A stretch of 64,000 nucleotides of DNA, taken from contig JAAZMZ010000063.1 of NCBI GenBank assembly GCA_012798535.1, forward strand, positions 1 through 64,000. The letters run 5' to 3'. The stretch's first letter is position 1; each line of letters begins with the position of its first letter. Below the pieces are notes generated by a model, which worked only from the letters and a program-made list of their open reading frames with translations, was not told the origin of the DNA and searched no databases. The translations under genes and the position numbers were made by a program. Below, in pieces: positions 1 to 64,000 of this stretch. The DNA comes from Leptolinea sp. (lineage in GTDB: Bacteria > Chloroflexota > Anaerolineae > Anaerolineales > Anaerolineaceae).

Positions 1-771
1 ACTTCCGGCAATCGCCTTTTGTTCGTTCGTCGGAGAACCCAAAATCAGTGTGCGGGTCAAATCCGAGGCATACCCCTGAAAACTGGCTCCCCAGTCCACC
101 ACCACCAGATCACCCTGCTCGAGTTTTCTCTCCGAAGGAACGGCGTGTGGATTGGCACTGTTCGGGCCGCTGGAAAAAATCACCTGAAACGGTAATTCCG
201 GATCCGAACCACATTCAAGTAAGAGTGCAGTCAACCGGTTAGCCAGTTCATGTTCCGTTTTTCCCACCTGAATTTCCGGCAGCAGTCGATTAAAAGCCTG
301 TTGGGCAATGATCGCAGCCTTTCGCATGAACTCCACTTCCCGTGGATCTTTATTCAACCGTAGCGTATCAAAGACTGGTGAGCCATCCATTAGATTCAAT
401 TGTGGAGCTGTAGCCTTCACATATTCCATTTCCAAAAAGCGCAGCCGGGTGGATTCCACGGCGAACCTCTTTCCGTTGAGATTAAGACCGCGCAGAGCGT
501 TCTTGAAAATGGACCCTCTCTCAGCCGGATTATCGCCAAAGAAATGGGCAGAAAATTCTACCGGACAGGCATCGAGCTTGGCTTTCTCCAATTCAGGAAG
601 GATCAAAATTGGCTTTTCATCGGGGATGACGAACAAAACCACAGGCCTCTCCATGAGATGAAAAGACAGCCCGGTCAGGTAGGTCATCGAAGCTCCGGGA
701 TTTAATATGGCCCCATCGAATCCATTCTCTTTTATCGCATTGAGCAATTTTGCCAATCTTGCAGAAAACAT
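1..771 (-). CDS. Xaa-Pro aminopeptidase-like M24 peptidase (partial, C-terminus outside window)
   Basis: The ATG is at 771 and the frame stays open to the left edge, so 257 codons are visible and the C-terminal end is missing. The first ~125 residues look like the creatinase/prolidase N-terminal domain. The catalytic domain then begins and shows a substrate-pocket stretch (SSGPNSANPHAVPSE) and the first two metal ligands in VVVDWG and ASDLTRT, as in M24B aminopeptidases and dipeptidases. The remaining His/Glu ligands would lie off the window. The gene starts 27 nt after the sugar-kinase stop on the same strand, so the two are probably cotranscribed. Members of this family cleave X-Pro bonds in the cytoplasm; whether this one is an aminopeptidase or a dipeptidase cannot be decided here. 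Confidence 0.88.
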   Translation of the reverse strand, partial: MFSARLAKLLNAIKENGFDGAILNPGASMTYLTGLSFHLMERPVVLFVIPDEKPILILPELEKAKLDACPVEFSAHFFGDNPAERGSIFKNALRGLNLNGKRFAVESTRLRFLEMEYVKATAPQLNLMDGSPVFDTLRLNKDPREVEFMRKAAIIAQQAFNRLLPEIQVGKTEHELANRLTALLLECGSDPELPFQVIFSSGPNSANPHAVPSERKLEQGDLVVVDWGASFQGYASDLTRTLILGSPTNEQKAIAGS

Positions 772-798
772 TTTCCAGTACCTCCAATGATCAGCGAT

Positions 799-1830
799 TC
801 ATAGAATCTTCGATTTTTCCCGTAGAATTTCAAGGCGCGCGTTGACTAGTTCCGGTAAAGCTTCCATTGGATAGAAAGGTCCTACCCCCTGGATTTTGAA
901 AGATGCCGAGACTGAACCCATCAATGCGGCTTCAAATGGATCATATTTCAAACGCAGGCCAGCCAGGAACCCACCGCAAAACGCATCACCCACTCCAGTC
1001 GGATCGATCACAGAGGCAGGATAGGCGGGAATCACACGATAAGTGCGGCTGACCTGTTCATATAATAAGACACCCTGAGCTCCTCGTTTAATGATCACAA
1101 ATTCGCATCCGTAAGCGGCCAGTGCCGCGGCAATCTCTTTCAGGTCGCGCGTGCGTCCTTCGAAAAGGGACAGGGCTTCCTCTTCTGATGGCAGAAACGC
1201 CGTGATGCCGGCAATCACCTGGGGAATATCATCCCAGAATGCCTTATTCATATACCCTGGTGATGGATCAACTGTGATTGTCTGGATCTGCCCCTGTCGT
1301 AGATTCCCCGGCATAAGTGAATGTGTCAAAAAATCGGTAGGACAAAAATGAACTGCCGTGGCATCCATATACTCATCCGGAACATCCGCGGATCGCAGGG
1401 TGAATTTTCCCGGCCGGTTTCGGGAATCCAATTGGATCTCTCTTGGAACATATCCCAATAACTCATATGGCAGCGGCGCCTCTAACCTTAAAAATATCGA
1501 AACCGGTGCGCTTTTATCCGGGTTGCCATCCTGGTCATACGCGGCAAAATGACGAACATCCATCGGTTCATCTGTTATACGGATCCCATGGGTATCTATC
1601 CCTTTTAACGACAGGCTCTCAAGCCATTCTATCGGGTAGTCATTACCTGCTGTCGCCAGGATGCCTGCCGATGTATCCCACATCCCTAATCCGCCGGCAG
1701 AGTACAACGCGCTCCCGCCTAGCTGGTCTACGCGAATTCTCCCATCAGTCGTGATAATGGTGGATCGGGTAAGCAATCCGGATATCAAATACCGGATCAC
1801 CGGCTTGCTCTGTTCATTTCTGGCAGACAT
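799..1830 (-). CDS. PfkB-family carbohydrate/nucleoside kinase
   Basis: 343 residues with the ribokinase/PfkB fold. The C-terminal PfkB signature DPTGVGDAFCGGF begins at residue 276, and the catalytic base is Asp282 in GVGD. The N-terminal GGSALYSAGGLGMWD segment occupies the place of the substrate-binding glycine pair, and the anion-hole and ATP-binding residues of the second half are present. These enzymes phosphorylate a sugar, sugar acid or nucleoside with ATP; the substrate cannot be read from the sequence. A hairpin terminator of the upstream gene lies before it (1871-1903), so it probably has its own promoter. An M24 peptidase follows 27 nt downstream. Confidence 0.88.
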   Translation of the reverse strand: MSARNEQSKPVIRYLISGLLTRSTIITTDGRIRVDQLGGSALYSAGGLGMWDTSAGILATAGNDYPIEWLESLSLKGIDTHGIRITDEPMDVRHFAAYDQDGNPDKSAPVSIFLRLEAPLPYELLGYVPREIQLDSRNRPGKFTLRSADVPDEYMDATAVHFCPTDFLTHSLMPGNLRQGQIQTITVDPSPGYMNKAFWDDIPQVIAGITAFLPSEEEALSLFEGRTRDLKEIAAALAAYGCEFVIIKRGAQGVLLYEQVSRTYRVIPAYPASVIDPTGVGDAFCGGFLAGLRLKYDPFEAALMGSVSASFKIQGVGPFYPMEALPELVNARLEILREKSKIL

Positions 1831-1870
1831 GGGGTGATTTTACCCGCAAATCGAATAACTAAATCTTTTA

Positions 1871-1903
1871 AAAAAAAATCAATCCGGCAAATTTCGCCGG
1901 ATT
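1871..1903 (-). terminator. Rho-independent terminator
   Basis: Arms AATCCGGC (1881-1888) and GCCGGATT (1896-1903) form an 8-bp stem with a 7-nt loop. Read on the minus strand the stem is followed by a run of T (A-run at about 1870-1878 on the plus strand). It sits just after the stop of the small membrane protein gene at 1924. Confidence 0.8.
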
Positions 1904-1923
1904 GTTGGGAATGCAGAAATTTC

Positions 1924-2121
1924 TCAAGGCCGTGCAATCAGGTCAGCCAGCATCTTTAACACACCCAGAACACCCATACCAACTTTAACGCCATCACCTG
2001 CCGAGAGTCTTGGAACGGTCTCATTCTTTTCCGCCCGTTGCAGAATGATCAAAGAAGCCACCAGACCGGTAACAGCGCCAATACTTGTCCCAATTAACAA
2101 TGTCTTCGTTTTCCAGTTCAT
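1924..2121 (-). CDS. Small membrane protein, unknown function
   Basis: 65 residues. One hydrophobic helix near residues 6-27 (LLIGTSIGAVTGLVASLIIL) is followed by a charged stretch and an amphipathic C-terminal segment. The arrangement resembles YtxH-like small membrane proteins, but I do not recognise a family. The gene follows the 149-residue membrane protein gene by 25 nt and ends at a terminator, so the two probably form one transcript. Its function is unknown. Confidence 0.6.
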   Translation of the reverse strand: MNWKTKTLLIGTSIGAVTGLVASLIILQRAEKNETVPRLSAGDGVKVGMGVLGVLKMLADLIARP

Positions 2122-2146
2122 AAACGATTGTCCTTATCTTGAAAGT

Positions 2147-2596
2147 TCAATCTCTGTAACCACCCGCAAGCAGGTAACGCAATGCCAGCCAGAATCGGTT
2201 TGCAGCAGATTTATAGGCGTGGGCTGTGATGACCGGTCTCGCGCTTTTATCCGCGGCAGATTTGATGCGATCCATGATCATCTGCGCATAATACTGAACG
2301 ATCATAGCGTAGTCTGGCAGCACGCTTTTTAACCGCGATACGAGAAAAACCAGTCCGGTGAGAAGGACAAACAGGAATATACCTGCTACGAAGATGGGCA
2401 GGATCAGCCAGATGGTGGCGACCTGACTCCATCGAACACTGGCTTCTGTTCCGCCTTGCAATGAGAATGCCGCCAGTAAACCGAGCGCGAACATGGCAAT
2501 GGCACCAAAACCGATTGGCAGCCAGATTTGCCAGATCACATCATGTTTATGTTGTGCCAGATAATTCTGATGGTCCGTTTTTTCACCCATACGCAA
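2147..2596 (-). CDS. Hypothetical two-helix membrane protein
   Basis: 149 residues with two strong transmembrane segments at about residues 26-47 and 62-86, followed by a cytosolic-looking C-terminal half rich in Tyr, Met and Arg. The first codons contain two ATGs (2596 and 2590). No enzyme motif is visible. The next gene on the same strand is a 65-residue membrane protein 25 nt away, suggesting a small membrane-associated pair. Not recognised. Confidence 0.6.
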   Translation of the reverse strand: MRMGEKTDHQNYLAQHKHDVIWQIWLPIGFGAIAMFALGLLAAFSLQGGTEASVRWSQVATIWLILPIFVAGIFLFVLLTGLVFLVSRLKSVLPDYAMIVQYYAQMIMDRIKSAADKSARPVITAHAYKSAANRFWLALRYLLAGGYRD

Positions 2597-2622
2597 ATTC
2601 TAGCATGAAACAGTCATGACAG

Positions 2623-3777
2623 TTAACTGGCTTTAAACGCCGTTACAGCATTCAATACCTGTTCCATCTCGATCTCACCCATGTCATAAAACAACGGCAA
2701 ACGGATCAATCTGTCGCTGACAGATTCGGTCACGGGCATGTCTCCCGGTCTGCCACCATATTCCCTGCCTTTTTCGGATAGATGCAATGGCAGGTAGTGG
2801 AAAACGGTGTTCACTCCTGATCTTTTTAGATGATCAATAAGTGCTGAACGCCTTTCCAGGTCGGGAAGAAGCAGGTAATAAATATGCCAGGATGGATCCA
2901 CACCTTCCGGTACGACCGGTTGAACAACGCCGTTGGCCTTCGCCCAATCAGCCAGTTCTGCCGCATACGTCTGCCAGATCCATTTGCGTTTCGCCTGAAT
3001 CTCCTCCCAGACTTCCAATTGCGCGTACAGAAAAGCCGCCAGGATATCTGATAAAAGGTAACTTGATCCGATGGAAACCCAGGTATATTTATCCACCTGC
3101 CCCCGGAAGAAACGACTGCGGTTTGTGCCCTTTTCCCGGATGATCTCAGCTTTCTCGATCAAAGCGGGATCGTTGATCAATATAGCGCCACCTTCACCAC
3201 AGGTGAAATTCTTGGTCTCATGGAAGCTCTGAGTTGCCAGGCTGCCAATCGTTCCCAACCAACGGTTCTTATACTTGCCAAACAAACCGTGTGCATTATC
3301 TTCAACCACCGGGATCTTATGCCGGTTGGCAATAGCCATGATGGTATCCATTTCACAGGCAATCCCGGCATAATGCACCGGAACGATAGCCCGCGTACGG
3401 GGGGTGATCAGTTCTTCCAGTTTTGTCTCATCCATATTCAGAGTGTCAGGCCGGATATCGATAAAAACAGGCCGCGCACCGCGAATTACAAAAGCATTTA
3501 CCGTGGAAACAAATGTGAAGTCTGGAATTATGACCTCATCACCGGGTTTGATATCCAGTAGAAAGGCAGTCATTTCCAGGGCATGTGAACAGGAAGGCGT
3601 TGTTAATGCTTTAGGAACGCCCAGTTGTTTTTCCAAAAGAGCATGACAGAGTTTAGAGTATTTACCATCGCCGGAAATGTGTGATTCTTTAATCGAATCA
3701 GCCATATAGGTGAATTCGTTGCCGACGATGCAGGGCTTATTGAAATCTACTTTGGTCTCAGTCATAAACTTACCCAT
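2623..3777 (-). CDS. rffA: dTDP-4-amino-4,6-dideoxygalactose transaminase (RffA/WecE-like)
   Basis: 384 residues, PLP-dependent DegT/DnrJ/EryC1/StrS sugar aminotransferase. The PLP lysine lies in SFHETKNFTCGEGG (Lys189), and the VVEDNAHGLFGKY cofactor loop and the VPVHYAG segment are typical of RffA. The known reaction is glutamate-dependent amination of dTDP-4-keto-6-deoxy-glucose to dTDP-4-amino-4,6-dideoxygalactose. I chose the ATG at 3777, which overlaps the methyltransferase stop by one base; a TTG at 3780 and an ATG at 3762-3765 are alternatives. It is the last gene of a five-gene polysaccharide operon, so the product probably goes into a cell-surface glycan. Confidence 0.88.
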   Translation of the reverse strand: MGKFMTETKVDFNKPCIVGNEFTYMADSIKESHISGDGKYSKLCHALLEKQLGVPKALTTPSCSHALEMTAFLLDIKPGDEVIIPDFTFVSTVNAFVIRGARPVFIDIRPDTLNMDETKLEELITPRTRAIVPVHYAGIACEMDTIMAIANRHKIPVVEDNAHGLFGKYKNRWLGTIGSLATQSFHETKNFTCGEGGAILINDPALIEKAEIIREKGTNRSRFFRGQVDKYTWVSIGSSYLLSDILAAFLYAQLEVWEEIQAKRKWIWQTYAAELADWAKANGVVQPVVPEGVDPSWHIYYLLLPDLERRSALIDHLKRSGVNTVFHYLPLHLSEKGREYGGRPGDMPVTESVSDRLIRLPLFYDMGEIEMEQVLNAVTAFKAS

Positions 3778-4418
3778 CAATCCAGTTTCTTCCGCACAAT
3801 TACCGTGAAATCATACAGATCATAATCGTGCAGAATGGCAACATTCCGTGAGAATTGGCGTTTACAGACATCGAAGATATACCCGGGATCGGCATAATAC
3901 AGATCCGGACGCATGTGATCGGCATCAGAATATTTTGTCAGCAGGTTGAAGCTGAAACCGCGGTCGGTCAGTTCGTTCATCCGGGTAATGGTCCTGACGA
4001 CATACTCCGTCCAGGTCTGATAATCCGTATCCAGTTTGATATTAAAAATTCCACTGGCAACCGCATAGTCGCAGACCGGCAGCCCGGCATCCTGGCTGTA
4101 AAACTCCACAGACGAATTTCCGGAATGCAATTCCAGACCTTTTATTACCATTTCATCCACAATATCAAAGCCTACATAGCGCACCGGTTTCATGTTCTGA
4201 GAAACCAGGTAGTCATAAAAAGAACCAAAACCGCTGCCATAATCCAGAATGGAAAAAGGTCTATCCGGCCGGTCAATGATCTTCGCCAGTTGGAGAAACC
4301 GCGTATCCTGCGCGCCGTTCGAATTCCAATCGACACCCCGAGGAGTGGTGCCGAATTGCTTCAATTTCCCGGCAAAATAATCCTGGATTTGATCCATATC
4401 GATCGATTTTTTAGCCAT
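3777..4418 (-). CDS. Class I SAM-dependent methyltransferase
   Basis: About 213 residues. The SAM-binding motif I is SILDYGSGFGSFYDYL (residues ~58-73), followed by an acidic motif-II segment YVGFDIVDEM. Start chosen at ATG 4418, preceded by GAGG; a TTG at 4421 is one codon earlier. The gene is sandwiched between wbqC and rffA with very short spacing, so a sugar or glycan-precursor methylation is likely, but the acceptor is unknown. Confidence 0.8.
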   Translation of the reverse strand: MAKKSIDMDQIQDYFAGKLKQFGTTPRGVDWNSNGAQDTRFLQLAKIIDRPDRPFSILDYGSGFGSFYDYLVSQNMKPVRYVGFDIVDEMVIKGLELHSGNSSVEFYSQDAGLPVCDYAVASGIFNIKLDTDYQTWTEYVVRTITRMNELTDRGFSFNLLTKYSDADHMRPDLYYADPGYIFDVCKRQFSRNVAILHDYDLYDFTVIVRKKLD

Positions 4419-4426
4419 CAATACCT

Positions 4427-5119
4427 CTAGCGGTGGAATGTGTTCAATATTTCAGGCCCCATCATGAACAGAGTATCCAGAATGGACACCTGCGGATCAT
4501 AGGGCGGGTACATCTGGGAATATTCCGGATAATCATACTGCATGTATTCCAGAGTAATTCCGGCCTCTGAAAATTTCTCGGCTTCGATGTAATCTCTGGC
4601 TGATGGGCCTGAAATATAATGCGTCGCTCCTACTTTCTTTAAAATAGAAAGCAGTCTATCGGTTTTCGTGCCTTCCACTCCGGCGATCTCAGACGAACGC
4701 AGGAAACGGGTTTGGTCGATGCCGATGGTTCTTGCCAGTTGAATGGTGGTTTCAATCGTGAAGTCTGCGAGCATGTCAGGTTTCCGCGAATAGAAATCTT
4801 CAACCATACCGGCATATTTTGAAAAATACGGCGCTTTGCCATAGGCAAGCCGGATGGAGTTCCAATGTTCCATTGTCCACGGCCTATCCCACACAATCTT
4901 TATCTGGTTGATGGGGATGTGTTCTGTTTGCGCTCCACGGTTGTAGACAGGAATGGATAACCAGATCGGACCGCTGGCAGTTTTGATCCGGTTTCGATTT
5001 CTCCAGCCGCGTTTATCGTATTGAACATCATCATAAAATACAAACAGATCAGATCGAAGGATCTGATCGAAATAACCTCGCCAGGGAATATAGGAAGGCT
5101 GGAGTATAACGACTTTCAC
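4427..5119 (-). CDS. WbqC-family protein
   Basis: 230 residues matching the WbqC-like family: N-terminal VVILQPSYIPWRGYFDQI, FVFYDDVQYDKRGWRNRN, and the C-terminal YPEYSQMYPPYDPQVSILD block. WbqC proteins occur in O-antigen and other surface-glycan clusters and are thought to help make or attach unusual N-acyl amino sugars; the reaction is not settled. It overlaps the GT2 gene by 4 nt and is followed 8 nt later by a methyltransferase and an RffA-like aminotransferase, which fits amino-sugar modification. Confidence 0.87.
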   Translation of the reverse strand: MKVVILQPSYIPWRGYFDQILRSDLFVFYDDVQYDKRGWRNRNRIKTASGPIWLSIPVYNRGAQTEHIPINQIKIVWDRPWTMEHWNSIRLAYGKAPYFSKYAGMVEDFYSRKPDMLADFTIETTIQLARTIGIDQTRFLRSSEIAGVEGTKTDRLLSILKKVGATHYISGPSARDYIEAEKFSEAGITLEYMQYDYPEYSQMYPPYDPQVSILDTLFMMGPEILNTFHR

Positions 5120-6066
5120 ACGGATTCTTCCTTATTCTCTCGAATTTGTTCGGCAATAACGTAGATCGGGCGCTCCATACTGCGATCAAAGATCCGCGCC
5201 AGGTATTCGCCGAAAATGCCCAGTGCGAAGAGTTGTGTTCCTGAAAATATCGCAATGATCGAAGCCAGGAACGGGAAACCGGGAACACTTCCGGCGACGA
5301 AATATTGAGCCAGTACAACGATCAAGATGATCAATCCAAACACGGTTGAGACAAATCCCAACCAGTTGGTTATGCGCAATGGCACAGTGCTGAAACCAGT
5401 GAGAATCAACAGGGCTTGAGAAGCCAGTTTGGAAAAATTGTAGTTGGATTCCCCTGTCTGACGCGGTGTTTCTTCCACCTGCACGGTCGTAAACCGGGTG
5501 GTACCCCACGATAAGAGGACATCCAAAATCACGGTGGGGCTTTGAAACTGGTCAGAGGCCCGCCGGATATCTGCTCTGAAAGCCCGAAAGGAACCAATAT
5601 CCCGGATGGTGGGAATCCCCATGACCAGCGCCAGAATCCGTTTGGTTAATCGAGAGAAGGCATTGCGCCACCATGAATGTGGTAATTTCACAGGCACTCC
5701 ATACACAACATCGAATCCCTGTTGAAGCGGTTCCAGCAATTTGTAGATCTCTTTCGGTGGGTGCTGCAAATCATCATCCATGGTGACAATAATTTCATGG
5801 GCTGCCAATCGCATCCCACAGACCAGCGCGTTGTGCTGGCCATAATTGCGCATCAGGTTAACCCCGCGCACCCATGCATATTCCCTGCCCAGCACCTGGA
5901 TCATCTCCCAACTGTTATCTTTTGAGCCATCATTGATAAGTATGACTTCGAAATGATCTGCCAGCGTAGGCAACTCTTTCGCGAGCTGGGAGATCAGATC
6001 ACGCAGGGTACTGGCACTGTTATAAACAGGAACAACAACTGAGATACCGGGTTTTTGAGACATCAT
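5116..6066 (-). CDS. Family 2 glycosyltransferase with C-terminal membrane helices (GtrB/DPM-like)
   Basis: 316 residues. The GT-A domain fills residues ~8-230: ISVVVPVYNSASTL at the nucleotide site, a DDDLQHPP motif supplying the metal-binding acidic residues, and a QTGESNYNF segment. Two transmembrane helices follow at about 232-260 and 268-292. This is the layout of polyprenyl-phosphate sugar transferases such as GtrB and ArnC, which load a sugar on undecaprenyl phosphate at the cytoplasmic face. It overlaps its neighbours by 4 nt on both sides; the adjacent multi-spanning protein could use the lipid-linked sugar. Confidence 0.87.
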   Translation of the reverse strand: MMSQKPGISVVVPVYNSASTLRDLISQLAKELPTLADHFEVILINDGSKDNSWEMIQVLGREYAWVRGVNLMRNYGQHNALVCGMRLAAHEIIVTMDDDLQHPPKEIYKLLEPLQQGFDVVYGVPVKLPHSWWRNAFSRLTKRILALVMGIPTIRDIGSFRAFRADIRRASDQFQSPTVILDVLLSWGTTRFTTVQVEETPRQTGESNYNFSKLASQALLILTGFSTVPLRITNWLGFVSTVFGLIILIVVLAQYFVAGSVPGFPFLASIIAIFSGTQLFALGIFGEYLARIFDRSMERPIYVIAEQIRENKEESV

Positions 6067-8117
6067 TTTCCTTCAGTATCCAATGGTTTTCCACATCCGA
6101 CATAATCGTTCATATAGCTTACCTTATCCAATCCTTTTTCAGATCTGGTAGTTTTGGAAATACGCTCCCAGACAGAACATAGAGCCGGACGCAGGGATGG
6201 ATTTGTGGCATAGGCGTTCTCGGTTAACTCGGTTGCTCGTTTCCAGTTCTCGGTCTGTCCATAGGCTTCAATAAAGAGCGGCCATTCTGTCGGAGTGTTG
6301 GGCAGTAATCCTTTACCTAGAGCTTCATCACCCAGGCGGGCAGCCTCCTGCCAGTCACCCACCTGACGGGCAAGATCAGCCTTCTGGTAATAATAACACC
6401 ATGTATGCTGTGGTTCCGGGGCATATTGAGGCGGCGGATTAACCGGATTTTCCGGATTGGCAAGTATCTGTGACAGGTTGGAAATAGGGATAGCCGGTTC
6501 CATGCGATAAGGCAGATTGGGAATCGAGTCTTTATTGGTGTACACAGAATCCATCACCTTCAGACAACCATCTGTTGGCAGATATAAAGCCAACGAATTC
6601 GAGGTGTTTCCCTTGAATGTCATGGCTCTGTATGTCTGCTCAACAGGCAGGCCGGGTTCAGCGGAAGGCAGGCTGTTCTTCAATCGAACAGACAAATAAT
6701 TCAACATATACGGCATTGCACGACCCTGAAAATCGGGGGCGTACATCCAATTGATCGGTGCTGTCAACGAGTTATCACTGTAATAGCGGAATGGAAATTC
6801 GTGGGTCAACAACAGGGTGTTTGGCTTCAATCCGGGAACGCGCCAGCTCAACTGCCAGAAGAAATCGCGCGATAATTCCCATTCGCGGCGGTATGTGTTG
6901 GCATTGTAAAACTGCCAGCCTACCGCCAGACTGATCAGGATGGAAAAAAGAACAACCTTCTGCCTAAAGGTGCGGATGAAGATTTCAAACAGACCGGTCA
7001 GCAACAATACTGAACCGGTCATCAACGCCAGAGTGAAGCGGTCCCAGGGAAAATTCAGAGTGAGAGGTAAGTTGGCAATCCAGAATGGAATTCCACCGGC
7101 CAACAGATTCAAACAGCCCAGGATTACGGCACTCCAACCCCATCTCTCGGGATGTTTTTTTTCTTCGTCTGTTTCTTTCCCGGAAATCTGGACCTGAAGT
7201 AAATAGAAAAAAGCCAGGCCAAAGGAAGCCAGAACGATGACCCAGAACAGGCGGGTAGTCAATATCTGGATTTCAAGAGCGTTTGGCGGATTGAAAATCT
7301 GATTCCAGGCCAACCAGCCGCCGATGATCACATTCGAACCCAGAGTTTTCAATAATCCGGCGATGGTTGCCTGAGGTGTGACAGCCAGCGATTCCATGGC
7401 GGAGATTTGATACGTGTTGGATTGGAACAATAAGGCACGCCATACGCTGAACAGGCCAAGAACAAGCAGATATGGCAGCCACTGTAATATTGACTTCCCA
7501 ATCCGCTTTTTCCATTCTGAAATGGATTCACCCAGAATCCACCATATCAACAATGGGCGTATAAGTTCAAGGCCAAAAAAATACTCGGTGGAAAACAGAT
7601 TGAACGCCGAGAGTACCAGGGCGGCCAGGGTCCCGGGCCAGAAGGGAATTTTTCTACGTAGAACAGCCAGCATCAATGCAAGCGAACCCAGAAAAGCCGC
7701 TAAGATGATGAATGCTTCACTGTAAATGACAGAGATCCACTGCTGGCTGAAGCCTGGATACACCAGGAATAGCAGGGATGCGCCTAATGCCTGCCGGGGT
7801 CGCTCTGGCCACAACAAACGAAACACCTTCCAGAATAGCAGTGTTGCCAGCCAGCGCCATACCAGAGCGAAAACCTGCCAGACAACAGGATTTGTACCCA
7901 GTGTCGGAAGATTTACTGAGTAAAGCAGTGCCAGGAACGGGCGGTCATGAGAAAACACATCGGCAAAACCCGCAGCTCCCAGGGTTTTTGCAAACCAGAT
8001 ATACGGCCAGTCATCCCAGTAGAAACCCAGCCAGGGGATGAGTAAACCGTAAGTCAGGATACAGAAAAATAACAGCGCGAACGGAATTGTCCGTTCAGAA
8101 AGGAATGCTTTCTTCAT
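6063..8117 (-). CDS. Multi-spanning membrane protein, probable GT-C-type glycosyltransferase
   Basis: 684 residues with about ten to twelve hydrophobic segments in the first 410 residues. The acidic loop WDDWPYIWF (residues ~34-42) follows the first helix, where GT-C glycosyltransferases carry their catalytic Asp pair. The C-terminal third is soluble and ends in helix pairs resembling TPR units (residues ~580-670). No specific family is recognised. It is the first gene of the glycan operon and overlaps the GT2 gene by 4 nt, consistent with transfer of a polyprenyl-linked sugar outside the membrane. Role inferred from context. Confidence 0.7.
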   Translation of the reverse strand: MKKAFLSERTIPFALLFFCILTYGLLIPWLGFYWDDWPYIWFAKTLGAAGFADVFSHDRPFLALLYSVNLPTLGTNPVVWQVFALVWRWLATLLFWKVFRLLWPERPRQALGASLLFLVYPGFSQQWISVIYSEAFIILAAFLGSLALMLAVLRRKIPFWPGTLAALVLSAFNLFSTEYFFGLELIRPLLIWWILGESISEWKKRIGKSILQWLPYLLVLGLFSVWRALLFQSNTYQISAMESLAVTPQATIAGLLKTLGSNVIIGGWLAWNQIFNPPNALEIQILTTRLFWVIVLASFGLAFFYLLQVQISGKETDEEKKHPERWGWSAVILGCLNLLAGGIPFWIANLPLTLNFPWDRFTLALMTGSVLLLTGLFEIFIRTFRQKVVLFSILISLAVGWQFYNANTYRREWELSRDFFWQLSWRVPGLKPNTLLLTHEFPFRYYSDNSLTAPINWMYAPDFQGRAMPYMLNYLSVRLKNSLPSAEPGLPVEQTYRAMTFKGNTSNSLALYLPTDGCLKVMDSVYTNKDSIPNLPYRMEPAIPISNLSQILANPENPVNPPPQYAPEPQHTWCYYYQKADLARQVGDWQEAARLGDEALGKGLLPNTPTEWPLFIEAYGQTENWKRATELTENAYATNPSLRPALCSVWERISKTTRSEKGLDKVSYMNDYVGCGKPLDTEGK

Positions 8118-8207
8118 GAAGAATGTTCTTCTTCCCGGTCAGAGGATGACCCGGATGAGGAAGTAGTATAGTGCGGAAATGATCATTTGCCAAGAAATGA
8201 CTGCCAT

Positions 8208-8762
8208 TCATTTTATGGCTGGAAAGAAATGAAATATACCGGCACCGCCATACGCGAAGAGCATCATTTTGATGATATTTCCACAGCAGGCACCGATTAA
8301 AAACTTCCAGATCGGCATTTTTAACGCACCGGCAGAAACACCGACCAGATCAAAGGCAGGATTGGGAATAATCGCCAGTCCCAGAATGACCCAGACACCA
8401 TATTTCGTGATCCAACGTTCAACAGTAAAATGCCACCGGGTCTTTTGAACCAATTCACGACCGGAGAATCCGACCATATAACCGCTTATCTCCCCCAGCC
8501 CTGCTCCCAATCCGGCAGCGACAGCCACCCAGAAGGGATCGAATACGGCTCCCATCGCCGTTGTGAACATCAATCCAGGCAGAGGAATCAAAACAGTTGC
8601 GTTTGAGAGCATAGCGATGAGGAATACCCCCGGATACCCCAGAGTCCCAAATTTTTGGATATCCTGGCGATAGTATAGAAGAACGGCAGTAATCGCTATG
8701 GCGCTGATCAGTATGAAGATGCTGATCAACCGTTGTTTTGTTATTTCTTTCATGTGCAACAT
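8208..8762 (-). CDS. VTT/DedA-like membrane protein
   Basis: 184 residues with a first helix at ~10-28 and a VTT (SNARE-associated) core containing FLIAMLSNATVLIPLPGL, GLGAGLGEISGYMVGFSGR and the C-terminal NPAFDLVGVSAGALKMP segment. Relatives are DedA/TVP38 proteins, several of which act as lipid scramblases or flippases. It lies 24 nt downstream of the uridine-kinase gene on the same strand, probably in one transcript, with no obvious functional link. Confidence 0.82.
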   Translation of the reverse strand: MLHMKEITKQRLISIFILISAIAITAVLLYYRQDIQKFGTLGYPGVFLIAMLSNATVLIPLPGLMFTTAMGAVFDPFWVAVAAGLGAGLGEISGYMVGFSGRELVQKTRWHFTVERWITKYGVWVILGLAIIPNPAFDLVGVSAGALKMPIWKFLIGACCGNIIKMMLFAYGGAGIFHFFPAIK

Positions 8763-8786
8763 GAACTATTTACCTGCAATCTATGA

Positions 8787-9425
8787 TTAGTTTTGTTCCG
8801 TTTTCAGCATCAACTCTATTCGGGCTATTACCATATCCATGGCCGCCTCGTTCAGGCCACCTTCCGGGATGATCACATCGGCATACCGTTTGGATGGTTC
8901 GACAAATTCAAGGTGCATCGGCCGGACCGTAGAGAGATACTGGGTGATGACCGATTCCATGGTTCTACCTCTCTCCGCGATATCACGCTGAAGGCGGCGA
9001 ATGAATCGGATGTCAGGATCTGTGTCAACAAAAATTTTCACATTAAATAGTTCTCGTAGATCCGCTTCGGTGAAGATCAATATGCCTTCCACCAGAATTA
9101 CTCGGCTGGGTTTAACTTCAATAAATTGATTGGTTCGGGTATGCGTGGTGAAGTCATAAACCGGCAGGTTCACCGGTTTCCAATCCTGCAGATCGCGAAT
9201 ATGTTGCATCATCAATTCCGAATCCAGTGAATCAGGGTGATCGAAATTAATCTCCATCCGGCGAATAGGCGGAAGATGCCGCAGGTCTTTATAGTAAGCG
9301 TCATGTGGAATATAAGCAATTCTTGAACGCCCCACTTTGTTGAGAATCACACTGGCAACCGTTGTTTTTCCCGAGCCGGTACCGCCGGCAATTCCAATGA
9401 CAAGTGGTTTTCCATGTGAACTCAT
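8787..9425 (-). CDS. udk: Uridine kinase
   Basis: 212 residues, the usual length for Udk. The P-loop GIAGGTGSGKTT is at residues ~11-22; PHDAYYKDL and NFDHPDSLD are substrate-pocket motifs, and VILVEGILIF is Walker-B-like. It phosphorylates uridine or cytidine with ATP or GTP in pyrimidine salvage. The gene is divergent from the sensor kinase at 9529; about 100 bp separate the two starts. Confidence 0.93.
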   Translation of the reverse strand: MSSHGKPLVIGIAGGTGSGKTTVASVILNKVGRSRIAYIPHDAYYKDLRHLPPIRRMEINFDHPDSLDSELMMQHIRDLQDWKPVNLPVYDFTTHTRTNQFIEVKPSRVILVEGILIFTEADLRELFNVKIFVDTDPDIRFIRRLQRDIAERGRTMESVITQYLSTVRPMHLEFVEPSKRYADVIIPEGGLNEAAMDMVIARIELMLKTEQN

Positions 9426-9528
9426 ACAGAAATTATAACCTATGCTGCTCCCCCATCAGATAATCAAATCTCAAAAGCATATAATTATTTATCGGGTGAT
9501 TAATTACGTGACAGATGTGGAGACAGGG

Positions 9529-12486
9529 ATGAAGAGAAAAGTACAGACTGCTGATCCCGGAAGAAAAAAAGAACCATCCTCTCTTTCCAATGAATATTTA
9601 AGTGATCTGACATTACAGAGTTGCTCACATGAAGAGTTGATTAGAGCGTATTCGCATTTACGTGAAGAAAACAACCGCCTGAAAGAAAAGAACGCCAATC
9701 TTTCAAAGAACGAGACTCTTTTCAATCTTCTGACTAATAACTCGCCGGTCACCATCCTGTTTCAAGACAGGGATCTGACTTATGTCTGGATCATCAATCC
9801 AACAGATTGGATCAGGGATGCCCGGATCATCGGCAAGACAGATCAGGCATTTTTTACACCTGATGAAGTCAACAGGATTGTGGCCATTAAGAAAGACCTA
9901 CTGCTAACAGGATTGTCTAGCTCGGTAGAAATTACCAGGATTCAAGAGAATAAGCTCCAATTTTTTCAACTCATCTTTAAAGCCTGGAAAGACGATATCG
10001 GCAATATCATTGGAATTGCCACCTACATCAGAAACATGACCGATGAGCGATTGGTTGAAATGGAACTCTCAAAGCAACTGGAGGGGGAGAAGATCCTGGC
10101 CGAGATTACTTCACAATTCCTGCAAACAGATATTTCACAGACCGTGAAGCAAATCCCTGTGGCATTGAAGAAAATGGCGGGTTATCTGCAGGCAGATATC
10201 GGATTCATCCGCTTCATAGATTCCGAAAACAATATGATCGACAAAGGGTATGACTGGCAAAATCCATCGATGAAACTCGATGATTTTAGGAATTTCAAAA
10301 TCACAAAGTCCCAATTCAAACGCACATTGGACTGGCTGGCATCCAATCAACCGATCTTTGTTCCAGATATCCATGAGATTCCGGAAGAAGCGGAATCAGA
10401 AAGGGTGTTCCTCAAGAAGACCGGAATGGCTTCGTTGGCTCTTCTTCCTATTTTTACATTGGAGCAATTTTCCGGCTATATCGGTTTTGGTGCAAGGAAA
10501 TCACACCCATTCTGGTCTGAACGAGAAAAAGGTCTGTTGGATCTATTTCGTTCATTGATCACTAGCGTTATTGAATGGCAAAAAAGAGAAGAGGACTACA
10601 ACGAGAGTCGTGAGCTTTATCATCGAGTTCTTGAATTATCGTCCAACGCTATCTTCCTCATCCAGGAAAAAAATCTTCTTTATACAAATCCGACCGGTGC
10701 AATGATCCTGGGATATCGGGGAGCGCAGGAGATCATCGGAAAACCTTTTGAAGAAGTAATGCCTCAAGAAATGGTACAGGATTTCAGACAGCGGTATCAA
10801 CAACAATTAAGAAACAATCAGGTTTTTATGGCTGAAATTATCTGGCAGACAAAAGAAAACCAAATAAAAGAATTTGAGTTCAGTTCCCTTCCGCTTGTCA
10901 TCCAGGGAAAGAAGGCCTTCTTGACTGAAGGTGTGGATATCACTCATCGTAAAAAGATCGAAAAGGAAATTGAGGATAACCGCCGATTCCTTAACGATAT
11001 TCTAGATATTACACCTCTGGCTACTTACGTTTTCGATCACAGAGAAGATCGTATTAATTTTATTAATCGTGCCACGGTGAATACCCTTGGATTAACAATG
11101 GATGAACTCATGGCATTGGATCGGTCAAAAATCAGGACGAGGTTTCACCCGGATGACCGAAAACGCGTGAATGATATCTACTCGCAATTAGTCAAAACAC
11201 CCATAGGGCAGGTCATTGAAGGGGAATTTCGCTGGATCAGGCCGGATGGAGAGATTCTCTACTTGCATTCCTACCACACTGCTATCTCAAAAACTCCTGA
11301 AGGAGATACTCTTCACAGTCTTTCTGTATTACAGGATATCACCGAGATAAAGAAAGCCCAGCTCGAATTAAAACAGAGCGAAGATCTTTATCGCAAACTG
11401 GTGGAAAATATCCCCGGGGCGGTGTATCATGCTTTGTGTGATGAAAATTTCACGATGGTCTATTTATCCGATTATTACTCGAAACTGACATCAATCGATA
11501 CTGACGCAATCATCAACAATAAGGAAACCACCTGGGTGGATCAGGTACATCCTGAAGACCGGGAAAGACTTTTCACGGAGATTAATAAGGCCATCACCAG
11601 TTCCACCCCATTCGAAGTCGAATATCGTTTGAGAAAAGCAGACGGTGAATATATTTGGGTAGCAGATAACGGCTGTATCATCCTGGATGAGAATAAAAAA
11701 AACAGTTTTATAAGTGGCATCGTTACTGATATTACTGCCAGAAAACGTGATTTTGAAGCTGTCCAAAGGTTGTCGCAGGAAAATTTGCACCTGTTGGCTC
11801 AAGCCCGGCATGATGCTGAAACCAAGACTTTGCTTCTGAATGAGGTAAATCACAGGGTAAAAAACAATATCGCCTCCATAATCGGATTGATAGAAATGGA
11901 GAGGGACCGCCAGATCAATTCCACATCCGATTTCCAGGAAGCGCTGGATAGCATACGGACAAGGATCAACGGTCTGGCAGCCGTCCATGATATCCTCTCG
12001 TCCAATCAATGGTCGCCGGTCAAATTGGACCTGTTCATCCGCAAAGTGGTTGAAAATGCGGCGGCTTCTTCACCAATTGGACGAAAAGTAGCCATTTCCA
12101 TTCATTCTCATGAAAAGAACATCTGGATTAATTCACGCCAGGCCACTGCCCTGGCACTCATACTAAACGAGCTCACGACAAATTCGATCAGGCACGCGTT
12201 TGCCAATCGTCCGAATGGCACGATTACCATTACCTTCAGGCGGGAATCAAAAGCGACCAATCAAATCCGAATCTGTTATGCCGATGACGGACCCGGCTGG
12301 CCGGATGTTATATTATCGGGAGAAGGTGGCAATGTTGGGATGCAGGTGATCCGTTTAAGTGCCATTAGCCCGTTATATGGAGATATCAAACTCGAGAACC
12401 GGAATGGTGCAGTGGCCATCATCACATTTAACCTGGTCTCGCAGCAGGAGATGTTCAAATCCACAACAAATGGTAACGCTCTCTGA
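9529..12486 (+). CDS. Soluble PAS/GAF sensor histidine kinase (HisKA_2 type)
   Basis: About 985 residues from ATG 9529, which has GGAG six bases upstream. An in-frame ATG at 9442 exists but has no ribosome site, and a TATAAT (9480-9485) lies between the two. Order: short coiled coil, PAS (~45-150), GAF (~185-330), three further PAS/PAC units (~350-740), HisKA_2 with the phospho-acceptor His in NEVNHRVKNN (~790), then an HATPase with LILNELTTNSIRHAF, ADDGPGW and GGNVGMQ. No transmembrane segment, so it senses cytoplasmic signals. HisKA_2 kinases usually phosphorylate separate receivers; none is adjacent. Its stop codon touches the convergent tRNA-Thr. Confidence 0.9.
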   Translation: MKRKVQTADPGRKKEPSSLSNEYLSDLTLQSCSHEELIRAYSHLREENNRLKEKNANLSKNETLFNLLTNNSPVTILFQDRDLTYVWIINPTDWIRDARIIGKTDQAFFTPDEVNRIVAIKKDLLLTGLSSSVEITRIQENKLQFFQLIFKAWKDDIGNIIGIATYIRNMTDERLVEMELSKQLEGEKILAEITSQFLQTDISQTVKQIPVALKKMAGYLQADIGFIRFIDSENNMIDKGYDWQNPSMKLDDFRNFKITKSQFKRTLDWLASNQPIFVPDIHEIPEEAESERVFLKKTGMASLALLPIFTLEQFSGYIGFGARKSHPFWSEREKGLLDLFRSLITSVIEWQKREEDYNESRELYHRVLELSSNAIFLIQEKNLLYTNPTGAMILGYRGAQEIIGKPFEEVMPQEMVQDFRQRYQQQLRNNQVFMAEIIWQTKENQIKEFEFSSLPLVIQGKKAFLTEGVDITHRKKIEKEIEDNRRFLNDILDITPLATYVFDHREDRINFINRATVNTLGLTMDELMALDRSKIRTRFHPDDRKRVNDIYSQLVKTPIGQVIEGEFRWIRPDGEILYLHSYHTAISKTPEGDTLHSLSVLQDITEIKKAQLELKQSEDLYRKLVENIPGAVYHALCDENFTMVYLSDYYSKLTSIDTDAIINNKETTWVDQVHPEDRERLFTEINKAITSSTPFEVEYRLRKADGEYIWVADNGCIILDENKKNSFISGIVTDITARKRDFEAVQRLSQENLHLLAQARHDAETKTLLLNEVNHRVKNNIASIIGLIEMERDRQINSTSDFQEALDSIRTRINGLAAVHDILSSNQWSPVKLDLFIRKVVENAAASSPIGRKVAISIHSHEKNIWINSRQATALALILNELTTNSIRHAFANRPNGTITITFRRESKATNQIRICYADDGPGWPDVILSGEGGNVGMQVIRLSAISPLYGDIKLENRNGAVAIITFNLVSQQEMFKSTTNGNAL

Positions 12487-12558
12487 GCCACCGATGGGAA
12501 TCGGACCCATGACCTGGCGTTTACGAAACGTCTGCTCTACCAACTGAGCTACGGTGGC
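12486..12558 (-). tRNA. tRNA-Thr (anticodon CGU)
   Basis: 73-nt cloverleaf on the minus strand. The acceptor stem GCCACCG/CGGTGGC is perfect, the D arm GCTC...GAGC and the T arm ATGGG/CCCAT are intact, and the anticodon loop TTCGTAA gives CGT. The second anticodon-stem pair is an A-C mismatch. No CCA is encoded. A promoter lies just upstream. Confidence 0.93.
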
Positions 12559-12567
12559 GTGGGTGAG

Positions 12568-12597
12568 ATTATACCAAACCAGACTGAGAAAATACAA
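12568..12597 (-). promoter_or_regulatory. Sigma-70-type promoter of tRNA-Thr
   Basis: On the minus strand, -35 TTGTAT (12592-12597) and -10 TATAAT (12568-12573) are separated by 18 nt. The -10 box ends 10 nt before the tRNA 5' end. Confidence 0.7.
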
Positions 12598-12605
12598 TAC
12601 AATTC

Positions 12606-13892
12606 ATGAATATGCGTATCGCCATGCTTTCTTATCATACCTGTCCACTGGCCACTCTGGGTGGAAAGGACACCGGTGGAATGAATGTGTACGTCCGGGA
12701 ACTGACCACCCACCTTGGCCGGGCAGGTGTGCATGTCGATGTATTCACCCGGTCACAGGATGAGCATGTACCGCATGTTTTGCATGACCTCGGGTACGGG
12801 AATCGCGTCGTTCACATTCCTGCCGGTCCTGAAATTCCCCTTCCAAAAAAGCAGCTTTCCACATACATTCCGGACTTCACAAAAAGTGTTCTGGAATTCG
12901 CCCGTGAAAAATGCCTGGGATATGACATCCTGCACAGCCACTATTGGATGTCTGGATTGAGCGCCATCGCGCTCAAAGAACAATGGAATATCCCGGTGAT
13001 CAACATGTTCCACACACTTGGATTGATGAAAAATCGAATCGCGAAGAGCGCAGGAGAGATCGAAGGGGAATACCGCATCGATGGAGAACGTAAGGTCATT
13101 CGCGAAGCCGACCGCCTGGTGGCGGCCACACTGGCCGAACGCGCCCAGTTGGAATTCCTGTATCAGGCGGAAACAGCGAAGATTGCCGTCGTCCCCCCCG
13201 GTGTGGATCTCGCGCGGTTTTATCCCATCTCCCGGGATGAGGCAAAGGCTGTGATCGGGGTTCCCAAAAATGACAGAATGATTCTGTTTGTAGGCCGCAT
13301 TGAACCTTTGAAAGGCCTGGAGACTCTATTAAGAGCGTTGGCTTTGCTGCGCGAAAGGAATCAAGGAAATTGCTGCCCGATGTATCTGGTTGTCATCGGC
13401 GGTGATCCGGATGAATCACCGGAAACAATGAACGCAGAGATGTCTCGGTTGTTCGCACTCCGAGACGAGTTGAATCTTCAACAAATGGTCATATTTCTCG
13501 GAAAACGGGCTCAGGATACTCTGCCCTATTATTATTCGGCTGCCGAAATGGTGGTTGTGCCATCGTTTTATGAATCTTTTGGAATGGTGGCGCTTGAAGC
13601 GATGGCCTGTGGAACCCCGGTGATTGCTTCCCAGGTGGGAGGCCTGGCCTTTCTGGTGCAAGATGGTATCACCGGGTTTGTCGTGCCGGATGGCGACCAC
13701 CAGGCCTTATTTAACCGTCTAGTTCTGCTCTCAACTGATCACGAGTTGTGCGCAAAGCTGGGGGAACAGGCAGCCAGCCTTGCCCGGTCGTATGACTGGG
13801 AGATCATAACAAACCAGATCATCCGACTCTATGATGATACATTGAAGAATCCAGTTCCAGATCAACCTGGATTGCATTTGGAAACACATTGA
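12606..13892 (+). CDS. Family 4 glycosyltransferase (MshA / sucrose-phosphate synthase-like)
   Basis: 428 residues, GT-B fold. The N-terminal half starts MRIAMLSYHTCPLATLGG with the GGMNVYVRELTTHL loop characteristic of MshA and sucrose-phosphate-synthase-like enzymes, then DILHSHYWMSGL. The C-terminal half has VPPGVDLARFYP, LFVGRIEPLKGLETLLRA and the nucleotide-sugar E-x7-E motif in PSFYESFGMVALEAMACG. Start ATG 12606 or 12612. The acceptor cannot be assigned: mycothiol-type, sucrose-type or lipid glycosylation are all possible. It stands alone, convergent with dinB. Confidence 0.85.
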   Translation: MNMRIAMLSYHTCPLATLGGKDTGGMNVYVRELTTHLGRAGVHVDVFTRSQDEHVPHVLHDLGYGNRVVHIPAGPEIPLPKKQLSTYIPDFTKSVLEFAREKCLGYDILHSHYWMSGLSAIALKEQWNIPVINMFHTLGLMKNRIAKSAGEIEGEYRIDGERKVIREADRLVAATLAERAQLEFLYQAETAKIAVVPPGVDLARFYPISRDEAKAVIGVPKNDRMILFVGRIEPLKGLETLLRALALLRERNQGNCCPMYLVVIGGDPDESPETMNAEMSRLFALRDELNLQQMVIFLGKRAQDTLPYYYSAAEMVVVPSFYESFGMVALEAMACGTPVIASQVGGLAFLVQDGITGFVVPDGDHQALFNRLVLLSTDHELCAKLGEQAASLARSYDWEIITNQIIRLYDDTLKNPVPDQPGLHLETH

Positions 13893-13913
13893 AGATTACT
13901 TCTTCTTTTTCTT

Positions 13914-15101
13914 TTATTCATAATCTTCGATCTCAAATCCCCGATAGACGATCTTCTCTCCAAAACGTTGACGTAATTGATCCACAGAGCGCAGGAGTCT
14001 ATCCTCACGGTTCCTGTCCGTATCCAGCAGATTCATTTGAACCGGACCTCTTGCCAGTTGAGTTGAACCAACACCAATCAACCTGACCTTCTCCCCTTCC
14101 GGCCAGATTCCCTTGAAAAGATCGATGGCCGTCTGGATAATGACAGAATCGTGGTTCGTGGGAACAGCAAGGGAAACCTGCCGGGTATGTGTTTCAAAAT
14201 TTTGCCAGCGAATCTTCAATCGGATCGTTTTTGCCGTGAAACCCTGTTGCCTCAATTGACTGCCCACCTGGCAAGCCAGACGTCTGATGGTTTGGATCAA
14301 CATTTGTCCGTCATTGATATCCTTCGCAAAGGTAATCTCCTGGCTGATTGATTTCGCTTCGTGATCCACTCCAACCGGTCGATTATCTATCCCACGGGCG
14401 CGCTGATATAATTCCAATCCGCTCTGGCCAAAATGCCGGCGCAATTCATCAGGTGTGCACTGAGCGATATCACCAATTTTATGAAGCCCTATAGCCACCA
14501 GGCGTTCTGCGGTTTTAGGTCCCACACCCCAGAGAGCCTCAACAGGCAAAGGAGCCAGAAATACCGCTTCCTCTCCGGGTTCCACAACAGTAATGGCATT
14601 GGGAGGTGTTGGATCCTGATGATTATGTTTGCCAAAATCGTTGGCGATCTTGGCAACCAGCATATTGGTGGCGGCTCCAATCGAACAGGGCAGATTTGTT
14701 TCAGTATTGATCCGCGACTGAAGCTTCCTGGCAATTTGCAGCGGAGTCTGAGGTAAGTCGCTGACATCCATGAATGCTTCATCTATAGAGAGGATTTCGA
14801 CCAGCGGTGAAAAATCACCGATTATGCCCATTACCTTTCTTGACATCTCCTCATAGTTTGAATGCCGTGAAGAGATCAAGAGTAGATGCGGACAGAGGCG
14901 CAGAGCCCGTGCGGAGGGCATAGCGGAATGAACACCAAATTTTCGGGCAGCATAAGATGCCGTGGAAATGACTCCCCTGCTGCCAGGCTGGCCGCCAACA
15001 GCAAATGCTTTACCCTTTAAGGATGGATCCTGCAATTCTTCGACAGAACAGAAGAAAGCATCCAGATCCATATGCAAAATCTTCCGAACGTTCACGATCA
15101 C
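13914..15101 (-). CDS. dinB: DNA polymerase IV (Y-family translesion polymerase)
   Basis: 395 residues. Palm motifs: KILHMDLDAFFCSVEEL carries the first catalytic Asp, and LSIDEAFMDVS the second Asp/Glu pair near residue 115. A helix-hairpin-helix (ALWGVGPKTAERLVAIGL) and a little-finger domain follow. The C-terminus has no clear beta-clamp motif that I can pick out with certainty. It performs error-prone bypass synthesis. No LexA-like box was recognised upstream. Confidence 0.93.
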   Translation of the reverse strand: MIVNVRKILHMDLDAFFCSVEELQDPSLKGKAFAVGGQPGSRGVISTASYAARKFGVHSAMPSARALRLCPHLLLISSRHSNYEEMSRKVMGIIGDFSPLVEILSIDEAFMDVSDLPQTPLQIARKLQSRINTETNLPCSIGAATNMLVAKIANDFGKHNHQDPTPPNAITVVEPGEEAVFLAPLPVEALWGVGPKTAERLVAIGLHKIGDIAQCTPDELRRHFGQSGLELYQRARGIDNRPVGVDHEAKSISQEITFAKDINDGQMLIQTIRRLACQVGSQLRQQGFTAKTIRLKIRWQNFETHTRQVSLAVPTNHDSVIIQTAIDLFKGIWPEGEKVRLIGVGSTQLARGPVQMNLLDTDRNREDRLLRSVDQLRQRFGEKIVYRGFEIEDYE

Positions 15102-15736
15102 ATGATCCTTTATTTGAAATTAGCAAGTCTAAACCTGATTTTGTTCATCACTGAAATAGGTGTTGGCACCGTGGAAGTTCGATAGGGGAATCTGTCAGAG
15201 GATTCGTACCCTCACTCGCTGTTCCATTGGCACCCTGTACGATCCGGTCATCAGGAATTTTCAGCGAAAGAGAAAGTTGCTTCCCCAACTCCCGGGCGAT
15301 CTTGACCTGTTCAGGTTGAAGATGAAAAACAACGATCTTTTAGGCTGAATTAAGTTCATCGGTGAGCTGAAGATCATCCTTTTTATTTATATTATAGAAA
15401 TATTGTACCATATAGAGAGTCCCGAGAGATCATAAATAGTACAAGGGCTTGAACTATGTTGTAAAATGATAGATACAAAAGCCGTCCCTAATATATTCGC
15501 ATTCTGATAATACAGGTTGATATGCAAATCGGCTTTTTAAGCAAAATGACAGGTATGAATTATGTAAAACCGGAATTTGCCCGCTCCGATTGAATGGATG
15601 CGGGTTGTTTTTTCTTAGATGATCTCAGAACCTTAATACATCCCCAAAATATCATGAGGTTTGTGCTCTGCGGTTTCCGATCTCATCCGGCAGTACTACT
15701 TCCCAGACCAACAACGAGACCACGACTAATTGGAGG
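15102..15736. other. Long intergenic stretch with structured leader-like DNA
   Basis: 635 bp without a supported gene. On the minus strand a ~60-codon open stretch (about 15150-15340) reads KIVVFHLQPEQVKIARELG with more coherent residues, but an in-frame TAA precedes it and no start is credible; it may be gene debris. Nearer the next gene, an 8-bp stem AAAAGCCG (15477-15484)/CGGCTTTT (15530-15537) and a terminator-like hairpin (15580-15614) lie upstream of the NuoE-NuoF gene. Confidence 0.5.
15580..15614 (+). terminator. Terminator-like hairpin in the leader of the NuoE-NuoF gene
   Basis: Arms CCCGCTCC (15580-15587) and GGATGCGGG (15596-15604, one bulged T) are followed by TTGTTTTTTC. No plus-strand gene ends here, so it is either an attenuator of the gene starting at 15737 or the end of a small RNA. 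Confidence 0.55.
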
Positions 15737-17479
15737 TTGGGTATGGAAAACTCAGATACCATTATCCTTCCAGAATTATCCATGTTCTTCAGTACCATGT
15801 TTTCCCAATCGGGGGATGGGCAATCGTCTTTGCTGCCATGTTTACATGCGGCTCAAGACCTTTACGGTTATATTCCGGAAAAAGCAATTGACGAGATCTC
15901 CAAAAACCTTCAAATTCCAATCGAAAAGATTCTAGAAGTCATTAATTATTTTCCGTTATTCTTCACCAGACCGGTAAGCAAGACGATATTGCATGTATGC
16001 AACGATCCCACCTGCAAACTGGCAGGCGCTGATGCTGTTTTCAGAATGATTCACAACAGTGAACTCGGAAATACTGTTCCAGGGGAGACACCAGTTGAGA
16101 AAGCTCCATGCCTGGGGTTGTGTGTGCACACGCCTTCCATTTATATGGATAATGGAATGTTCAAGATTCCCGTGGAGAAAAGGATTCAAATCCGTAATGG
16201 TTTTGGTTCTGTTCATTCAAAAACTACGATCAGGGGAGAGAACAGGCTGATCACCCATCGGTGCGGCACAGGGAAAACAGCGGGATTGATGGAATACTGG
16301 AGCAGCGAGGGTTATCAGGCTCTAAAGAAGGCATTAACCATGTCTGGTGAAAATGTGATTAGCGAGATTAAAATCTCCGGATTGACCGGGCGAGGTGGAG
16401 AATCGCTGATGACAGGGATCAAATGGGAAAAAGCCTTTCAATCCGAACAGAAGATTCGATACCTGGTCTGCAATGCCAGCGAATCGGACCCGATGTCATA
16501 TAAGGATCGGGTGCTGATGGAGGATGATCCTCACAGCCTGCTGGAAGGAATGATCATTGCGGCCTACGCCATCAGAGCGGAACAGGGATTTCTCTATATC
16601 AATGGGGAATACGATACAGCCTATCAGGCTCTTTCCAGGGCGATCACAGATGCCCGGGAAGCCGGCCTGCTTGGCAAAAAAATCCTGGGAAAAGAATTCA
16701 ACTTTGACATCGAACTGAGACGGGGTGCCGGCCGATATGTTTGTGGAGAAGAAACAGCCATACTGGAAGCCATTGAAGGAAAGTGCGGCATACCACGCAA
16801 GAAACCCCCATTTCCGACCTCAATCGGTCTCTTCGGAAAACCGACGGTGATAAACAATGTCGAGACACTTTGCAACGTGCCTGTTATCCTGAGGGTGGAA
16901 GCCAGAAATTATAAAAGGATCGGAACAGAGACATCCAAAGGAACCGTTCTTCTCAGCATGATGGGTGATCTTGTAAATCCTGGTTTGCTGGAGATACCTT
17001 TTGGATTGACCTTTCGGGAATTGATCTTTGCAATCTGTGGGGGAATTCCAACCAATCATGTTTTTCAGGCGGCGATTGTCGGAGGTATAACTGGCAAATT
17101 AATTGACGAGAAAGAACTGGATATCCCAATCTCGCACGAAAATCTCAGGAAAGCAGGTCTCACCCTGGGAGGAGGATCCATAATCGTTCTTGATGATTCT
17201 CGCAATCTGATCAACATTCTTTGCCGCATCAGCAAGTTTCTCGCCGGTGAATCGTGCGGCATTTGTCCATCCTGTGTAAATGGAACCCGGACACAATTCG
17301 AACTATTAAACAAAGCAAAATCGAAACAAATCAGCCCCGAAGATTTGCGGCTTTTTCGGGAAACACTGCACATGATGGAAAAAACATCCATATGCCAACT
17401 GGGAAAGAGAGCCTCACATCTGGCACGATCTGCCTATCAAAAATGGCCAACCCTGTTTTCTCAGACAGTCGGATCATAA
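15737..17479 (+). CDS. NuoE-NuoF fusion: NADH-oxidising diaphorase subunit
   Basis: 580 residues; the start has GGAGG six bases upstream. Residues 1-~165 are a 24-kDa (NuoE-like) domain with [2Fe-2S] cysteines C88, C93, C125 and C129. Residues ~185-560 are the 51-kDa (NuoF-like) domain: FMN/NADH glycine loops GLTGRGGESLMTG and GAGRYVCGEETAILEAIEG, and the 4Fe-4S set CGICPSC plus the Cys in TSICQLG. Such fusions feed NADH electrons to, or take them from, hydrogenases, formate dehydrogenases or other partners (compare HoxF, FdsB, HndC). No partner subunit is nearby, so its complex is unknown. The first FMN loop has ES where AG is usual. Confidence 0.88.
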   Translation: MGMENSDTIILPELSMFFSTMFSQSGDGQSSLLPCLHAAQDLYGYIPEKAIDEISKNLQIPIEKILEVINYFPLFFTRPVSKTILHVCNDPTCKLAGADAVFRMIHNSELGNTVPGETPVEKAPCLGLCVHTPSIYMDNGMFKIPVEKRIQIRNGFGSVHSKTTIRGENRLITHRCGTGKTAGLMEYWSSEGYQALKKALTMSGENVISEIKISGLTGRGGESLMTGIKWEKAFQSEQKIRYLVCNASESDPMSYKDRVLMEDDPHSLLEGMIIAAYAIRAEQGFLYINGEYDTAYQALSRAITDAREAGLLGKKILGKEFNFDIELRRGAGRYVCGEETAILEAIEGKCGIPRKKPPFPTSIGLFGKPTVINNVETLCNVPVILRVEARNYKRIGTETSKGTVLLSMMGDLVNPGLLEIPFGLTFRELIFAICGGIPTNHVFQAAIVGGITGKLIDEKELDIPISHENLRKAGLTLGGGSIIVLDDSRNLINILCRISKFLAGESCGICPSCVNGTRTQFELLNKAKSKQISPEDLRLFRETLHMMEKTSICQLGKRASHLARSAYQKWPTLFSQTVGS

Positions 17480-17599
17480 CCTGGATAATTATAAAAAGAT
17501 AGATTGAACGCCAGCCGTAAATAGGCTGCTCAATCCGTCATTAATGTAACAATCCAATATCCGAATGGGGTATTCAATATCAGGATTCGGATGAACTTG

Positions 17600-17788
17600 T
17601 CAGAGAGAACCCTTCTCCAGTTTCTTTACCAGATCAAGAAACTCATTCCATTCTTCCGTAAAGAAATGAAGGGTGACGTTATTGAGATCGAGGTGGTATG
17701 TGCTCTCACCATCCGGTTCTTCAGCTTTCCAGGCCATATAATTTTCTGTCTCACCTAAAGTCTTTACCATGGGTTCAGTATCTGCCAT
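17600..17788 (-). CDS. Conserved-looking small acidic protein
   Basis: 62 residues, acidic and soluble, with alternating beta-like segments (YHLDLNNVTLHFFTEEWNEFLDLVKKL). A clear ribosome site (TAGGAGA) precedes the ATG at 17788. It lies 14 nt downstream of the 127-residue anchored protein and the AI-2E-type permease on the same strand, so it is probably the third gene of that operon. Function unknown. Confidence 0.6.
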   Translation of the reverse strand: MADTEPMVKTLGETENYMAWKAEEPDGESTYHLDLNNVTLHFFTEEWNEFLDLVKKLEKGSL

Positions 17789-17802
17789 AAAATCTCCTAT
17801 CT

Positions 17803-18186
17803 CTATTTTTGCAGGGGCTTCCAGACATCATCGCCTTCAAGCGAAAGCAAATCAAAAGATTTCGTCGAAGTATTGAAGACGCAAATGTAGTGCCCGCGCA
17901 CAATGATTCCAGACGCATTTGGCGCGTCGACATTGCCTGTTGCCTGATATTGGTTCTTTCCTATTAGGTCAACATCCTGGCTGGAAAATTTCGCTTTAGC
18001 TGGATAACGCAGAGCTGCTTTTACCACTTCCAGGCAACGACCTTCGGCCTTTGATTGCTCACTCATCGAAGAGCCGGCTTTAATAGTATCCGGTACATAT
18101 TGTTGCAGAAAAATAACTGCGCCGATCCCTAGTGCAAGCAGGCCAATTAGTATGAGAAAAAAAAGAACTGGTGAATCCTTCTTCAT
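17803..18186 (-). CDS. Membrane-anchored hypothetical protein
   Basis: 127 residues: a single N-terminal transmembrane helix (~8-28) and an extracytoplasmic domain with two cysteines (GRCLEVV and HYICVF) that could form a disulfide. The core (VVKAALRYPAKAKFSS...YICVFNTSTKSFDLL) resembles small domains found in other exported hypotheticals, but no function is assigned. The ATG overlaps the stop of the permease gene by 4 nt. Confidence 0.65.
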   Translation of the reverse strand: MKKDSPVLFFLILIGLLALGIGAVIFLQQYVPDTIKAGSSMSEQSKAEGRCLEVVKAALRYPAKAKFSSQDVDLIGKNQYQATGNVDAPNASGIIVRGHYICVFNTSTKSFDLLSLEGDDVWKPLQK

Positions 18187-19442
18187 TTTTCATCTCGCTC
18201 TTTCTGGTGAGGTGATCGACCGGTTTTTATCTGGTCTGTGTCTACGTTGAAGCGGTGTTTCACCGTTTTCCAGGCTTGTTTTATGATGGGAAGTAGATTC
18301 ACTTCCTGCTTCTTGCGGTTTGATAGGTCTACTCCTTCCCATGGATCAAGATCAAACATCTTCCGCATTGTATACTGAAAAAACAATTGAAGAGTTGCCA
18401 GCACAGGGGCAGCCAGAATCATACCAGCAATTCCAATAAGATTTGCACCAATTAATGCAGCCACAAGTATTGCCGCAGGGTGAACGGCCAGGGAATCTGC
18501 CATTACGCGGGTAGACACAAAGTTATCGATAATGACATCGGTCAACCAGGCAACTCCAACGACAAAAACGGCATACATAAAAGGCTCAAAACCGAAGATC
18601 GTTGTACCCTGAAAGTAGGCAACCAGTCCGTAGGTCGTCCAGGCGATGAACGGTCCGATATACGGCAGGAATCTGGCCAGTCCGGCAATAATGGCCAGCC
18701 CAAAAAAATAACGCAATCCCAGCGCACCGAATAAAATTGAATAGACAGCAATCACGAATGCGATGATGAGAAATTGCCCGCGTAAAAAGGCATTCCACAC
18801 CCGGCCAAGCAAGACACCCATATGGCGTATGTCTTCTTCGTATCCGGGGATGGTGACTCTGAAAATTCTCTCCGGTTTACCTTCGGTCTCGGCCAGAATG
18901 AAGTAAGACATCAACATGATGAACAGCAGCCAGCCGATTGTGGACGCTGCACCTGTAGCTAATGTTCCCAGAAAACTTCCCAGGTTACCCAGCATGGGTT
19001 GAATAGAAGAAACAATCTGGTTGCCAAGAGAGGTCAGGTTTAGCTGGTTTAAATTGATTGTAAATGGTCCAATAGCAAACGGAGTATGCAAAAAATTGTC
19101 GATGGTTGTAGGTAGATCAACTATTGTTTTTTCAAGGAAAGCCACCAGACTCTGCCCCTGATTCACCAGCGCCAGTCCCCCCCAGGTTAAGAGGCCAATA
19201 ATTAGCAGTAACAGAAAGACGAACAGCAGGGTGACAGATAACCTCCAGTTCATATGGAATCTTTTCATAATCCAATAGGCTGGAGAGTACATCAAATAAG
19301 TCAGGATAAATGTAACGAGTAGTGGGGCGAGTAGAGTCTGAAACCGTGAGAATAAGAATGCGATGATGGTAAGCAGAGATAATCCAATGATCAGCTTGGT
19401 CGTGTTTGTCCACTTAGGGGAAACTGATTTTGATGTATCCAT
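18183..19442 (-). CDS. AI-2E family transporter / PerM-like permease
   Basis: 419 residues from ATG 19442; a longer frame from 19601 would run into the FHA gene and adds a non-hydrophobic extension, so I reject it. About eight transmembrane segments, with the family signature regions LARFLPYIGPFIAW and HPAAILVAALIGANLIGIAGMILAAPVLA. The family includes the E. coli AI-2 exporter TqsA and Na+/H+ antiporters; the substrate is not predictable. The Lys/Gln-rich C-terminal tail is cytoplasmic. First gene of a probable three-gene operon. Confidence 0.85.
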   Translation of the reverse strand: MDTSKSVSPKWTNTTKLIIGLSLLTIIAFLFSRFQTLLAPLLVTFILTYLMYSPAYWIMKRFHMNWRLSVTLLFVFLLLLIIGLLTWGGLALVNQGQSLVAFLEKTIVDLPTTIDNFLHTPFAIGPFTINLNQLNLTSLGNQIVSSIQPMLGNLGSFLGTLATGAASTIGWLLFIMLMSYFILAETEGKPERIFRVTIPGYEEDIRHMGVLLGRVWNAFLRGQFLIIAFVIAVYSILFGALGLRYFFGLAIIAGLARFLPYIGPFIAWTTYGLVAYFQGTTIFGFEPFMYAVFVVGVAWLTDVIIDNFVSTRVMADSLAVHPAAILVAALIGANLIGIAGMILAAPVLATLQLFFQYTMRKMFDLDPWEGVDLSNRKKQEVNLLPIIKQAWKTVKHRFNVDTDQIKTGRSPHQKERDEK

Positions 19443-19536
19443 TTTGATTAATGACTCTGCCTGTCGGTTATAAATCCCCAGCCGGAGTGCATAATAAAAA
19501 TCTCCGGCTGGGCGAAAATGATAAGAGTAAAAGGAT

Positions 19537-20160
19537 TTATGGCGCCGGGCAGCCAGGGAAGAGTGATGGAGCGATCGTACAGTACAGATTGTTGGAATCA
19601 ATCATCCAGAAGGCCACAGCACACAAGCAAATGAAGAGAGCGACAATAATAAGAATCACTATTAATAACGTGTTGGATTTTTTCTTGGGCGCGGCGGGGG
19701 CAGGACCTGCCTCGAATTCTTCTCTGGATAAAGGCACCTGGGATTGAGATTCTTGAACTCTACGATGAGCCGAAGATGCCGCTGCCGCCGGTGGAGGTGC
19801 ATGCATAGTATCCGGAGCGGAGGAAATTGTGGACATCACTGTGGCATTGGGATCACTATTGATCCGTTCATAAGAGACAATGCTTGTCTCACCGAACGTG
19901 ATCTGTTCCCCCACCCGCAGCAAATGCGGGCCAGATAACCGTGCGCCGTTAATAAATGTACCATTTGTTGAACCAAGGTCTTCCACCACGTACTGGTCGC
20001 CTTCTGAATACAATCGCGCATGGCGGCGGGATACTTTTTCGTCACTGATGACCAGGTCATTTGTGACATCACGACCGACATGCATCTCAGATTTTTCCAG
20101 TGGAAGCACCTTACCAGCACCTACTCCAGAGCGAATAACAAGCTGGTAGGTTGCGCTCAT
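19537..20160 (-). CDS. FHA-domain protein with C-terminal membrane anchor
   Basis: 207 residues. The FHA domain covers residues ~20-95 with the phosphothreonine-binding pattern GRDVTNDLVI, VSRRHARL and GSTNGTFINGARL. A Pro/Ala-rich linker (~110-155) leads to one transmembrane helix (~163-186, LLIVILIIVALFICLCAVAF) and a short tail. FHA domains bind phospho-Thr peptides, so this is a membrane-tethered reader of Ser/Thr-kinase signalling; no kinase is in the window. The start follows a GGAGGAAAAA ribosome site. Confidence 0.88.
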   Translation of the reverse strand: MSATYQLVIRSGVGAGKVLPLEKSEMHVGRDVTNDLVISDEKVSRRHARLYSEGDQYVVEDLGSTNGTFINGARLSGPHLLRVGEQITFGETSIVSYERINSDPNATVMSTISSAPDTMHAPPPAAAASSAHRRVQESQSQVPLSREEFEAGPAPAAPKKKSNTLLIVILIIVALFICLCAVAFWMIDSNNLYCTIAPSLFPGCPAP

Positions 20161-20410
20161 TTTTTCCTCCTGATATTTAAGTTATTTGTAGTTTACGCAT
20201 TAATTAATAGACTGTCAACTTCATACGTGCAAGATTTAAACCATTACTAATCGCCCGTCCGATGAATCCGTTTAACCGCGGTCGGTGAGTCTGTCGACCC
20301 ATCCCCTGTTAAATGCGCAGAGGTGGGATTCTGCCACCCCACCCCTGCAACAGTTTATTCTTCTTCCCCTCGAAAACCAGTATAAACGGTTTTCTCAATC
20401 GGCGTTGGTC

Positions 20411-21118
20411 TTAAATGCCCAAATAGGCAGACTTTACCTGTGGATTATTCTTCACGTCTGAAGCTTTACCTTCCAGCACGATCCGGCCGGTTTCTAGCAC
20501 ATAAGCCCGGGAAGAAATGGAAAGAGCCATCAGAGCGTTCTGTTCAACCAGCAGAATACTGGTACCCTGCGAGTTGATCTCTTTGATGATCTTAAAGATC
20601 TCTTCCACCAGAATCGGGCTTAAGCCCATAGAAGGCTCATCCAGCAGGATAAGCGATGGTTTGCTCATCATCCCGCGGGCGGTTGCCAGCATCTGCTGCT
20701 CGCCGCCGGAAAGCGTTCCGCCCAGTTGGTTGAGACGCTCTTTTAGCCTTGGAAAGCTCACAAAGACGCGATCCATTGATTTCTGGATCTCGGCAGGATC
20801 AGAACGCGTATAAGCGCCCATTTCAAGGTTCTCACGAACTGTCAAAGGGGCAAATATCTTGCGGCCTTCGGGAACATGGCTGATCCCGCGGTATACGATC
20901 TGTTCTGCCGGGGTTGTGGTTATCTCTTCGCCTTTGAAAAAGATATTTCCGCTTCGTGGCCTGATAAGCCCGGAAAGGGTGCGTAGCGTGGTGGATTTGC
21001 CGGCGCCGTTCGCTCCGATCAAAGAAACGATCTCGCCTTCTTCGATATGGAAGGAAATTCCCTGCAGGGCATGAATGGCGCCGTAATATACGTGTAGGTC
21101 CTTTACATCAAGCAACAT
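20411..21118 (-). CDS. livF: Branched-chain amino-acid ABC transporter ATPase LivF
   Basis: 235 residues from ATG 21118 (GGGAG upstream, 11-nt overlap with livG); a start at 21148 is possible but overlaps livG more. Walker A GANGAGKSTTLRTLSGL, signature LSGGEQQMLATARGMM, Walker B SLILLDEPSMGLSP. It is one of two ATPases powering LivHM. Last gene of the operon. Confidence 0.93.
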   Translation of the reverse strand: MLLDVKDLHVYYGAIHALQGISFHIEEGEIVSLIGANGAGKSTTLRTLSGLIRPRSGNIFFKGEEITTTPAEQIVYRGISHVPEGRKIFAPLTVRENLEMGAYTRSDPAEIQKSMDRVFVSFPRLKERLNQLGGTLSGGEQQMLATARGMMSKPSLILLDEPSMGLSPILVEEIFKIIKEINSQGTSILLVEQNALMALSISSRAYVLETGRIVLEGKASDVKNNPQVKSAYLGI

Positions 21119-21905
21119 TGGCAGCTCCCTTTCCCAGGTACGCTTCAATCACTTTCGGATTATTCTGGATTTCTCCCGGCGTACCACGGGCAATAACTTC
21201 ACCGAAATCTAACACAGTGATCTTTTCACAAATATCCATGACCAGGCGCATTTGATGCTCTATGAGCAGAATGGTCAAGTCAAATTTTTCACGGATAAAA
21301 TGAATCAGATCCATCAATTCGGTGATCTCTTTCGGATTCATACCCGCGGCCGGCTCATCAAGAAGCAATAAGCGAGGATTGCAGGCAAGAGCGCGGGCAA
21401 TTTCCAGACGGCGTTGCTGACCGTACGGTAAATTCTTGGCAATTTCACCTTCCAGCTTGTTCAGATGAAAAATTTCCAGGAAATCCTGAGTCTGTTCCGT
21501 TAATTCCTTCTCTTTTGATGAATAGTTTGAATTTCGGAAAATTCCATCGGTCATGCTGTAATCTGAATGGAAATGGTAGGCAATTCGGACATTATCCAAC
21601 ACGGAGAGGTTGGAGAACAGCCGGATGTTCTGGAATGTTCTGCCGATACCCAAGCGGGTAATCTCATAGGGTTGCAGGCCGACAACAGAATTTCCTTCAA
21701 ACTGTATATCCCCTTTTGTGGGAAAATACAGGCCGGTGATCATGTTGAAGGCGGTGGTTTTTCCGGCACCGTTAGGTCCGATCAGGCCGACCAACTCGCC
21801 TTTATGAATGGTCATATTAAAGTCATTTACGGCGCGCAAACCGCCAAATTGCTTGGTGAGTGAGGTAACCTCAAGAACAGGAGTGGTGGGATTTACAGGT
21901 GTCAT
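21108..21905 (-). CDS. livG: Branched-chain amino-acid ABC transporter ATPase LivG
   Basis: 265 residues. Walker A GPNGAGKTTAFNMITGLY, signature PYGQQRRLEIARALA, Walker B RLLLLDEPAAGMNP, and the LivG-typical C-terminal IIEAYLG-like end (PKVIEAYLGKG). It pairs with LivF on the cytoplasmic side of LivHM. It follows livM by 16 nt with a GGAGAAT ribosome site. Confidence 0.94.
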   Translation of the reverse strand: MTPVNPTTPVLEVTSLTKQFGGLRAVNDFNMTIHKGELVGLIGPNGAGKTTAFNMITGLYFPTKGDIQFEGNSVVGLQPYEITRLGIGRTFQNIRLFSNLSVLDNVRIAYHFHSDYSMTDGIFRNSNYSSKEKELTEQTQDFLEIFHLNKLEGEIAKNLPYGQQRRLEIARALACNPRLLLLDEPAAGMNPKEITELMDLIHFIREKFDLTILLIEHQMRLVMDICEKITVLDFGEVIARGTPGEIQNNPKVIEAYLGKGAANVA

Positions 21906-21921
21906 CTTCGATTCTCCTTGA

Positions 21922-23289
21922 TTAACCTTTCACCACTTCAGGTGTTGAGGCTGGTTTTTCGCGAGGTTTGATAAACGGCGCTTTCAAGAAACCCCATTCC
22001 ACGTTACCCAGTAAACCAGACGGTTTGATCAACATGAGCAGCAGGAGAACGATGGGGTAGAGCACAAACCGCCAGGTTGGTGCATCAGTACCCATCTGGC
22101 CTAGCAGAACACGCAGTAATCCTTCCAGGAAGAAGATCCAGGTAAAAGAGGCAGTGATCGTTCCGGTCATGCTGCCCAATCCGCCAAACACTACAATGAT
22201 TAACGGATTGAAACCGGTGATGAAATCGAACGTTCCCGGACTCAAGAAACCGATATAGTGGGCATAAACGCCGCCGCCGATTCCGGCGAAGAAACTGCCG
22301 ATGACGAAGGTCAATAATTTCGTGTTAGCCACGTCAATACCCATAGCTTTGGAAGCCGTCTCATCCTCACGCACAGCTAGAATCGTACGGCCTGTGGAAG
22401 AATGAATGACGTTCCGCATGATGATGATCACCAGGAGCATAAAGAAGAATGCCCAGAACCAGGTAGTCATCTTAGGGATACCGATCATTCCGCGTCCACC
22501 TTTCATTTCAGGGAAAGGCAGGATGGTGTCGGAGTTGACCATCAATGTGTTGATAATAATGGTGAAACCCAGGGTGGCAATACCGAAGTAATCCGAACCA
22601 AGTGAAAGTACCGGTAGGCCGAAGAGGAAGCTGACTTCTCCGGCAAAGATGCCGGCGATGATGACAGCCAGGAAATATACAACCTGCAGCCAGGCGCCCT
22701 GAGCCAGTGGTCCGGGTTCCGAGAGAGTCCCAAGCAAGGGAGTCAGCGCAGGATTGATCAGGTTGCCTATGAAGACAGCAATAGCGCCAACGACTACGCT
22801 TCCGATCAGGTAAAGGGTAAAAGCGGAAAGTACCGGAACACCTTTGTAACGGTTGAGCAGTTTTTGAATTCCCAGGATCATCAAAATCCCGAGAATGGAA
22901 CCAACACCGGCCACGATCAGGCCGCGGCTGTCACCGTTGATCCAGCGGAAGGTGATATCGGCGGCTGTGTAGGCGCCAATTCCATAGAAACCCCACTGAC
23001 CCAGACTGAACTGGCCATTGAAACCGTAGATCAGGTTCAAGCCGAGCGCCACCATCGTCATGGAAGCTGCCTGGAAGATCAATCCCTGATCAAAGTTGTT
23101 GAGCAGAGTTTCCCCTTCCTCTCCTCCGATGGTGATTGTCAGAGCCAGCTGCACGAGAATGAACGCAGCGGCTACCCCAACAACCTTCACCCACAATTTC
23201 TTGTGCCCCAACACCCAGAGGAGGCCGTAGAGGTAAGCCAGTATGGCGGCGATCTTTACAATTGATGCAAGTAGAAAACCGAGTTCCAT
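21922..23289 (-). CDS. livM: Branched-chain amino-acid ABC transporter permease LivM
   Basis: 455 residues, longer than the usual ~320-425. About ten transmembrane segments. The family core includes GLNLIYGFNGQFSLGQWGFYGIGAY, YFGIATLGFTIIINTL, the EAA-like loop AVREDETASKAMGIDV and VVFGGLGSMTGTITASF. It forms the channel with LivH. Extra length sits in the N-terminal half and in a loop near 150-210. Confidence 0.92.
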   Translation of the reverse strand: MELGFLLASIVKIAAILAYLYGLLWVLGHKKLWVKVVGVAAAFILVQLALTITIGGEEGETLLNNFDQGLIFQAASMTMVALGLNLIYGFNGQFSLGQWGFYGIGAYTAADITFRWINGDSRGLIVAGVGSILGILMILGIQKLLNRYKGVPVLSAFTLYLIGSVVVGAIAVFIGNLINPALTPLLGTLSEPGPLAQGAWLQVVYFLAVIIAGIFAGEVSFLFGLPVLSLGSDYFGIATLGFTIIINTLMVNSDTILPFPEMKGGRGMIGIPKMTTWFWAFFFMLLVIIIMRNVIHSSTGRTILAVREDETASKAMGIDVANTKLLTFVIGSFFAGIGGGVYAHYIGFLSPGTFDFITGFNPLIIVVFGGLGSMTGTITASFTWIFFLEGLLRVLLGQMGTDAPTWRFVLYPIVLLLLMLIKPSGLLGNVEWGFLKAPFIKPREKPASTPEVVKG

Positions 23290-23300
23290 ATGGCTATCTC

Positions 23301-24431
23301 CTAGGCTTTCTCTGCTTCAGGCTCACCGAAAATGCCGGTAGGCCGGATAAGAAGCACGATGATGAGTATGGCAAAAGCCACAGCGTCGCGCATGGGAGTG
23401 GAAATGAAACCCATCGTCAGGGCTTCCGCCTGTCCCATGATCAAGGCGCCCACGAAAGCGCCGGGGATACTGCCAATGCCGCCCAGTACAGCCGCGACAA
23501 AAGCCTTTAGACCGGGGAGAACTCCCATTAGCGAGTTAATGGATGAATAGGCGATGGCATACAGTACGCCGCCCAGACCGGCAAAACCCGCGCCGATCGC
23601 GAACGTGAATGAAATGACCTGATCGACATTAATACCCATCAAACGGGCTGTTGGTTTATCGAACGAGACTGCCCGCATGGCAATACCCATTTTTGTTCTT
23701 CGCACCAGAAATTGGAGAAAGATCTGCACAAGAATGGAAGCCACCATGATGATAATCAAAATATTCGAGAAGGTTATGGCATTTTCAGGAGGCGGGGTCC
23801 CCTGAATTATTTGATGAATCCCGGTGGTATCGATATACCAGGCTACCACTTCAAACGGACGTTTGTACGGGATAAAACGGGGAGAGAATACAAAATTCAA
23901 TGCCCCGAAATATTCCAGGAAAAAGGAAACACCAATTGCCGTGATCAAGGCCGCAATACGCGGTGCATTCCGTAATGGTTTGTAAGCCACTCTTTCAATT
24001 GTTACAGCCAGTAAAATGCACAGGATCATTGAAATCAGGATAACTGTTATGGTTCCAATGATCATCACCAGTGTACCATTCATGTCCGGCCAGATTGCCG
24101 CCGGCCAGATATGTAAACTGAAGCGCTCCACCAGGAAATAGCTGGTGAAAGCACCCACCATGAAAACATCGCCATGGGCAAAGTTGATCAACTTGACAAT
24201 ACCGTATACCATGGTGTAACCCAGGGCGATCAGTGCGTATACAAAACCAAGTTGCAATCCGCTGATTACAAACTGGGTGAAAATCTCAGGACCCTGGATC
24301 AAGTTTTTCCCCAGGATGTAAACCATCACCAGGGCAATAAATCCTAAAAACACCTGACCGACCCATTGTAAAGGCGGCCGGTTTTTTCGTATTCCAGTCA
24401 TAACAGGTTGGGAGACAGTATCTGGTTGCAT
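23301..24431 (-). CDS. livH: Branched-chain amino-acid ABC transporter permease LivH
   Basis: 376 residues, about eight to nine transmembrane helices. Signature segments: ISGLQLGFVYALIALGYTMVYGIVKLINFAHGDVFMVGA, MRAVSFDKPTARLMGINV (EAA loop) and AAVLGGIGSIPGAFVGALIMG. An N-terminal extension of ~55 residues carries an extra helix. GGAGG precedes the ATG. A stable hairpin separates it from the upstream binding-protein gene. Confidence 0.92.
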   Translation of the reverse strand: MQPDTVSQPVMTGIRKNRPPLQWVGQVFLGFIALVMVYILGKNLIQGPEIFTQFVISGLQLGFVYALIALGYTMVYGIVKLINFAHGDVFMVGAFTSYFLVERFSLHIWPAAIWPDMNGTLVMIIGTITVILISMILCILLAVTIERVAYKPLRNAPRIAALITAIGVSFFLEYFGALNFVFSPRFIPYKRPFEVVAWYIDTTGIHQIIQGTPPPENAITFSNILIIIMVASILVQIFLQFLVRRTKMGIAMRAVSFDKPTARLMGINVDQVISFTFAIGAGFAGLGGVLYAIAYSSINSLMGVLPGLKAFVAAVLGGIGSIPGAFVGALIMGQAEALTMGFISTPMRDAVAFAILIIVLLIRPTGIFGEPEAEKA

Positions 24432-24469
24432 CAGCCTGTTACCTCCATTGTCGATTCATAGTATCGTAA

Positions 24470-24498
24470 ATGATGGGTGGCTGATAGCCACCCATCAT
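24470..24498 (-). promoter_or_regulatory. Intercistronic hairpin between the binding-protein gene and livH
   Basis: Perfect 12-bp arms ATGATGGGTGGC (24470-24481) and GCCACCCATCAT (24487-24498) with a 5-nt loop. There is no T-run after it on the minus strand, so it is more likely an mRNA-stabilising or partial-termination stem that lets the binding protein be made in excess of the permeases. Confidence 0.65.
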
Positions 24499-24520
24499 CT
24501 TCATGTTTTTTAAGATCAGA

Positions 24521-25696
24521 TTACGGATTTACAAGGGAGTCGAAGACGATTTTTCCATCTTTGACTTTTAATACGGCCAGTGGTTTCTTCGGGTCGTGGT
24601 TCGCATCCAGTTTGAAGGAACCGGAGACAACTTTGAATTCCATAGTTTCCAACTCTGTGCGTACTTTCTCCACATCATCGGCACCGGCTTTTTCAATGGC
24701 CTGCAGCAGCATATTGGTTGCATCGTAGGCCAGCACAGCCAGCGCATCCGGAACCTTGCCGACGCCCTTGTCATCTTTGTATTCCGCCGCATAGGCTTTC
24801 AGGAAGTTCTGAACCTCGGGACGGGGATCTTCAGGAGCGTAGTGGTTGGTGTAATAACCACCATCGGCAGCCGCTTTATCCAGGTCGGAGGAATCCCATC
24901 CATCACCACCCATGAAGGGCGCGGTAATGCCTTTTTCCTTGGCCTGTTTGTAAGCCAGGTTGACGATGTTATAGTAATCAGGCAGGTAGACGATATCCGG
25001 TTTGGCTTCTGCAACTTTCGCAAGAATCGCGGAGAAATCCGTATCTTTCGAGGTGTAGGATTCTTTTCCGACAATCTTGCCGCCTTTTTCGGTGAAGGCT
25101 TTTTCAAAGAATTCAGCCAGACCCTTCACGTAGTCATTGGATTGATCCAGCATAATGAAGGCGGTCTTGGCTTTCAGGTTGTTGATGGCGAAGGACGCAC
25201 CAATTGTGCCCTGGAAAGGATCGGTGAAGCAAGCGCGGAAGATATAAGGTTTCACTTTGCCATCCGCACCGACGGTTACCGACGGATTGGTGGAGGTAGA
25301 GGTGATCTGGATGACTTTCGCAGCATTGGCAATTTCTGAAACGGGGATGGAAGCCTTGGAGCAGACTTCGCCCATGATGTAATGTACTTTATCCTGATTG
25401 ATGACCTTGTTGGCCGCATTCACAGCAGGATCAGGGGTGCATTGTGAATCTTCGACGATGGCAGTGATTTTCTTGCCTAATACGCCGCCCTTGGCATTCC
25501 ATTCTTTAATGGCCAGCAAAGCACCATCACGAGTGGAAACACCGAAGGTGGGGACCGGGCCGCTCAGAGGGGCCAGGAGCGCGATCTTGATATCACCACT
25601 GGCGGCAGCGGGGGCAGCCACAGCAGCGGCAGGAGCGAAACCGCTCAGGCAGATAGCGAGGACCATCAACAGACTGAAAAACTTGAATGTACGCAT
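24521..25696 (-). CDS. Branched-chain amino-acid ABC transporter substrate-binding protein
   Basis: 391 residues. A signal peptide occupies residues 1-~28 (FFSLLMVLAICLSGFAPAAA) with an Ala-rich cleavage region and no lipobox Cys. The mature part is a LivJ/LivK-type type-I periplasmic binding fold: IKIALLAPLSGPVPTFG, QCTPDPAVNAANKVI, VHYIMGEVCSKASIPVSEI. It delivers Leu/Ile/Val or related ligands to LivHM. First gene of the liv operon, behind a long leader. Confidence 0.92.
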   Translation of the reverse strand: MRTFKFFSLLMVLAICLSGFAPAAAVAAPAAASGDIKIALLAPLSGPVPTFGVSTRDGALLAIKEWNAKGGVLGKKITAIVEDSQCTPDPAVNAANKVINQDKVHYIMGEVCSKASIPVSEIANAAKVIQITSTSTNPSVTVGADGKVKPYIFRACFTDPFQGTIGASFAINNLKAKTAFIMLDQSNDYVKGLAEFFEKAFTEKGGKIVGKESYTSKDTDFSAILAKVAEAKPDIVYLPDYYNIVNLAYKQAKEKGITAPFMGGDGWDSSDLDKAAADGGYYTNHYAPEDPRPEVQNFLKAYAAEYKDDKGVGKVPDALAVLAYDATNMLLQAIEKAGADDVEKVRTELETMEFKVVSGSFKLDANHDPKKPLAVLKVKDGKIVFDSLVNP

Positions 25697-25943
25697 ACGA
25701 AATTCTCCTCCTTCTATGACGATTAAACAGTTTTTCTATGGATCACCGTTTTAGGACTGCAAATCCTACAACAGCAATATCAAAATTGGGAAATCTTGAA
25801 TGTGCCAGACCACCTCCAATCATGATGGGGATCCCGTAACGAATATTCAATTCACAATAAACGGGGAGGAAAGCTCTCAGGCGAAATCACCCGAGAAGTA
25901 ATGACCAAACAAAAGTGACCCTTCTGTTTGATTCACTTTAGCT
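25697..25943 (-). promoter_or_regulatory. Long 5' leader of the liv operon
   Basis: About 240 nt of untranslated RNA is predicted between the promoter and the ATG at 25696. It contains a bulged stem (TCTCGGG...CCTGAGA, about 25872-25897) and a small AGGA/TCCT hairpin near 25755-25770, then GAAGGAGGAG as ribosome site. I recognise no known riboswitch or T-box. Confidence 0.45.
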
Positions 25944-25972
25944 AATATACATGGGATGAAGTAACTTGTCAA
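25944..25972 (-). promoter_or_regulatory. Sigma-70-type promoter of the liv operon
   Basis: On the minus strand, -35 TTGACA (25967-25972), 17-nt spacer and -10 TATATT (25944-25949). The match is near-perfect, and the next minus-strand gene is the binding-protein gene. Confidence 0.8.
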
Positions 25973-26013
25973 GAAGAAATTGTGGGTAATGTTTTAATCA
26001 CCCTCTTAATAAC

Positions 26014-26042
26014 TTGACAGAATAATTTTGTGTCACTATAAT
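26014..26042 (+). promoter_or_regulatory. Consensus sigma-70 promoter
   Basis: TTGACA (26014-26019), 17-nt spacer, TATAAT (26037-26042): an exact consensus. It drives the small membrane protein gene at 26083, with a leader of about 35 nt and ribosome site GGGAGAGAG. It is back to back with the liv promoter 42 bp away. Confidence 0.88.
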
Positions 26043-26082
26043 CTCAAAATTAACATAAATACCAAACCAGGGAGAGAGGCAC

Positions 26083-26484
26083 ATGAAAAAAGCCGTACTC
26101 AATCGAAGTCTGATCGTCCCACTTTTTATTCTTCAATTGGTTCCTCTTGTGGTTTTTACCCCAGAATCATATGCCATGACCACCCAGGAATGGTGGCTTC
26201 CCCTGCTCCTGGCGGTGCTATCGATCTTCGCCACATTTGAACTGCTCATTCGTCACAATCCAGAATCCTGGCCTTGGTATTTGCTGGCTTTTTCCCAGGG
26301 TTTTAACATCATCAGCCGGTTGATGATGTTAATGCCTCACACAACCGCCATCGTCGAACAGAACCAGGTTTTCAATACTCCCTATGTCATTATCGCCGTC
26401 ATCTGCATCGCTGTCTCCTGGTTCTTCCTCTGGTATCTCGAACAACCGGAAATCCGCATGAATGTGATGAATACGGCAAAATAA
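26083..26484 (+). CDS. Small multi-spanning membrane protein, unknown function
   Basis: 133 residues with about four hydrophobic segments (residues ~9-30, 37-58, 65-90, 105-122). The consensus promoter and strong ribosome site imply substantial expression. A terminator follows directly, so it is monocistronic. No family recognised. Confidence 0.7.
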   Translation: MKKAVLNRSLIVPLFILQLVPLVVFTPESYAMTTQEWWLPLLLAVLSIFATFELLIRHNPESWPWYLLAFSQGFNIISRLMMLMPHTTAIVEQNQVFNTPYVIIAVICIAVSWFFLWYLEQPEIRMNVMNTAK

Positions 26485-26510
26485 ACCTCTTGATTTGTTA
26501 ATCAATAATT

Positions 26511-26553
26511 GAGGAGACCCGGAGTGTAGTTCAGAGATGGTCTCCTCTTTCAT
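26511..26553 (+). terminator. Rho-independent terminator
   Basis: 9-bp arms GAGGAGACC (26511-26519) and GGTCTCCTC (26539-26547) followed by TTTCATTT. It ends the 26083 transcript. Confidence 0.75.
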
Positions 26554-26594
26554 TTAATGGGGGTGTAGTGGGGTAGACCATGGGTTTGCCAATA

Positions 26595-27662
26595 TTAGTT
26601 ATGGTCTTTACTTTCATCGCATTCCATCTTTAATAACGCTTTTTTTCGGTCAATTCCCCAACGATAACCACTAACACTCCCATCTGAATGTACAACGCGG
26701 TGGCACGGATTGATGATCGCCACCGGATTGGCCGCGCAGGCTGACGCGACCGCCCGTACGGCCTTTGGCTTTCCTATAGATCTGGCAATTTCGGAGTAAC
26801 TACGCTTTTCGCCATAAGGAATTTTCCGCAATTCCTGCCAGACGAGCAGCTGAAACACAGTGGCATGGGAATCTACAGGGATTTCGAAGATACGTTGATG
26901 GGTAGAAAAGTAAGCGTTGAGCTGCTCTATCCAGAGATCAAGCTCTCCGGTTTGTTGTTCGATCTTAGCGGCCGGAAATTCACAAACCAGTTCTTTTAAG
27001 AGTTCGTGATTCTTCTCCCCGAATTTCAGTGAACACACACCATGTTCTGTCGCAGCCATCAACATTCTCCCCAGAGGGGTATTCAGGAAGTCGTAAACGA
27101 TACGCTCTCCCGCTCCCCCATTCTGATACTTGCGGGGAGTCATTCCCAGGTGGGAGACCGCTTTTTCATATAACCGGCTTGAAGAGCTGAACCCGGCAGC
27201 AAATTGCGAGGCGGATATTGTCTCTCCATTTTTAAGGAGTTCCTTCAGGTCATTATTCCTTTTTTCCATGATCACCCTCTTCGGAGTAGTTCCCGTGAAT
27301 CGTTTCATCACCCTGAGTAAAAAAACCGGGGAAATTCCCGCGGCAGCCGCCCATTCCTCGACCGAAGATACAGCCTCTTGCTGATCGAGAAGAATCTCCA
27401 TCAAACGCCTGAATTCGGCGGCATCTCTTCCCCATTGCTCAGGTCGGCAGCGTTTGCAGGGTCGATACCCGGCTCGTTCGGCATCGTCAGCTGATGAGAA
27501 GAACTCGACAGAAGAATATTTTGGCCGTCTGGATGGGCAGGAAGGCAGGCAATAGATACCCGTCGTTCGGACAGCGAAAAACACCCTACCGTCCCAATCC
27601 CGATTTCTTGCAACAATTGCCGTCCAGATCTGACCTTGATCTTCGCTCGTATGTATTGTCAT
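26595..27662 (-). CDS. ada: Ada: bifunctional alkyl-DNA repair methyltransferase and transcription activator
   Basis: 355 residues, colinear with E. coli Ada. The Zn-binding phosphotriester-repair domain has C38, C42, C69 and C72 at the same numbering as the E. coli protein; C38 is the methyl acceptor. An AraC-type HTH region spans ~85-185. The O6-methylguanine domain ends with NPCHRVV, active-site Cys320. It removes methyl groups from DNA phosphates and O6-meG and, when methylated on C38, activates alkylation-response genes. No alkA or alkB is adjacent. Confidence 0.92.
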   Translation of the reverse strand: MTIHTSEDQGQIWTAIVARNRDWDGRVFFAVRTTGIYCLPSCPSRRPKYSSVEFFSSADDAERAGYRPCKRCRPEQWGRDAAEFRRLMEILLDQQEAVSSVEEWAAAAGISPVFLLRVMKRFTGTTPKRVIMEKRNNDLKELLKNGETISASQFAAGFSSSSRLYEKAVSHLGMTPRKYQNGGAGERIVYDFLNTPLGRMLMAATEHGVCSLKFGEKNHELLKELVCEFPAAKIEQQTGELDLWIEQLNAYFSTHQRIFEIPVDSHATVFQLLVWQELRKIPYGEKRSYSEIARSIGKPKAVRAVASACAANPVAIINPCHRVVHSDGSVSGYRWGIDRKKALLKMECDESKDHN

Positions 27663-27746
27663 TATTTATTCTCCGTACATCAGATAATACCCGGAACCGA
27701 AGAAAATTCTATCCGTTTTTCCTTCCCAAACCTGTGTTTTTCTGCA

Positions 27747-27755
27747 TGTTATAAT
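27747..27755 (+). promoter_or_regulatory. Extended -10 promoter of the partner-switching operon
   Basis: TGTTATAAT (TG at 27747-27748, TATAAT at 27750-27755), 42 bp before the STAS start. No convincing -35 box. Confidence 0.5.
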
Positions 27756-27796
27756 CATTCCGTTTTCGGTTCGAATGTATTGCGCGGAGGAATCGC

Positions 27797-28132
27797 ATGA
27801 AAATTACCACTAGCCAGTTTAAGCGCTGTGATGTGCTTCATATTACAGACCGGGTGGATAGCTCCACCGCACCGCAAATGAATACCGCCATAGAATCATT
27901 GCTGGAATCAGGCCGATATCACATCATTCTGGATCTGGCAGGTGTGACGTTCATGTCCAGTGCTGGCTTGCGGGTGATGATCAATGCACAAAAGGCATGC
28001 AAACAATACAATCGGGGCCAGGTTGTGCTGGCAGCCGTGCCTGCCAATATTTACTCTGCGCTGGATCTCGCAGGTTTTATTCCTCTGTTCTCTCTGTTTC
28101 CTGATGTCACAACGGCTGTTGGCAGTTTTTAA
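27797..28132 (+). CDS. STAS-domain anti-sigma-factor antagonist
   Basis: 111 residues, a single STAS domain of SpoIIAA/RsbV type. The phosphorylation-site region reads GVTFMSSAGLRVM, with a Ser at the conserved position where DSSG is typical. GGAGG is six bases upstream of the ATG. In partner switching the unphosphorylated protein binds its kinase and releases the kinase's client. It is followed at once by a SpoIIAB-like kinase and a PP2C phosphatase, making a complete three-part switch. Confidence 0.9.
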   Translation: MKITTSQFKRCDVLHITDRVDSSTAPQMNTAIESLLESGRYHIILDLAGVTFMSSAGLRVMINAQKACKQYNRGQVVLAAVPANIYSALDLAGFIPLFSLFPDVTTAVGSF

Positions 28133-28137
28133 GAACC

Positions 28138-28569
28138 TTGAAAAAAAGATTTTTTAAACAAACCTACCGGGCATGTTTTGACTGTCTCTCCGATGTCAGC
28201 CAACTGATCCATCAGGCAGCCAACGCGGCCGGGTTGGATGAACAATCGCTTTATCAGGCGGAAACTGCTGTCGATGAAGCCTGTGCGAATATCATCGAAC
28301 ACGCCTACGGCGGTGAAAATCGAGGGGACATCACAATAGAATGTACGGCAGAAATCGGTGAATTAACGATCAAAATCATGGATCACGGGAAAGCCTTTAA
28401 TCCCAATGAGGTCAGTTATCCTAAACTGGACCTTGCATTGAAAGAAAGACCGGATCGAGGATTGGGTATTTTCTTTATGCGTAGATGGATGGATTCTGTG
28501 CGCTTTGAATTCACAGAAAATCAGGGCAATACGCTTACCATGATAAAGAAAGCCGGGGGAACCTCGTGA
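28138..28569 (+). CDS. SpoIIAB/RsbW-like serine kinase (HATPase_c_2)
   Basis: 143 residues from a TTG start at 28138, five bases after the STAS stop. GHKL ATP-binding boxes: N-box DEACANIIEHAYGG, G1 DHGKAFNP and G2 DRGLGIFFMRRWMD. Such kinases phosphorylate the STAS antagonist and sequester a sigma factor or another target. No sigma factor is nearby, so the output is unknown. It overlaps the phosphatase gene by 4 nt (GTGA). Confidence 0.9.
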   Translation: MKKRFFKQTYRACFDCLSDVSQLIHQAANAAGLDEQSLYQAETAVDEACANIIEHAYGGENRGDITIECTAEIGELTIKIMDHGKAFNPNEVSYPKLDLALKERPDRGLGIFFMRRWMDSVRFEFTENQGNTLTMIKKAGGTS

Positions 28570-31500
28570 AGAATCCGATCGAGAATTCCCTTCTGAATTA
28601 TCCTGACTGGAAGCGGTTTATCGAATCGGCAGAAACATTGCTTAAAAAGAAAACCCTTCAAGAGCAATCAACCTTCCTTGTAGAACAGATGGAAGAATTG
28701 TTCCATTTAAAAGCGACCATCTGGTTTGCGCATCCATTATTCCCATTACCTGGTGAGGACATCCCCGACCTGGTCGATGCGAAGGCGGGTCTGGATACGC
28801 TGGTGATGGACACATTCGCAGATCATCTGCCGCATTTTGCCTATCCGAATAGTGTAAGTCCTTCGAAGTTGGATAATCAGGTCGATCTTCTGAGAGCCGC
28901 GCTGCCATTGATTTGCGAAGACCTCTTCCTGGGGATAACGCTAGTCAGTCCGATTGATAGTCAGACATTCTCCATACAGGTAATCACGCTGATCACAACC
29001 TTTCTCTCTCTGTGTGCCATGCCGATCGAAATTCATCGCCTGGGAGCATTGAAGAACTGGAGAATGGGTCAGATCTCCATTGTTAATGAGGTCTCTGATA
29101 AGATCACCAGCATTACGGATATTGACCAGCTTTGTGCTCAGATTACAAATGCAATAGAAGAGAAGCTGCACTACTACTATGTAGCCATCTACACCTATGA
29201 GTATGATAACTCATTGATCTGCCGTTCCAGCGCGTCATCTGAATTTGAGATCGGGAAGGCTCCACGGGTGGCAGTCCATATAAATGAAGGGGTGATCGGT
29301 TGGGCGGCAAAACACAGGCAGGAGATGTTTCTGGCAGATGTCTGTCAGAATTCTATTTTTAAGTCTTGTGATCAATTGCCGGATACTCAATCAGAAGTTG
29401 CCATTCCTTTAATGATCGGTGACCGCGTACTGGGTGTTTTAGATGTGCAATCCGATAGACAACAGACATTTCATGAGATGGATCTGGTCGTTTTGCGTAC
29501 CATGGCAGACAATATTGCCATTGCCGTCGAAAGCGCGCATCTTTTCAGCGGATTGAAAAGTCGAAAAGATCAGATCACTACAGTCTTTGAGATTTCGCAT
29601 GCCCTGTCATCGATCCTTGACCTGGATACCCTGCTCAATGCGGTGGTGACCACCATCCAGCAAAGGTATCAATATTTGCAGGTCAATATATATACGGTAC
29701 ATAAAGGAAGAGGGAGGATCATCTTTCAGACGGGTACCGGCGAACACAGCCAGGAATACCGCGATGCCTATCTTACTTTTGATATTCAAGATAAACAAGG
29801 GATTCTGCCCTGGGTGGCACGTGAGAGCAGGACGTTTATCTCGAATGATGTGACGCATGAACCGCAATACCGGCTTCCAAAATTCATGCATTCATCCACA
29901 CAATCAGAGATTGCCATTCCTCTTCAGGCAGCCGGCGAAGTGGTCGGAATTCTGGATATTCACAGCGACCAAAAGAATGCCTTCGATGAAAGCGATACCT
30001 TCTTTTTCGAAGCGCTCTCCGCGGGAATTGCTACTTCCATCCGTAATGCCACATTATTTCGAGCCGAGCAATTCCGCCGGCAGGTGGCGGAAAGCGTGCG
30101 TGATATCGCCGGTATTCTTTCCACCGGATCATCTCTACAGGAATTGATGGATAGAATACTGGAGAAACTCCACGAGACCCTGCCCTGTGATGCCATGTCT
30201 ATCTGGCTGACTTCTAGTGGTGAGATTGTGACCAATCAGTTGACTCTGGCAGCTTCACGGGGAATCCATGCAGACCAGCTGCCCCGTCTGCTTCACACTG
30301 ATGACACGAATAGTCACTGGATATGGAATGCAGTGCATTCAGATCAACCGGTGATCCGCAACAAGGATGATGCCAGAGGTCCGCTGGGTGAGGTCTTGAA
30401 CTTACCGGATAATTATTCGGCCATTGCCGCTCCTCTGCGTGCCGGTGGTAAGGTTATGGGACTTATCACTCTGGTCCATCACCAGCCAGATCGCTATGGT
30501 TCGGAATCAAGATTGATCACCCAGACCTTCGCCGGTTACGCTGCAGTGGCTATTCTAAATAACCGTCTGTTTTCATCGGTGAGCGAGCAAGCCTGGGTTT
30601 CGGCCGTCCTTCTGAAGGTTGCCGAAGCCAATAAAGAAGCTCGATCCGTGGAAGACCTGTCAGCAAAGACAGTCAGGGTAATTACAGAATTAATCGGCTG
30701 TTCAACGTGCGCGATATACACCCACAATCAGGCATTGAATATATATGAAAGGCAGGCAACCCACGGTTTCTTACCTGACTCATATCCCGTGAAAGTTCTA
30801 CCTGAAGATCAACCGGCCTTTTTATTTTCCGGGAAACTTCATTCTCCGATTGCCGCCAGTTTCTCCCATGGTGAATTTCAACCAGGTGGTAAAAACAATC
30901 ATCCAAGCGGAGTGATCCTTCCACTGATCATTCGAAATCAAAATCTGGGAATGCTGTGGGTGGGGAACTCAGACTGCCGTGAACCGATCTCTGGAGACAT
31001 TCTGCATGTTCTGACCGGGATTAGCGACCAGACCGCCACGGCAATTGAGAATCTCCAATTGATAGAAAACCAACAGCAGGACGCCTATATTTCCGCCGCG
31101 TTACTTCAGGTGGCACAAACGCTGGGACCTCTGAATGATGTGAATGCCATCATGCACTGTGTGCTTCACCTGCTTCCCATCCTCACGGGTATTGAAACGG
31201 CGGCATTCTATATGCAAAGCCCAAATTTCGAAGGATATCTGCCCGTAACTGCCTCGATTGGTATTAACAACGATTCCCTGCGGGCGATGGGAACACAACT
31301 CTTTGCGGGTGATTTCCCTTTGCTGGATTTACTGACGGAACACAAAGCTGCATTGCTCGCGCCGATAAATTATCACCAGCGGACCTGCAGTCAATGGACA
31401 TCGGTGAAACAGTTCTACCGCTCAAAAGATGCTATCAGCCAAAAACCTCAGGAAGGTGGCTGGTTGATTGGAATACCCTTGATGGAAAAAGGGGAGGTTT

Positions 31501-32366
31501 TTGGCTCACTGGTGATACTTGAAAAACCCTATTCCGGAAACATGCTGGATAAGCGTCTTGATCTACTGGCGGGGATAGGGCGGCAGACAGCCGCAGCTAT
31601 TCAAAACGAGAGAATCCAGAATGAACAGCTCGAAAATGAAAAATTGCAGCAGGAATTCCATTTCGCCCGCGATATCCAGCAAACATTTCTCCCCCGCCAA
31701 TTACCCCTTGTAAAGGGATGGGATGTTGCCAGCCTCTGGCAGCCCGCCAATCAGGTAGCCGGCGATTTTTTTGATTTCTTTATTCCCCATCCGGATACTT
31801 TCTGCGCGGTCATCGCAGATGTAAGTGATAAAGGTATGCCGGCTGCGCTCTATATGACAGTCACTCGAACCCTTATTCGGTCTTTCGCGCAAGAAAATCT
31901 GCCGCCAGGTGAGATATTCAAGAAAGTGAATGATCTTCTCTTGCAGGATAATCCCACCGGTATGTTCGTAACCTCGACGATCATCATTGGTAACCGACAT
32001 TCTGGCACGGTGCAATATGCCAACGCCGGTCATAATCCACCGGTGTTTTGCGGAAGAAACCTGGATATCCGGGAACTTCCCAAAGGACAGACCGCGCTGG
32101 GTGTCATAGAAGGGCAGAATTATCAGAACCATAACGTCGATATCCAACCGGATTCGTTTTTGATCCTTTATACGGACGGTGTGACAGACACATTATCTCC
32201 ATCCGGAGAGGTCTATTCGCTGAAAGGTCTATCCCGCCTGATATCATCGACCCGGTTGAACAGGGCTGCTAATCTGGCTTCCGCGCTCGAAAATGATCTG
32301 ATGCAATTTCGCGCCGGGCTGACCTGTGTGGATGATATCACAGCGCTTATTTTGCATCGTCTTTAG
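28566..32366 (+). CDS. Multi-GAF PP2C-type serine phosphatase (SpoIIE/RsbU-like)
   Basis: 1266 residues from GTG 28566. About five to six GAF or GAF-like modules fill residues ~30-1000 (clear ones near 180-320, 335-490, 510-665, 690-830). A coiled coil (residues ~1010-1040, FHFARDIQQTFLP) leads to the PP2C domain with AGDFFDF, IADVSDKGMPAALYM, YANAGHNPP, LYTDGVTD and DDITALI, so the metal-binding Asp residues are present. It should dephosphorylate the STAS protein upstream in response to signals read by the GAFs. No transmembrane segments. Confidence 0.9.
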   Translation: MKNPIENSLLNYPDWKRFIESAETLLKKKTLQEQSTFLVEQMEELFHLKATIWFAHPLFPLPGEDIPDLVDAKAGLDTLVMDTFADHLPHFAYPNSVSPSKLDNQVDLLRAALPLICEDLFLGITLVSPIDSQTFSIQVITLITTFLSLCAMPIEIHRLGALKNWRMGQISIVNEVSDKITSITDIDQLCAQITNAIEEKLHYYYVAIYTYEYDNSLICRSSASSEFEIGKAPRVAVHINEGVIGWAAKHRQEMFLADVCQNSIFKSCDQLPDTQSEVAIPLMIGDRVLGVLDVQSDRQQTFHEMDLVVLRTMADNIAIAVESAHLFSGLKSRKDQITTVFEISHALSSILDLDTLLNAVVTTIQQRYQYLQVNIYTVHKGRGRIIFQTGTGEHSQEYRDAYLTFDIQDKQGILPWVARESRTFISNDVTHEPQYRLPKFMHSSTQSEIAIPLQAAGEVVGILDIHSDQKNAFDESDTFFFEALSAGIATSIRNATLFRAEQFRRQVAESVRDIAGILSTGSSLQELMDRILEKLHETLPCDAMSIWLTSSGEIVTNQLTLAASRGIHADQLPRLLHTDDTNSHWIWNAVHSDQPVIRNKDDARGPLGEVLNLPDNYSAIAAPLRAGGKVMGLITLVHHQPDRYGSESRLITQTFAGYAAVAILNNRLFSSVSEQAWVSAVLLKVAEANKEARSVEDLSAKTVRVITELIGCSTCAIYTHNQALNIYERQATHGFLPDSYPVKVLPEDQPAFLFSGKLHSPIAASFSHGEFQPGGKNNHPSGVILPLIIRNQNLGMLWVGNSDCREPISGDILHVLTGISDQTATAIENLQLIENQQQDAYISAALLQVAQTLGPLNDVNAIMHCVLHLLPILTGIETAAFYMQSPNFEGYLPVTASIGINNDSLRAMGTQLFAGDFPLLDLLTEHKAALLAPINYHQRTCSQWTSVKQFYRSKDAISQKPQEGGWLIGIPLMEKGEVFGSLVILEKPYSGNMLDKRLDLLAGIGRQTAAAIQNERIQNEQLENEKLQQEFHFARDIQQTFLPRQLPLVKGWDVASLWQPANQVAGDFFDFFIPHPDTFCAVIADVSDKGMPAALYMTVTRTLIRSFAQENLPPGEIFKKVNDLLLQDNPTGMFVTSTIIIGNRHSGTVQYANAGHNPPVFCGRNLDIRELPKGQTALGVIEGQNYQNHNVDIQPDSFLILYTDGVTDTLSPSGEVYSLKGLSRLISSTRLNRAANLASALENDLMQFRAGLTCVDDITALILHRL

Positions 32367-32399
32367 TCAGAACCATCTTATCGATACGGAGAGTTATTG

Positions 32400-33056
32400 A
32401 TGAATACATCGTGTGCCATACTGTGGGATCTGGATGGGGTTATAGTTGATTCGGCCGACCTGCATTATCGATCATTCAAGATCGTGCTTGCCAATCACGG
32501 ATTTGACTTCACCTATGAGACATTCCTCAAATCTTTCGGACGCAATAATGATTCCGTGCTCGAAGTCTCTATTGGAAGAAAGCCGGAAGAAAAATTGAGG
32601 CAGGATGTGAATTTTGAAAAAGAAGAATGGTACTGTCAGAATATTCCGGGAAACCTGAAACTTTTCCCTGCAGCAGAGTTCTGGTTGCAGTGGTTTCGAA
32701 ACCATCAGATTCCACAAGCAATTGCCTCTTCTGCTCCAATGGAAAATATCACTCTTTCATTGAATGAATTTCATTTAGCCAATTTCTTTGATGCTGTGGT
32801 TAGCGGCAACCGGATCGTCGGGAAACCCGATCCGAAAGTCTTTCTCAGAGCAGCCGCGGCGCTGGAAACAGCACCGGAAAAATGTATCGTCTTTGAAGAT
32901 TCTATGGCCGGAATGCAGGGTGCGCTGGCAGCTGGAATGAGCTGTATCACCGTAGCCACCACCCACCCCATCGGTGAATTTGAAAATGCCACCATTGCGT
33001 TGCAGAGTCTATCTGATTTGAAAGAAGAGCAGGTGCTTTCCCTGATCGACCGTTAG
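32400..33056 (+). CDS. HAD-superfamily phosphatase / beta-phosphoglucomutase-like
   Basis: 218 residues from ATG 32400 (GGAG upstream; a TTG one codon earlier is less likely). HAD motif I is WDLDGVIVDS, motif II SSAP, motif III with Lys in GKPDPKVF and motif IV VFEDSMAGMQGALAAG. A helical cap is inserted after motif I (subclass I), typical of sugar-phosphate phosphatases and beta-phosphoglucomutases. Substrate unknown. It starts 33 nt after the phosphatase gene and could be cotranscribed. Confidence 0.85.
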   Translation: MNTSCAILWDLDGVIVDSADLHYRSFKIVLANHGFDFTYETFLKSFGRNNDSVLEVSIGRKPEEKLRQDVNFEKEEWYCQNIPGNLKLFPAAEFWLQWFRNHQIPQAIASSAPMENITLSLNEFHLANFFDAVVSGNRIVGKPDPKVFLRAAAALETAPEKCIVFEDSMAGMQGALAAGMSCITVATTHPIGEFENATIALQSLSDLKEEQVLSLIDR

Positions 33057-33511
33057 GGTCTGGAACGATCACCAAAGAATAACAACGACCATACCTGCCA
33101 GTTTTCCAGAACTACCATGGTCGGGGTTGGCTGGATAGTTGGAACCACCGTGTATCCAGGCTGGGGAAGCGGGATGATCACCTTGTCTCCGCTCTGTGAC
33201 AGGTTGTTGTCCTCTCGTGCCCATTCTTCCACCGCGGATTCGGATGTGGCATAGGCGATCTGTTTGTGGAGCGCCCTTTCAGTCGCCTGAAGATTCTGAA
33301 CCTGAGTTCGCATCTGATCCCGCTGGTTGGTCAACGTATACAACTCACCGATGCGCCTGTTCAGGTCAAGAAATAATAAAAGCATAAAGATAATGAAAAC
33401 GCCCAGTAGCCATTGACGTCTGTTTTGCCAGATAATCGCCAGTAATTTCTTCAAGATAGTTACCCGAGGTGGTTTTTCGTAAAACTGTGCAATTATCTTA
33501 CCAGTGTTCAT
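33053..33511 (-). CDS. FtsB/DivIC-like septum-formation protein
   Basis: 152 residues: cytoplasmic N-terminus, one transmembrane helix at ~35-52 (WLLGVFIIFMLLLFLDL), a coiled coil at ~55-92, and a C-terminal segment with VEEWAREDNNLSQSGDKVIIP, the pattern typical of FtsB/DivIC proteins. The Pro/Thr-rich C-terminal tail is longer than usual. Such proteins link FtsL and FtsQ in the divisome. Identity rests on fold pattern rather than strong sequence motifs. The gene overlaps the HAD gene's 3' end by 4 nt, convergently. Confidence 0.75.
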   Translation of the reverse strand: MNTGKIIAQFYEKPPRVTILKKLLAIIWQNRRQWLLGVFIIFMLLLFLDLNRRIGELYTLTNQRDQMRTQVQNLQATERALHKQIAYATSESAVEEWAREDNNLSQSGDKVIIPLPQPGYTVVPTIQPTPTMVVLENWQVWSLLFFGDRSRP

Positions 33512-33519
33512 TCACAAAG

Positions 33520-33547
33520 AAAAGACCCCGTCATTGCGGGGTCTTTT
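33520..33547 (-). terminator. Terminator downstream of tRNA-Leu
   Basis: 11-bp arms AAAAGACCCCG (33520-33530) and CGGGGTCTTTT (33537-33547) with a 6-nt loop. It is symmetric, with T-runs both ways, and lies just after the tRNA-Leu 3' end on the minus strand. Confidence 0.85.
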
Positions 33548-33550
33548 CAC

Positions 33551-33637
<87 letters not shown>

Positions 33638-33654
33638 ACATCTGGCTGGCAAGT

Positions 33655-33682
33655 ATTTTATCCGAAAAGGGACATTTGTCAA
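33655..33682 (-). promoter_or_regulatory. Sigma-70-type promoter of tRNA-Leu
   Basis: Minus strand: -35 TTGACA (33677-33682), 16-nt spacer, -10 TAAAAT (33655-33660), 17 nt before the tRNA 5' end. Confidence 0.78.
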
Positions 33683-33764
33683 CCTTTGGGTGATAGCAGT
33701 TTTATCCCTATTACCAGAAACACATATACGCATTAATTTTGAAGATGCAAGGTACAATTAATTG

Positions 33765-34481
33765 ATGAGTTCCCCCCTCCCCTCCCCACAGGAAAAACGG
33801 ACCTATATCCAGCAGATGTTCTCCAGAATAGCCTCGCATTATGATCTGATGAACAGGCTGATTTCTTTTGGCATGGATAATATGTGGAGAGAGAAGGCGG
33901 TTGAAGTCTTACACCCGGATGATGCCGGCCGCTACCTGGATATCGGTGCGGGAACCGGCGATCTTTCGCTGGAGATCAGATATCGCGCCGCAGATGCCAC
34001 CATCATTGCGCTTGACCTGACTCAGGAGATGGTGAGCGTGGGAAGACGAAAGACCAACCAGACAGGAATTCTCTGGGTGGTGGCTGATGCCCAGGCATTG
34101 CCATTCGAGAACGGCATTTTTTCCGGGATCATCTCTGGATATCTGCTGAGAAATGTGACCGATATTACACAAACCCTGAAAGAACAATGGCGGGTGTTGA
34201 TTCCCGGTGGTCAGACTGTCTCACTCGATACTACCCCTCCGGGAAGAAATGCCCTGCTGCCCTTTCTGTATGTATATTATCGATGGATCATTCCGATGCT
34301 TGGCCTGTTCGTCAGCGGTGATGTTGAAGCCTATACGTATTTGCCAGAATCCACTCGCAGACATAATACGGCAGAGATATTGGCTCTGACTCTGGCAGAA
34401 GCCGGTTTTCAATCACCGCGCTTCACCAAATTAATGTTAGGAACTATGGCAATTCACACAGCCTGCAAGCCTGTTGATTGA
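33765..34481 (+). CDS. menG: UbiE/MenG-type quinone methyltransferase
   Basis: 238 residues from ATG 33765 (TTG one codon earlier). N-terminal VQQMFSRIA-like segment YIQQMFSRIASHYDLMNRLISFGMD is the UbiE/COQ5 signature 1 region; SAM motif I is YLDIGAGTGDLSLE; FSGIISGYLLRNVTD is signature 2. In UbiE the latter usually reads GLRNV; here it is YLLRNV. The enzyme C-methylates demethylmenaquinone or the ubiquinone precursor. menG is used because Chloroflexota make menaquinone; the specificity is inferred. Confidence 0.82.
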   Translation: MSSPLPSPQEKRTYIQQMFSRIASHYDLMNRLISFGMDNMWREKAVEVLHPDDAGRYLDIGAGTGDLSLEIRYRAADATIIALDLTQEMVSVGRRKTNQTGILWVVADAQALPFENGIFSGIISGYLLRNVTDITQTLKEQWRVLIPGGQTVSLDTTPPGRNALLPFLYVYYRWIIPMLGLFVSGDVEAYTYLPESTRRHNTAEILALTLAEAGFQSPRFTKLMLGTMAIHTACKPVD

Positions 34482-34497
34482 CGGGGAACTACGTGGA

Positions 34498-37400
34498 TCA
34501 ATCCGTTATCTCATCTGAAGCCGGGTTTTTGGCAGGGTCAGTTTGATTGATCATCTCAAGGAATAAATCCACCAGTCGTGGATCAAACAGTACCGATTTA
34601 TTATCCATCAGGTATTTGGTGACTGTCTGCCTATCCCAGCCTTTTCGATAAGGCCGGTCGGATGACAGAGCGTCCCAGACATCCACAATAGTAAATATTC
34701 TGGCTGATAATGGAATTTCCTTGCCTTTTAGTCCGCGTGGATAACCGCTTCCATCCCAGTGTTCATGGTGAGCATAGGGAACTTCCAGAGAATCCTTGAG
34801 ATAGGGAATGGTGGAAAGAAGATCATATGCCATCACGGGGTGTTGCCGCATGATCTTCCATTCTTCTTCATTCAAGGCGCCGGGCTTTAATAGAATGCGA
34901 TCAGGGATGCCCATTTTCCCGATGTCGTGCAGCAGCACACCCCGTTTGAAACTGTCCATTCTGGATTGAGGCAATCTCGCTTTCTTTGCCAGTTTACAGG
35001 CCAGGACCATTACCCGATCGCTGTGACCTTTCGTCTCTTCATCCCTCAACTCCAGAGCTTTTGACCAACCGGCAATGGTACTTTCATAGGCCTGATTCAG
35101 TTCGCTGTAAGCCAGTTCTTCATTGGCAATCAAAGTGATATTTTCAATCGCGATGGAGGTTTGACCGGCCAGCGTATGGAAGTAATCGTTCCATTCCTGG
35201 TCTGTGGGAATGGCCTTTCTGGAAAACACCTCCATATACCCGATGATTCTTTTGTTCACCACCAGTGGAAGGATTGCATGGTGCAATGCCTTTCCCGAAG
35301 TGGAATCGAACGGCAGGATCTGATTGATCAATTCGAGTTTCTTCGTGGAAAATGGCTGCCGGAGATTCTGTCTCAGTAAAGCGGCCTGTAGTTCCAGCGT
35401 TCTGTACACAATTGGTTCTTCTAATGTATCGATTCTGGAGACACAGGCCTGCGCCAGATTATCCGCAGGTAGTTTGGCCAGGGTGATTGCTCCATCCATT
35501 TTTAGTTGGTCCACAGCTATGGAACAGATCATCTCAAGGGTCTTTTCAGGATCGGTTCTTTCCATGATCGTGGCATCGATCTTTCGAAGGCTGGCAAGTT
35601 TCATTAACTCATGATTGATCTTCTCGAGAGCGGCCTTTTCTTCAGTAATATCATGCGTGATCAGTCCAACCCGGTATTTGTGATCTACACGGATTATGAA
35701 CAACGTAAATTCAACCGTGCGTTGTTCACCACCGGCAGACAGGATCGGCATCTCGATCGGCGTGTTTTGATACTTTGATGCACCTGTTGACAACGCCCGT
35801 CGGATTTCCTTTCCAATTTTCTTATAGTCAAAAGATGAGGATTCATAGATTTTATAAAGAGAATCATTCTCCCAGATTGATTTCCCGATCACGTCTTCGG
35901 CCGGAACACCGGTAATCAATTCATTACCGCGATTCCACTCAATGATCACTCCATCTTTATCGATGAGCACCAAACCATCGGTCATCTGTTGCACAGTTGT
36001 GCGGAATTTCTCTTCGCTGTGGCGGATTTCTTCGATAGCCCGGTTCTTATCTGTCACATCCCTGATCGATCCCAGGATATACCGCCGCTTTTCTTTTTCA
36101 TCCGGCAGCCAGTCGAGGATCACAGAAAGGCAGCGAATTTCTCCATCCGGTCGTTCTATATGATATTCAAGTTTCTGGGTCTCGCCCGTTTCAGTGGATT
36201 TCTTGATAATCTCCATGAACCGGTCGCGGTCTTCCGGAACGATGAGTGAAAGATATTCATCCATTCCAGGTGGAGAGCTATTTCTGTCCCGCTTGAAGAT
36301 TTCATAGAGCCCCTGTGACCAGGTGACTTCCCGGGTCTTAAGATCAAAGGAATAATTACCGTAGAGCCCCATACCTTCGGCCTGTTCATTCATCACCTGG
36401 TTTCTTCTCAACTCACGCTCAATGAATTTGCGTTCTTGAATATCCCGAACCGCAGCCAGGACAACCATCTGTCCATACCATGTTACAGTCCGAATGGCAA
36501 TTTCCACAAAGAATTCTTTTCCTGTATCCATTCTTCTCACACGGTACTCGAAAACCGGCGATTCTCCATTCAAGGCCTTTTCCCAGAGTTTTCTATTTTC
36601 TTCCTCGAGAAATTCACCCTCTGCAGAGATTTCAGTAAGATGCGTTCCGATCAGTTCATCACGCCCACACCCGAACATATCTTTCACGCGATCATTCGTT
36701 TCGATAATGACACCATCGGTGGTATGAATGATGATCACATCCGACATGGCATTGAAAACCGCCCGGAGGTTCATTTCTGAATCCGCAAGCTTTGTTTGAA
36801 TACTCCCCCGTTTGATGATCTCAGTTTCCAGACGCTTTCCGGTGGAACGGATTCTGAGAAGCGAATTCAGACTCAACAGAATCACCACCATGGCGAGCAG
36901 ACTGGTTATCGTTGTCGCCTGTTTAATCGACATAGATTGAGCTTCATAATATAAGCGCAGGTATTTACCGGTTCCTATGACACATTCCAGTTCAGGAATA
37001 TCGATCACATAGGATAGTTTTTCTTCCTCTACTTCCTTATTGGGAGGTTTATATTGATAGGTTACAAACCCGCCTTCTTTACCCGATTTCGCTGTTTTGA
37101 TCAGATCACGGATAAGATATACTCCGTTAACATCCTGCATGTCCCATTGATTTGTGTTTTCCAGCCAGGGCTGGTATGGCTGCACCAGAATTTGCCCGCC
37201 GTAATCGATCAGGAAGATATAATTTTCTCCATATCGATCTTTATACGTCATACTTCGGATTTTTGAAATGACATTTATTTGCGTTTCTTCTCTGGATAAC
37301 TTTCCCGAGCGCAGATCTGCGATATCTTTTTCGATCGAATTCCGGCTCAGTGTGGTCAATTCGATCAACTCGCCTTCGATTTTTTGCTTTTCGAACGTCT

Positions 37401-37530
37401 TTGAAGACTCGATGGAATAATTTAAATAGAGAATTATGCCGATGATCACCACAAAGGCAATACCCAGAGTCTGAATAATCGCAAAACGGATCGATTTTTT
37501 AGTTTCGTCAACTTCAGGTATGTTCTGCAT
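34498..37530 (-). CDS. Membrane sensor with Cache, PAS, GAF and HD-GYP domains
   Basis: About 1010 residues from ATG 37530; ATG 37605 is possible but lacks a ribosome site. TM1 at ~15-37, an extracytoplasmic Cache-type domain (~40-200, with YIFLIDYGGQILVQPYQPW and GGFVTYQYKPP), TM2 at ~205-228, three PAS domains (~245-615), a GAF (~635-795), and an HD-GYP domain at the C-terminus: HSDRV, LLHDIGKMGIPD and HHEHWDGSGYPRG. HD-GYP domains hydrolyse cyclic di-GMP. It is probably a receptor that lowers c-di-GMP when its ligand or redox signal changes. Monocistronic. Confidence 0.9.
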   Translation of the reverse strand: MQNIPEVDETKKSIRFAIIQTLGIAFVVIIGIILYLNYSIESSKTFEKQKIEGELIELTTLSRNSIEKDIADLRSGKLSREETQINVISKIRSMTYKDRYGENYIFLIDYGGQILVQPYQPWLENTNQWDMQDVNGVYLIRDLIKTAKSGKEGGFVTYQYKPPNKEVEEEKLSYVIDIPELECVIGTGKYLRLYYEAQSMSIKQATTITSLLAMVVILLSLNSLLRIRSTGKRLETEIIKRGSIQTKLADSEMNLRAVFNAMSDVIIIHTTDGVIIETNDRVKDMFGCGRDELIGTHLTEISAEGEFLEEENRKLWEKALNGESPVFEYRVRRMDTGKEFFVEIAIRTVTWYGQMVVLAAVRDIQERKFIERELRRNQVMNEQAEGMGLYGNYSFDLKTREVTWSQGLYEIFKRDRNSSPPGMDEYLSLIVPEDRDRFMEIIKKSTETGETQKLEYHIERPDGEIRCLSVILDWLPDEKEKRRYILGSIRDVTDKNRAIEEIRHSEEKFRTTVQQMTDGLVLIDKDGVIIEWNRGNELITGVPAEDVIGKSIWENDSLYKIYESSSFDYKKIGKEIRRALSTGASKYQNTPIEMPILSAGGEQRTVEFTLFIIRVDHKYRVGLITHDITEEKAALEKINHELMKLASLRKIDATIMERTDPEKTLEMICSIAVDQLKMDGAITLAKLPADNLAQACVSRIDTLEEPIVYRTLELQAALLRQNLRQPFSTKKLELINQILPFDSTSGKALHHAILPLVVNKRIIGYMEVFSRKAIPTDQEWNDYFHTLAGQTSIAIENITLIANEELAYSELNQAYESTIAGWSKALELRDEETKGHSDRVMVLACKLAKKARLPQSRMDSFKRGVLLHDIGKMGIPDRILLKPGALNEEEWKIMRQHPVMAYDLLSTIPYLKDSLEVPYAHHEHWDGSGYPRGLKGKEIPLSARIFTIVDVWDALSSDRPYRKGWDRQTVTKYLMDNKSVLFDPRLVDLFLEMINQTDPAKNPASDEITD

Positions 37531-37798
37531 CGCGTCGGTATATTCCAGAAACTTCACCTTTAAACGAATCGTTTTTCGGCTGAAAACCGAAAAATAAAAA
37601 ACCATTGAATTTATTCTTTGTTAGCATCGGTATTCGAGAAACTCCAATGGTCTATTGACCCATATTAACGGTGTAAATAGGCTAATACCATAAAAACTTT
37701 CTAAAATTGAATTTCGACCTGATTTGACTAAATAAATCGGCAACACAGGCAATACTTATATATTGCCAGAAGAAGGATTTGCCACATTTGCGCCACGG

Positions 37799-38704
37799 TT
37801 AATCGGGTTCGATGATCTCCAGATGAGCCGTTTCCATCGTCTTGCTGCGCGACCATATCACCATCTCGGTAGTGAAAATGATCAAAGCAATCCAGATCAG
37901 CACAAATCCCACGAGGCGCTTTTCATCAAATGGCTCCTTGAAGAGCAGCGCTCCAAGCAGGAACTGGAGGGTCGGGGTGATGTACTGTAATATTCCAATA
38001 GTAGTCAGGTTGATGCGCTTCGCTCCATCGGAAAAGAGAAGCAGCGGAATGGCCGTCACCACACCGGTGAGTGCCAGCAGCACCCCGATCCCCCAGCCGG
38101 TATGACCAAACGAACCAACACCACCGGCTTCCTGAGCCACAAGAAACAACATCGCCGGTATAAATATCAGACCGGTTTCCAGGGTCAGGCCAGATAGGGA
38201 ATCGAGTGAAGAGAGCTTTTTTATGAGACCGTACAACCCGAAAGAGAAAGCCAGCGCCAGCGAAATCCATGGAATGGAGCCGAAAATTGCCGTCAGGTAG
38301 ATCACACCGGCCGCCGCCAATCCAACCGGGATCCACTGCCACAGGCGTAGTTTCTCCTTCAGGAAGATCACTCCCAGCAGTACACTGACCATCGGATTAA
38401 TGAAATATCCCAGGCTGGATTCAATGACATGCCCGGAGTTCACCGCGTAAACGTACGTCCCCCAGTTGACGGCCAGCATCACTCCGGCCAGGAAGTAACT
38501 GACCAGAATCCGCCGGTTGATAGACGCCTTAAATTGCCCGAATCGTTTTAATACAACGATCAGGATGATCAGAAAAATGAACGACCAGATAAAGCGGTGC
38601 GCCAAAATCTGCAGCGGCGGAACCACACTAATCCATTTAAAATACACTGGAAAAAAACCCCACATGGTATACGCGCTTAACGCGTAGAGAGCACCTTTAT
38701 TCAT
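37799..38704 (-). CDS. rarD: RarD/EamA-family transporter
   Basis: 301 residues from ATG 38704; a frame from 38812 would add 36 hydrophilic residues not seen in the family. Ten transmembrane segments in two EamA repeats; YTMWGFFPVYFKWI, AHRFIWSF, NWGTYVYAVNSGHVIESSLGYFINPMVSVLLG and LQYITPTLQFLLG are typical of RarD (chloramphenicol-sensitive protein). Substrate unknown. Confidence 0.85.
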   Translation of the reverse strand: MNKGALYALSAYTMWGFFPVYFKWISVVPPLQILAHRFIWSFIFLIILIVVLKRFGQFKASINRRILVSYFLAGVMLAVNWGTYVYAVNSGHVIESSLGYFINPMVSVLLGVIFLKEKLRLWQWIPVGLAAAGVIYLTAIFGSIPWISLALAFSFGLYGLIKKLSSLDSLSGLTLETGLIFIPAMLFLVAQEAGGVGSFGHTGWGIGVLLALTGVVTAIPLLLFSDGAKRINLTTIGILQYITPTLQFLLGALLFKEPFDEKRLVGFVLIWIALIIFTTEMVIWSRSKTMETAHLEIIEPD

Positions 38705-38936
38705 AACGCCGGTAATCCGCCTCTCCCTGGATATGATTTGGCCGCCAGGATGGATATGAAAGAGCAAGTCCGTTCCATGTTCAACTAAAGCATAATCGCG
38801 ATATTGTATCACTCCCGGGTATTCAGATTATGTGCAGAGGCATAATGGTTCTATAATCTATCTGTAATCAATCAATAATCACCGGTTTTTTGTTTTTGGC
38901 TTTGTACATCCATGCAAGATATGGAGGGTTACAGTC

Positions 38937-39857
38937 ATGAAAAACAAGAAAGAGAACGCCGGTCACGGCGAAAGTAAGTCTCACGATGCACCTAAGAAGG
39001 GGAAAAAGGACATCCTCGCTGAAAAGACCAGATCGAATACTACCGACCAGATGGTTAATGAGCCGCAAAAGTCTCCCGCGAAAGAACTCACCACAAAAGA
39101 GTATGAAAAAGAACTCGCCCGCCTGCAGGTGGAACTGGTAAAACTGCAAGAATGGGTGAAATTCAAGGGATTGAAGGTTGTGGTGTTATTCGAGGGCCGT
39201 GACGCCGCCGGGAAGGGTGGAACAATCAAACGTATCACCGAGAGCCTGAATCCACGCATCTGCCGGGTGGTCGCGCTGGGTGTTCCCACCGAGAAGGAAA
39301 AGACTCAGTGGTACTTCCAACGTTATGTACCACACCTCCCTGCGGCCGGTGAGATTGTGCTTTTCGACCGCTCATGGTACAACCGCGCTGGTGTGGAACA
39401 TGTGATGGGATTCTGCACGGAAAGCGAATATCAGGAATTCCTGCACTCCTGCCCTGAATTCGAGCGCCTGTTGATCCGATCGGGCATCATCCTGATCAAA
39501 TACTGGTTCTCGGTCAGTGATGAAGAACAGGAGCGCCGCTTCCGTGACCGCATTGAAGACCCGACCAAACGCTGGAAGATCAGCCCGATGGACATGGAAA
39601 GCCGCAAACGCTGGGTGGAATACTCGCGCGCCAAGGATCAGATGTTCCTGTACACACATCTGCCCGAGAGCCCCTGGTGGGTGGTCAATTCAGATAACAA
39701 GGAACGCGCCCGGTTGAACTGCATCCACCACCTGTTGAGCATGATCAAATACGAAGACCTCACGCCCCCGCCGCTGGAACTGCCTCCGCGGCAGAAGGAT
39801 ACCGGTTACGTGAGACCGCCGATCAATTCACAAATGTTCGTACCAGAGATCTATTAA
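38937..39857 (+). CDS. ppk2: Polyphosphate kinase 2 (PPK2 class I-like)
   Basis: 306 residues, a single PPK2 domain behind a Lys-rich tail of ~50 residues. Walker A GRDAAGKGG (87-95), Walker B and lid region FDRSWYNRAGVE, and the lid arginines in EQERRFRDRIEDPTKRWK. PPK2 enzymes phosphorylate nucleoside di- or monophosphates with polyphosphate; a one-domain protein of this length fits NDP kinases. GGAGG lies before the ATG. The charged N-terminal extension is longer than usual. Confidence 0.9.
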   Translation: MKNKKENAGHGESKSHDAPKKGKKDILAEKTRSNTTDQMVNEPQKSPAKELTTKEYEKELARLQVELVKLQEWVKFKGLKVVVLFEGRDAAGKGGTIKRITESLNPRICRVVALGVPTEKEKTQWYFQRYVPHLPAAGEIVLFDRSWYNRAGVEHVMGFCTESEYQEFLHSCPEFERLLIRSGIILIKYWFSVSDEEQERRFRDRIEDPTKRWKISPMDMESRKRWVEYSRAKDQMFLYTHLPESPWWVVNSDNKERARLNCIHHLLSMIKYEDLTPPPLELPPRQKDTGYVRPPINSQMFVPEIY

Positions 39858-39869
39858 GCGTCGGATGAC

Positions 39870-40105
39870 TCCGCCGCCTGAGCCAGTCGAAGGCCGCGCT
39901 GGCCAGATCCGACGAAGGTCACCAACCGGTGGTTCGACAAGCTCACCAACCAATGGGTCGACAGGTTTTGGTTCCCAAGCTTGTCGAGGGATCACCAACC
40001 GTGGTTCGACAGGCTCACCAACCGGTTGTTTTAGTTCTCCGAGCCTGTCGAGGGGCACCAACCGGTGGTTCGACAGATTCAGTGGCCTGTGCCAGTCGAG
40101 GACTT
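39870..40105. repeat. Intergenic repeat cluster (GGTTCGACAGGCTCACC type)
   Basis: At least four copies, in both orientations, of a unit built on CACCAACCGGTGGTTCGACA and its partner GAGCCTGTCGAGGG: clear ones at 39920-39951, 39976-40026 and 40039-40077, with decayed copies at each flank (39881-39890, 40085-40101). The block sits between ppk2 and the convergent MFS gene, and the last codons of the MFS gene lie inside it. Similar motifs are common between genes in Anaerolineae genomes (recalled, not checked). Confidence 0.8.
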
Positions 40106-41347
40106 TGCGTCCTCTTCCAGATTCCGCAGGTCTCGGGAAGTGATGGCGGCCAGACAGATCAGGGTCGAAAGCACACCGCATAATACGAAGGTGGTCTGTA
40201 CACCCAGGCGTTCCGCCAGCGGACCGGTGAACGCCAGACCGATCGGTCCGGCCAGACCGGTCAGCACATTCAACAGAGAGAATACACGGCCCTGAAGTTC
40301 ATTCGGGATAACACTCTGCAGCAATGCCATCATGGGCGCGTTTCCCATGGAATACATCAATCCGCTGACCGACCACCAGACTACTGCCAGCCAGAACATG
40401 TTTCCCGGCGACCAGCCTGTCAGAGCGATAGTGGCGCAGGACAGGCTGTACCCGACCAGAGTGGCAATCGTCCTTTTCTTCGCGAGCGGCCGAAAGGAGA
40501 CCAGAATCCCGCCCAGGATCATCCCGACTCCGGATAATCCTTCCATCAGGGCGACATCGTTGACCCCGCCGGAAAAGTGCTGCGTGACCAGCAGCGGTGA
40601 GAGTGAAAAGCAAGGCAGCAAAACCATCACCACCAGCGCGGTAACTGCAGACAGCATCACCAATCCACGCCGGTGCAGGATATAGACGGCTCCCTGCCGG
40701 ATATCCATCACCACAGACCGCAGAGTGGCCTGGTCTTCACGGCGCGGTTGCGGGATTTTTATGAAGAACAAGGGGGTGATCCCCAGAAGCGCGGTCACCA
40801 CATCGATCATCAGGGCGTTCTGCATGGGGATTACCGCCAGAGCCAGAGCGCCCAGCGGCGCCGAGGCGATGGTCATCACGCCCTGCAGAGCCTGATTCAT
40901 CCCCGCCACCCGGTTAAGCCAGTTCTCGGGCACCAGATTACTTGTGCTCGAGATAGCCGCCGGCTGCTGGAAAGCCTGCATGCTGGAGCGGATAAAGGTC
41001 AATACGTACACATGCCAGACCTGGATCGTTCCACCGATGAACAGACCGATCACGATCAGGATGCAGGCTGCCGTGACGGCATCCGCCAGCATCATGATCC
41101 AGCGGCGGCTGAACCGGTCAGCGACCGCGCCGCCCAGCGGGCTGAAGAAGGCGGCGGGCAGCAGAGCAGCCAGGCTCATCATGGCCAGAGCGTTGGCCGA
41201 GCCGGTGGTCTGTGTGATCCACCAGATCAGCACAAACTGGGTCAGCGAACTGCCGACCAGCGAAAGCGCTTGCCCGCTCCAGAAGACGAAGAAGCGCGGT
41301 TTCCAGTTTGCGCCGGGCGCGGTTGGTTGAGAGGACGGCATAGTCAT
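40079..41347 (-). CDS. MFS transporter (drug-efflux type)
   Basis: 422 residues, about twelve transmembrane helices, with PLGGAVADRFSRRWIMMLAD as the conserved loop 2-3 motif, as in MFS_3/enterobactin-exporter-like proteins. The ATG overlaps the stop of the TetR gene by 4 nt, so the regulator and transporter are translated from one message; a drug or metabolite exporter under TetR control is the usual arrangement. The last residues (KSSTGTGH) are encoded by the intergenic repeat block, suggesting the repeat was captured into the reading frame. Confidence 0.86.
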   Translation of the reverse strand: MTMPSSQPTAPGANWKPRFFVFWSGQALSLVGSSLTQFVLIWWITQTTGSANALAMMSLAALLPAAFFSPLGGAVADRFSRRWIMMLADAVTAACILIVIGLFIGGTIQVWHVYVLTFIRSSMQAFQQPAAISSTSNLVPENWLNRVAGMNQALQGVMTIASAPLGALALAVIPMQNALMIDVVTALLGITPLFFIKIPQPRREDQATLRSVVMDIRQGAVYILHRRGLVMLSAVTALVVMVLLPCFSLSPLLVTQHFSGGVNDVALMEGLSGVGMILGGILVSFRPLAKKRTIATLVGYSLSCATIALTGWSPGNMFWLAVVWWSVSGLMYSMGNAPMMALLQSVIPNELQGRVFSLLNVLTGLAGPIGLAFTGPLAERLGVQTTFVLCGVLSTLICLAAITSRDLRNLEEDAKSSTGTGH

Positions 41348-41937
41348 TTTTTTTGTTTCTCCTCGAGACCCGCAAACAGGATTTCATAGGCGCTGCGCAG
41401 TTCTTGTTTGACGGCGATCTGGGGATCGATCATGGCCAGGTCGAACATACCGGCATGCAGCGCCAGTACCGTCAGAGCCAGGGTGGACGCATCCACAGAT
41501 TTCAACTCGCCACGTTCCCTGCCCTGCCCGATCAGGTTGACCAGTGCCTCCTGGAAGGAAAGGTAATCAGCCTGAAGGCAACGCTGGATCTCCGGATTTT
41601 GAGATGCCAGGGCAAAAAGCTCATCCAGAAGCCTCTGGTTCTGCTCAAAGACTTCAACATATCCGTCGATATAAACCAGCAGACGTTCCTTGACCGTCCC
41701 CTGCGAGCCTGTCATTTTCTCGATCAAACGGCGGTCTTCTTCCAGCAGCCAGTTGGTGACTGCCAGAAGCACCTCTTCCTTGCTTCGGTAATACCAGTAC
41801 ACACCGCCGATGCTCAGACGTGCTTCGGAAGCAATCTCTTCCATGCGCGCCGCTTCAATCCCTTTCCGGGAAAACACGCGGACGGCCGCTTGGATGATCT
41901 GCTCTTTACGTTCAACACTCACATCATGACGGGGCAT
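41344..41937 (-). CDS. TetR/AcrR-family transcription regulator
   Basis: 197 residues. N-terminal HTH: IIQAAVRVFSRKGIEAARMEEIASEARLSIGGVYWYYRSKEEVLLAV. The C-terminal ligand domain is helical. A 10-bp inverted repeat lies directly upstream of the ATG, and the gene is coupled to an MFS transporter; autorepression relieved by the transporter's substrate is the expected mode. Confidence 0.9.
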   Translation of the reverse strand: MPRHDVSVERKEQIIQAAVRVFSRKGIEAARMEEIASEARLSIGGVYWYYRSKEEVLLAVTNWLLEEDRRLIEKMTGSQGTVKERLLVYIDGYVEVFEQNQRLLDELFALASQNPEIQRCLQADYLSFQEALVNLIGQGRERGELKSVDASTLALTVLALHAGMFDLAMIDPQIAVKQELRSAYEILFAGLEEKQKK

Positions 41938-41946
41938 AGGAATTCC

Positions 41947-41970
41947 ATAACCGAATAATCATTCGGTTAT
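41947..41970. promoter_or_regulatory. Probable TetR operator
   Basis: Perfect inverted repeat ATAACCGAAT (41947-41956), 4-nt spacer, ATTCGGTTAT (41961-41970), ten bases before the regulator's ATG. A second half-site ACCGAATTAT lies at about 41983-41992, and a TATAAA -10-like box is between them. Confidence 0.75.
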
Positions 41971-42432
41971 TTATACCACATGACCGAATTATCAGGAAAC
42001 TAAAATGAAACCAACTGCAGCCAATTCTTGATGGCGCACCCTCCGCATCGAACAGTGAGCACGAAGGGACTCGCCTATGCAAGGCGGTTGTAAACATTTA
42101 CCCGAAATTTTCAGACAGGCCAAAAGAATAATTAATGGATACTCGTATACAAATATAAGGAATAAAAATAGAAACAAGACAAGCTCTCAACGCAATAAAA
42201 TTACTTGCCTATTGGTTCTTCTTGCATTTCTAAATTACACTTAGGGATACAGTTCATCATTTGCGCCGGTTCTTTTGCCAGTAACATGGTTGAAGCAAGT
42301 ATAGATATTTCGGTGGGTTAAAAATTGACTGGGCATGTCGATGTGCGAACAACACTCGAAGATAATCGTAAACCTGAAGAAGTTATTAATCAGCAAAGCT
42401 GTTACACATACCAAATCAAGGGAAAATAAAAA
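41971..42432. other. AT-rich intergenic stretch at the start of the accessory region
   Basis: About 460 bp, richer in A+T than the flanks, with no credible gene. It holds a weak copy of the tRNA-Lys 3' end (42054-42073, 18 of 20 positions matching), which may be the outermost scar of insertions at the tRNA. A short frame before higA encodes no toxin that I recognise. Confidence 0.45.
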
Positions 42433-42729
42433 ATGAGTAAAGATAGAATTCCAGTTTCCAGTATTCATCCTGGAAAAACTATTCTAGAGGATTATTTAAC
42501 ACCTTTAGGTATCAAACCAGAAAAACTTGCAAAAACAACTCACATAAAGAAGAAAAAGATTAAAAAGATAATTCGGGGGGAAAAAAGGATATCCAGGGAT
42601 ACCGCTTTACGGTTGGGAATAGTCTTTAGGACTTCGCCCGAGTTTTGGTTAAATCTTCAGCAACATTATGATCTTGAAGTAGTCAAAAGAAGAATTAAAC
42701 CTCTTGTGAAGAAGAATCCTGATTTTTAA
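42433..42729 (+). CDS. higA: HigA-like antitoxin / XRE regulator (orphan)
   Basis: 98 residues, one Cro/C1-type HTH with the HigA/VapI pattern HPGKTILEDYLTPLGI at the N-terminus and RISRDTALRLGIVFRTSPEFWLNLQQHYDLE at the C-terminus. HigA proteins repress their own operon and neutralise a HigB RNase. No higB is visible on either side; the 200 bp upstream contain no intact frame of that family. The stretch is very Lys-rich (KKKKIKKI) and AT-rich compared with its surroundings, suggesting transfer. Confidence 0.82.
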   Translation: MSKDRIPVSSIHPGKTILEDYLTPLGIKPEKLAKTTHIKKKKIKKIIRGEKRISRDTALRLGIVFRTSPEFWLNLQQHYDLEVVKRRIKPLVKKNPDF

Positions 42730-43080
42730 ATTTTAATAACCAGAATGATTCCTGGCCTTTCAGGGAATGATCTGAGAATCCCAAAATTTTGCTTTTCGTA
42801 TAAGGTATCAAAATTTATGTAGACCATTACAAAAGTCAGTACAGGGCAAGAAAACGCCAATTATTAATATTACCAATGTTGTGCGAATAATTCCATCCCA
42901 TAGAAAACGATCCTTCAATCTGTGAGCGCGAAGGGGCTTGTTGAGCCCAGCGAAATGTCACGCAGTGGAAAACCCTTAACCAATGGAAAATCCCACTTAT
43001 TCAAGCGGGATTTTTTGCTGTGAGCGCGAAGGGTCACAAACCCTTGACCAGTATGCCGATCCAATCGGTGCTGAAAAAAG
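42730..43080. repeat. Degenerate tRNA-Lys 3'-end copies (att scars)
   Basis: No gene is supported here. Copy 1 is split: TCTGTGAGCGCGAAGGGGCT (42919-42938) and AACCCTTAACCAATGG (42971-42986) flank ~32 extra bases. Copy 2 at 43018-43050 begins GCTGTGAGCGCGAAGGGTC and has an altered T-loop. Both run in the same orientation as the intact tRNA-Lys at 47554-47625. Confidence 0.7.
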
Positions 43081-43121
43081 CTGTGAGCGCGAAGGGGCTC
43101 GAACCCTTAACCAATGGCTTA
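43078..43121 (-). repeat. Exact tRNA-Lys 3'-half repeat (attachment site)
   Basis: 44 bases identical to 47548-47591: the T arm, acceptor 3' strand and a few bases past the tRNA end, starting AAGCTGTGAGCGCGAAGGGG. It marks the left boundary of the segment that carries the small XRE gene. Confidence 0.85.
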
Positions 43122-43189
43122 GTATGCTATATGCTGGTTATAATAAAAGTATGAAGGAATTTCTTGTGAGCCAATGCGGGAGGGCAAAA

Positions 43190-43432
43190 ATGACCGGACA
43201 GGTCAGGATCAAGCTAAATGATATTTTGAAGGCACGCGGCCTGTCAAAACAGGATTTCGCTGATAGGTCTGGCATGAATTACCGCACCGTTCTTGATTTG
43301 ACGCGAGAGAAGTACGACCGGATCGGTCTAAATACGATTGCGGTTATCTGTGATGCGTTGAATGTTCTGCCCGGTGATTTGTTTGAATACCGGGCCGTAG
43401 AACAAAAAAGCCCTTCACTTGCTCAAGAGTGA
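43190..43432 (+). CDS. Small XRE-family (Cro/C1-type) HTH protein
   Basis: 80 residues from ATG 43190, chosen because GGGAGG lies at 43178-43183; longer frames run back through the att repeat and are not credible. One HTH fills the protein: LNDILKARGLSKQDFADRSGMNYRTVLDL then IGLNTIAVICDALNVLPGDLFEY, similar to small YozG-like phage and plasmid regulators. It lies between two copies of the tRNA-Lys attachment repeat. Its 3' end overlaps a minus-strand terminator. Confidence 0.8.
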   Translation: MTGQVRIKLNDILKARGLSKQDFADRSGMNYRTVLDLTREKYDRIGLNTIAVICDALNVLPGDLFEYRAVEQKSPSLAQE

Positions 43433-43437
43433 AGGGC
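43403..43437 (-). terminator. Minus-strand terminator overlapping the XRE gene's 3' end
   Basis: 11-bp arms AGCCCTTCACT (43408-43418) and AGTGAAGGGCT (43427-43437); on the minus strand they are followed by TTTTTT. It would end transcription of the gene at 43514-43804. Confidence 0.75.
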
Positions 43438-43513
43438 TGCCGTCCGCGTATCACGGAGAATTTGACACCCGGACGGTTGCAGGTAAAAAATGTTTTTGGG
43501 GTTGGCCGTTACA

Positions 43514-43804
43514 TTAGGCCATGCACTTTAGAATGACTGAGATCGCGCGGTCAATCGGTTCAACGGAGTCGATGTTCGGCCCGGAAACCTGCCGCCTGAA
43601 GGTTTTAGATCGACCCTGATTATCCATGCGGCTAACGAAAATGTATCGTACAGATTCGTTCGCGGGGATTTTCAAGGTACTGTCTAAAACTTCAACCTCA
43701 TTGCGTACCTCATCGTTTAGCGTTACTGATGTGGCATTGACAATGATCGCTGACTCGGAAGCCAGCACTTCCCCAAACACATTCCAGTCCTGCAAGTTGG
43801 TCAT
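43514..43804 (-). CDS. Hypothetical protein of the tRNA-Lys island
   Basis: 96 residues from ATG 43804 (AAAGGA upstream); an upstream ATG at 43879 would start inside the att repeat. Predicted beta-rich and soluble: alternating hydrophobic strands (SAIIVNATSVTL, RYIFVSRMDNQGRSKTF). I recognise no family. Together with the XRE gene it makes up the whole cargo of the ~770-bp segment between two attachment repeats. Confidence 0.5.
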   Translation of the reverse strand: MTNLQDWNVFGEVLASESAIIVNATSVTLNDEVRNEVEVLDSTLKIPANESVRYIFVSRMDNQGRSKTFRRQVSGPNIDSVEPIDRAISVILKCMA

Positions 43805-43852
43805 TTCTGCGTTGTCCTTTCTCTGCACCTTACCAACCGAATAGTACAGAAG

Positions 43853-43902
43853 TGAGCGCGGAGAGGCTCGAACTCTCAACCAATGGCTTAAAAGGCCACT
43901 GA
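43853..43902 (-). repeat. Distal attachment site: variant tRNA-Lys 3' half
   Basis: It matches the tRNA-Lys from the anticodon stem (GGCTTAAAAGGCCACTG on the plus strand) to the acceptor 3' strand. The T-stem differs at paired positions, GAGAG/CTCTC in place of AAGGG/CCCTT, so pairing is kept. It lies 10 bp from the integrase stop and is the likely distal end of the element whose other end is the tRNA at 47554. Confidence 0.85.
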
Positions 43903-43911
43903 TTCACAGAC

Positions 43912-44811
43912 CTATTTTATCCAAGAACTCTGATCGTGGATCCTCAGCAATTCCTGGTCATCGAATGTCCCGTAGATGTCCGCCGTTACCTGGCTCGAAC
44001 TATGACCGGCGATCTGTGAAACCGCCGACATCGGCGCGTGGTTGGCCAACATTCCCCGGATGGATCCGTGGCGCCAGTTGTGCGGGTTCCAGCCATGGTT
44101 CACGCCGGCCCGCTTCGCGGTTCTCTTCAGCACCTGGTAGATCCCGCCGGCCGTCAATCCATAGCCAGTTGTCAGGCTGATCCAGATCTTCCGCGTTTTC
44201 CGATCGCCGCGTTCTACCAGCCAGGCAGCCAATGCCTGGGCGGTGTGTGCCGTGATGAATACCATCCGCTCTTTCTGATTTCCACCCCGCCCCTTTTCCC
44301 GGACGATGATCATACGCCCGGGCAAGTCCACATCGTCAACCATCATGCCGGCGATCCCCGCCAGCCGGCAGGCGGTATCGGCGAAGATCAGAAATAACGC
44401 GTAGTCCCTCTTGCAGTTCGCCGCGTTGATGATCGCATCCCTGGCATCCGACCGGATCCCGCGGCGGATCCGCACAGGCTCCGGTGGTTTCTCCAGGCGT
44501 CTCGCCGGCGAGATTTCCAGCAATCCCTCTTCAACGCACCAGGCGAAAAACCGCCGGCAGGCGCGCACATGCTGATGGACCGTCCAGGGTGAAAGGCGCC
44601 CTGGTTGTTCACGTTTCTGCCCGGGATATTTCACCTCTCTCTCGCTCAACCACCGGCGCCAGGCGCGCAGCTGGTCAAGGGTCACATCGCGAATCGGGAT
44701 ATCCCCCACAAATAGCACCAGGTTCTTTAGCCGGCGCTGATAGAAAATAACTGTTGCCGGGCTCTTTACCCCGGCCATCGATGAATAAAACTTCTCAAGC
44801 TCAATTTGCAT
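43912..44811 (-). CDS. int: Tyrosine site-specific integrase
   Basis: 299 residues. An N-terminal SAM-like core-binding domain (~1-105) precedes the catalytic domain with the complete set R149 (DTACRLAGI), K173 (REKG), H244-x-x-R247 (HNWR), H270 (AGHSS) and nucleophile Tyr280 (ADIYG). GAGGGG precedes the ATG. The stop lies 10 bp from the attachment repeat, the usual place for an int gene. It should recombine the element into the tRNA-Lys gene. It is divergent from the winged-helix gene over a 90-bp shared control region. Confidence 0.92.
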   Translation of the reverse strand: MQIELEKFYSSMAGVKSPATVIFYQRRLKNLVLFVGDIPIRDVTLDQLRAWRRWLSEREVKYPGQKREQPGRLSPWTVHQHVRACRRFFAWCVEEGLLEISPARRLEKPPEPVRIRRGIRSDARDAIINAANCKRDYALFLIFADTACRLAGIAGMMVDDVDLPGRMIIVREKGRGGNQKERMVFITAHTAQALAAWLVERGDRKTRKIWISLTTGYGLTAGGIYQVLKRTAKRAGVNHGWNPHNWRHGSIRGMLANHAPMSAVSQIAGHSSSQVTADIYGTFDDQELLRIHDQSSWIK

Positions 44812-44852
44812 AAAATCCCCTCGCTGCGTAGAATGTTCAATGCCGCTGCATC

Positions 44853-44876
44853 TACTCGCAATAGGTGCATCGAGTA
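44853..44876. promoter_or_regulatory. Inverted repeat between int and the winged-helix gene
   Basis: TACTCG (44853-44858) and CGAGTA (44871-44876) are 12 bp apart in the divergent control region, next to a near-repeat of TGCATC. It is a plausible operator for a switch between the two genes. Confidence 0.4.
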
Positions 44877-44901
44877 TACCGATTTCGAGGGGTAAAACAA
44901 T

Positions 44902-45504
44902 ATGTCTCTAACATTGTCCGAATTGCGCTCGCTTCGCGGAGCGCCCCTGTCCGTTTTGCTGGCTCTCCGGGCCAGCGAGTCATCAAGATCAGTGACCTGG
45001 CTGTGCACCATCACCGGATATACCGCCAAGACCATCGAGGCTGCTCTTGCTATGCTCGTCTCGCTGGGCTATGTCAACCGCTACGATCGCTACGCCTGGG
45101 AGGCGGCCAACGTGATCAGTACTGATCAGCAAATTGAAAGGATTGGGAAAATTTCCCGATCCGAGACGGAAAATTTCCCGATCCCCTCTAGTAGTAGTAG
45201 TAGATCTATTAATCAGGTTAAAGAGTTAACTACTACTACAAGTGACCGGGAAAAATTCCCGGTCAACCAGGTCAACTATGCCGCCCTGCAGTCGCATGGT
45301 GTGCGCGAACCGGCGCTCTCCCGCCTGTCCGCTCTCCCCCACGTGAATCCGGTTATGATCCACGACCATTTCAATAAGGCTTGTTCCACCGGTCAGGCAA
45401 TACACCGCATTGAAAACGATTGGCCTATTCCACCTTCAGTCGATACCCAGGATTACAGCCGGTATATCAAAGGGCCGTATGCAGAGTTCATCAACCACGA
45501 ATGA
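44902..45504 (+). CDS. Winged-helix DNA-binding protein, possible replication initiator
   Basis: 200 residues. Residues ~5-70 form a winged helix-turn-helix (LRSLRGAPLSVLLALRAS...GYTAKTIEAALAMLVSLGYVNRY). A low-complexity linker (residues ~80-120) contains SSSSS and TTTT. A conserved-looking C-terminal part (NYAALQSHGVREPALSRLSALPHVNP...AIHRIENDWPIPP) follows. The linker DNA carries three palindromes and a TAG/CTA hairpin. An N-terminal wHTH followed by in-gene repeats recalls the lambda O initiator, whose origin lies in its own gene; that parallel is inference. GAGGGG precedes the ATG. Confidence 0.75.
   Translation: MSLTLSELRSLRGAPLSVLLALRASESSRSVTWLCTITGYTAKTIEAALAMLVSLGYVNRYDRYAWEAANVISTDQQIERIGKISRSETENFPIPSSSSSRSINQVKELTTTTSDREKFPVNQVNYAALQSHGVREPALSRLSALPHVNPVMIHDHFNKACSTGQAIHRIENDWPIPPSVDTQDYSRYIKGPYAEFINHE
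45140..45264. repeat. Palindrome cluster and TAG/CTA hairpin inside the winged-helix gene
   Basis: Palindrome 1: arms GGATTGGGAAA/TTTCCCGATCC (45140-45162). Palindrome 2: CGGAAAATTTCCCGATCC (45167-45184). Hairpin: GTAGTAGTAG (45194-45203) with CTACTACTAC (45230-45239). Palindrome 3: arms GACCGGGAA/TTCCCGGTC around AAA (45244-45264). All share a GGGAA(A)nTTCCC core. Confidence 0.8.
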
Positions 45505-45599
45505 CCCCCTACGTGCAAAAAACAACTGAAGGTTAAAAGCAAATATTTTTGTTTTTATAATTCGCAACGGCCTGCAGATTTCCCAACTGTGGGCCGTTG

Positions 45600-45845
45600 T
45601 TATTGGATCAAATCATACCGGCGAAGTTCAATCACCAGATGCTCCTGATCTGCAGCTCCTAACCAGGTCATCAATTCAGCGATCGCGATTCCCACAGCCT
45701 TTTCGCTCATCCCCATTCTGCCGGCAATTTCTGTAATCGTGAGCCCATCGGCCAGCCCTTGCCCAATGGCCCGCGCGATCTGATCGTGATCAGTCAGTTC
45801 TTCAAGGCTCAGGTATTCGAATAACCAGGCCAGATCTGCCGGCAA
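45600..45845 (-). CDS. Small helix-turn-helix protein, paralogue B
   Basis: 81 residues. The C-terminal half has a LuxR/sigma-4-like HTH (LADGLTITEIAGRMGMSEKAVGIAIAELMTWLG) followed by HLVIELRRYDLIQ. It aligns well with the next gene upstream (ANGLTIREIATKLDYSQRKVTGLISELKCW...IRKGLIK), so the two are tandem duplicates. Spaced 8 nt from it. Probably a DNA-binding regulator of the element; target unknown. Confidence 0.68.
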   Translation of the reverse strand: MPADLAWLFEYLSLEELTDHDQIARAIGQGLADGLTITEIAGRMGMSEKAVGIAIAELMTWLGAADQEHLVIELRRYDLIQ

Positions 45846-45853
45846 TATTGTTT

Positions 45854-46060
45854 TTATTTGATCAGTCCCTTACGGATCAAATAGGCGACGATCTCTGCGT
45901 GTGTCTTTCCGCCGGTCCAGCATTTTAATTCACTGATCAGCCCGGTAACTTTTCTCTGGCTGTAATCAAGCTTTGTGGCTATCTCTCGAATAGTCAGGCC
46001 ATTCGCCAGTTCTTCCCCAATCTCCAGATATTCTGCGATCTGCCCGATCACACTTTTCAA
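45854..46060 (-). CDS. Small helix-turn-helix protein, paralogue A
   Basis: 68 residues, almost entirely a LuxR-type HTH (LTIREIATKLDYSQRKVTGLISEL) plus a short C-terminal helix ending RKGLIK. The ATG overlaps the stop of the upstream gene by 4 nt. Paralogous to the 81-residue protein downstream, which has an N-terminal extension. Confidence 0.7.
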   Translation of the reverse strand: MKSVIGQIAEYLEIGEELANGLTIREIATKLDYSQRKVTGLISELKCWTGGKTHAEIVAYLIRKGLIK

Positions 46061-46323
46061 ATCAGCCCTCGTAGATCCAGCACGAAGTGCACATCGGCAG
46101 GCTGCGCGTTATAGTCCATCATTCCGACGGCCACCAGGATATCCAGGAAAAGGCAATCCAGGTTCACCGTGATCTCACCGTTCACGTCGCCCGTGAGCTG
46201 CAATTCCTGGTACATCCTCGAGAACCGCTCTCGCAAAATTGACGTATATGTCCGCGTCCTTTGCGTCATCGGCAGCCCGGTGGTCGGTGGTCTGGTCTGG
46301 TAAATTGGTTGAGTTTCCGCCAT
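46057..46323 (-). CDS. Hypothetical protein, first gene of the element's small operon
   Basis: 88 residues from ATG 46323, chosen for its strong ribosome site GGAGGTGAAC; an ATG at 46392 is possible but has none. Basic, Thr-rich N-terminus, then a segment of alternating hydrophobic residues (GEITVNLDCLFLDILVAVGMMDY...VHFVLDLRGLI). No family recognised. It heads a three-gene minus-strand operon with the two HTH paralogues. Confidence 0.6.
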   Translation of the reverse strand: MAETQPIYQTRPPTTGLPMTQRTRTYTSILRERFSRMYQELQLTGDVNGEITVNLDCLFLDILVAVGMMDYNAQPADVHFVLDLRGLI

Positions 46324-46399
46324 TTGTTCACCTCCGCAGTTGAAAATGATTTTCATCAATTGTACAATTGTTCTACTGTTCTGCTTGGGCATGGCTTCT

Positions 46400-47290
46400 C
46401 CTCCCTTTCCGCCTGGTGTTTTTCCTCCGGGCGGATTGTGGTTTTCCAGTCCCTCCCTTCCGCCGCCTTCGCTCTGCGCCCGCGGCAGTCTCCCGCTCCG
46501 GTCGCTTCGCGGTGATCTGCTGATCCTACCGGCAGGTTAATCCGCTTCGCTCCCTCGCTCCCGCCTGACTCGCCGGGCTTGTGCTTCGGCCGCGTCCGGG
46601 TCCTGTCGCTCGGGCACACCCCGCCCGCTGAGTGCGGGCCGGGTGTGATCGCCCTCACTTTGCCCAACCAGAGAGATCGATCTCTCGCGACGGTTCGCTG
46701 TGCGCAGGCCACCCCCACCCCCCGCCGCGTGGCATCCCCCCTGCCCCCGCCCTGCCGTTTCGCTCCGGCGCCAGAAAAGCGCTGGCGCACTTCGCTTCAC
46801 AGGCAGGCAGGGCACGCAAGGTAAGTTGAACCCGCTCTTGGGGGGTGGGGGTTGACTCCCGCCACCTCTCACGCCGCCTTTGCAGGTCGGCGTTCGCACG
46901 CCGGCCGGTAAAACGCCGTCCGGCTATCGGTGGCTCCCTGCGCTCCGCTTTGGTTGGTCAAGTGTCAACGCTCCGCGTTCGGCGGCCTTGTTTCATGCTC
47001 CCCCTGGTCGGCGGGCGCGCGCTTCGCCTGTGGTTGCTGATGCTCCGCGCGCGCCCTGCCTGGCTCGGTCGGTCGGTCGCTGCGCCCTGCCGGGTCTTGC
47101 TCCCTCCCTCCCTCGCTCCAGGGGTTCGCCCAAATAATCGCATTCTACAAAGCCCTGAAAAGCCCCTCAATCAGCCCTGCAGGTAATTTATGTCCTGCAG
47201 GTCAGGTTTTTTTGAATATCACCCGCTCTGCGTGTCTCTCAGGGGCAGGTTTTTACCAGTTCTCCAAATGCGATTCCCTCAGGCAGCCTT
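46400..47290. other. GC-rich region of the element with no credible gene
   Basis: About 900 bp of very GC-rich, pyrimidine-skewed plus strand with recurring words such as GCTTCGC, GCTCCGC and CTCCCTC. Open frames exist on both strands but read as low-complexity Arg/Pro/Gly protein, as GC-rich noncoding DNA does. It includes a perfect 16-bp palindrome GAGAGATCGATCTCTC (46671-46686) and a GCCCGC/GCGGGC hairpin (46623-46639). It may be structured RNA or a replication region, or simply decayed DNA. Confidence 0.5.
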
Positions 47291-47299
47291 ATGCCGTCA

Positions 47300-47386
47300 C
47301 CCCCCGCCCCACAAAACCAGCATAGCGCACTCCGGCAAGGTGGGGCGTTTGCCGGGTGCGCTTTTTATGCTGTGTGGGTCGGGGGG
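47300..47386. repeat. Long imperfect hairpin (87 nt, about 33 bp)
   Basis: Nested arms, outside in: CCCCCCG/CGGGGGG (47300-47306/47380-47386), CCCACA/TGTGGG (47308-47313/47373-47378), CAGCATA/TATGCTG (47318-47324/47366-47372), GCGCAC/GTGCGC (47325-47330/47356-47361), CCGGCAA/TTGCCGG (47332-47338/47349-47355). The inner part followed by TTTTT resembles a plus-strand terminator. Confidence 0.75.
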
Positions 47387-47411
47387 TTTTGTGGCTGTGG
47401 GTCGCCTGTGA

Positions 47412-47455
47412 AATCGGTATTATCCGCACCCAATGGCCGTTGTTGGCCACCGATT
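47412..47455. repeat. Hairpin in the tRNA-proximal end of the element
   Basis: Outer arms AATCGGT (47412-47418) and ACCGATT (47449-47455) enclose an inner GGCC/GGCC stem (47435-47438/47445-47448). Confidence 0.6.
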
Positions 47456-47471
47456 GATAACTTACTGCAGT

Positions 47472-47508
47472 AAAAAAAAAACCGGCTTTCTCTCGCAAAG
47501 AAAGCCGG
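47472..47508 (-). terminator. Terminator downstream of tRNA-Lys
   Basis: 10-bp arms CCGGCTTTCT (47482-47491) and AGAAAGCCGG (47499-47508); on the minus strand the stem is followed by about ten T. It lies 46 nt past the tRNA 3' end, within the element. A further 8-bp hairpin TGATCCGG/CCGGATCA (47521-47548) stands between it and the tRNA. Confidence 0.85.
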
Positions 47509-47553
47509 CTGCATTGTCGTTGATCCGGCTGTCTCTTGGACCGGATCAAGCTG

Positions 47554-47625
47554 TGAGCGCGAAGGGGCTCGAACCCTTAACCAATGGCTTAAAAGGCCAC
47601 TGCTCTACCATTGAGCTACGCGCCC
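47554..47625 (-). tRNA. tRNA-Lys (anticodon UUU), integration target
   Basis: 72-nt cloverleaf: acceptor GGGCGCG/CGCGCTC (one G-U), D arm GCTC/GAGC, anticodon stem GTGGC/GCCAT with loop CTTTTAA (anticodon TTT), T arm AAGGG/CCCTT. No encoded CCA. Its 3' half is repeated at 43853-43902, 43078-43121 and, degenerate, further left, which identifies it as the attachment gene of the island. Confidence 0.95.
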
Positions 47626-47640
47626 AACCAACAGGGCACT

Positions 47641-47669
47641 ATTCTATCACGCCCTTTTCCCGCCGTCAA
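47641..47669 (-). promoter_or_regulatory. Sigma-70-type promoter of tRNA-Lys
   Basis: Minus strand: -35 TTGACG (47664-47669), 17-nt spacer, -10 TAGAAT (47641-47646), 15 nt before the tRNA. Confidence 0.78.
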
Positions 47670-47724
47670 CAAAACCGGCGCTTTTTCCGATGATATAATT
47701 CCTCCCAATTAACGGGAGAATGTT

Positions 47725-47979
47725 ATGCGAATGAATATCTCGATCACCTATTGCGCAGTTTGACACTACACTCCGGGTGCTGTCAGTCTGGCAGCCGAAT
47801 TGCTATCCAATTTTGAATCCCAAATCGAAGGGATCACCCTGATCCCTTCAGACGGCGGACGGTTCGAAGTGCTGGTCAACGGCAATCTGATCTACTCGAA
47901 ACTGTCCACCGGCCGGCACGCCAGTCCCGGCGAGGTGAAAAGTCTGGTTAAAAACTACTTACAGGAAAGTCATCCATGA
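47725..47979 (+). CDS. Selenoprotein of the SelT/SelW/SelH (Rdx) family with in-frame UGA
   Basis: 84 residues if TGA at 47761-47763 is read as selenocysteine. The redox motif is C10-A-V-U13 (CxxU) after a first beta strand (MNISITYC). The rest matches Rdx proteins: AAELLSNFESQIEGITLIP, then DGGRFEVLVNGNLIYSK, then GRHASPGEVKSLV. Read as a stop, the gene would be 12 codons, yet the downstream frame is intact for 71 codons. GGGAG precedes the ATG, and its TGA stop overlaps the trpS ATG (ATGA). A SECIS-like hairpin follows the UGA. Rdx proteins are small thioredoxin-fold redox proteins; the partner is unknown. Confidence 0.9.
47779..47795 (+). promoter_or_regulatory. Putative bacterial SECIS hairpin
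   Basis: Stem GCTGTC (47779-47784)/GGCAGC (47790-47795) with one G-U pair and loop AGTCT, 15 nt after the UGA. The loop resembles the AGGUCU apical loop of the E. coli fdhF SECIS (recalled), the element bound by SelB. Its distance from UGA suits the bacterial model. Confidence 0.7.
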
Positions 47980-48962
47980 CAAAAAAAGGACGTGTTTTCT
48001 CGGGCGCCCGCCCCACCGGTCGCCAACATCTGGGGAATTATCTCGGCGCCATCAAGAACTATGTGGCCATGCAGGACGATTATGATTGCGTGTACTGCAT
48101 CGTGGACGTACACGCCTTGACCACCATGGAAGCCACGCAGGAACTGCGTCAGAACACCTATGATATGGCTCTGGACTGGCTGGCCGCCGGCATCCGCCCC
48201 GAGGAAAGTATCGTCTTCATCCAATCCCACGTGCCACAGGTCATGGAACTGCACACTTACCTGTCGATGGTCACACCCCTGGGCAAGTTGACCGATCTGC
48301 CGACCTTCAAAGAAAAAGTCCGCGAAAACCCCAACAATGTCAATTACGGGCTGGTGGGTTACCCGGTGTTGATGGCCGCGGATATCGTTCTGTATAAAGC
48401 GAATTACGTGCCAGTGGGCATCGACCAGGCGCCGCATCTGGAATTCACCCGCGAATGTGTGCGCTCTTTCAATTACCGCTACAACTGCAAGGCATTGATC
48501 GAACCGCAGTTAAAAGCCACTGAATTCCCCAAGGTGCTGGGTATCGACGGCGTGCAGAAGATGGGCAAGAGCCTCAACAATCATATCGAACTGGCCGCCA
48601 CACCGGAAGAAACCACGCAGCGCGTGATGACCATGGTCACCGATCCGCAGCGCCAGCGCCGCAGCGATCCGGGCAACCCGGATGTTTGCAATGTCTTCTC
48701 GCTGCATAAGACTTTCACCCCGGCGGAAGAGGTGGCGAGCATCAATGTGGAATGCCGGCGCGCCGGCATCGGTTGCGTGGACTGCAAGAAGAAACTGGCC
48801 GCCAGCCTTAACACTCATCTGGAACCTTTCCGCGCCCGCCGTGCCGACCTGGACCGCAATCCACAGCGCATCTGGGATATTCTGGAAGACGGCGCCATTC
48901 GTGCCCGGGTGATCGCCGAAGACACCATGACGGAAGTGCGCTCCGCCATCGGGCTGCCCTGA
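47976..48962 (+). CDS. trpS: Tryptophanyl-tRNA synthetase
   Basis: 328 residues, normal length. HIGH-type motif in GARPTGRQHLGNYLG; KMSKS-type motif KMGKSLNN; ADIVLYKANYVPVGIDQAPHLEFTRE lies between them, as in TrpRS. A cluster of four cysteines (NVC, AGIGCVDCKK) in the C-terminal part is unusual for a bacterial TrpRS of E. coli type but is found in some related forms. It is translationally coupled to the upstream selenoprotein. Confidence 0.94.
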   Translation: MTKKGRVFSGARPTGRQHLGNYLGAIKNYVAMQDDYDCVYCIVDVHALTTMEATQELRQNTYDMALDWLAAGIRPEESIVFIQSHVPQVMELHTYLSMVTPLGKLTDLPTFKEKVRENPNNVNYGLVGYPVLMAADIVLYKANYVPVGIDQAPHLEFTRECVRSFNYRYNCKALIEPQLKATEFPKVLGIDGVQKMGKSLNNHIELAATPEETTQRVMTMVTDPQRQRRSDPGNPDVCNVFSLHKTFTPAEEVASINVECRRAGIGCVDCKKKLAASLNTHLEPFRARRADLDRNPQRIWDILEDGAIRARVIAEDTMTEVRSAIGLP

Positions 48963-48965
48963 AAT

Positions 48966-49406
48966 ATGCGCGCGGTTCTGCAGCGGGTCAAACACGGGCG
49001 CGTCACCATTGAAGGCGCCGTCACCGCCGACATTCAACAGGGGCTGGTGATCCTGCTGGGCATCGGCCCGGCGGATACAGAAGCCAACCTACTGGCAGCC
49101 GCGAAAAAGATATCCCTGCTGCGTATTTTTGAAGATGACCAGCGCAAAATGAACCGCTCCATTCTGGATGTGGGCGGCTCTGCCGTGGTGGTCTCACAAT
49201 TCACCCTTTACGCGGATACCCGCAAGGGCAACCGGCCGTCCTTCACCGACGCCGCCCCGCCCGAACAGGCCAGCACGCTGGTGGATAAATTCGTGCAATT
49301 CCTGCGCGATCAGGGTGTACCCACCCAGACCGGTGTTTTCGGCGCCGACATGCTGGTGGATATCAGCAACGACGGCCCGGTGACCATAATTCTCAGGGAC
49401 GATTGA
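48966..49406 (+). CDS. dtd: D-aminoacyl-tRNA deacylase
   Basis: 146 residues, full length. N-terminus MRAVLQRVKHGRVTI; both active-site motifs are present: SQFTLYAD and, near the C-terminus, NDGPVTIIL (GP motif). DTD removes D-amino acids and glycine from mischarged tRNAs. Three bases separate it from trpS, so the selenoprotein, TrpRS and DTD form one translation-linked operon. Confidence 0.94.
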   Translation: MRAVLQRVKHGRVTIEGAVTADIQQGLVILLGIGPADTEANLLAAAKKISLLRIFEDDQRKMNRSILDVGGSAVVVSQFTLYADTRKGNRPSFTDAAPPEQASTLVDKFVQFLRDQGVPTQTGVFGADMLVDISNDGPVTIILRDD

Positions 49407-49431
49407 TATTCTTCTGTCCGCCTGAACGGCG

Positions 49432-50178
49432 TCAGGTATTCACCGGCCAGTCTCCCGACCAGCACAGGCAGTCCATTTGCACGGCCGCCGCTCCACAGCG
49501 CAAAGCGGTGATGCCATCTTCAACTCGGCAAATCCCGCCCAGTATGACCGGCACAGGCAGGTTTCTAATGCGCTGCAAAATTTCGAGCATCTGAGGGAAC
49601 AATCCCGGCCCGTGCAACCGTCCATGCACCAGTCCCCCGTTCACAGGCAGACGGCCGCGCGGTGTTCCCAGGGTAACCGCGCTGACGGCAGCCGGCAGGG
49701 CTTTCAACAGGCACAGATCTTCACCGGTCGAGATGTGAACCACCAGCGGGATCTCACCTCTGGCCGCATCGATCCACCGGAGCATTTCATCCTGCGTGCA
49801 GCCGGGAGGTAGCCCCAGCTCAATGGCCGTGATATTTTCCAGTTCTTCGCAGTCGCGTATCAGGTTGGACAATTCCGCCAGGTCCGCGCTGATCACATGC
49901 AGCCAAACCGTAGATCCCTGTTTGTTTTGCCGGGAAGCATACAACCGCCGGATAGAATGCCACCCGGGATTGGGCAAGCCGGTATGTAAAAGGAATCCAC
50001 CGGGAAATGGGATGAGACAGCGTTCCACGGAAGGAGTGCGCGGCCGCGGGCTAACTGGATTGGAGACAAAGATGCCATCCGGAATAGGCGAATTGGCGGA
50101 TGGGAGAAAACCCAGCGTTCCGGCCTGGTTCATCCAGCGCGACGGCAGGTCAAGAGGAAGGCGCCCGTCGTCTTCCAT
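49432..50178 (-). CDS. Divergent dihydroorotate-dehydrogenase-like TIM-barrel protein
   Basis: 248 residues, shorter than class 1B PyrD (~300). The barrel C-terminal part is recognisable: VTLGTPRGRLPVNGGLVHGRLHGPGLFPQMLEILQRI, PVPVILGGICRVEDGITALRCGAAAVQM (FMN phosphate-binding loop). The catalytic stretch is altered: IELGLPPGCTQDEM replaces the NISCPN-type motif, and the strand with the catalytic Lys reads PLVVHIS. It overlaps pyrK by one base, the usual PyrD partner, yet may not oxidise dihydroorotate. Confidence 0.72.
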   Translation of the reverse strand: MEDDGRLPLDLPSRWMNQAGTLGFLPSANSPIPDGIFVSNPVSPRPRTPSVERCLIPFPGGFLLHTGLPNPGWHSIRRLYASRQNKQGSTVWLHVISADLAELSNLIRDCEELENITAIELGLPPGCTQDEMLRWIDAARGEIPLVVHISTGEDLCLLKALPAAVSAVTLGTPRGRLPVNGGLVHGRLHGPGLFPQMLEILQRIRNLPVPVILGGICRVEDGITALRCGAAAVQMDCLCWSGDWPVNT

Positions 50179-50852
50179 CAGACCTCCAACTCGCAGAATT
50201 CAAAGACCGGGCCGTCCTTGCAGGCCTGCTTCCAACCTCGCCGTGTTTTGACCGAACACACACCGCAGTTAGCCATCCCCGCGCACAACAGAGGCGTATC
50301 CACCAGAACCTGAATCTGGCGGCCGGGAACAGGTTTTCCGTCACCGGCCAGTTCCCTCCAGGTGACCAATCCTGCCAGAGATGTATCCCCGATGATGAAA
50401 TCAGCCCAGGCAACCGCTTCGGCCAGTTGTTCACGGTCGATCAGCTCCATTTCGATAGGGATTCGCTCCGGCGGATGTTCTGTGAAAAGAGCGGCTTCAC
50501 CCCCTGCAGAAAGCACCTGCCCGGCAACTGGGAATAATCTCAGCGGACTGGCTGTACCGCACACCATCAGGAGCCGTCTGGCATTCGAAGGCAGAGAGAA
50601 ACCTTTCCCCAGGGGGAAACGTATGTTTAATAGTGTCCCCGGCTGCCAGTGGTTTTCAACCGGCGGAAAGCCGGTCAACTGTTCTCCGTCCATTCCACAG
50701 GGAAAGAGAGGTACCGGTAGAATATCACTTTCTCCGCGGGCTAATAGATATTGCCCGGGCCGCAGCGCGGAAGAGATATCACGGTCCAGCTCATACTCAA
50801 GGGTGGTGCCATGTTGTGAGATCCCCGAAAGAAGAACCTGTATCGACTTCAT
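50178..50852 (-). CDS. pyrK: PyrK-like iron-sulfur flavoprotein subunit
   Basis: 224 residues from ATG 50852 (ATG 50897 possible, but it lies in the opposite gene's promoter area). Ferredoxin-reductase-like FAD domain (~10-95), NAD domain (~100-190) and a C-terminal [2Fe-2S] cluster with Cys in LLCAGMANCGVCSVK and WKQACKDGPVF, as in PyrK. It passes electrons between NAD and its PyrD partner. Adjacent to a divergent PyrD-like gene, so the pair's reaction is uncertain. Confidence 0.83.
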   Translation of the reverse strand: MKSIQVLLSGISQHGTTLEYELDRDISSALRPGQYLLARGESDILPVPLFPCGMDGEQLTGFPPVENHWQPGTLLNIRFPLGKGFSLPSNARRLLMVCGTASPLRLFPVAGQVLSAGGEAALFTEHPPERIPIEMELIDREQLAEAVAWADFIIGDTSLAGLVTWRELAGDGKPVPGRQIQVLVDTPLLCAGMANCGVCSVKTRRGWKQACKDGPVFEFCELEV

Positions 50853-50913
50853 AGCAGCGACTATATCACAATGTATAATTTTCAATATGTAGTACACAAA
50901 AAAAGGAGAGAGA

Positions 50914-51945
50914 ATGGATATCGCATCATTGGTCGGGTTATTAAGCGGTGCCGCCTGGCTGGCAGCCGTGTTACTGATTTTGTTTTTCGTAATTCAAGCC
51001 TCCCGCGGGAAGCCGGTGGCTAAAAGCGGTTTAATCATTCTAATCGTCGCTCTGGTAGCCGTCGCGCTTTCGACCATCAGCGCGGGACTGGTCTTCATCG
51101 AACCGGATCAGCGCGGGGTAGTCATTTCAGCCGTATCTCCGAAAGGTTACCGCGATCAAGCGCTTGAACCCGGCCTGCACTGGATCATTCCCTTTGCAGA
51201 GAATGTGGTACGTTACCCCATCAGCCGGCAGACCTATACCATGAGCATCGCACCAAGCGAAGGTCAGGTTTCCGGTGATGATTCCATCACAGCTCGTACC
51301 TCCGACGGTCAGGAGATCTATGTAGACGCCTCGGTGATTTTCGCCATCGATCCAAATCAGGTGGTGCGTGTTCATATTCTGTGGAAAGACCGATATGCCG
51401 AAGAATTGGTGCGCGCTCAATCGCGCGGCGTCATCCGCGATGTGGTCTCTCAGTACCGGGTCGAAGAGGTGGTGACGTCCAAACGTTTCGAAATGGCCGA
51501 AGCCCTGCGCCAGACCATGGAAAAGAAATTGAACGATAACGGCCTGGTTCTGGTGGATTTCATCCTGCGGAACATCACCTTCTCACCGGAATATGCCGCC
51601 TCGGTCGAGCAGAAACAGATCGCTGAACAGACCGCCCAGCAGGCTAAATTCGTCGTTGAGCAGAAACGCCAGGAAGCCGAACAGGCCCGGCAGACCGCCC
51701 AGGGCTCGGCTGATGCTTCCGTCATCCGCGCCAAAGGCGAAGCCGAAGCCCGCGTAATCGAAGCCCAGGCGGAAGCCCAGTCGCTGGAATTGATTGCCAG
51801 AGCGCTACAATCCAACCCCAACCTGCTCACCTATCAGTACATCACCAAACTGTCTCCCACCGTTCAAACCATGATGCTGCCCGGGAACAACCCCTTTATT
51901 CTCCAGCTTCCCAATATGATCGGGCAATCCTCCACCACACCGTGA
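50914..51945 (+). CDS. SPFH/band-7 (prohibitin-like) membrane protein
   Basis: 343 residues. Two N-terminal hydrophobic segments (~10-30 and 38-58), an SPFH domain (~60-230) starting FIEPDQRGVVISAV, and an Ala/Glu/Gln-rich coiled coil (~232-305, VEQKRQEAEQARQTAQGSAD). Prohibitin-like proteins form membrane rings and often control FtsH-type proteases; no such gene is adjacent. The ribosome site AAAGGAGAG precedes the ATG, and a TATAAT lies at 50874-50879. Confidence 0.9.
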   Translation: MDIASLVGLLSGAAWLAAVLLILFFVIQASRGKPVAKSGLIILIVALVAVALSTISAGLVFIEPDQRGVVISAVSPKGYRDQALEPGLHWIIPFAENVVRYPISRQTYTMSIAPSEGQVSGDDSITARTSDGQEIYVDASVIFAIDPNQVVRVHILWKDRYAEELVRAQSRGVIRDVVSQYRVEEVVTSKRFEMAEALRQTMEKKLNDNGLVLVDFILRNITFSPEYAASVEQKQIAEQTAQQAKFVVEQKRQEAEQARQTAQGSADASVIRAKGEAEARVIEAQAEAQSLELIARALQSNPNLLTYQYITKLSPTVQTMMLPGNNPFILQLPNMIGQSSTTP

Positions 51946-51949
51946 TCCT

Positions 51950-53317
51950 GTGACCGGCATGGATTTGTTTGGTCAGGCGCTGGAAAACCGCATGCAGAGC
52001 GAAGCTCCTCTGGCAGAGCGTATGCGCCCGCGCAGCATGGATGAATTCATCGGCCAGGAGCATATCACGGCTCCTGGCCGGCTGCTGCGCCGTGCCATCG
52101 AAGCCGACCGCTTGTTCTCCTCGATCCTGCTGTACGGTCCGCCCGGCACCGGAAAGACCACCCTGGCGCGGATCGTGGCCAACCACACAAAAGCTCATTT
52201 TGAAAGCATTTCCGCCGTTCTGGCCGGTGTGCCGGAACTGCGCAAAGTAATCGAAGCATCAGAAACCCGCCGCAAGCATTACAACCAGCGCACCCTGCTG
52301 TTCGTCGACGAAGTGCACCGCTGGAATAAAGCCCAGCAGGATGCCCTGCTGCCGCATGTGGAACGCGGACTGATCACGCTGATCGGCGCGACTACACAGA
52401 ATCCTTATTTCGAAGTCATCCCGGCGCTGGTTTCCCGTTCACGGATTTTCGAATTGAATCCCCTGCGGGATGAAGACCTGGAAAAAATCCTCGATTCTGC
52501 CCTGCAAGATGAAGAACGGGGTTACGGCCGCCGCAAGGTGAATCTGCAAAAAGAAGCCCGTGCGCATCTGATCGATATGGCCAATCACGATGCACGCAAC
52601 CTGCTCAACGCGCTGGAACTGGCTGTCGAGACTACCCGGCCTGACAGCGATGACACCATCCAGATCACGCTGGATATCGCCCAGGAATCCATTCAGAAGC
52701 GCGCCCTGGCCTACGACAAAAACGGCGACGCGCATTACGATACCATTTCTGCTTTTATCAAATCGGTACGCGGATCAGATCCGGATGCCGCATTGTACTG
52801 GTTGGCAAAAATGCTGGCCGCCGGAGAGGATCCGCGCTTCATTCTTCGCCGGCTGGTTGTGCTGGCCAGCGAGGATATCGGCATGGCCGATCCGCGGGGA
52901 CTGATGGTGGCAACGTCAGCCGTCACGGCTTTTGAATTCATCGGCATGCCTGAAGGTGTCTATCCGATCACCGAAGCCACGTTGTACCTGTCTACGGCGC
53001 CCAAAAGCAATTCGGCCACTGCCATATATGACGTGATGGATTTGATCCGGCGCGAAGGCATGGGAACGGTCCCCGCCCACCTGATGGATGCCAGCCGGGA
53101 CGCCGCCGGCTTCGGTCATGGTAAGGGTTATCTCTATCCGCATAATTTTCCCGGTCATTTCATTCCCCAGGATTACCTTCCGGATTCTGTGGCCGGCAGA
53201 CGCTTCTATGAACCGTCCGATCAGGGGTATGAAAAAGAAGTGGCTGATCGTTTGACTTACTGGCACAACCGGATCAAAGAAGCCCGCGAAAAGATGGCTT
53301 CCAACCCGGAGGAATGA
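51950..53317 (+). CDS. rarA: Replication-associated recombination ATPase RarA (MgsA)
   Basis: 455 residues from GTG 51950 (ATG 51959 also possible). AAA+ Walker A GPPGTGKT (63-70), Walker [20 protein letters not shown], sensor 1 GATTQNP, and the C-terminal tetramerisation domain with [17 protein letters not shown]. RarA acts at stalled forks. It starts 4 nt after the SPFH stop and probably shares its transcript. Confidence 0.93.
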
Positions 53318-53320
53318 TCG

Positions 53321-53974
53321 ATGCCTGCCCTGATTCTCGCCCGGCATGGTGAAACGGACGTCATCGGAAAGAAGTTGACCGGCCGCATTAACGGCATCCA
53401 TCTGAACGCCAGCGGCCGGAAACAGGCGGATGTCATAGCCGCGTACCTCAAATCGCTCAAGATAGGGGCCATTTTCAGCAGCCCGCTCGAGCGGGCAATG
53501 GAAACCGCCCGTCCGCTCTCGGAAGCCTGCGGAATTCCCATCAGTCCTCACAGCGGGTTGACCGAGATCAACTTCGGCGCTTGGCAGGGACGTCCGTACA
53601 GACAGCTTGAGAAATTGAAATTATGGCAAACGATCCAGACATCGCCATCCCGGGTCACCTTTCCGGCCGGTGAATCCTTCATCACCGCCCGGCAGCGTAT
53701 GGTAGCCAGTCTCGAAGAGATCGTATCCGTCCTGGGGAAAAACGATGTGGCAGTATGTTTTTCCCACTGTGATCCCATCCGGCTGGCAATCGCCTATTTT
53801 CTCAATATGGCGCTGGATGATTTTCAACGATTGACTATTGAGCCTGGATCATTATCGCTTGTGATATTTATCGACGGTAAAATCCGGCTTGGACCCATTA
53901 ATTTTCAGGCCGCGGAATCAGAATCACCGTTTCGCCTGAACGAAATCATGCGGCTTTCGATGCCTGAGGAATAA
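53321..53974 (+). CDS. Histidine phosphatase family protein (phosphoglycerate-mutase-like)
   Basis: 217 residues. Catalytic LARHGETD (His8) near the N-terminus, the second conserved Glu in SPLERAMETARPL, TEINFGAWQGRPY, and the second catalytic His in CFSHCDPIRLAI. A longer C-terminal tail than GpmB-type enzymes. Substrate not predictable. It begins 3 nt after rarA. Confidence 0.87.
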   Translation: MPALILARHGETDVIGKKLTGRINGIHLNASGRKQADVIAAYLKSLKIGAIFSSPLERAMETARPLSEACGIPISPHSGLTEINFGAWQGRPYRQLEKLKLWQTIQTSPSRVTFPAGESFITARQRMVASLEEIVSVLGKNDVAVCFSHCDPIRLAIAYFLNMALDDFQRLTIEPGSLSLVIFIDGKIRLGPINFQAAESESPFRLNEIMRLSMPEE

Positions 53975-53998
53975 TCACTGGTCGATTGACCGGCCAGA

Positions 53999-55483
53999 TT
54001 AATCCACAGCCAGGTTGAAATAGTTATAGACCGCCCGGGAGAGCTGGGCATACATGATGTTCACCGGGTCAAAAACCACCTGCACAGGGTGATAGAGATA
54101 CACGGTGATCACGTAATTGCCGCCCGGTGAATAGACAATCCCGGCATCCTGCATGGTATGGATCACGCCGTCTGTTGAGTCGGTCACCCAGCCATGTTTG
54201 TGGGCGAATTGCGTTCCTTCCGGCAAGCCGGCTTCCAGCAAAACACCGATCTTGTTCTTTGCCAGATAAGCGATCATCTGCCGGCATTCATTCTGGCTGA
54301 TCTCGCCCGAAAAAACAGCCGAGAACGTACCTCCCCCGGTGTTCGCACAATCATACATATCAGCCAGAAGGAGTCCCATTTCCATGGGTGTGGTCTGGTT
54401 ATACTGATCCGGATTGGTATTGAAATCCGTTCGAGAATTGGCGGTGGTGGTAAACCGTTTCAGCAGCGGCGCGCCCTGATAGAAATATCCACCCAGGAAC
54501 GTGTTCGATAATCCCAGAGCCGCCATATCCTGGCTGACCACCAGCGGGCCGGTGTTGGCTTCCAGAACTTCAGACATAAGCTTATCAGCCGGCGGGTTAT
54601 CGGAACGATCGATCATCAGGGTGATCTGATCGCCTATGCTCGGTTGCAGTGGTTCTTTAGCCCGCTTGAATACAGACACCATGATCGGAATTTTCATTGT
54701 GCTGGCCGCCGTGAAAGCCACATCAGGCTTAATGGTCTCGTTCTTATTCACGGCAAAATGCAGTTCCTGATTGGTCTGCATATCCTGGAGATAGACTTCG
54801 GCCAGACCGTCAAAGCTCTCGGTGATGATCTGCTGCAGCAGAATTTGCAGGTTCTGGAAAGAAGGCCGTGGAGGTGCAACCTTTTTCAAAGAAAGGTTAA
54901 CAACCCGGTTGGCAGGAGATTGCAGTGCATCCTTGATCAGAATCACCGCCCGATCGATATCCAGAGTGGTTCCCGGCGTACCCCCGGAGAAATTGGTACT
55001 TCCTGCTACGGGTATGGCAGCCGAAGGCGGCGAATCGTAGCGCGAGGCAATCTCGTCCCGCAGATATCCTCGCAGGCGGTCTTCCGCCAGGCGGGAACTC
55101 AATGGGATATCCGCGGTGTCTGCCTGCTGATTCCAGAGATATTCCCAGAAGCCCGACCAGAAGGGTTGATTTACACGTTGGAGGTCGGCCGCTGAAAGCA
55201 TATTTTCCAGGTCCAGTTCGAAGCCCATAACGGCCGGTTTCACCTGGATCACCGCAGTATTGTAACGAATTTCAATCGCCACACCGTATGCCTGAACCAG
55301 ACGTTCAGCGGCTTTTTGTCTGTCCAATCCGCCAACCGCGACACCACCGATTTTCATTCCAGGGGGAAAATTTCCGCGGATACGGCTGTAACCGATCAGA
55401 TTGTATACCGTGAGCAGCACGGCGGTGAAAATCAACGCCAGGGCAATCCAGCGCAGGAATGATAAAGATCTCTTCGGATTCAT
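53999..55483 (-). CDS. Membrane-anchored class-A beta-lactamase-like serine hydrolase
   Basis: 494 residues. One N-terminal transmembrane helix (~11-30), a domain (~40-200) with GTTLDIDRAV, as in PG_binding_4/VanW-associated modules, and a C-terminal serine-hydrolase domain (~225-490). Active-site pattern: S261-x-x-K264, S294-D295-N296 and K429-H430-G431 (KTG-like). All three class-A boxes are thus present, outside the membrane. It could be a penicillin-interactive enzyme or peptidoglycan hydrolase rather than a resistance enzyme, given the long N-terminal module. Confidence 0.82.
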   Translation of the reverse strand: MNPKRSLSFLRWIALALIFTAVLLTVYNLIGYSRIRGNFPPGMKIGGVAVGGLDRQKAAERLVQAYGVAIEIRYNTAVIQVKPAVMGFELDLENMLSAADLQRVNQPFWSGFWEYLWNQQADTADIPLSSRLAEDRLRGYLRDEIASRYDSPPSAAIPVAGSTNFSGGTPGTTLDIDRAVILIKDALQSPANRVVNLSLKKVAPPRPSFQNLQILLQQIITESFDGLAEVYLQDMQTNQELHFAVNKNETIKPDVAFTAASTMKIPIMVSVFKRAKEPLQPSIGDQITLMIDRSDNPPADKLMSEVLEANTGPLVVSQDMAALGLSNTFLGGYFYQGAPLLKRFTTTANSRTDFNTNPDQYNQTTPMEMGLLLADMYDCANTGGGTFSAVFSGEISQNECRQMIAYLAKNKIGVLLEAGLPEGTQFAHKHGWVTDSTDGVIHTMQDAGIVYSPGGNYVITVYLYHPVQVVFDPVNIMYAQLSRAVYNYFNLAVD

Positions 55484-55646
55484 AAAACCTCTGCCACGAT
55501 TCTACCAGAAACAAGTATTGAATTGATTTCAACGAACAGGTCTGCAGGGAAAAGTGTGATGATCCTTCTCATAATTGGCAACTATCGATTTGATTATCAC
55601 AAGTTTTTTCTATACAATGATCTTCCAGGAGCTTTTTCGTTGATGT

Positions 55647-57449
55647 ATGCGCGGACAAAACATAATGAAAAAGATTCATTTGGATTACAGTCACAAGATT
55701 CTTATTTACTATCTTTTGTTTGGGGGTCTATGGATATTATTTTCCGATCAAATACTGGATTTTTTTATCCATGACATTGATGAGTTGACACGGCTGCAAA
55801 GCTATAAAGGCTGGGCTTATGTGGCAGCCAGTGGATTATTGATATTCATACTATTGAACAGGTACATCAGATTACAAAAGGCTACCGAAAGCCGACTTCA
55901 CGAGAGTGAAGAACGGTTGCGCATGGCGCTTTCCATTTCCGACCAGGGGATATTCGATGTAGACATCCCCGCAGGTGAGATCATGGTGCAGGAGATTGGT
56001 GCACTCACATCCGTGGATGAAACCTTTATTAGCAGAATCCCTCAGGAAAAAATCCGGGAACGTATTCATCCGGAGGATTGGGAAGTTGTATATAAAATGT
56101 ACAGGGATTACGTACGGGGAAAGATCGATCAATATCGGGTTGAATTTCGTAGGAAGGACCAGAATGACCAGTGGAAATGGGTGCTTTCCGTCGGCAGCAT
56201 AGTTGAGAGAGATGCCGGTGGGCATCCTTTGCGTTTTCTTGGCACTTTCAAAGACATTACGGATACCAGGAATGCCGAATTGATCCGTTCCAGGTTATGG
56301 GAAGACGCGCAGCGCCGTCTTGAACGGATCACTTCTTTGCACGAAATCGATCTCGAAATCAGCTCTTCCTCTTCTCTTTCCACTACATTGCGCAAGATTG
56401 TCACTAATGTGGGGAAACACCTGTCTGCGGATGCTGTCTCATTGCTGCTGTATTACAAAGATGAAGACATTTTCCGATACGCGGATAGCATCGGATTTGA
56501 CCCAAAACGGGTCGAAAATGCCCGGGTGGAAATGGGCAGGAGCTTTGCCGGTATCGCGGCGAAGGAACGAAAACTGGTGCACTTCCGTAACCTGGAACAT
56601 GAAGTCGTTGATGAAGCCTTCAGCTCCTTCTTGAGGCAGGAAAATATCAGCAACTACTTCGGTGTGCCACTCGAAGCCAAAGGTGTACTGGTGGGTGTAC
56701 TCGAAATCTTTATGCGCTCTGATATCGACCCCGATAAGGAATGGCTGGAATTCTATGAAACCCTGGCCGGGCAGGCTGCCCTGGCCATTGAAAACGCCCG
56801 CCTCTTGGAAGGATTGGAAACGGCCAATCGTGACCTGAAGAAGATGAACATCGACCTTATCCAGGCCAATGAAAATCTCACCTCCGCCTATGACGCCACC
56901 ATTGAAAGCCTGGCAATGGCCCTGAACCTGCGAGACTATGAAACGGAAGGCCACTCTCGCAGAGTGACCGCCCTGACCCTTCATCTGGCAAAAATTCTCG
57001 GCTTTTCGGGAGAAGAGCTGGTCAATATCCACCGCGGAACACTTCTGCATGATATTGGAAAGCTGGGAGTGCCGGATAATATTCTAAGAAAACCTGGCCT
57101 GTTGACAGACGAAGAGCGCAAGATCATGCAGCAGCACCCGGTATTCGCTTATGATCTGTTGAAATCCATCAATTATCTGCGGTCCGCGCTGGATATCCCT
57201 CATCTGCATCATGAAAAATGGGATGGCTCCGGATATCCGTATGGATTATCGCGGGAGCAGATTCCCCTGTCAGCCAGATTGTTTGCCATCGTGGATGTGT
57301 TCGACGCGCTGACCAGTGATCGGCCTTACCGAAAAGCCTGGACAAAAGAAGAAGCCATTGAATATATAAAGGGGCAGAGGGGAAAACACTTCGATCCACA
57401 TATCGTGGATGTCTTCCTCTCCTATACCGGTGGAGAACTGGATAGTTAG
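55647..57449 (+). CDS. Membrane PAS/GAF/HD-GYP cyclic-di-GMP phosphodiesterase
   Basis: 600 residues. Two transmembrane helices (~17-36 and ~50-66) with a very short external loop, a PAS/PAC pair (~85-215), a GAF (~232-375), a coiled coil, and an HD-GYP domain (~410-590): HSRRV, LLHDIGKLGVPD and HHEKWDGSGYPYG. It presumably hydrolyses c-di-GMP under PAS/GAF control. Start ATG 55647 or 55665; neither has a strong ribosome site. It resembles the C-terminal half of the larger HD-GYP protein at 34498. Confidence 0.9.
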   Translation: MRGQNIMKKIHLDYSHKILIYYLLFGGLWILFSDQILDFFIHDIDELTRLQSYKGWAYVAASGLLIFILLNRYIRLQKATESRLHESEERLRMALSISDQGIFDVDIPAGEIMVQEIGALTSVDETFISRIPQEKIRERIHPEDWEVVYKMYRDYVRGKIDQYRVEFRRKDQNDQWKWVLSVGSIVERDAGGHPLRFLGTFKDITDTRNAELIRSRLWEDAQRRLERITSLHEIDLEISSSSSLSTTLRKIVTNVGKHLSADAVSLLLYYKDEDIFRYADSIGFDPKRVENARVEMGRSFAGIAAKERKLVHFRNLEHEVVDEAFSSFLRQENISNYFGVPLEAKGVLVGVLEIFMRSDIDPDKEWLEFYETLAGQAALAIENARLLEGLETANRDLKKMNIDLIQANENLTSAYDATIESLAMALNLRDYETEGHSRRVTALTLHLAKILGFSGEELVNIHRGTLLHDIGKLGVPDNILRKPGLLTDEERKIMQQHPVFAYDLLKSINYLRSALDIPHLHHEKWDGSGYPYGLSREQIPLSARLFAIVDVFDALTSDRPYRKAWTKEEAIEYIKGQRGKHFDPHIVDVFLSYTGGELDS

Positions 57450-57482
57450 AATTCGGATCATCTGATTCTAGAGATTCATTAT

Positions 57483-57511
57483 TTGACACTCCCCGTCTGC
57501 ATGGGTATACT
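57483..57511 (+). promoter_or_regulatory. Sigma-70-type promoter of gmd
   Basis: TTGACA (57483-57488), 17-nt spacer, TATACT (57506-57511), about 65 bp before the gmd start. Confidence 0.8.
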
Positions 57512-57576
57512 TAACCGGTTTTACAGGGAAAGAAATAAAACAGATCCCCCTGGTCGATTCAGGGTTGGAGGATGAT

Positions 57577-58647
57577 TTGAAGAAAGCATTAATTACAGGC
57601 ATTACCGGCCAGGATGGTTCCTATCTGGCAGAACTACTTCTCAATAAAGGATACGAAGTTCACGGAATTATCCGCCGTGCCAGCACATTCAACACCCGGC
57701 GGATCGATCATGTGTATCATGATCCGCACAATAACGGTGAGAAAGTTCATTTACACCTGCATTACGGTGATGTATCCACAAGCGATACCCTGCTGGATAT
57801 CATCTACAATATTCGACCGGAAGAAATCTATCATCTGGCCGCGCAGAGTCATGTACGGGTGAGCTTCGATATGCCGGAATATACCGGCGATGTTACCGGC
57901 CTGGGTACGATCCGTATTCTGGAAGCCATTCGCAAGAGCGGTACGAATGCCCGGTTTTATCAGGCTTCCTCCAGCGAGATGTTTGGCGGCGCCAAACCGC
58001 CCCAGAATGAAGATACTGCATTCGAACCACGCAGCCCCTACGCGGCAGCCAAGGTGTACGCCTACTGGGTCACCCGCAATTACCGCGAAGGTTACAACAT
58101 GTTCGCCACCAATGGCATTCTATTCAACCACGAATCCCCGCGCCGCGGTGAAACGTTTGTCACCCGCAAGATCACCCGGGCTGTCGCCGCGATCAAGGCC
58201 GGTAGACAGGAATATCTGTATCTGGGCAACCTGGATTCACGCCGCGACTGGGGTTACGCCCCGGAATATGTGGAAGCCATGTGGATGATCCTGCAACAGG
58301 AGAAACCCAACGATTATGTGATTGGCACCGGTGAGGCACATACCGTCAGAGAATTTCTCGATGAAGCTTTCAGTTATGTTGATCTTGATTGGAACGATTA
58401 TGTGAAAATCGATCCCCGTTATTTCCGTCCTACTGAGGTGGATTACCTGTTGGCAGACGCCCGGCGTTCCCGCAACCTCTTGAAATGGGAACCCCGTATT
58501 CACTTCCATGAACTGGTGCGCATCATGATGGACGCGGATCTGGAACTGGCAGGCCTCACCCCGCCGGGTGAAGGAAAACGTCTGCTGGGTGAACGCTTCA
58601 GCGGATGGCACCGCTGGGAATCACAGGTCGTTTCAATGGAACGTTGA
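57577..58647 (+). CDS. gmd: GDP-mannose 4,6-dehydratase
   Basis: About 356 residues from TTG 57577, chosen because GGAGG (57567-57571) is five bases upstream; a TTG at 57565 overlaps that site. Rossmann motif [14 protein letters not shown], then [16 protein letters not shown], the catalytic Thr/Ser and Tyr-x3-Lys region ([20 protein letters not shown]) and [16 protein letters not shown]. It makes GDP-4-keto-6-deoxymannose, the precursor of fucose, rhamnose and perosamine. No fcl, rmd or per gene is adjacent. Confidence 0.94.
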
Positions 58648-58649
58648 TC

Positions 58650-58675
58650 AAAAACTCTCCTTACGGAGAGTTTTT
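58650..58675. terminator. Bidirectional terminator between gmd and the ABC ATPase gene
   Basis: Symmetric hairpin AAAAACTCTCC (58650-58660), loop TTAC, GGAGAGTTTTT (58665-58675). It serves both convergent genes. Confidence 0.88.
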
Positions 58676-58679
58676 CTAT

Positions 58680-59495
58680 TTAGCGCTTCAAAATTCTTTG
58701 CAACGCTTTGATCTCGCTGGCATCCAATCCGGTTTTCTCCAGGGATTGGATATTCCCTTCGGCAATCGCCTGCCCGATCAATGAATAGCGCAGGTCTTTC
58801 AGGTCCTGCTCGACGGGTGATGAGATCTTCTCGTCCCCGGTAATCTTCCCATCGGCCATTCGTACCACCCTCCGGGTCTGGGCAGCCACTTCATGATCAT
58901 GGGTAACCAGAATGAAGGTTGTCCCCTGGCTTTCATTCAATTCGCGCAACAGTCTGATCAGTTCGCGTCCGTTAACAGAATCAAGATTTCCGGTTGGTTC
59001 ATCGGCCAACACCAGTGACGGCCGGTTAGCCAGGGCGCGTGCAATAGCCACCCGCTGCCGCTGTCCGCCCGAAAGCTGACCCGGCAGGTGATTCATCCGT
59101 TGAGCAAGTCCTACCATCTCCAGCAGTTCCAGTGCCCGCTCACGCCGTTCTTTTGCCGTGCTGTAATAAAGCATCGGTATTTCCACATTCTCGACAGAAG
59201 TGAGCGTGGGTAAGAGATTATGCAGTTGGAAAATGAAACCAACAGTCTTGCCCCGAAAACTATCCAGATCCTTCACATGAGCGAGATCATCTCCATTGAT
59301 AAGAATCTGGCCGGAAGTCGGTTTATCCAGCGCGCCCAGCACATTCAGCAGAGTACTTTTCCCGCTTCCGCTGGGACCCATCACCGCCACAAACTCCCCA
59401 GGAGCAATCTTCAGGTTTACATTATCCAGAGCGCGGACTTCATCACCATTGCCATAAATCCGGCAGAGGTCGCGCGTTTCAACCGTCCAGGTCAT
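58680..59495 (-). CDS. ABC transporter ATPase (MacB/LolD type)
   Basis: 271 residues from ATG 59495, which overlaps the adaptor gene's stop by 4 nt. Walker A GPSGSGKSTLLNVLGAL, Q-loop FIFQLHNLLPTLT, signature LSGGQRQRVAIARALA, Walker B SLVLADEPTGNLDS. A C-terminal extension of ~40 residues follows the usual end of the domain. It powers the permease encoded two genes upstream. Confidence 0.92.
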   Translation of the reverse strand: MTWTVETRDLCRIYGNGDEVRALDNVNLKIAPGEFVAVMGPSGSGKSTLLNVLGALDKPTSGQILINGDDLAHVKDLDSFRGKTVGFIFQLHNLLPTLTSVENVEIPMLYYSTAKERRERALELLEMVGLAQRMNHLPGQLSGGQRQRVAIARALANRPSLVLADEPTGNLDSVNGRELIRLLRELNESQGTTFILVTHDHEVAAQTRRVVRMADGKITGDEKISSPVEQDLKDLRYSLIGQAIAEGNIQSLEKTGLDASEIKALQRILKR

Positions 59496-60682
59496 TCTTC
59501 CACCTTGATGTCTACAAAAGCCGTCATACCCCAGCGCAGTTTTTCCGGCCAATCCTGCATGCTGATCGTGACGGTGTAATTTACTCCGGAACCTTCAGAG
59601 GAGCAGGCGGCGATCTTTTCAACTACACCCGACACTTTCACATCCGGAACGGCATCAAAGGTGATCTCAGCCGGCGCACCCTCGCGGATGCGGGCAACAT
59701 CAATTTCATTCAGGTCCGTGGTTTCCACCTGAAGCTTTGACAGATCAGCCAGAAGCATAGCCGTCTGTCCGGGATTAACCCATTCCCCTTCCCGGATACT
59801 GATTTTACTGGTCGTCCCGTCAAACGGTGCCTTCAATTCCAGGTCGGCAAGAGCTGACCGGGCAGCTTCAAGTTGTTTTGTGGCATTTTGCAGTTCGCCT
59901 TCCAGTTGTTTTACATCCTCTGGGTCCGGACCGTTCTTCACTTTGTCCCACTGTCTCTGAGCTTCTTCCAATTCCGCTTTGGCTACCACCAGGCTGCCTT
60001 CAGCCTGCGCGACTTCCATATCATCAGGCAGTGATTCAAGGTAATTCAGGTTCCAAACAGCTTTATCCCTGGCCAGTCGGGCTGCCGAGAACATGCTCAA
60101 CACTCCGGCACGGGTAATATCATTTTCATCCCGGTCCTGGTAATACGCCCAGAGATCATTGGCTTTCTTAAATTCATCCTCCGCCAAAATCAGGTCTGCC
60201 CGCGCCCGGTCGATAATGGCCGTATCTGCCCGTTTATAATTTTTTGCCTCGCGTTTTTCCTGCGCTTTATCCAGCGCCTTCACGGCATCCGCCAATCGAA
60301 GCTGAGCCGCCGCTCTAACCGTGTTATGGTCTTTAGAGAGATTATCCAGTTTACGCTGGGCAGCCAGTTGAGCCACCTCAGCCGCAGAGATCGCGGCTTC
60401 TTGAGCCGCTTTACCCTTAAGCCGAAGTAATACATCGCCGGTCTTAAATACCTGGTTTTCTTTACCAACTACGGTTTCAACGACACCAGACGTCGGAATA
60501 CTCAACATCGTCCAGCGTGAGGGAATCACCACTCCCGTCGCGCTGACAAATGTTGATGTCGATGATTCTGCGGCGGGTGTTGGTTCGGGTGTTGCTGCTC
60601 CACCGGTGCTGCAGGCGGAGATCAAAAGAGTTAGCAAAATGGATAAAAAAATGACAACTGGAATTCTTCTTCGTGTCTTCAT
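59492..60682 (-). CDS. Efflux adaptor lipoprotein (HlyD/MacA type)
   Basis: 396 residues from ATG 60682 with GGGAGGTG upstream; a start at 60706 would overlap the permease gene further. A signal peptide with lipobox (LLISACS) is at ~15-25. A barrel-lipoyl half-motif precedes a long coiled coil (~75-260), then the second lipoyl half (DLELKAPFDGTTSKI), and a beta barrel follows. It connects the inner permease to the exterior in a MacAB-like pump. Confidence 0.88.
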   Translation of the reverse strand: MKTRRRIPVVIFLSILLTLLISACSTGGAATPEPTPAAESSTSTFVSATGVVIPSRWTMLSIPTSGVVETVVGKENQVFKTGDVLLRLKGKAAQEAAISAAEVAQLAAQRKLDNLSKDHNTVRAAAQLRLADAVKALDKAQEKREAKNYKRADTAIIDRARADLILAEDEFKKANDLWAYYQDRDENDITRAGVLSMFSAARLARDKAVWNLNYLESLPDDMEVAQAEGSLVVAKAELEEAQRQWDKVKNGPDPEDVKQLEGELQNATKQLEAARSALADLELKAPFDGTTSKISIREGEWVNPGQTAMLLADLSKLQVETTDLNEIDVARIREGAPAEITFDAVPDVKVSGVVEKIAACSSEGSGVNYTVTISMQDWPEKLRWGMTAFVDIKVEE

Positions 60683-60698
60683 TGTGACACCTCCCATA

Positions 60699-62951
60699 CT
60701 ATTCATATCTCAGAGCCTCAACCGGCGGCTGCTGGCTGGCGCGGATGGCGGGATACAATCCACCAATTCCACCCAGCAGCAAAGCCACCAGCATGACTCT
60801 GACAAACATCATCAGATTGTATTTCGAGGCCAAGGCTGATCCCATGCTCGGTTCGAGCACCAGCATCCAGCCCAGAAAAAAACCAAAAAGAATACCGGCA
60901 ATTCCACCCAGACCGCCCAGCAGCAGTGATTCTTTGATGATCTGGCCCAGTACCGCCCGTCTTCTCCACCCCAGTGACCGAAGCACGCCTATTTCCCGGG
61001 TTCGTTCCAGAACGGCCATTAACATAGTGTTCATCATACCCAGGCCGCCAAGCAGGATGGCCACGAAGGATATGCCATTCACCATGGCCGTGGAATTTTG
61101 CATATCGGGCATTTCATTGGTAAACTGGCCGGATAAAGCAGCATGCACATCCGGTAACTGTGTGTTGATCTTATCGACTGTCGCTTTGGCTGTGGCTGGA
61201 TCTGCCAGTTTAACGGAATACATGGTCACCTTCCGGGGTTTTCCCGTGAAGTTTTGCGCATCGCGCAGAGTCATGACTCCGCCCATTTCTTCCCAGCCAA
61301 CGCTTGATTCATAAATTCCGACCACTTTGAATCTCGAATTTCCCAATTCCAGAGATTGGCCAATATCTTTATGTAATGAATCTGAGATCATCCGGCCGAT
61401 CATGATCTCGCGGTTGGCCTGGATCTTTCTGCCTTCTACCACATTGAACCGCTGAATACCCTGGCTGTTTGGCGCATATCCTTGAATGACAAAGAAGCCT
61501 TTTCCCGGGAGAACCACAGCTGTAAACAGTAAACCTGTTATGGCCTTTACTTCTGGGAGCGCGGCGATCCTGGCTCCCGAACGTTCATCGATGGTACTGT
61601 AGCTGGTATCTGCTATCCCGGCCTGGCGGATCATGATCTCTGAATCAGTCAGGAACATCGAGGTCATGGAACTGACCATTCCCTGCGTGATCCCATCCAG
61701 GCTGAAGATCGCTCCTACCGTCAGGGCTATACCCCCCAGCGTCAATGCTGTACGCGTGGAACGCTGCCACAGGCTTTGCACAGCCATACCCCCGATCGGG
61801 AAGCGTTTCTTCTTGCCTGCGCTGCCACCGCCTTCATAACGGATGGCTTCCACGGGCTGCAGCCGCGAGGCTTTCCAAGCCGGGTATACCCCGCCCACCA
61901 GTCCAAGGATGAGGACAATAGAAAAAGCCTGCGCGACCAGCGCCGGTTTCACATTCCCTATCGATCCACCCCAGGCTTGAAGAATGCTGGAAAATGACAT
62001 CAGAAAAATGACTCCGAGGACACAGCCGATCACCCCGCCAGACAGGGAGACAATTACAGATTCTCCTAGGATCATCATCATCACCCGGCGGCTGGACCAA
62101 CCGATGGCTCGCAGAACCCCGATCTCACGGGTGCGTTCAAAAACTGCCATCAATTGTGAATTCATCATCCCCACACCACCGATCAGAATTGCCAGCGCGC
62201 TGACAGCCCAGATACTGCCCTTCATGGAATCAACCATCCCCTGTTTGTTGGCAAATTCTTTGGTACCTGCCAGCAGAAGATCAGGGTAACGTTTTTCAAT
62301 TTTTGCTTTAAAACTGGTTTTCATTTCCGGCTTTTTAATTTGAATATAGAAAAGCGAAACCTGGCGGGCTTTACTCAGTAAGGCCTGGCTATCTTCCAAA
62401 CGTAAAACAGCACCGCTGTCTTCAAAGGCGTCACCTGTCTCGTAAATACCCACAATGCGGTATACATTCTGTGTCAAACGGATCGTATCACCCACTTTTT
62501 TGTGCATCGACTCAGCCGCCTGGCTGCCCAGAATGACCGGCTTTCCTTTCGATGAAACTGCCTTATTTGAATAAAGCTCTATTCCCTCTTTAATGATGAA
62601 CTTGTTCAGAATAAAACTATCAGAAGGATAACCAAAGATGAAGAAATACGGCGAATCCTCAGTGGTGACAATCCCCTCGGTCATGCTGCTGACAGCCAAA
62701 ACTTCCGGAAGCGAATTCAATTCTTCGCCTATCTCCTCTTTGACGGAACTCATGCTGATGTCGTAAGAATCCGGCTGACTCAGTACAAAATCCGCCTTGC
62801 TGCCGGTCATCATATTGTTGTAACCAGCCTGAAAACCTTCGGCCATTGTACCAAGGCCGATGATGACAGCGGCGCCGATACTGATGCCCAGCACAGTCAA
62901 TAGAGTTCTAGTCTTGCGTCTCAGCAAGTTCTTGAGAATGATACGCAGCAT
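60699..62951 (-). CDS. ABC permease with two fused FtsX/MacB-type modules
   Basis: 750 residues, about twice a standard MacB/LolC permease. The pattern repeats: NLLRRKTRTLLTVLGISIG at the start, FERTREIGVLRAIGW near residue 275, then a second unit with STRTALTLGGIALTVGA near 400 and LERTREIGVLRSLGW near 655. Each unit has an N-terminal helix, an external domain and three C-terminal helices. The fusion could replace a permease dimer. Confidence 0.9.
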   Translation of the reverse strand: MLRIILKNLLRRKTRTLLTVLGISIGAAVIIGLGTMAEGFQAGYNNMMTGSKADFVLSQPDSYDISMSSVKEEIGEELNSLPEVLAVSSMTEGIVTTEDSPYFFIFGYPSDSFILNKFIIKEGIELYSNKAVSSKGKPVILGSQAAESMHKKVGDTIRLTQNVYRIVGIYETGDAFEDSGAVLRLEDSQALLSKARQVSLFYIQIKKPEMKTSFKAKIEKRYPDLLLAGTKEFANKQGMVDSMKGSIWAVSALAILIGGVGMMNSQLMAVFERTREIGVLRAIGWSSRRVMMMILGESVIVSLSGGVIGCVLGVIFLMSFSSILQAWGGSIGNVKPALVAQAFSIVLILGLVGGVYPAWKASRLQPVEAIRYEGGGSAGKKKRFPIGGMAVQSLWQRSTRTALTLGGIALTVGAIFSLDGITQGMVSSMTSMFLTDSEIMIRQAGIADTSYSTIDERSGARIAALPEVKAITGLLFTAVVLPGKGFFVIQGYAPNSQGIQRFNVVEGRKIQANREIMIGRMISDSLHKDIGQSLELGNSRFKVVGIYESSVGWEEMGGVMTLRDAQNFTGKPRKVTMYSVKLADPATAKATVDKINTQLPDVHAALSGQFTNEMPDMQNSTAMVNGISFVAILLGGLGMMNTMLMAVLERTREIGVLRSLGWRRRAVLGQIIKESLLLGGLGGIAGILFGFFLGWMLVLEPSMGSALASKYNLMMFVRVMLVALLLGGIGGLYPAIRASQQPPVEALRYE

Positions 62952-62968
62952 ATCCGGGTTGTCCTATC

Positions 62969-63646
62969 CTAATTATCTACGACTCTCAGGCCGTGCAGGT
63001 AGTATTCTGAAACCTGTTGAAGGAATTCTTTATCCTGCCAGTTCTGGTCAATATACGGATCATTGATCGCCCGTAGATAGAAAAGACCAATCAGTTCCGC
63101 CAGCAGGAATCGCGAAGCAGCCCGGGGTTCGGTGTTTGGAATCTTACCTGCTTTGATCCATTCAGAAATTTCATTTTCCATCGTCTCAAGGGCTGGTTTG
63201 ACCAGGATGTGAAAATAATGCTCACGAAAATGTGCATTATTGATCGCCTCTCCCATCGTGGCGCGCATCATCGCATCCATCTCATCGAGAAATCCATGCC
63301 GAATACGGAAAGTCTTGTCCAGTAGATCTTTATGTAAATCATTGGAAGTGTCTTCGATGATAAATTCATCGAAGTTCGCATCATTGGCCAGCTTTTCCAG
63401 AATAGCCAGCAGGATGTGATCTTTACTTTCAAAGTAGGAATAGATCAAGCCTTCTGAAACACCGGCTTCTTCCGCAATGTTTTGTGTGGTGGCACGCTGG
63501 TAGCCTTTTTCGGCAAAAACAGAAGAGGCCGCGGAGATAATTTGTTCACGGCGTTCTTCGATTCGTTGCAGGCGGCGTTCCTCTTTTTTTCCTACTTGAT
63601 ATTCAAACAACGCCTTATCGACTTTGCCATCCGAGGTTTTTTCCAT
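62969..63646 (-). CDS. TetR-family regulator of the ABC efflux operon
   Basis: 225 residues from ATG 63646 (GGAGG nine bases upstream). HTH: IISAASSVFAEKGYQRATTQNIAEEAGVSEGLIYSYFESKDHILLAIL. It is the first gene of the operon, 17 nt before the permease. An inverted repeat overlaps its own transcription start, so it probably represses the whole efflux operon until a ligand binds. Confidence 0.9.
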   Translation of the reverse strand: MEKTSDGKVDKALFEYQVGKKEERRLQRIEERREQIISAASSVFAEKGYQRATTQNIAEEAGVSEGLIYSYFESKDHILLAILEKLANDANFDEFIIEDTSNDLHKDLLDKTFRIRHGFLDEMDAMMRATMGEAINNAHFREHYFHILVKPALETMENEISEWIKAGKIPNTEPRAASRFLLAELIGLFYLRAINDPYIDQNWQDKEFLQQVSEYYLHGLRVVDN

Positions 63647-63659
63647 ATTTTTGAGCCTC

Positions 63660-63684
63660 CACTCATTTTTTGAGTGATTGCTCA
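63660..63684. promoter_or_regulatory. Probable TetR operator
   Basis: Two overlapping palindromes: CACTCA/TGAGTG (63660-63676) and TGAGTGATTGCTCA (63671-63684). They lie just downstream of the -10 box of the regulator's promoter. Confidence 0.7.
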
Positions 63685-63686
63685 AT

Positions 63687-63714
63687 ATTTTATACCAGTT
63701 GGATTTTTCGTCAA
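63687..63714 (-). promoter_or_regulatory. Promoter of the TetR-ABC efflux operon
   Basis: Minus strand: -35 TTGACG (63709-63714), 16-nt spacer, -10 TAAAAT (63687-63692), followed at once by the operator. Confidence 0.7.
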
Positions 63715-63726
63715 GAGGTCTGACGA

Positions 63727-64000
63727 TTATTGGTCATCCTCATCGGTTTCAGCCGGTGTTTCTTCAGACGCAGCTCCCATATCGCTGTACGCCAGGATCA
63801 TGGCAGCCTGTGTAGCAGATTCATATGCCGGGCCAAGTTCATCCTCCATAAGAAATGTCCGGATGATTTCGGGTTGTCCCAGACGTCTTAATATTGGCAG
63901 GCTTACCTTTGGCAATTTGACCTGAACGGAAAAAGCCGATAGCTGCTCGCCGATCTCCCAGAAGGTTACAGGATTGTCTTCAAGCGGAGTGGAACTATCC
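63727..64000 (-). CDS. Unidentified protein (partial, N-terminus outside window)
   Basis: 91 codons are visible; the frame is open to the right edge. The segment reads NPVTFWEIGEQLSAFSVQVKLPKVSLPILRRLGQPEI and ends in a very acidic tail (EETPAETDEDDQ). A short TTG-started version at 63915 is possible, but the open frame upstream argues for a longer protein. Not recognised. Confidence 0.55.
   Translation of the reverse strand, partial: DSSTPLEDNPVTFWEIGEQLSAFSVQVKLPKVSLPILRRLGQPEIIRTFLMEDELGPAYESATQAAMILAYSDMGAASEETPAETDEDDQ

Follow-up and report, generated by a model that had tools for sequence, protein, structure and literature searches.

The putative replication initiator gene examined here (44,902-45,504, forward strand) lies in the window, the whole 64,000-nucleotide stretch of Leptolinea sp. 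DNA that was analysed, between two tRNA-Lys sequences. On one side, at 43,852-43,901, is an attachment-site copy representing the 3' half of tRNA-Lys, and at the opposite end is the intact tRNA-Lys(ttt) gene (47,553-47,625, reverse strand), the attachment site itself; the two are identical over a 24-nt core, CAGTGGCCTTTTAAGCCATTGGTT. This duplication places the initiator gene within a 3.7-kb integrative element (43.85-47.6 kb) composed of integrase, initiator and small ORFs, and the criteria for such an element, an integrase together with an att duplication at a tRNA, are met. The integrase, a tyrosine recombinase (43,912-44,811, reverse strand; Pfam Phage_integrase 6e-20, PHROG integrase 1e-41), adjoins the initiator gene and is divergent from it. 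On the other side of the initiator, three small ORFs (45,600-46,392, reverse strand), two of them with HTH-like matches, are regarded as accessory. The remaining GC-rich 1.1 kb of the element (46,400-47,550) contains no convincing gene and has no match in Rfam. Downstream of the element, at 42,915-43,132, three further fragments of the tRNA-Lys 3' end suggest repeated integrations at the same tRNA.

The putative assignment of the 200-aa initiator rests on weak PHROG matches, an AlphaFold2 model and its homologues. The protein comprises a winged helix (residues ~1-70), a disordered linker (82-119) and a helical C-terminal domain (~121-175). In the AlphaFold2 model (12 sequences, mean pLDDT 77), the residues predicted with low confidence, 82-119, coincide with the block of DNA that carries the iterons and arms described below. 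Named initiator families match the protein only weakly: PHROG matches have E values of 0.001-0.07, all named ones being replication initiation proteins or DnaD-like loaders, and Pfam RepA_N (PF06970) gives no match at E ≤ 1. No tblastn match to the initiator protein (P0001) was found in INPHARED phages or PLSDB plasmids. A structure search returned only generic winged-helix matches (MarR/ArsR/Z-alpha) and gave the C-terminal domain no fold name.

Within the linker-coding DNA lie three iterons, given here on the forward strand. Iteron 1 (45,140-45,162) is a palindrome, GGATTGGGAAAATTTCCCGATCC, with 10 of its 11 arm positions paired, and iteron 3 (45,243-45,265) is a palindrome, TGACCGGGAAAAATTCCCGGTCA, with perfect 10-bp arms. 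Iteron 2 (45,166-45,184) contains a 17-nt copy, GGAAAATTTCCCGATCC, at 45,168-45,184, identical letter for letter and in direct orientation to the right part of iteron 1 (45,146-45,162); its left half-site is weak, and its palindromy is good on one side only. The DNA shared by iterons 1 and 2 is read in different codon phases, yielding GKISRS and ENFPIP, which indicates that the DNA, and not the protein, is what is conserved. When the codons of the whole gene were permuted synonymously, none of 3000 permutations reached the observed palindrome score of 10.7 (mean 0.4, maximum 7.0). The motif GGGAAAAWTTCCC has two copies in the 3.5-Mb genome, both within the iteron region of the initiator gene, and with at most one mismatch it is found 5 times in the window versus 0.39 expected; in both searches the instances are confined to the linker. 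We predict GGGAAAWTTTCCC to be the target of the initiator's winged helix (recognition helix TAKTI), an inference drawn from sequence alone, with no binding data behind it.

The original prediction had claimed three palindromes with a GGGAA/TTCCC core in the linker, which holds for iterons 1 and 3 and on one side only for iteron 2. Its further claims held: a GATCC tail common to two copies (1 and 2), a position between the DNA-binding and C-terminal domains, as borne out by the disordered linker of the AlphaFold2 model, and a symmetry that coding alone would not keep, as borne out by the synonymous permutations. It overlooked a perfect 16-bp palindrome, TGATCAGTACTGATCA, located just upstream of iteron 1 at 45,113-45,128, as well as the inverted trinucleotide arms and AT-rich core described next. 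No counterpart of the 16-bp palindrome was seen in homologues; it may conceivably be an operator or a second protein site.

Between iterons 2 and 3, two stem arms are inverted around an AT-rich core. The left arm, CTAGTAGTAGTAGTAG (45,188-45,203, forward strand), is built of trinucleotide repeats of 5'-TAG-3' consensus, and the right arm, ACTACTACTAC (45,229-45,239, forward strand), is complementary to it, with the repeats being present on both sides in inverted orientation. The 25-nt core between them (45,204-45,228, forward strand) is 76% AT, versus 47% in the gene, and is a candidate unwinding element or loop. Iterons and arms combine into a 31-nt inverted repeat of 81% complementarity. Compared with shuffled sequences, single-stranded DNA folding gives z scores of -2.6 for the arms alone and -8.0 for the whole iteron-arm block. 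The arms are written in codons that are rare in the host, AGT accounting for 6.3% of Ser and ACT for 11.7% of Thr codons in eight neighbouring genes. Rfam gives no match at the arms. A purely protein-level explanation, that of a Ser/Thr-rich linker, was considered and rejected in view of the occurrence of one DNA in two codon phases and of these rare codons.

About 36 further genes were recovered by profile searches at the level of family, order and class. Most of these homologues display the same layout, in the order palindromic iteron(s), arm, AT core, arm and iteron, all within the linker, and integrases adjoin several of them. Several also have a C-terminal segment resembling DnaA domain I, with Pfam DnaA_N confirmed in three (E 9e-11, 2e-7 and 3e-12). 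The sequence of the iterons varies among genes, while within one gene it matches on both sides, as in L047 with GCGAGGGATGAAAATCATCCCTCGC on either side. Over 34 homologous genes, the summed palindrome score is 280 versus 32 expected from synonymous permutations, although the palindromes of L019, L020 and L026 are no better than shuffles. Homologues retain DNA palindromy at the linker despite differing in the residues encoded there and in the iterons themselves.

The residues of the recognition helix covary with the iteron half-site (r = 0.51, p = 2e-4 by permutation, 47 genes), and the correlation persists once similarity in the remainder of the winged helix is taken into account (partial Mantel r = 0.43, p = 2e-4); the converse comparison of scaffold with half-site, given the helix, yields p = 0.06. 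Half-sites of the TCCG type occur in all 21 genes with a [ST]DK helix versus 4 of the 26 others, and the window's own helix, with TAK in place of SDK, is paired with TTCCCG. A weakness of this comparison is that half-sites were chosen visually, in whichever palindromes lie closest to the arms. Such covariation is what direct recognition predicts; that the encoded DNA-binding domain recognises the iterons is accordingly an inference from the covariation and not from binding data.

The arms vary among homologues even in their repeat unit, which may be TAG, reversed CTA, GAT, TTG/GTT, TTC, CTG or the 4-nt TTGA, and their polarity is reversed (CTA...TAG) in L023, L025, L026, L042 and L046. For 21 of 34 genes, no more than 1 in 40 synonymous permutations matches the inverted arms; the other 13 fail this significance test, in which the best pair scored was in some genes the iteron pair and not the arms. 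Pairing each arm with its own partner gives a score of 11.6, versus 5.3 for arms taken from different genes (32 genes, p = 5e-5), and in the 12 genes without clean TAG/CTA arms the corresponding values are 12.3 and 4.9. The arm windows for this comparison were set by hand, a choice of which the permutation test is independent. The arms conserve complementarity, not sequence. Mismatches within the arms of 22 homologues are unevenly distributed, with 21 A.C versus 4 G.T on the forward strand, which looks as if the reverse strand were the folding one.

Some homologues carry additional elements. L021, L022, L028 and L029 share, across genera, a second, near-identical perfect palindrome of 18-24 bp, AATGTTTGCGCGCAAACATT, located between the C-terminal domain and the DnaA_N-like segment and encoding ENVCAQTLS-like residues. 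Unlike the iterons, this palindrome is constant between genes and may hence be a host-factor site. L034 harbors four perfect DnaA boxes, TGTGGATAA, within its linker (ORF position ~374-446), and a mixed DnaA/iteron origin is possible there. In L032 and L033, many iterons (GGGAGAATCTCCC, TCGGAGATTCTCCGA) precede an AT-rich stretch, with L033 additionally displaying a repeated motif of the CAGTGACCAGTG type.

Scans that used no protein information provide a view of the arms beyond this family. The pattern TAGTAGTAGTAG-N22-52-CTACTACTA, describing inverted TAG arms, was found in only 34 stretches among 84,980 genomes. Most of these stretches, as judged by reading, lie in initiator-like ORFs with iterons adjoining the arms, and they come from Oligoflexia/Bdellovibrionales, gamma- and deltaproteobacteria, Synergistaceae and Chloroflexota. 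The commonest PHROG families among the scanned ORFs are replication initiation, O-like and DnaD-like, and NCBIfam identifies four of the ORFs as STY4528-family replication proteins (up to 3e-67). In viral contigs, 26 of 85 hits for inverted TAG, CTA or GTT arms with loops of 22-52 nt fall inside ORFs and have a strong palindrome no more than 90 nt away, versus 15 of 400 random positions, a control not limited to ORFs. No such case was found in viral contigs for direct TAG arms (0 of at least 120) or for inverted arms spaced 70-100 nt apart (0 of 17). The scan for GAT units likewise gave 0 of 25 by the palindrome criterion, with weaker palindromes in L158 and L166. ORFs from the viral-contig scans also match replication families, and flipped polarity is at least as frequent among them. 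On the closed Bdellovibrio plasmid pBdHAGR4, a relative of the Bdellovibrio-type initiators is found beside parA, with iterons, TAGTAGTAG and weak arms in its linker. The GC skew of this plasmid is shallow, with a broad minimum at ~2-5 kb that gives no precise origin position; the linker of the relative lies at 3.1 kb.

The best explanation of these features is that a small integrative element, residing in tRNA-Lys, carries its replication origin within the gene for its initiator. We consider this reading likely on computational grounds, with binding and replication being inferred in the absence of bench data. What the computation shows is conservation at the DNA level, the layout, the covariation of helix and iteron, the complementarity of the arms and its conservation, the mobile-element context and kinship to replication initiators. 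The original prediction of a replication origin or of self-binding sites is supported to this extent, including by the comparison of homologues, in which palindromy is kept, linker residues vary and iterons follow the recognition helix more closely than overall relatedness accounts for.

As for mechanism, we can only infer binding, melting, intrastrand pairing, helicase loading and replication itself. The winged helix would bind, as a dimer, to the palindromic iterons encoded by its own linker (45,140-45,265), and binding on both sides would strain and melt the AT-rich core. The arms might then pair within each strand, as hairpin or cruciform, keeping an AT-rich loop of 25-30 nt open on both strands, and the C-terminal domain, which in many relatives is a DnaA domain I, may help to load the host helicase or primosome at this loop. 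We prefer a mechanism in which the stem of paired arms does the work, to which, taken by itself, we give about even odds, and mirrored DnaA-trios are its main rival. A purely structural role of the arms would not require TAG, which is nevertheless the most frequent unit and identical to the DnaA-trio consensus.

Among described systems, the closest design is the RepA_N initiator of pSK41, closer than lambda O. The N-terminal domain of the pSK41 protein, a winged helix, binds Rep boxes in the middle of the very gene that encodes it, the central linker encoded by the origin can be deleted, and the C-terminal domain contacts the host replication machinery (PMC5703833). Inverted trinucleotide arms, which the window gene has, are not mentioned in the relevant sections of that work (PMC5703833). 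The hosts also differ, being Firmicutes for pSK41 and Chloroflexota for the window; the window protein falls outside RepA_N, and while pSK41 has a DnaD-like C-terminal domain, relatives of the window protein carry DnaA domain I.

The likeness to lambda O drawn by the original prediction also held, as ori-lambda lies within the O gene and its inverted-repeat iterons bind O dimers (PMC5043065). As in the window, the iterons of lambda (J02459) lie between the DNA-binding and C-terminal domains and adjoin an AT-rich stretch. However, the four lambda iterons all lie on one side of that stretch, whereas the window iterons flank the core on both sides, and the same arm test finds no inverted arms in the O gene (best 8.0 versus 7.8 for permutations). 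O shows no clear sequence kinship to the window protein, though for some relatives with arms there are matches to O-like PHROGs (E 1e-5). The Rep gene of lactococcal phage TP901-1 (AF304433) resembles the window in having a repeated motif of the TTTTCCAGATGTGG type in its linker DNA; by the same arm test it has no inverted arms (8.5 versus 8.4). In the herpes simplex oriS/OBP system, a hairpin in the unwound origin belongs to the described mechanism (PMC12543377). By analogy, its inverted initiator sites around an AT-rich spacer may be likened to the window, but oriS belongs to a eukaryotic virus, its initiator is a helicase, and its hairpin is built from the binding sites themselves.

The rival that survives best keeps the origin reading and regards the arms as a mirrored pair of DnaA-trio elements. 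Single-stranded 5'-TAG-3' repeats would be bound from both sides by host DnaA or by the initiator, which would unwind the core in both directions without any hairpin. The DnaA-trio consensus is 3'-GAT-5' (PMC6669920; PMC8287927), which the commonest arm unit matches, and in the DnaA-trio/BUS of oriC, as in the window, TAG repeats adjoin initiator boxes and an AT-rich unwinding region. Unrelated initiators converge on TAG, though the scan in question specified TAG. Perfect DnaA boxes, TTATCCACA, are enriched near arms (9 versus 0.9 expected, 50 loci), and the ORFs of the family hold 5 DnaA boxes versus 0.9 expected, concentrated in a few genes. Such boxes adjoin the arms in a few relatives (L034, L037, L063, L092, L096, L142 and L151), with the box of L092 abutting a TAG arm, and DnaA domain I is present in several relatives. 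Against mirrored trios, polarity flips among homologues, the flipped form being at least as common in blind scans, and GTT, GAT, TTC and 4-nt TTGA units occur with complementarity kept. We have demoted the strict DnaA-trio reading because of this flipped polarity and these other units. Unlike the DnaA-trio/BUS, moreover, the window has complementary arm pairs around the core, with polarity and unit changing among relatives, and the protein whose iterons adjoin its arms is of the winged-helix type and lacks an AAA+ domain. Neither does the window's element contain a DnaA box: there is no TTATNCACA in 44,000-47,700 and no one-mismatch TTATCCACA in the initiator gene. Mirrored trios remain possible, and the match of TAG to the trio consensus, along with the enrichment of DnaA boxes near arms in a few loci, makes a role of DnaA possible in some of these genes, while the polarity flips and other units oppose it as a common rule.

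The remaining rivals are unlikely. The iterons might be only autoregulatory operators or sites of handcuffing or copy control, with the origin located elsewhere, for example in the 1.1 kb at 46,400-47,550, which is without a clear gene; the protein's own domain would bind the sites in either case. However, operators are expected at a promoter and not in mid-gene, while the motif instances occur in the linker only, and this reading offers no role for the AT core and inverted arms, which recur across replication initiator families. It is similarly doubtful that the arms act in RNA, as a hairpin in the initiator mRNA or an antisense RNA governing expression or copy number. The inverted repeat would fold as RNA too, and the mismatch bias, amounting to G.T/G.U on the reverse strand, would suit an antisense transcript. 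An mRNA hairpin is disfavoured because the arm mismatches are mostly A.C on the coding strand, although this bias may stem from codon constraints; Rfam is without a match, and the AT core and the iterons flanking the arms would be left unexplained. Finally, the arms could be mutational by-products, complementary without function, which arise where an AT-rich site replicates and undergoes both microsatellite slippage and fold-back (quasipalindrome) correction, as their simple and fast-changing repeat units might suggest. However, unrelated families retain the position between iterons, the 20-40-nt loop and the inverted orientation, the viral-contig scans revealed neither direct nor widely spaced arms in such genes, and the arms are written in host-rare codons.

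An initiator gene carrying its own origin is of a known kind; no description of the arm module, or of its recurrence in different phyla, was found in the literature searched, which left subscription journals mostly outside its coverage. A bolder reading, towards which we lean by a small margin, is that inverted microsatellite arms around an AT core, beside iterons in an initiator gene, form an unrecognised origin module. Winged-helix initiators that are unrelated to one another, in phages, plasmids and integrative elements of different phyla, would have acquired this module on repeated occasions. It would act by intrastrand pairing or as mirrored DnaA-trios, and sequence by itself would suffice to locate origins along with their cognate initiators.

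Few models are known in which an initiator gene is self-contained, its origin lying within it. In the present case, one compact layout, recognisable from the DNA, is displayed by a whole Chloroflexota family along with convergent cases in Proteobacteria, Bdellovibrionota and Synergistota, and it offers a way to map the replication origins of uncultured mobile elements. The pairs of recognition helix and iteron constitute a natural data set for the winged-helix recognition code, and the layout poses a testable question, namely whether an origin-borne stem-loop or a mirrored DnaA-trio opens the duplex. Genetic tools for Anaerolineaceae are few, and the element could supply replicons for this family.
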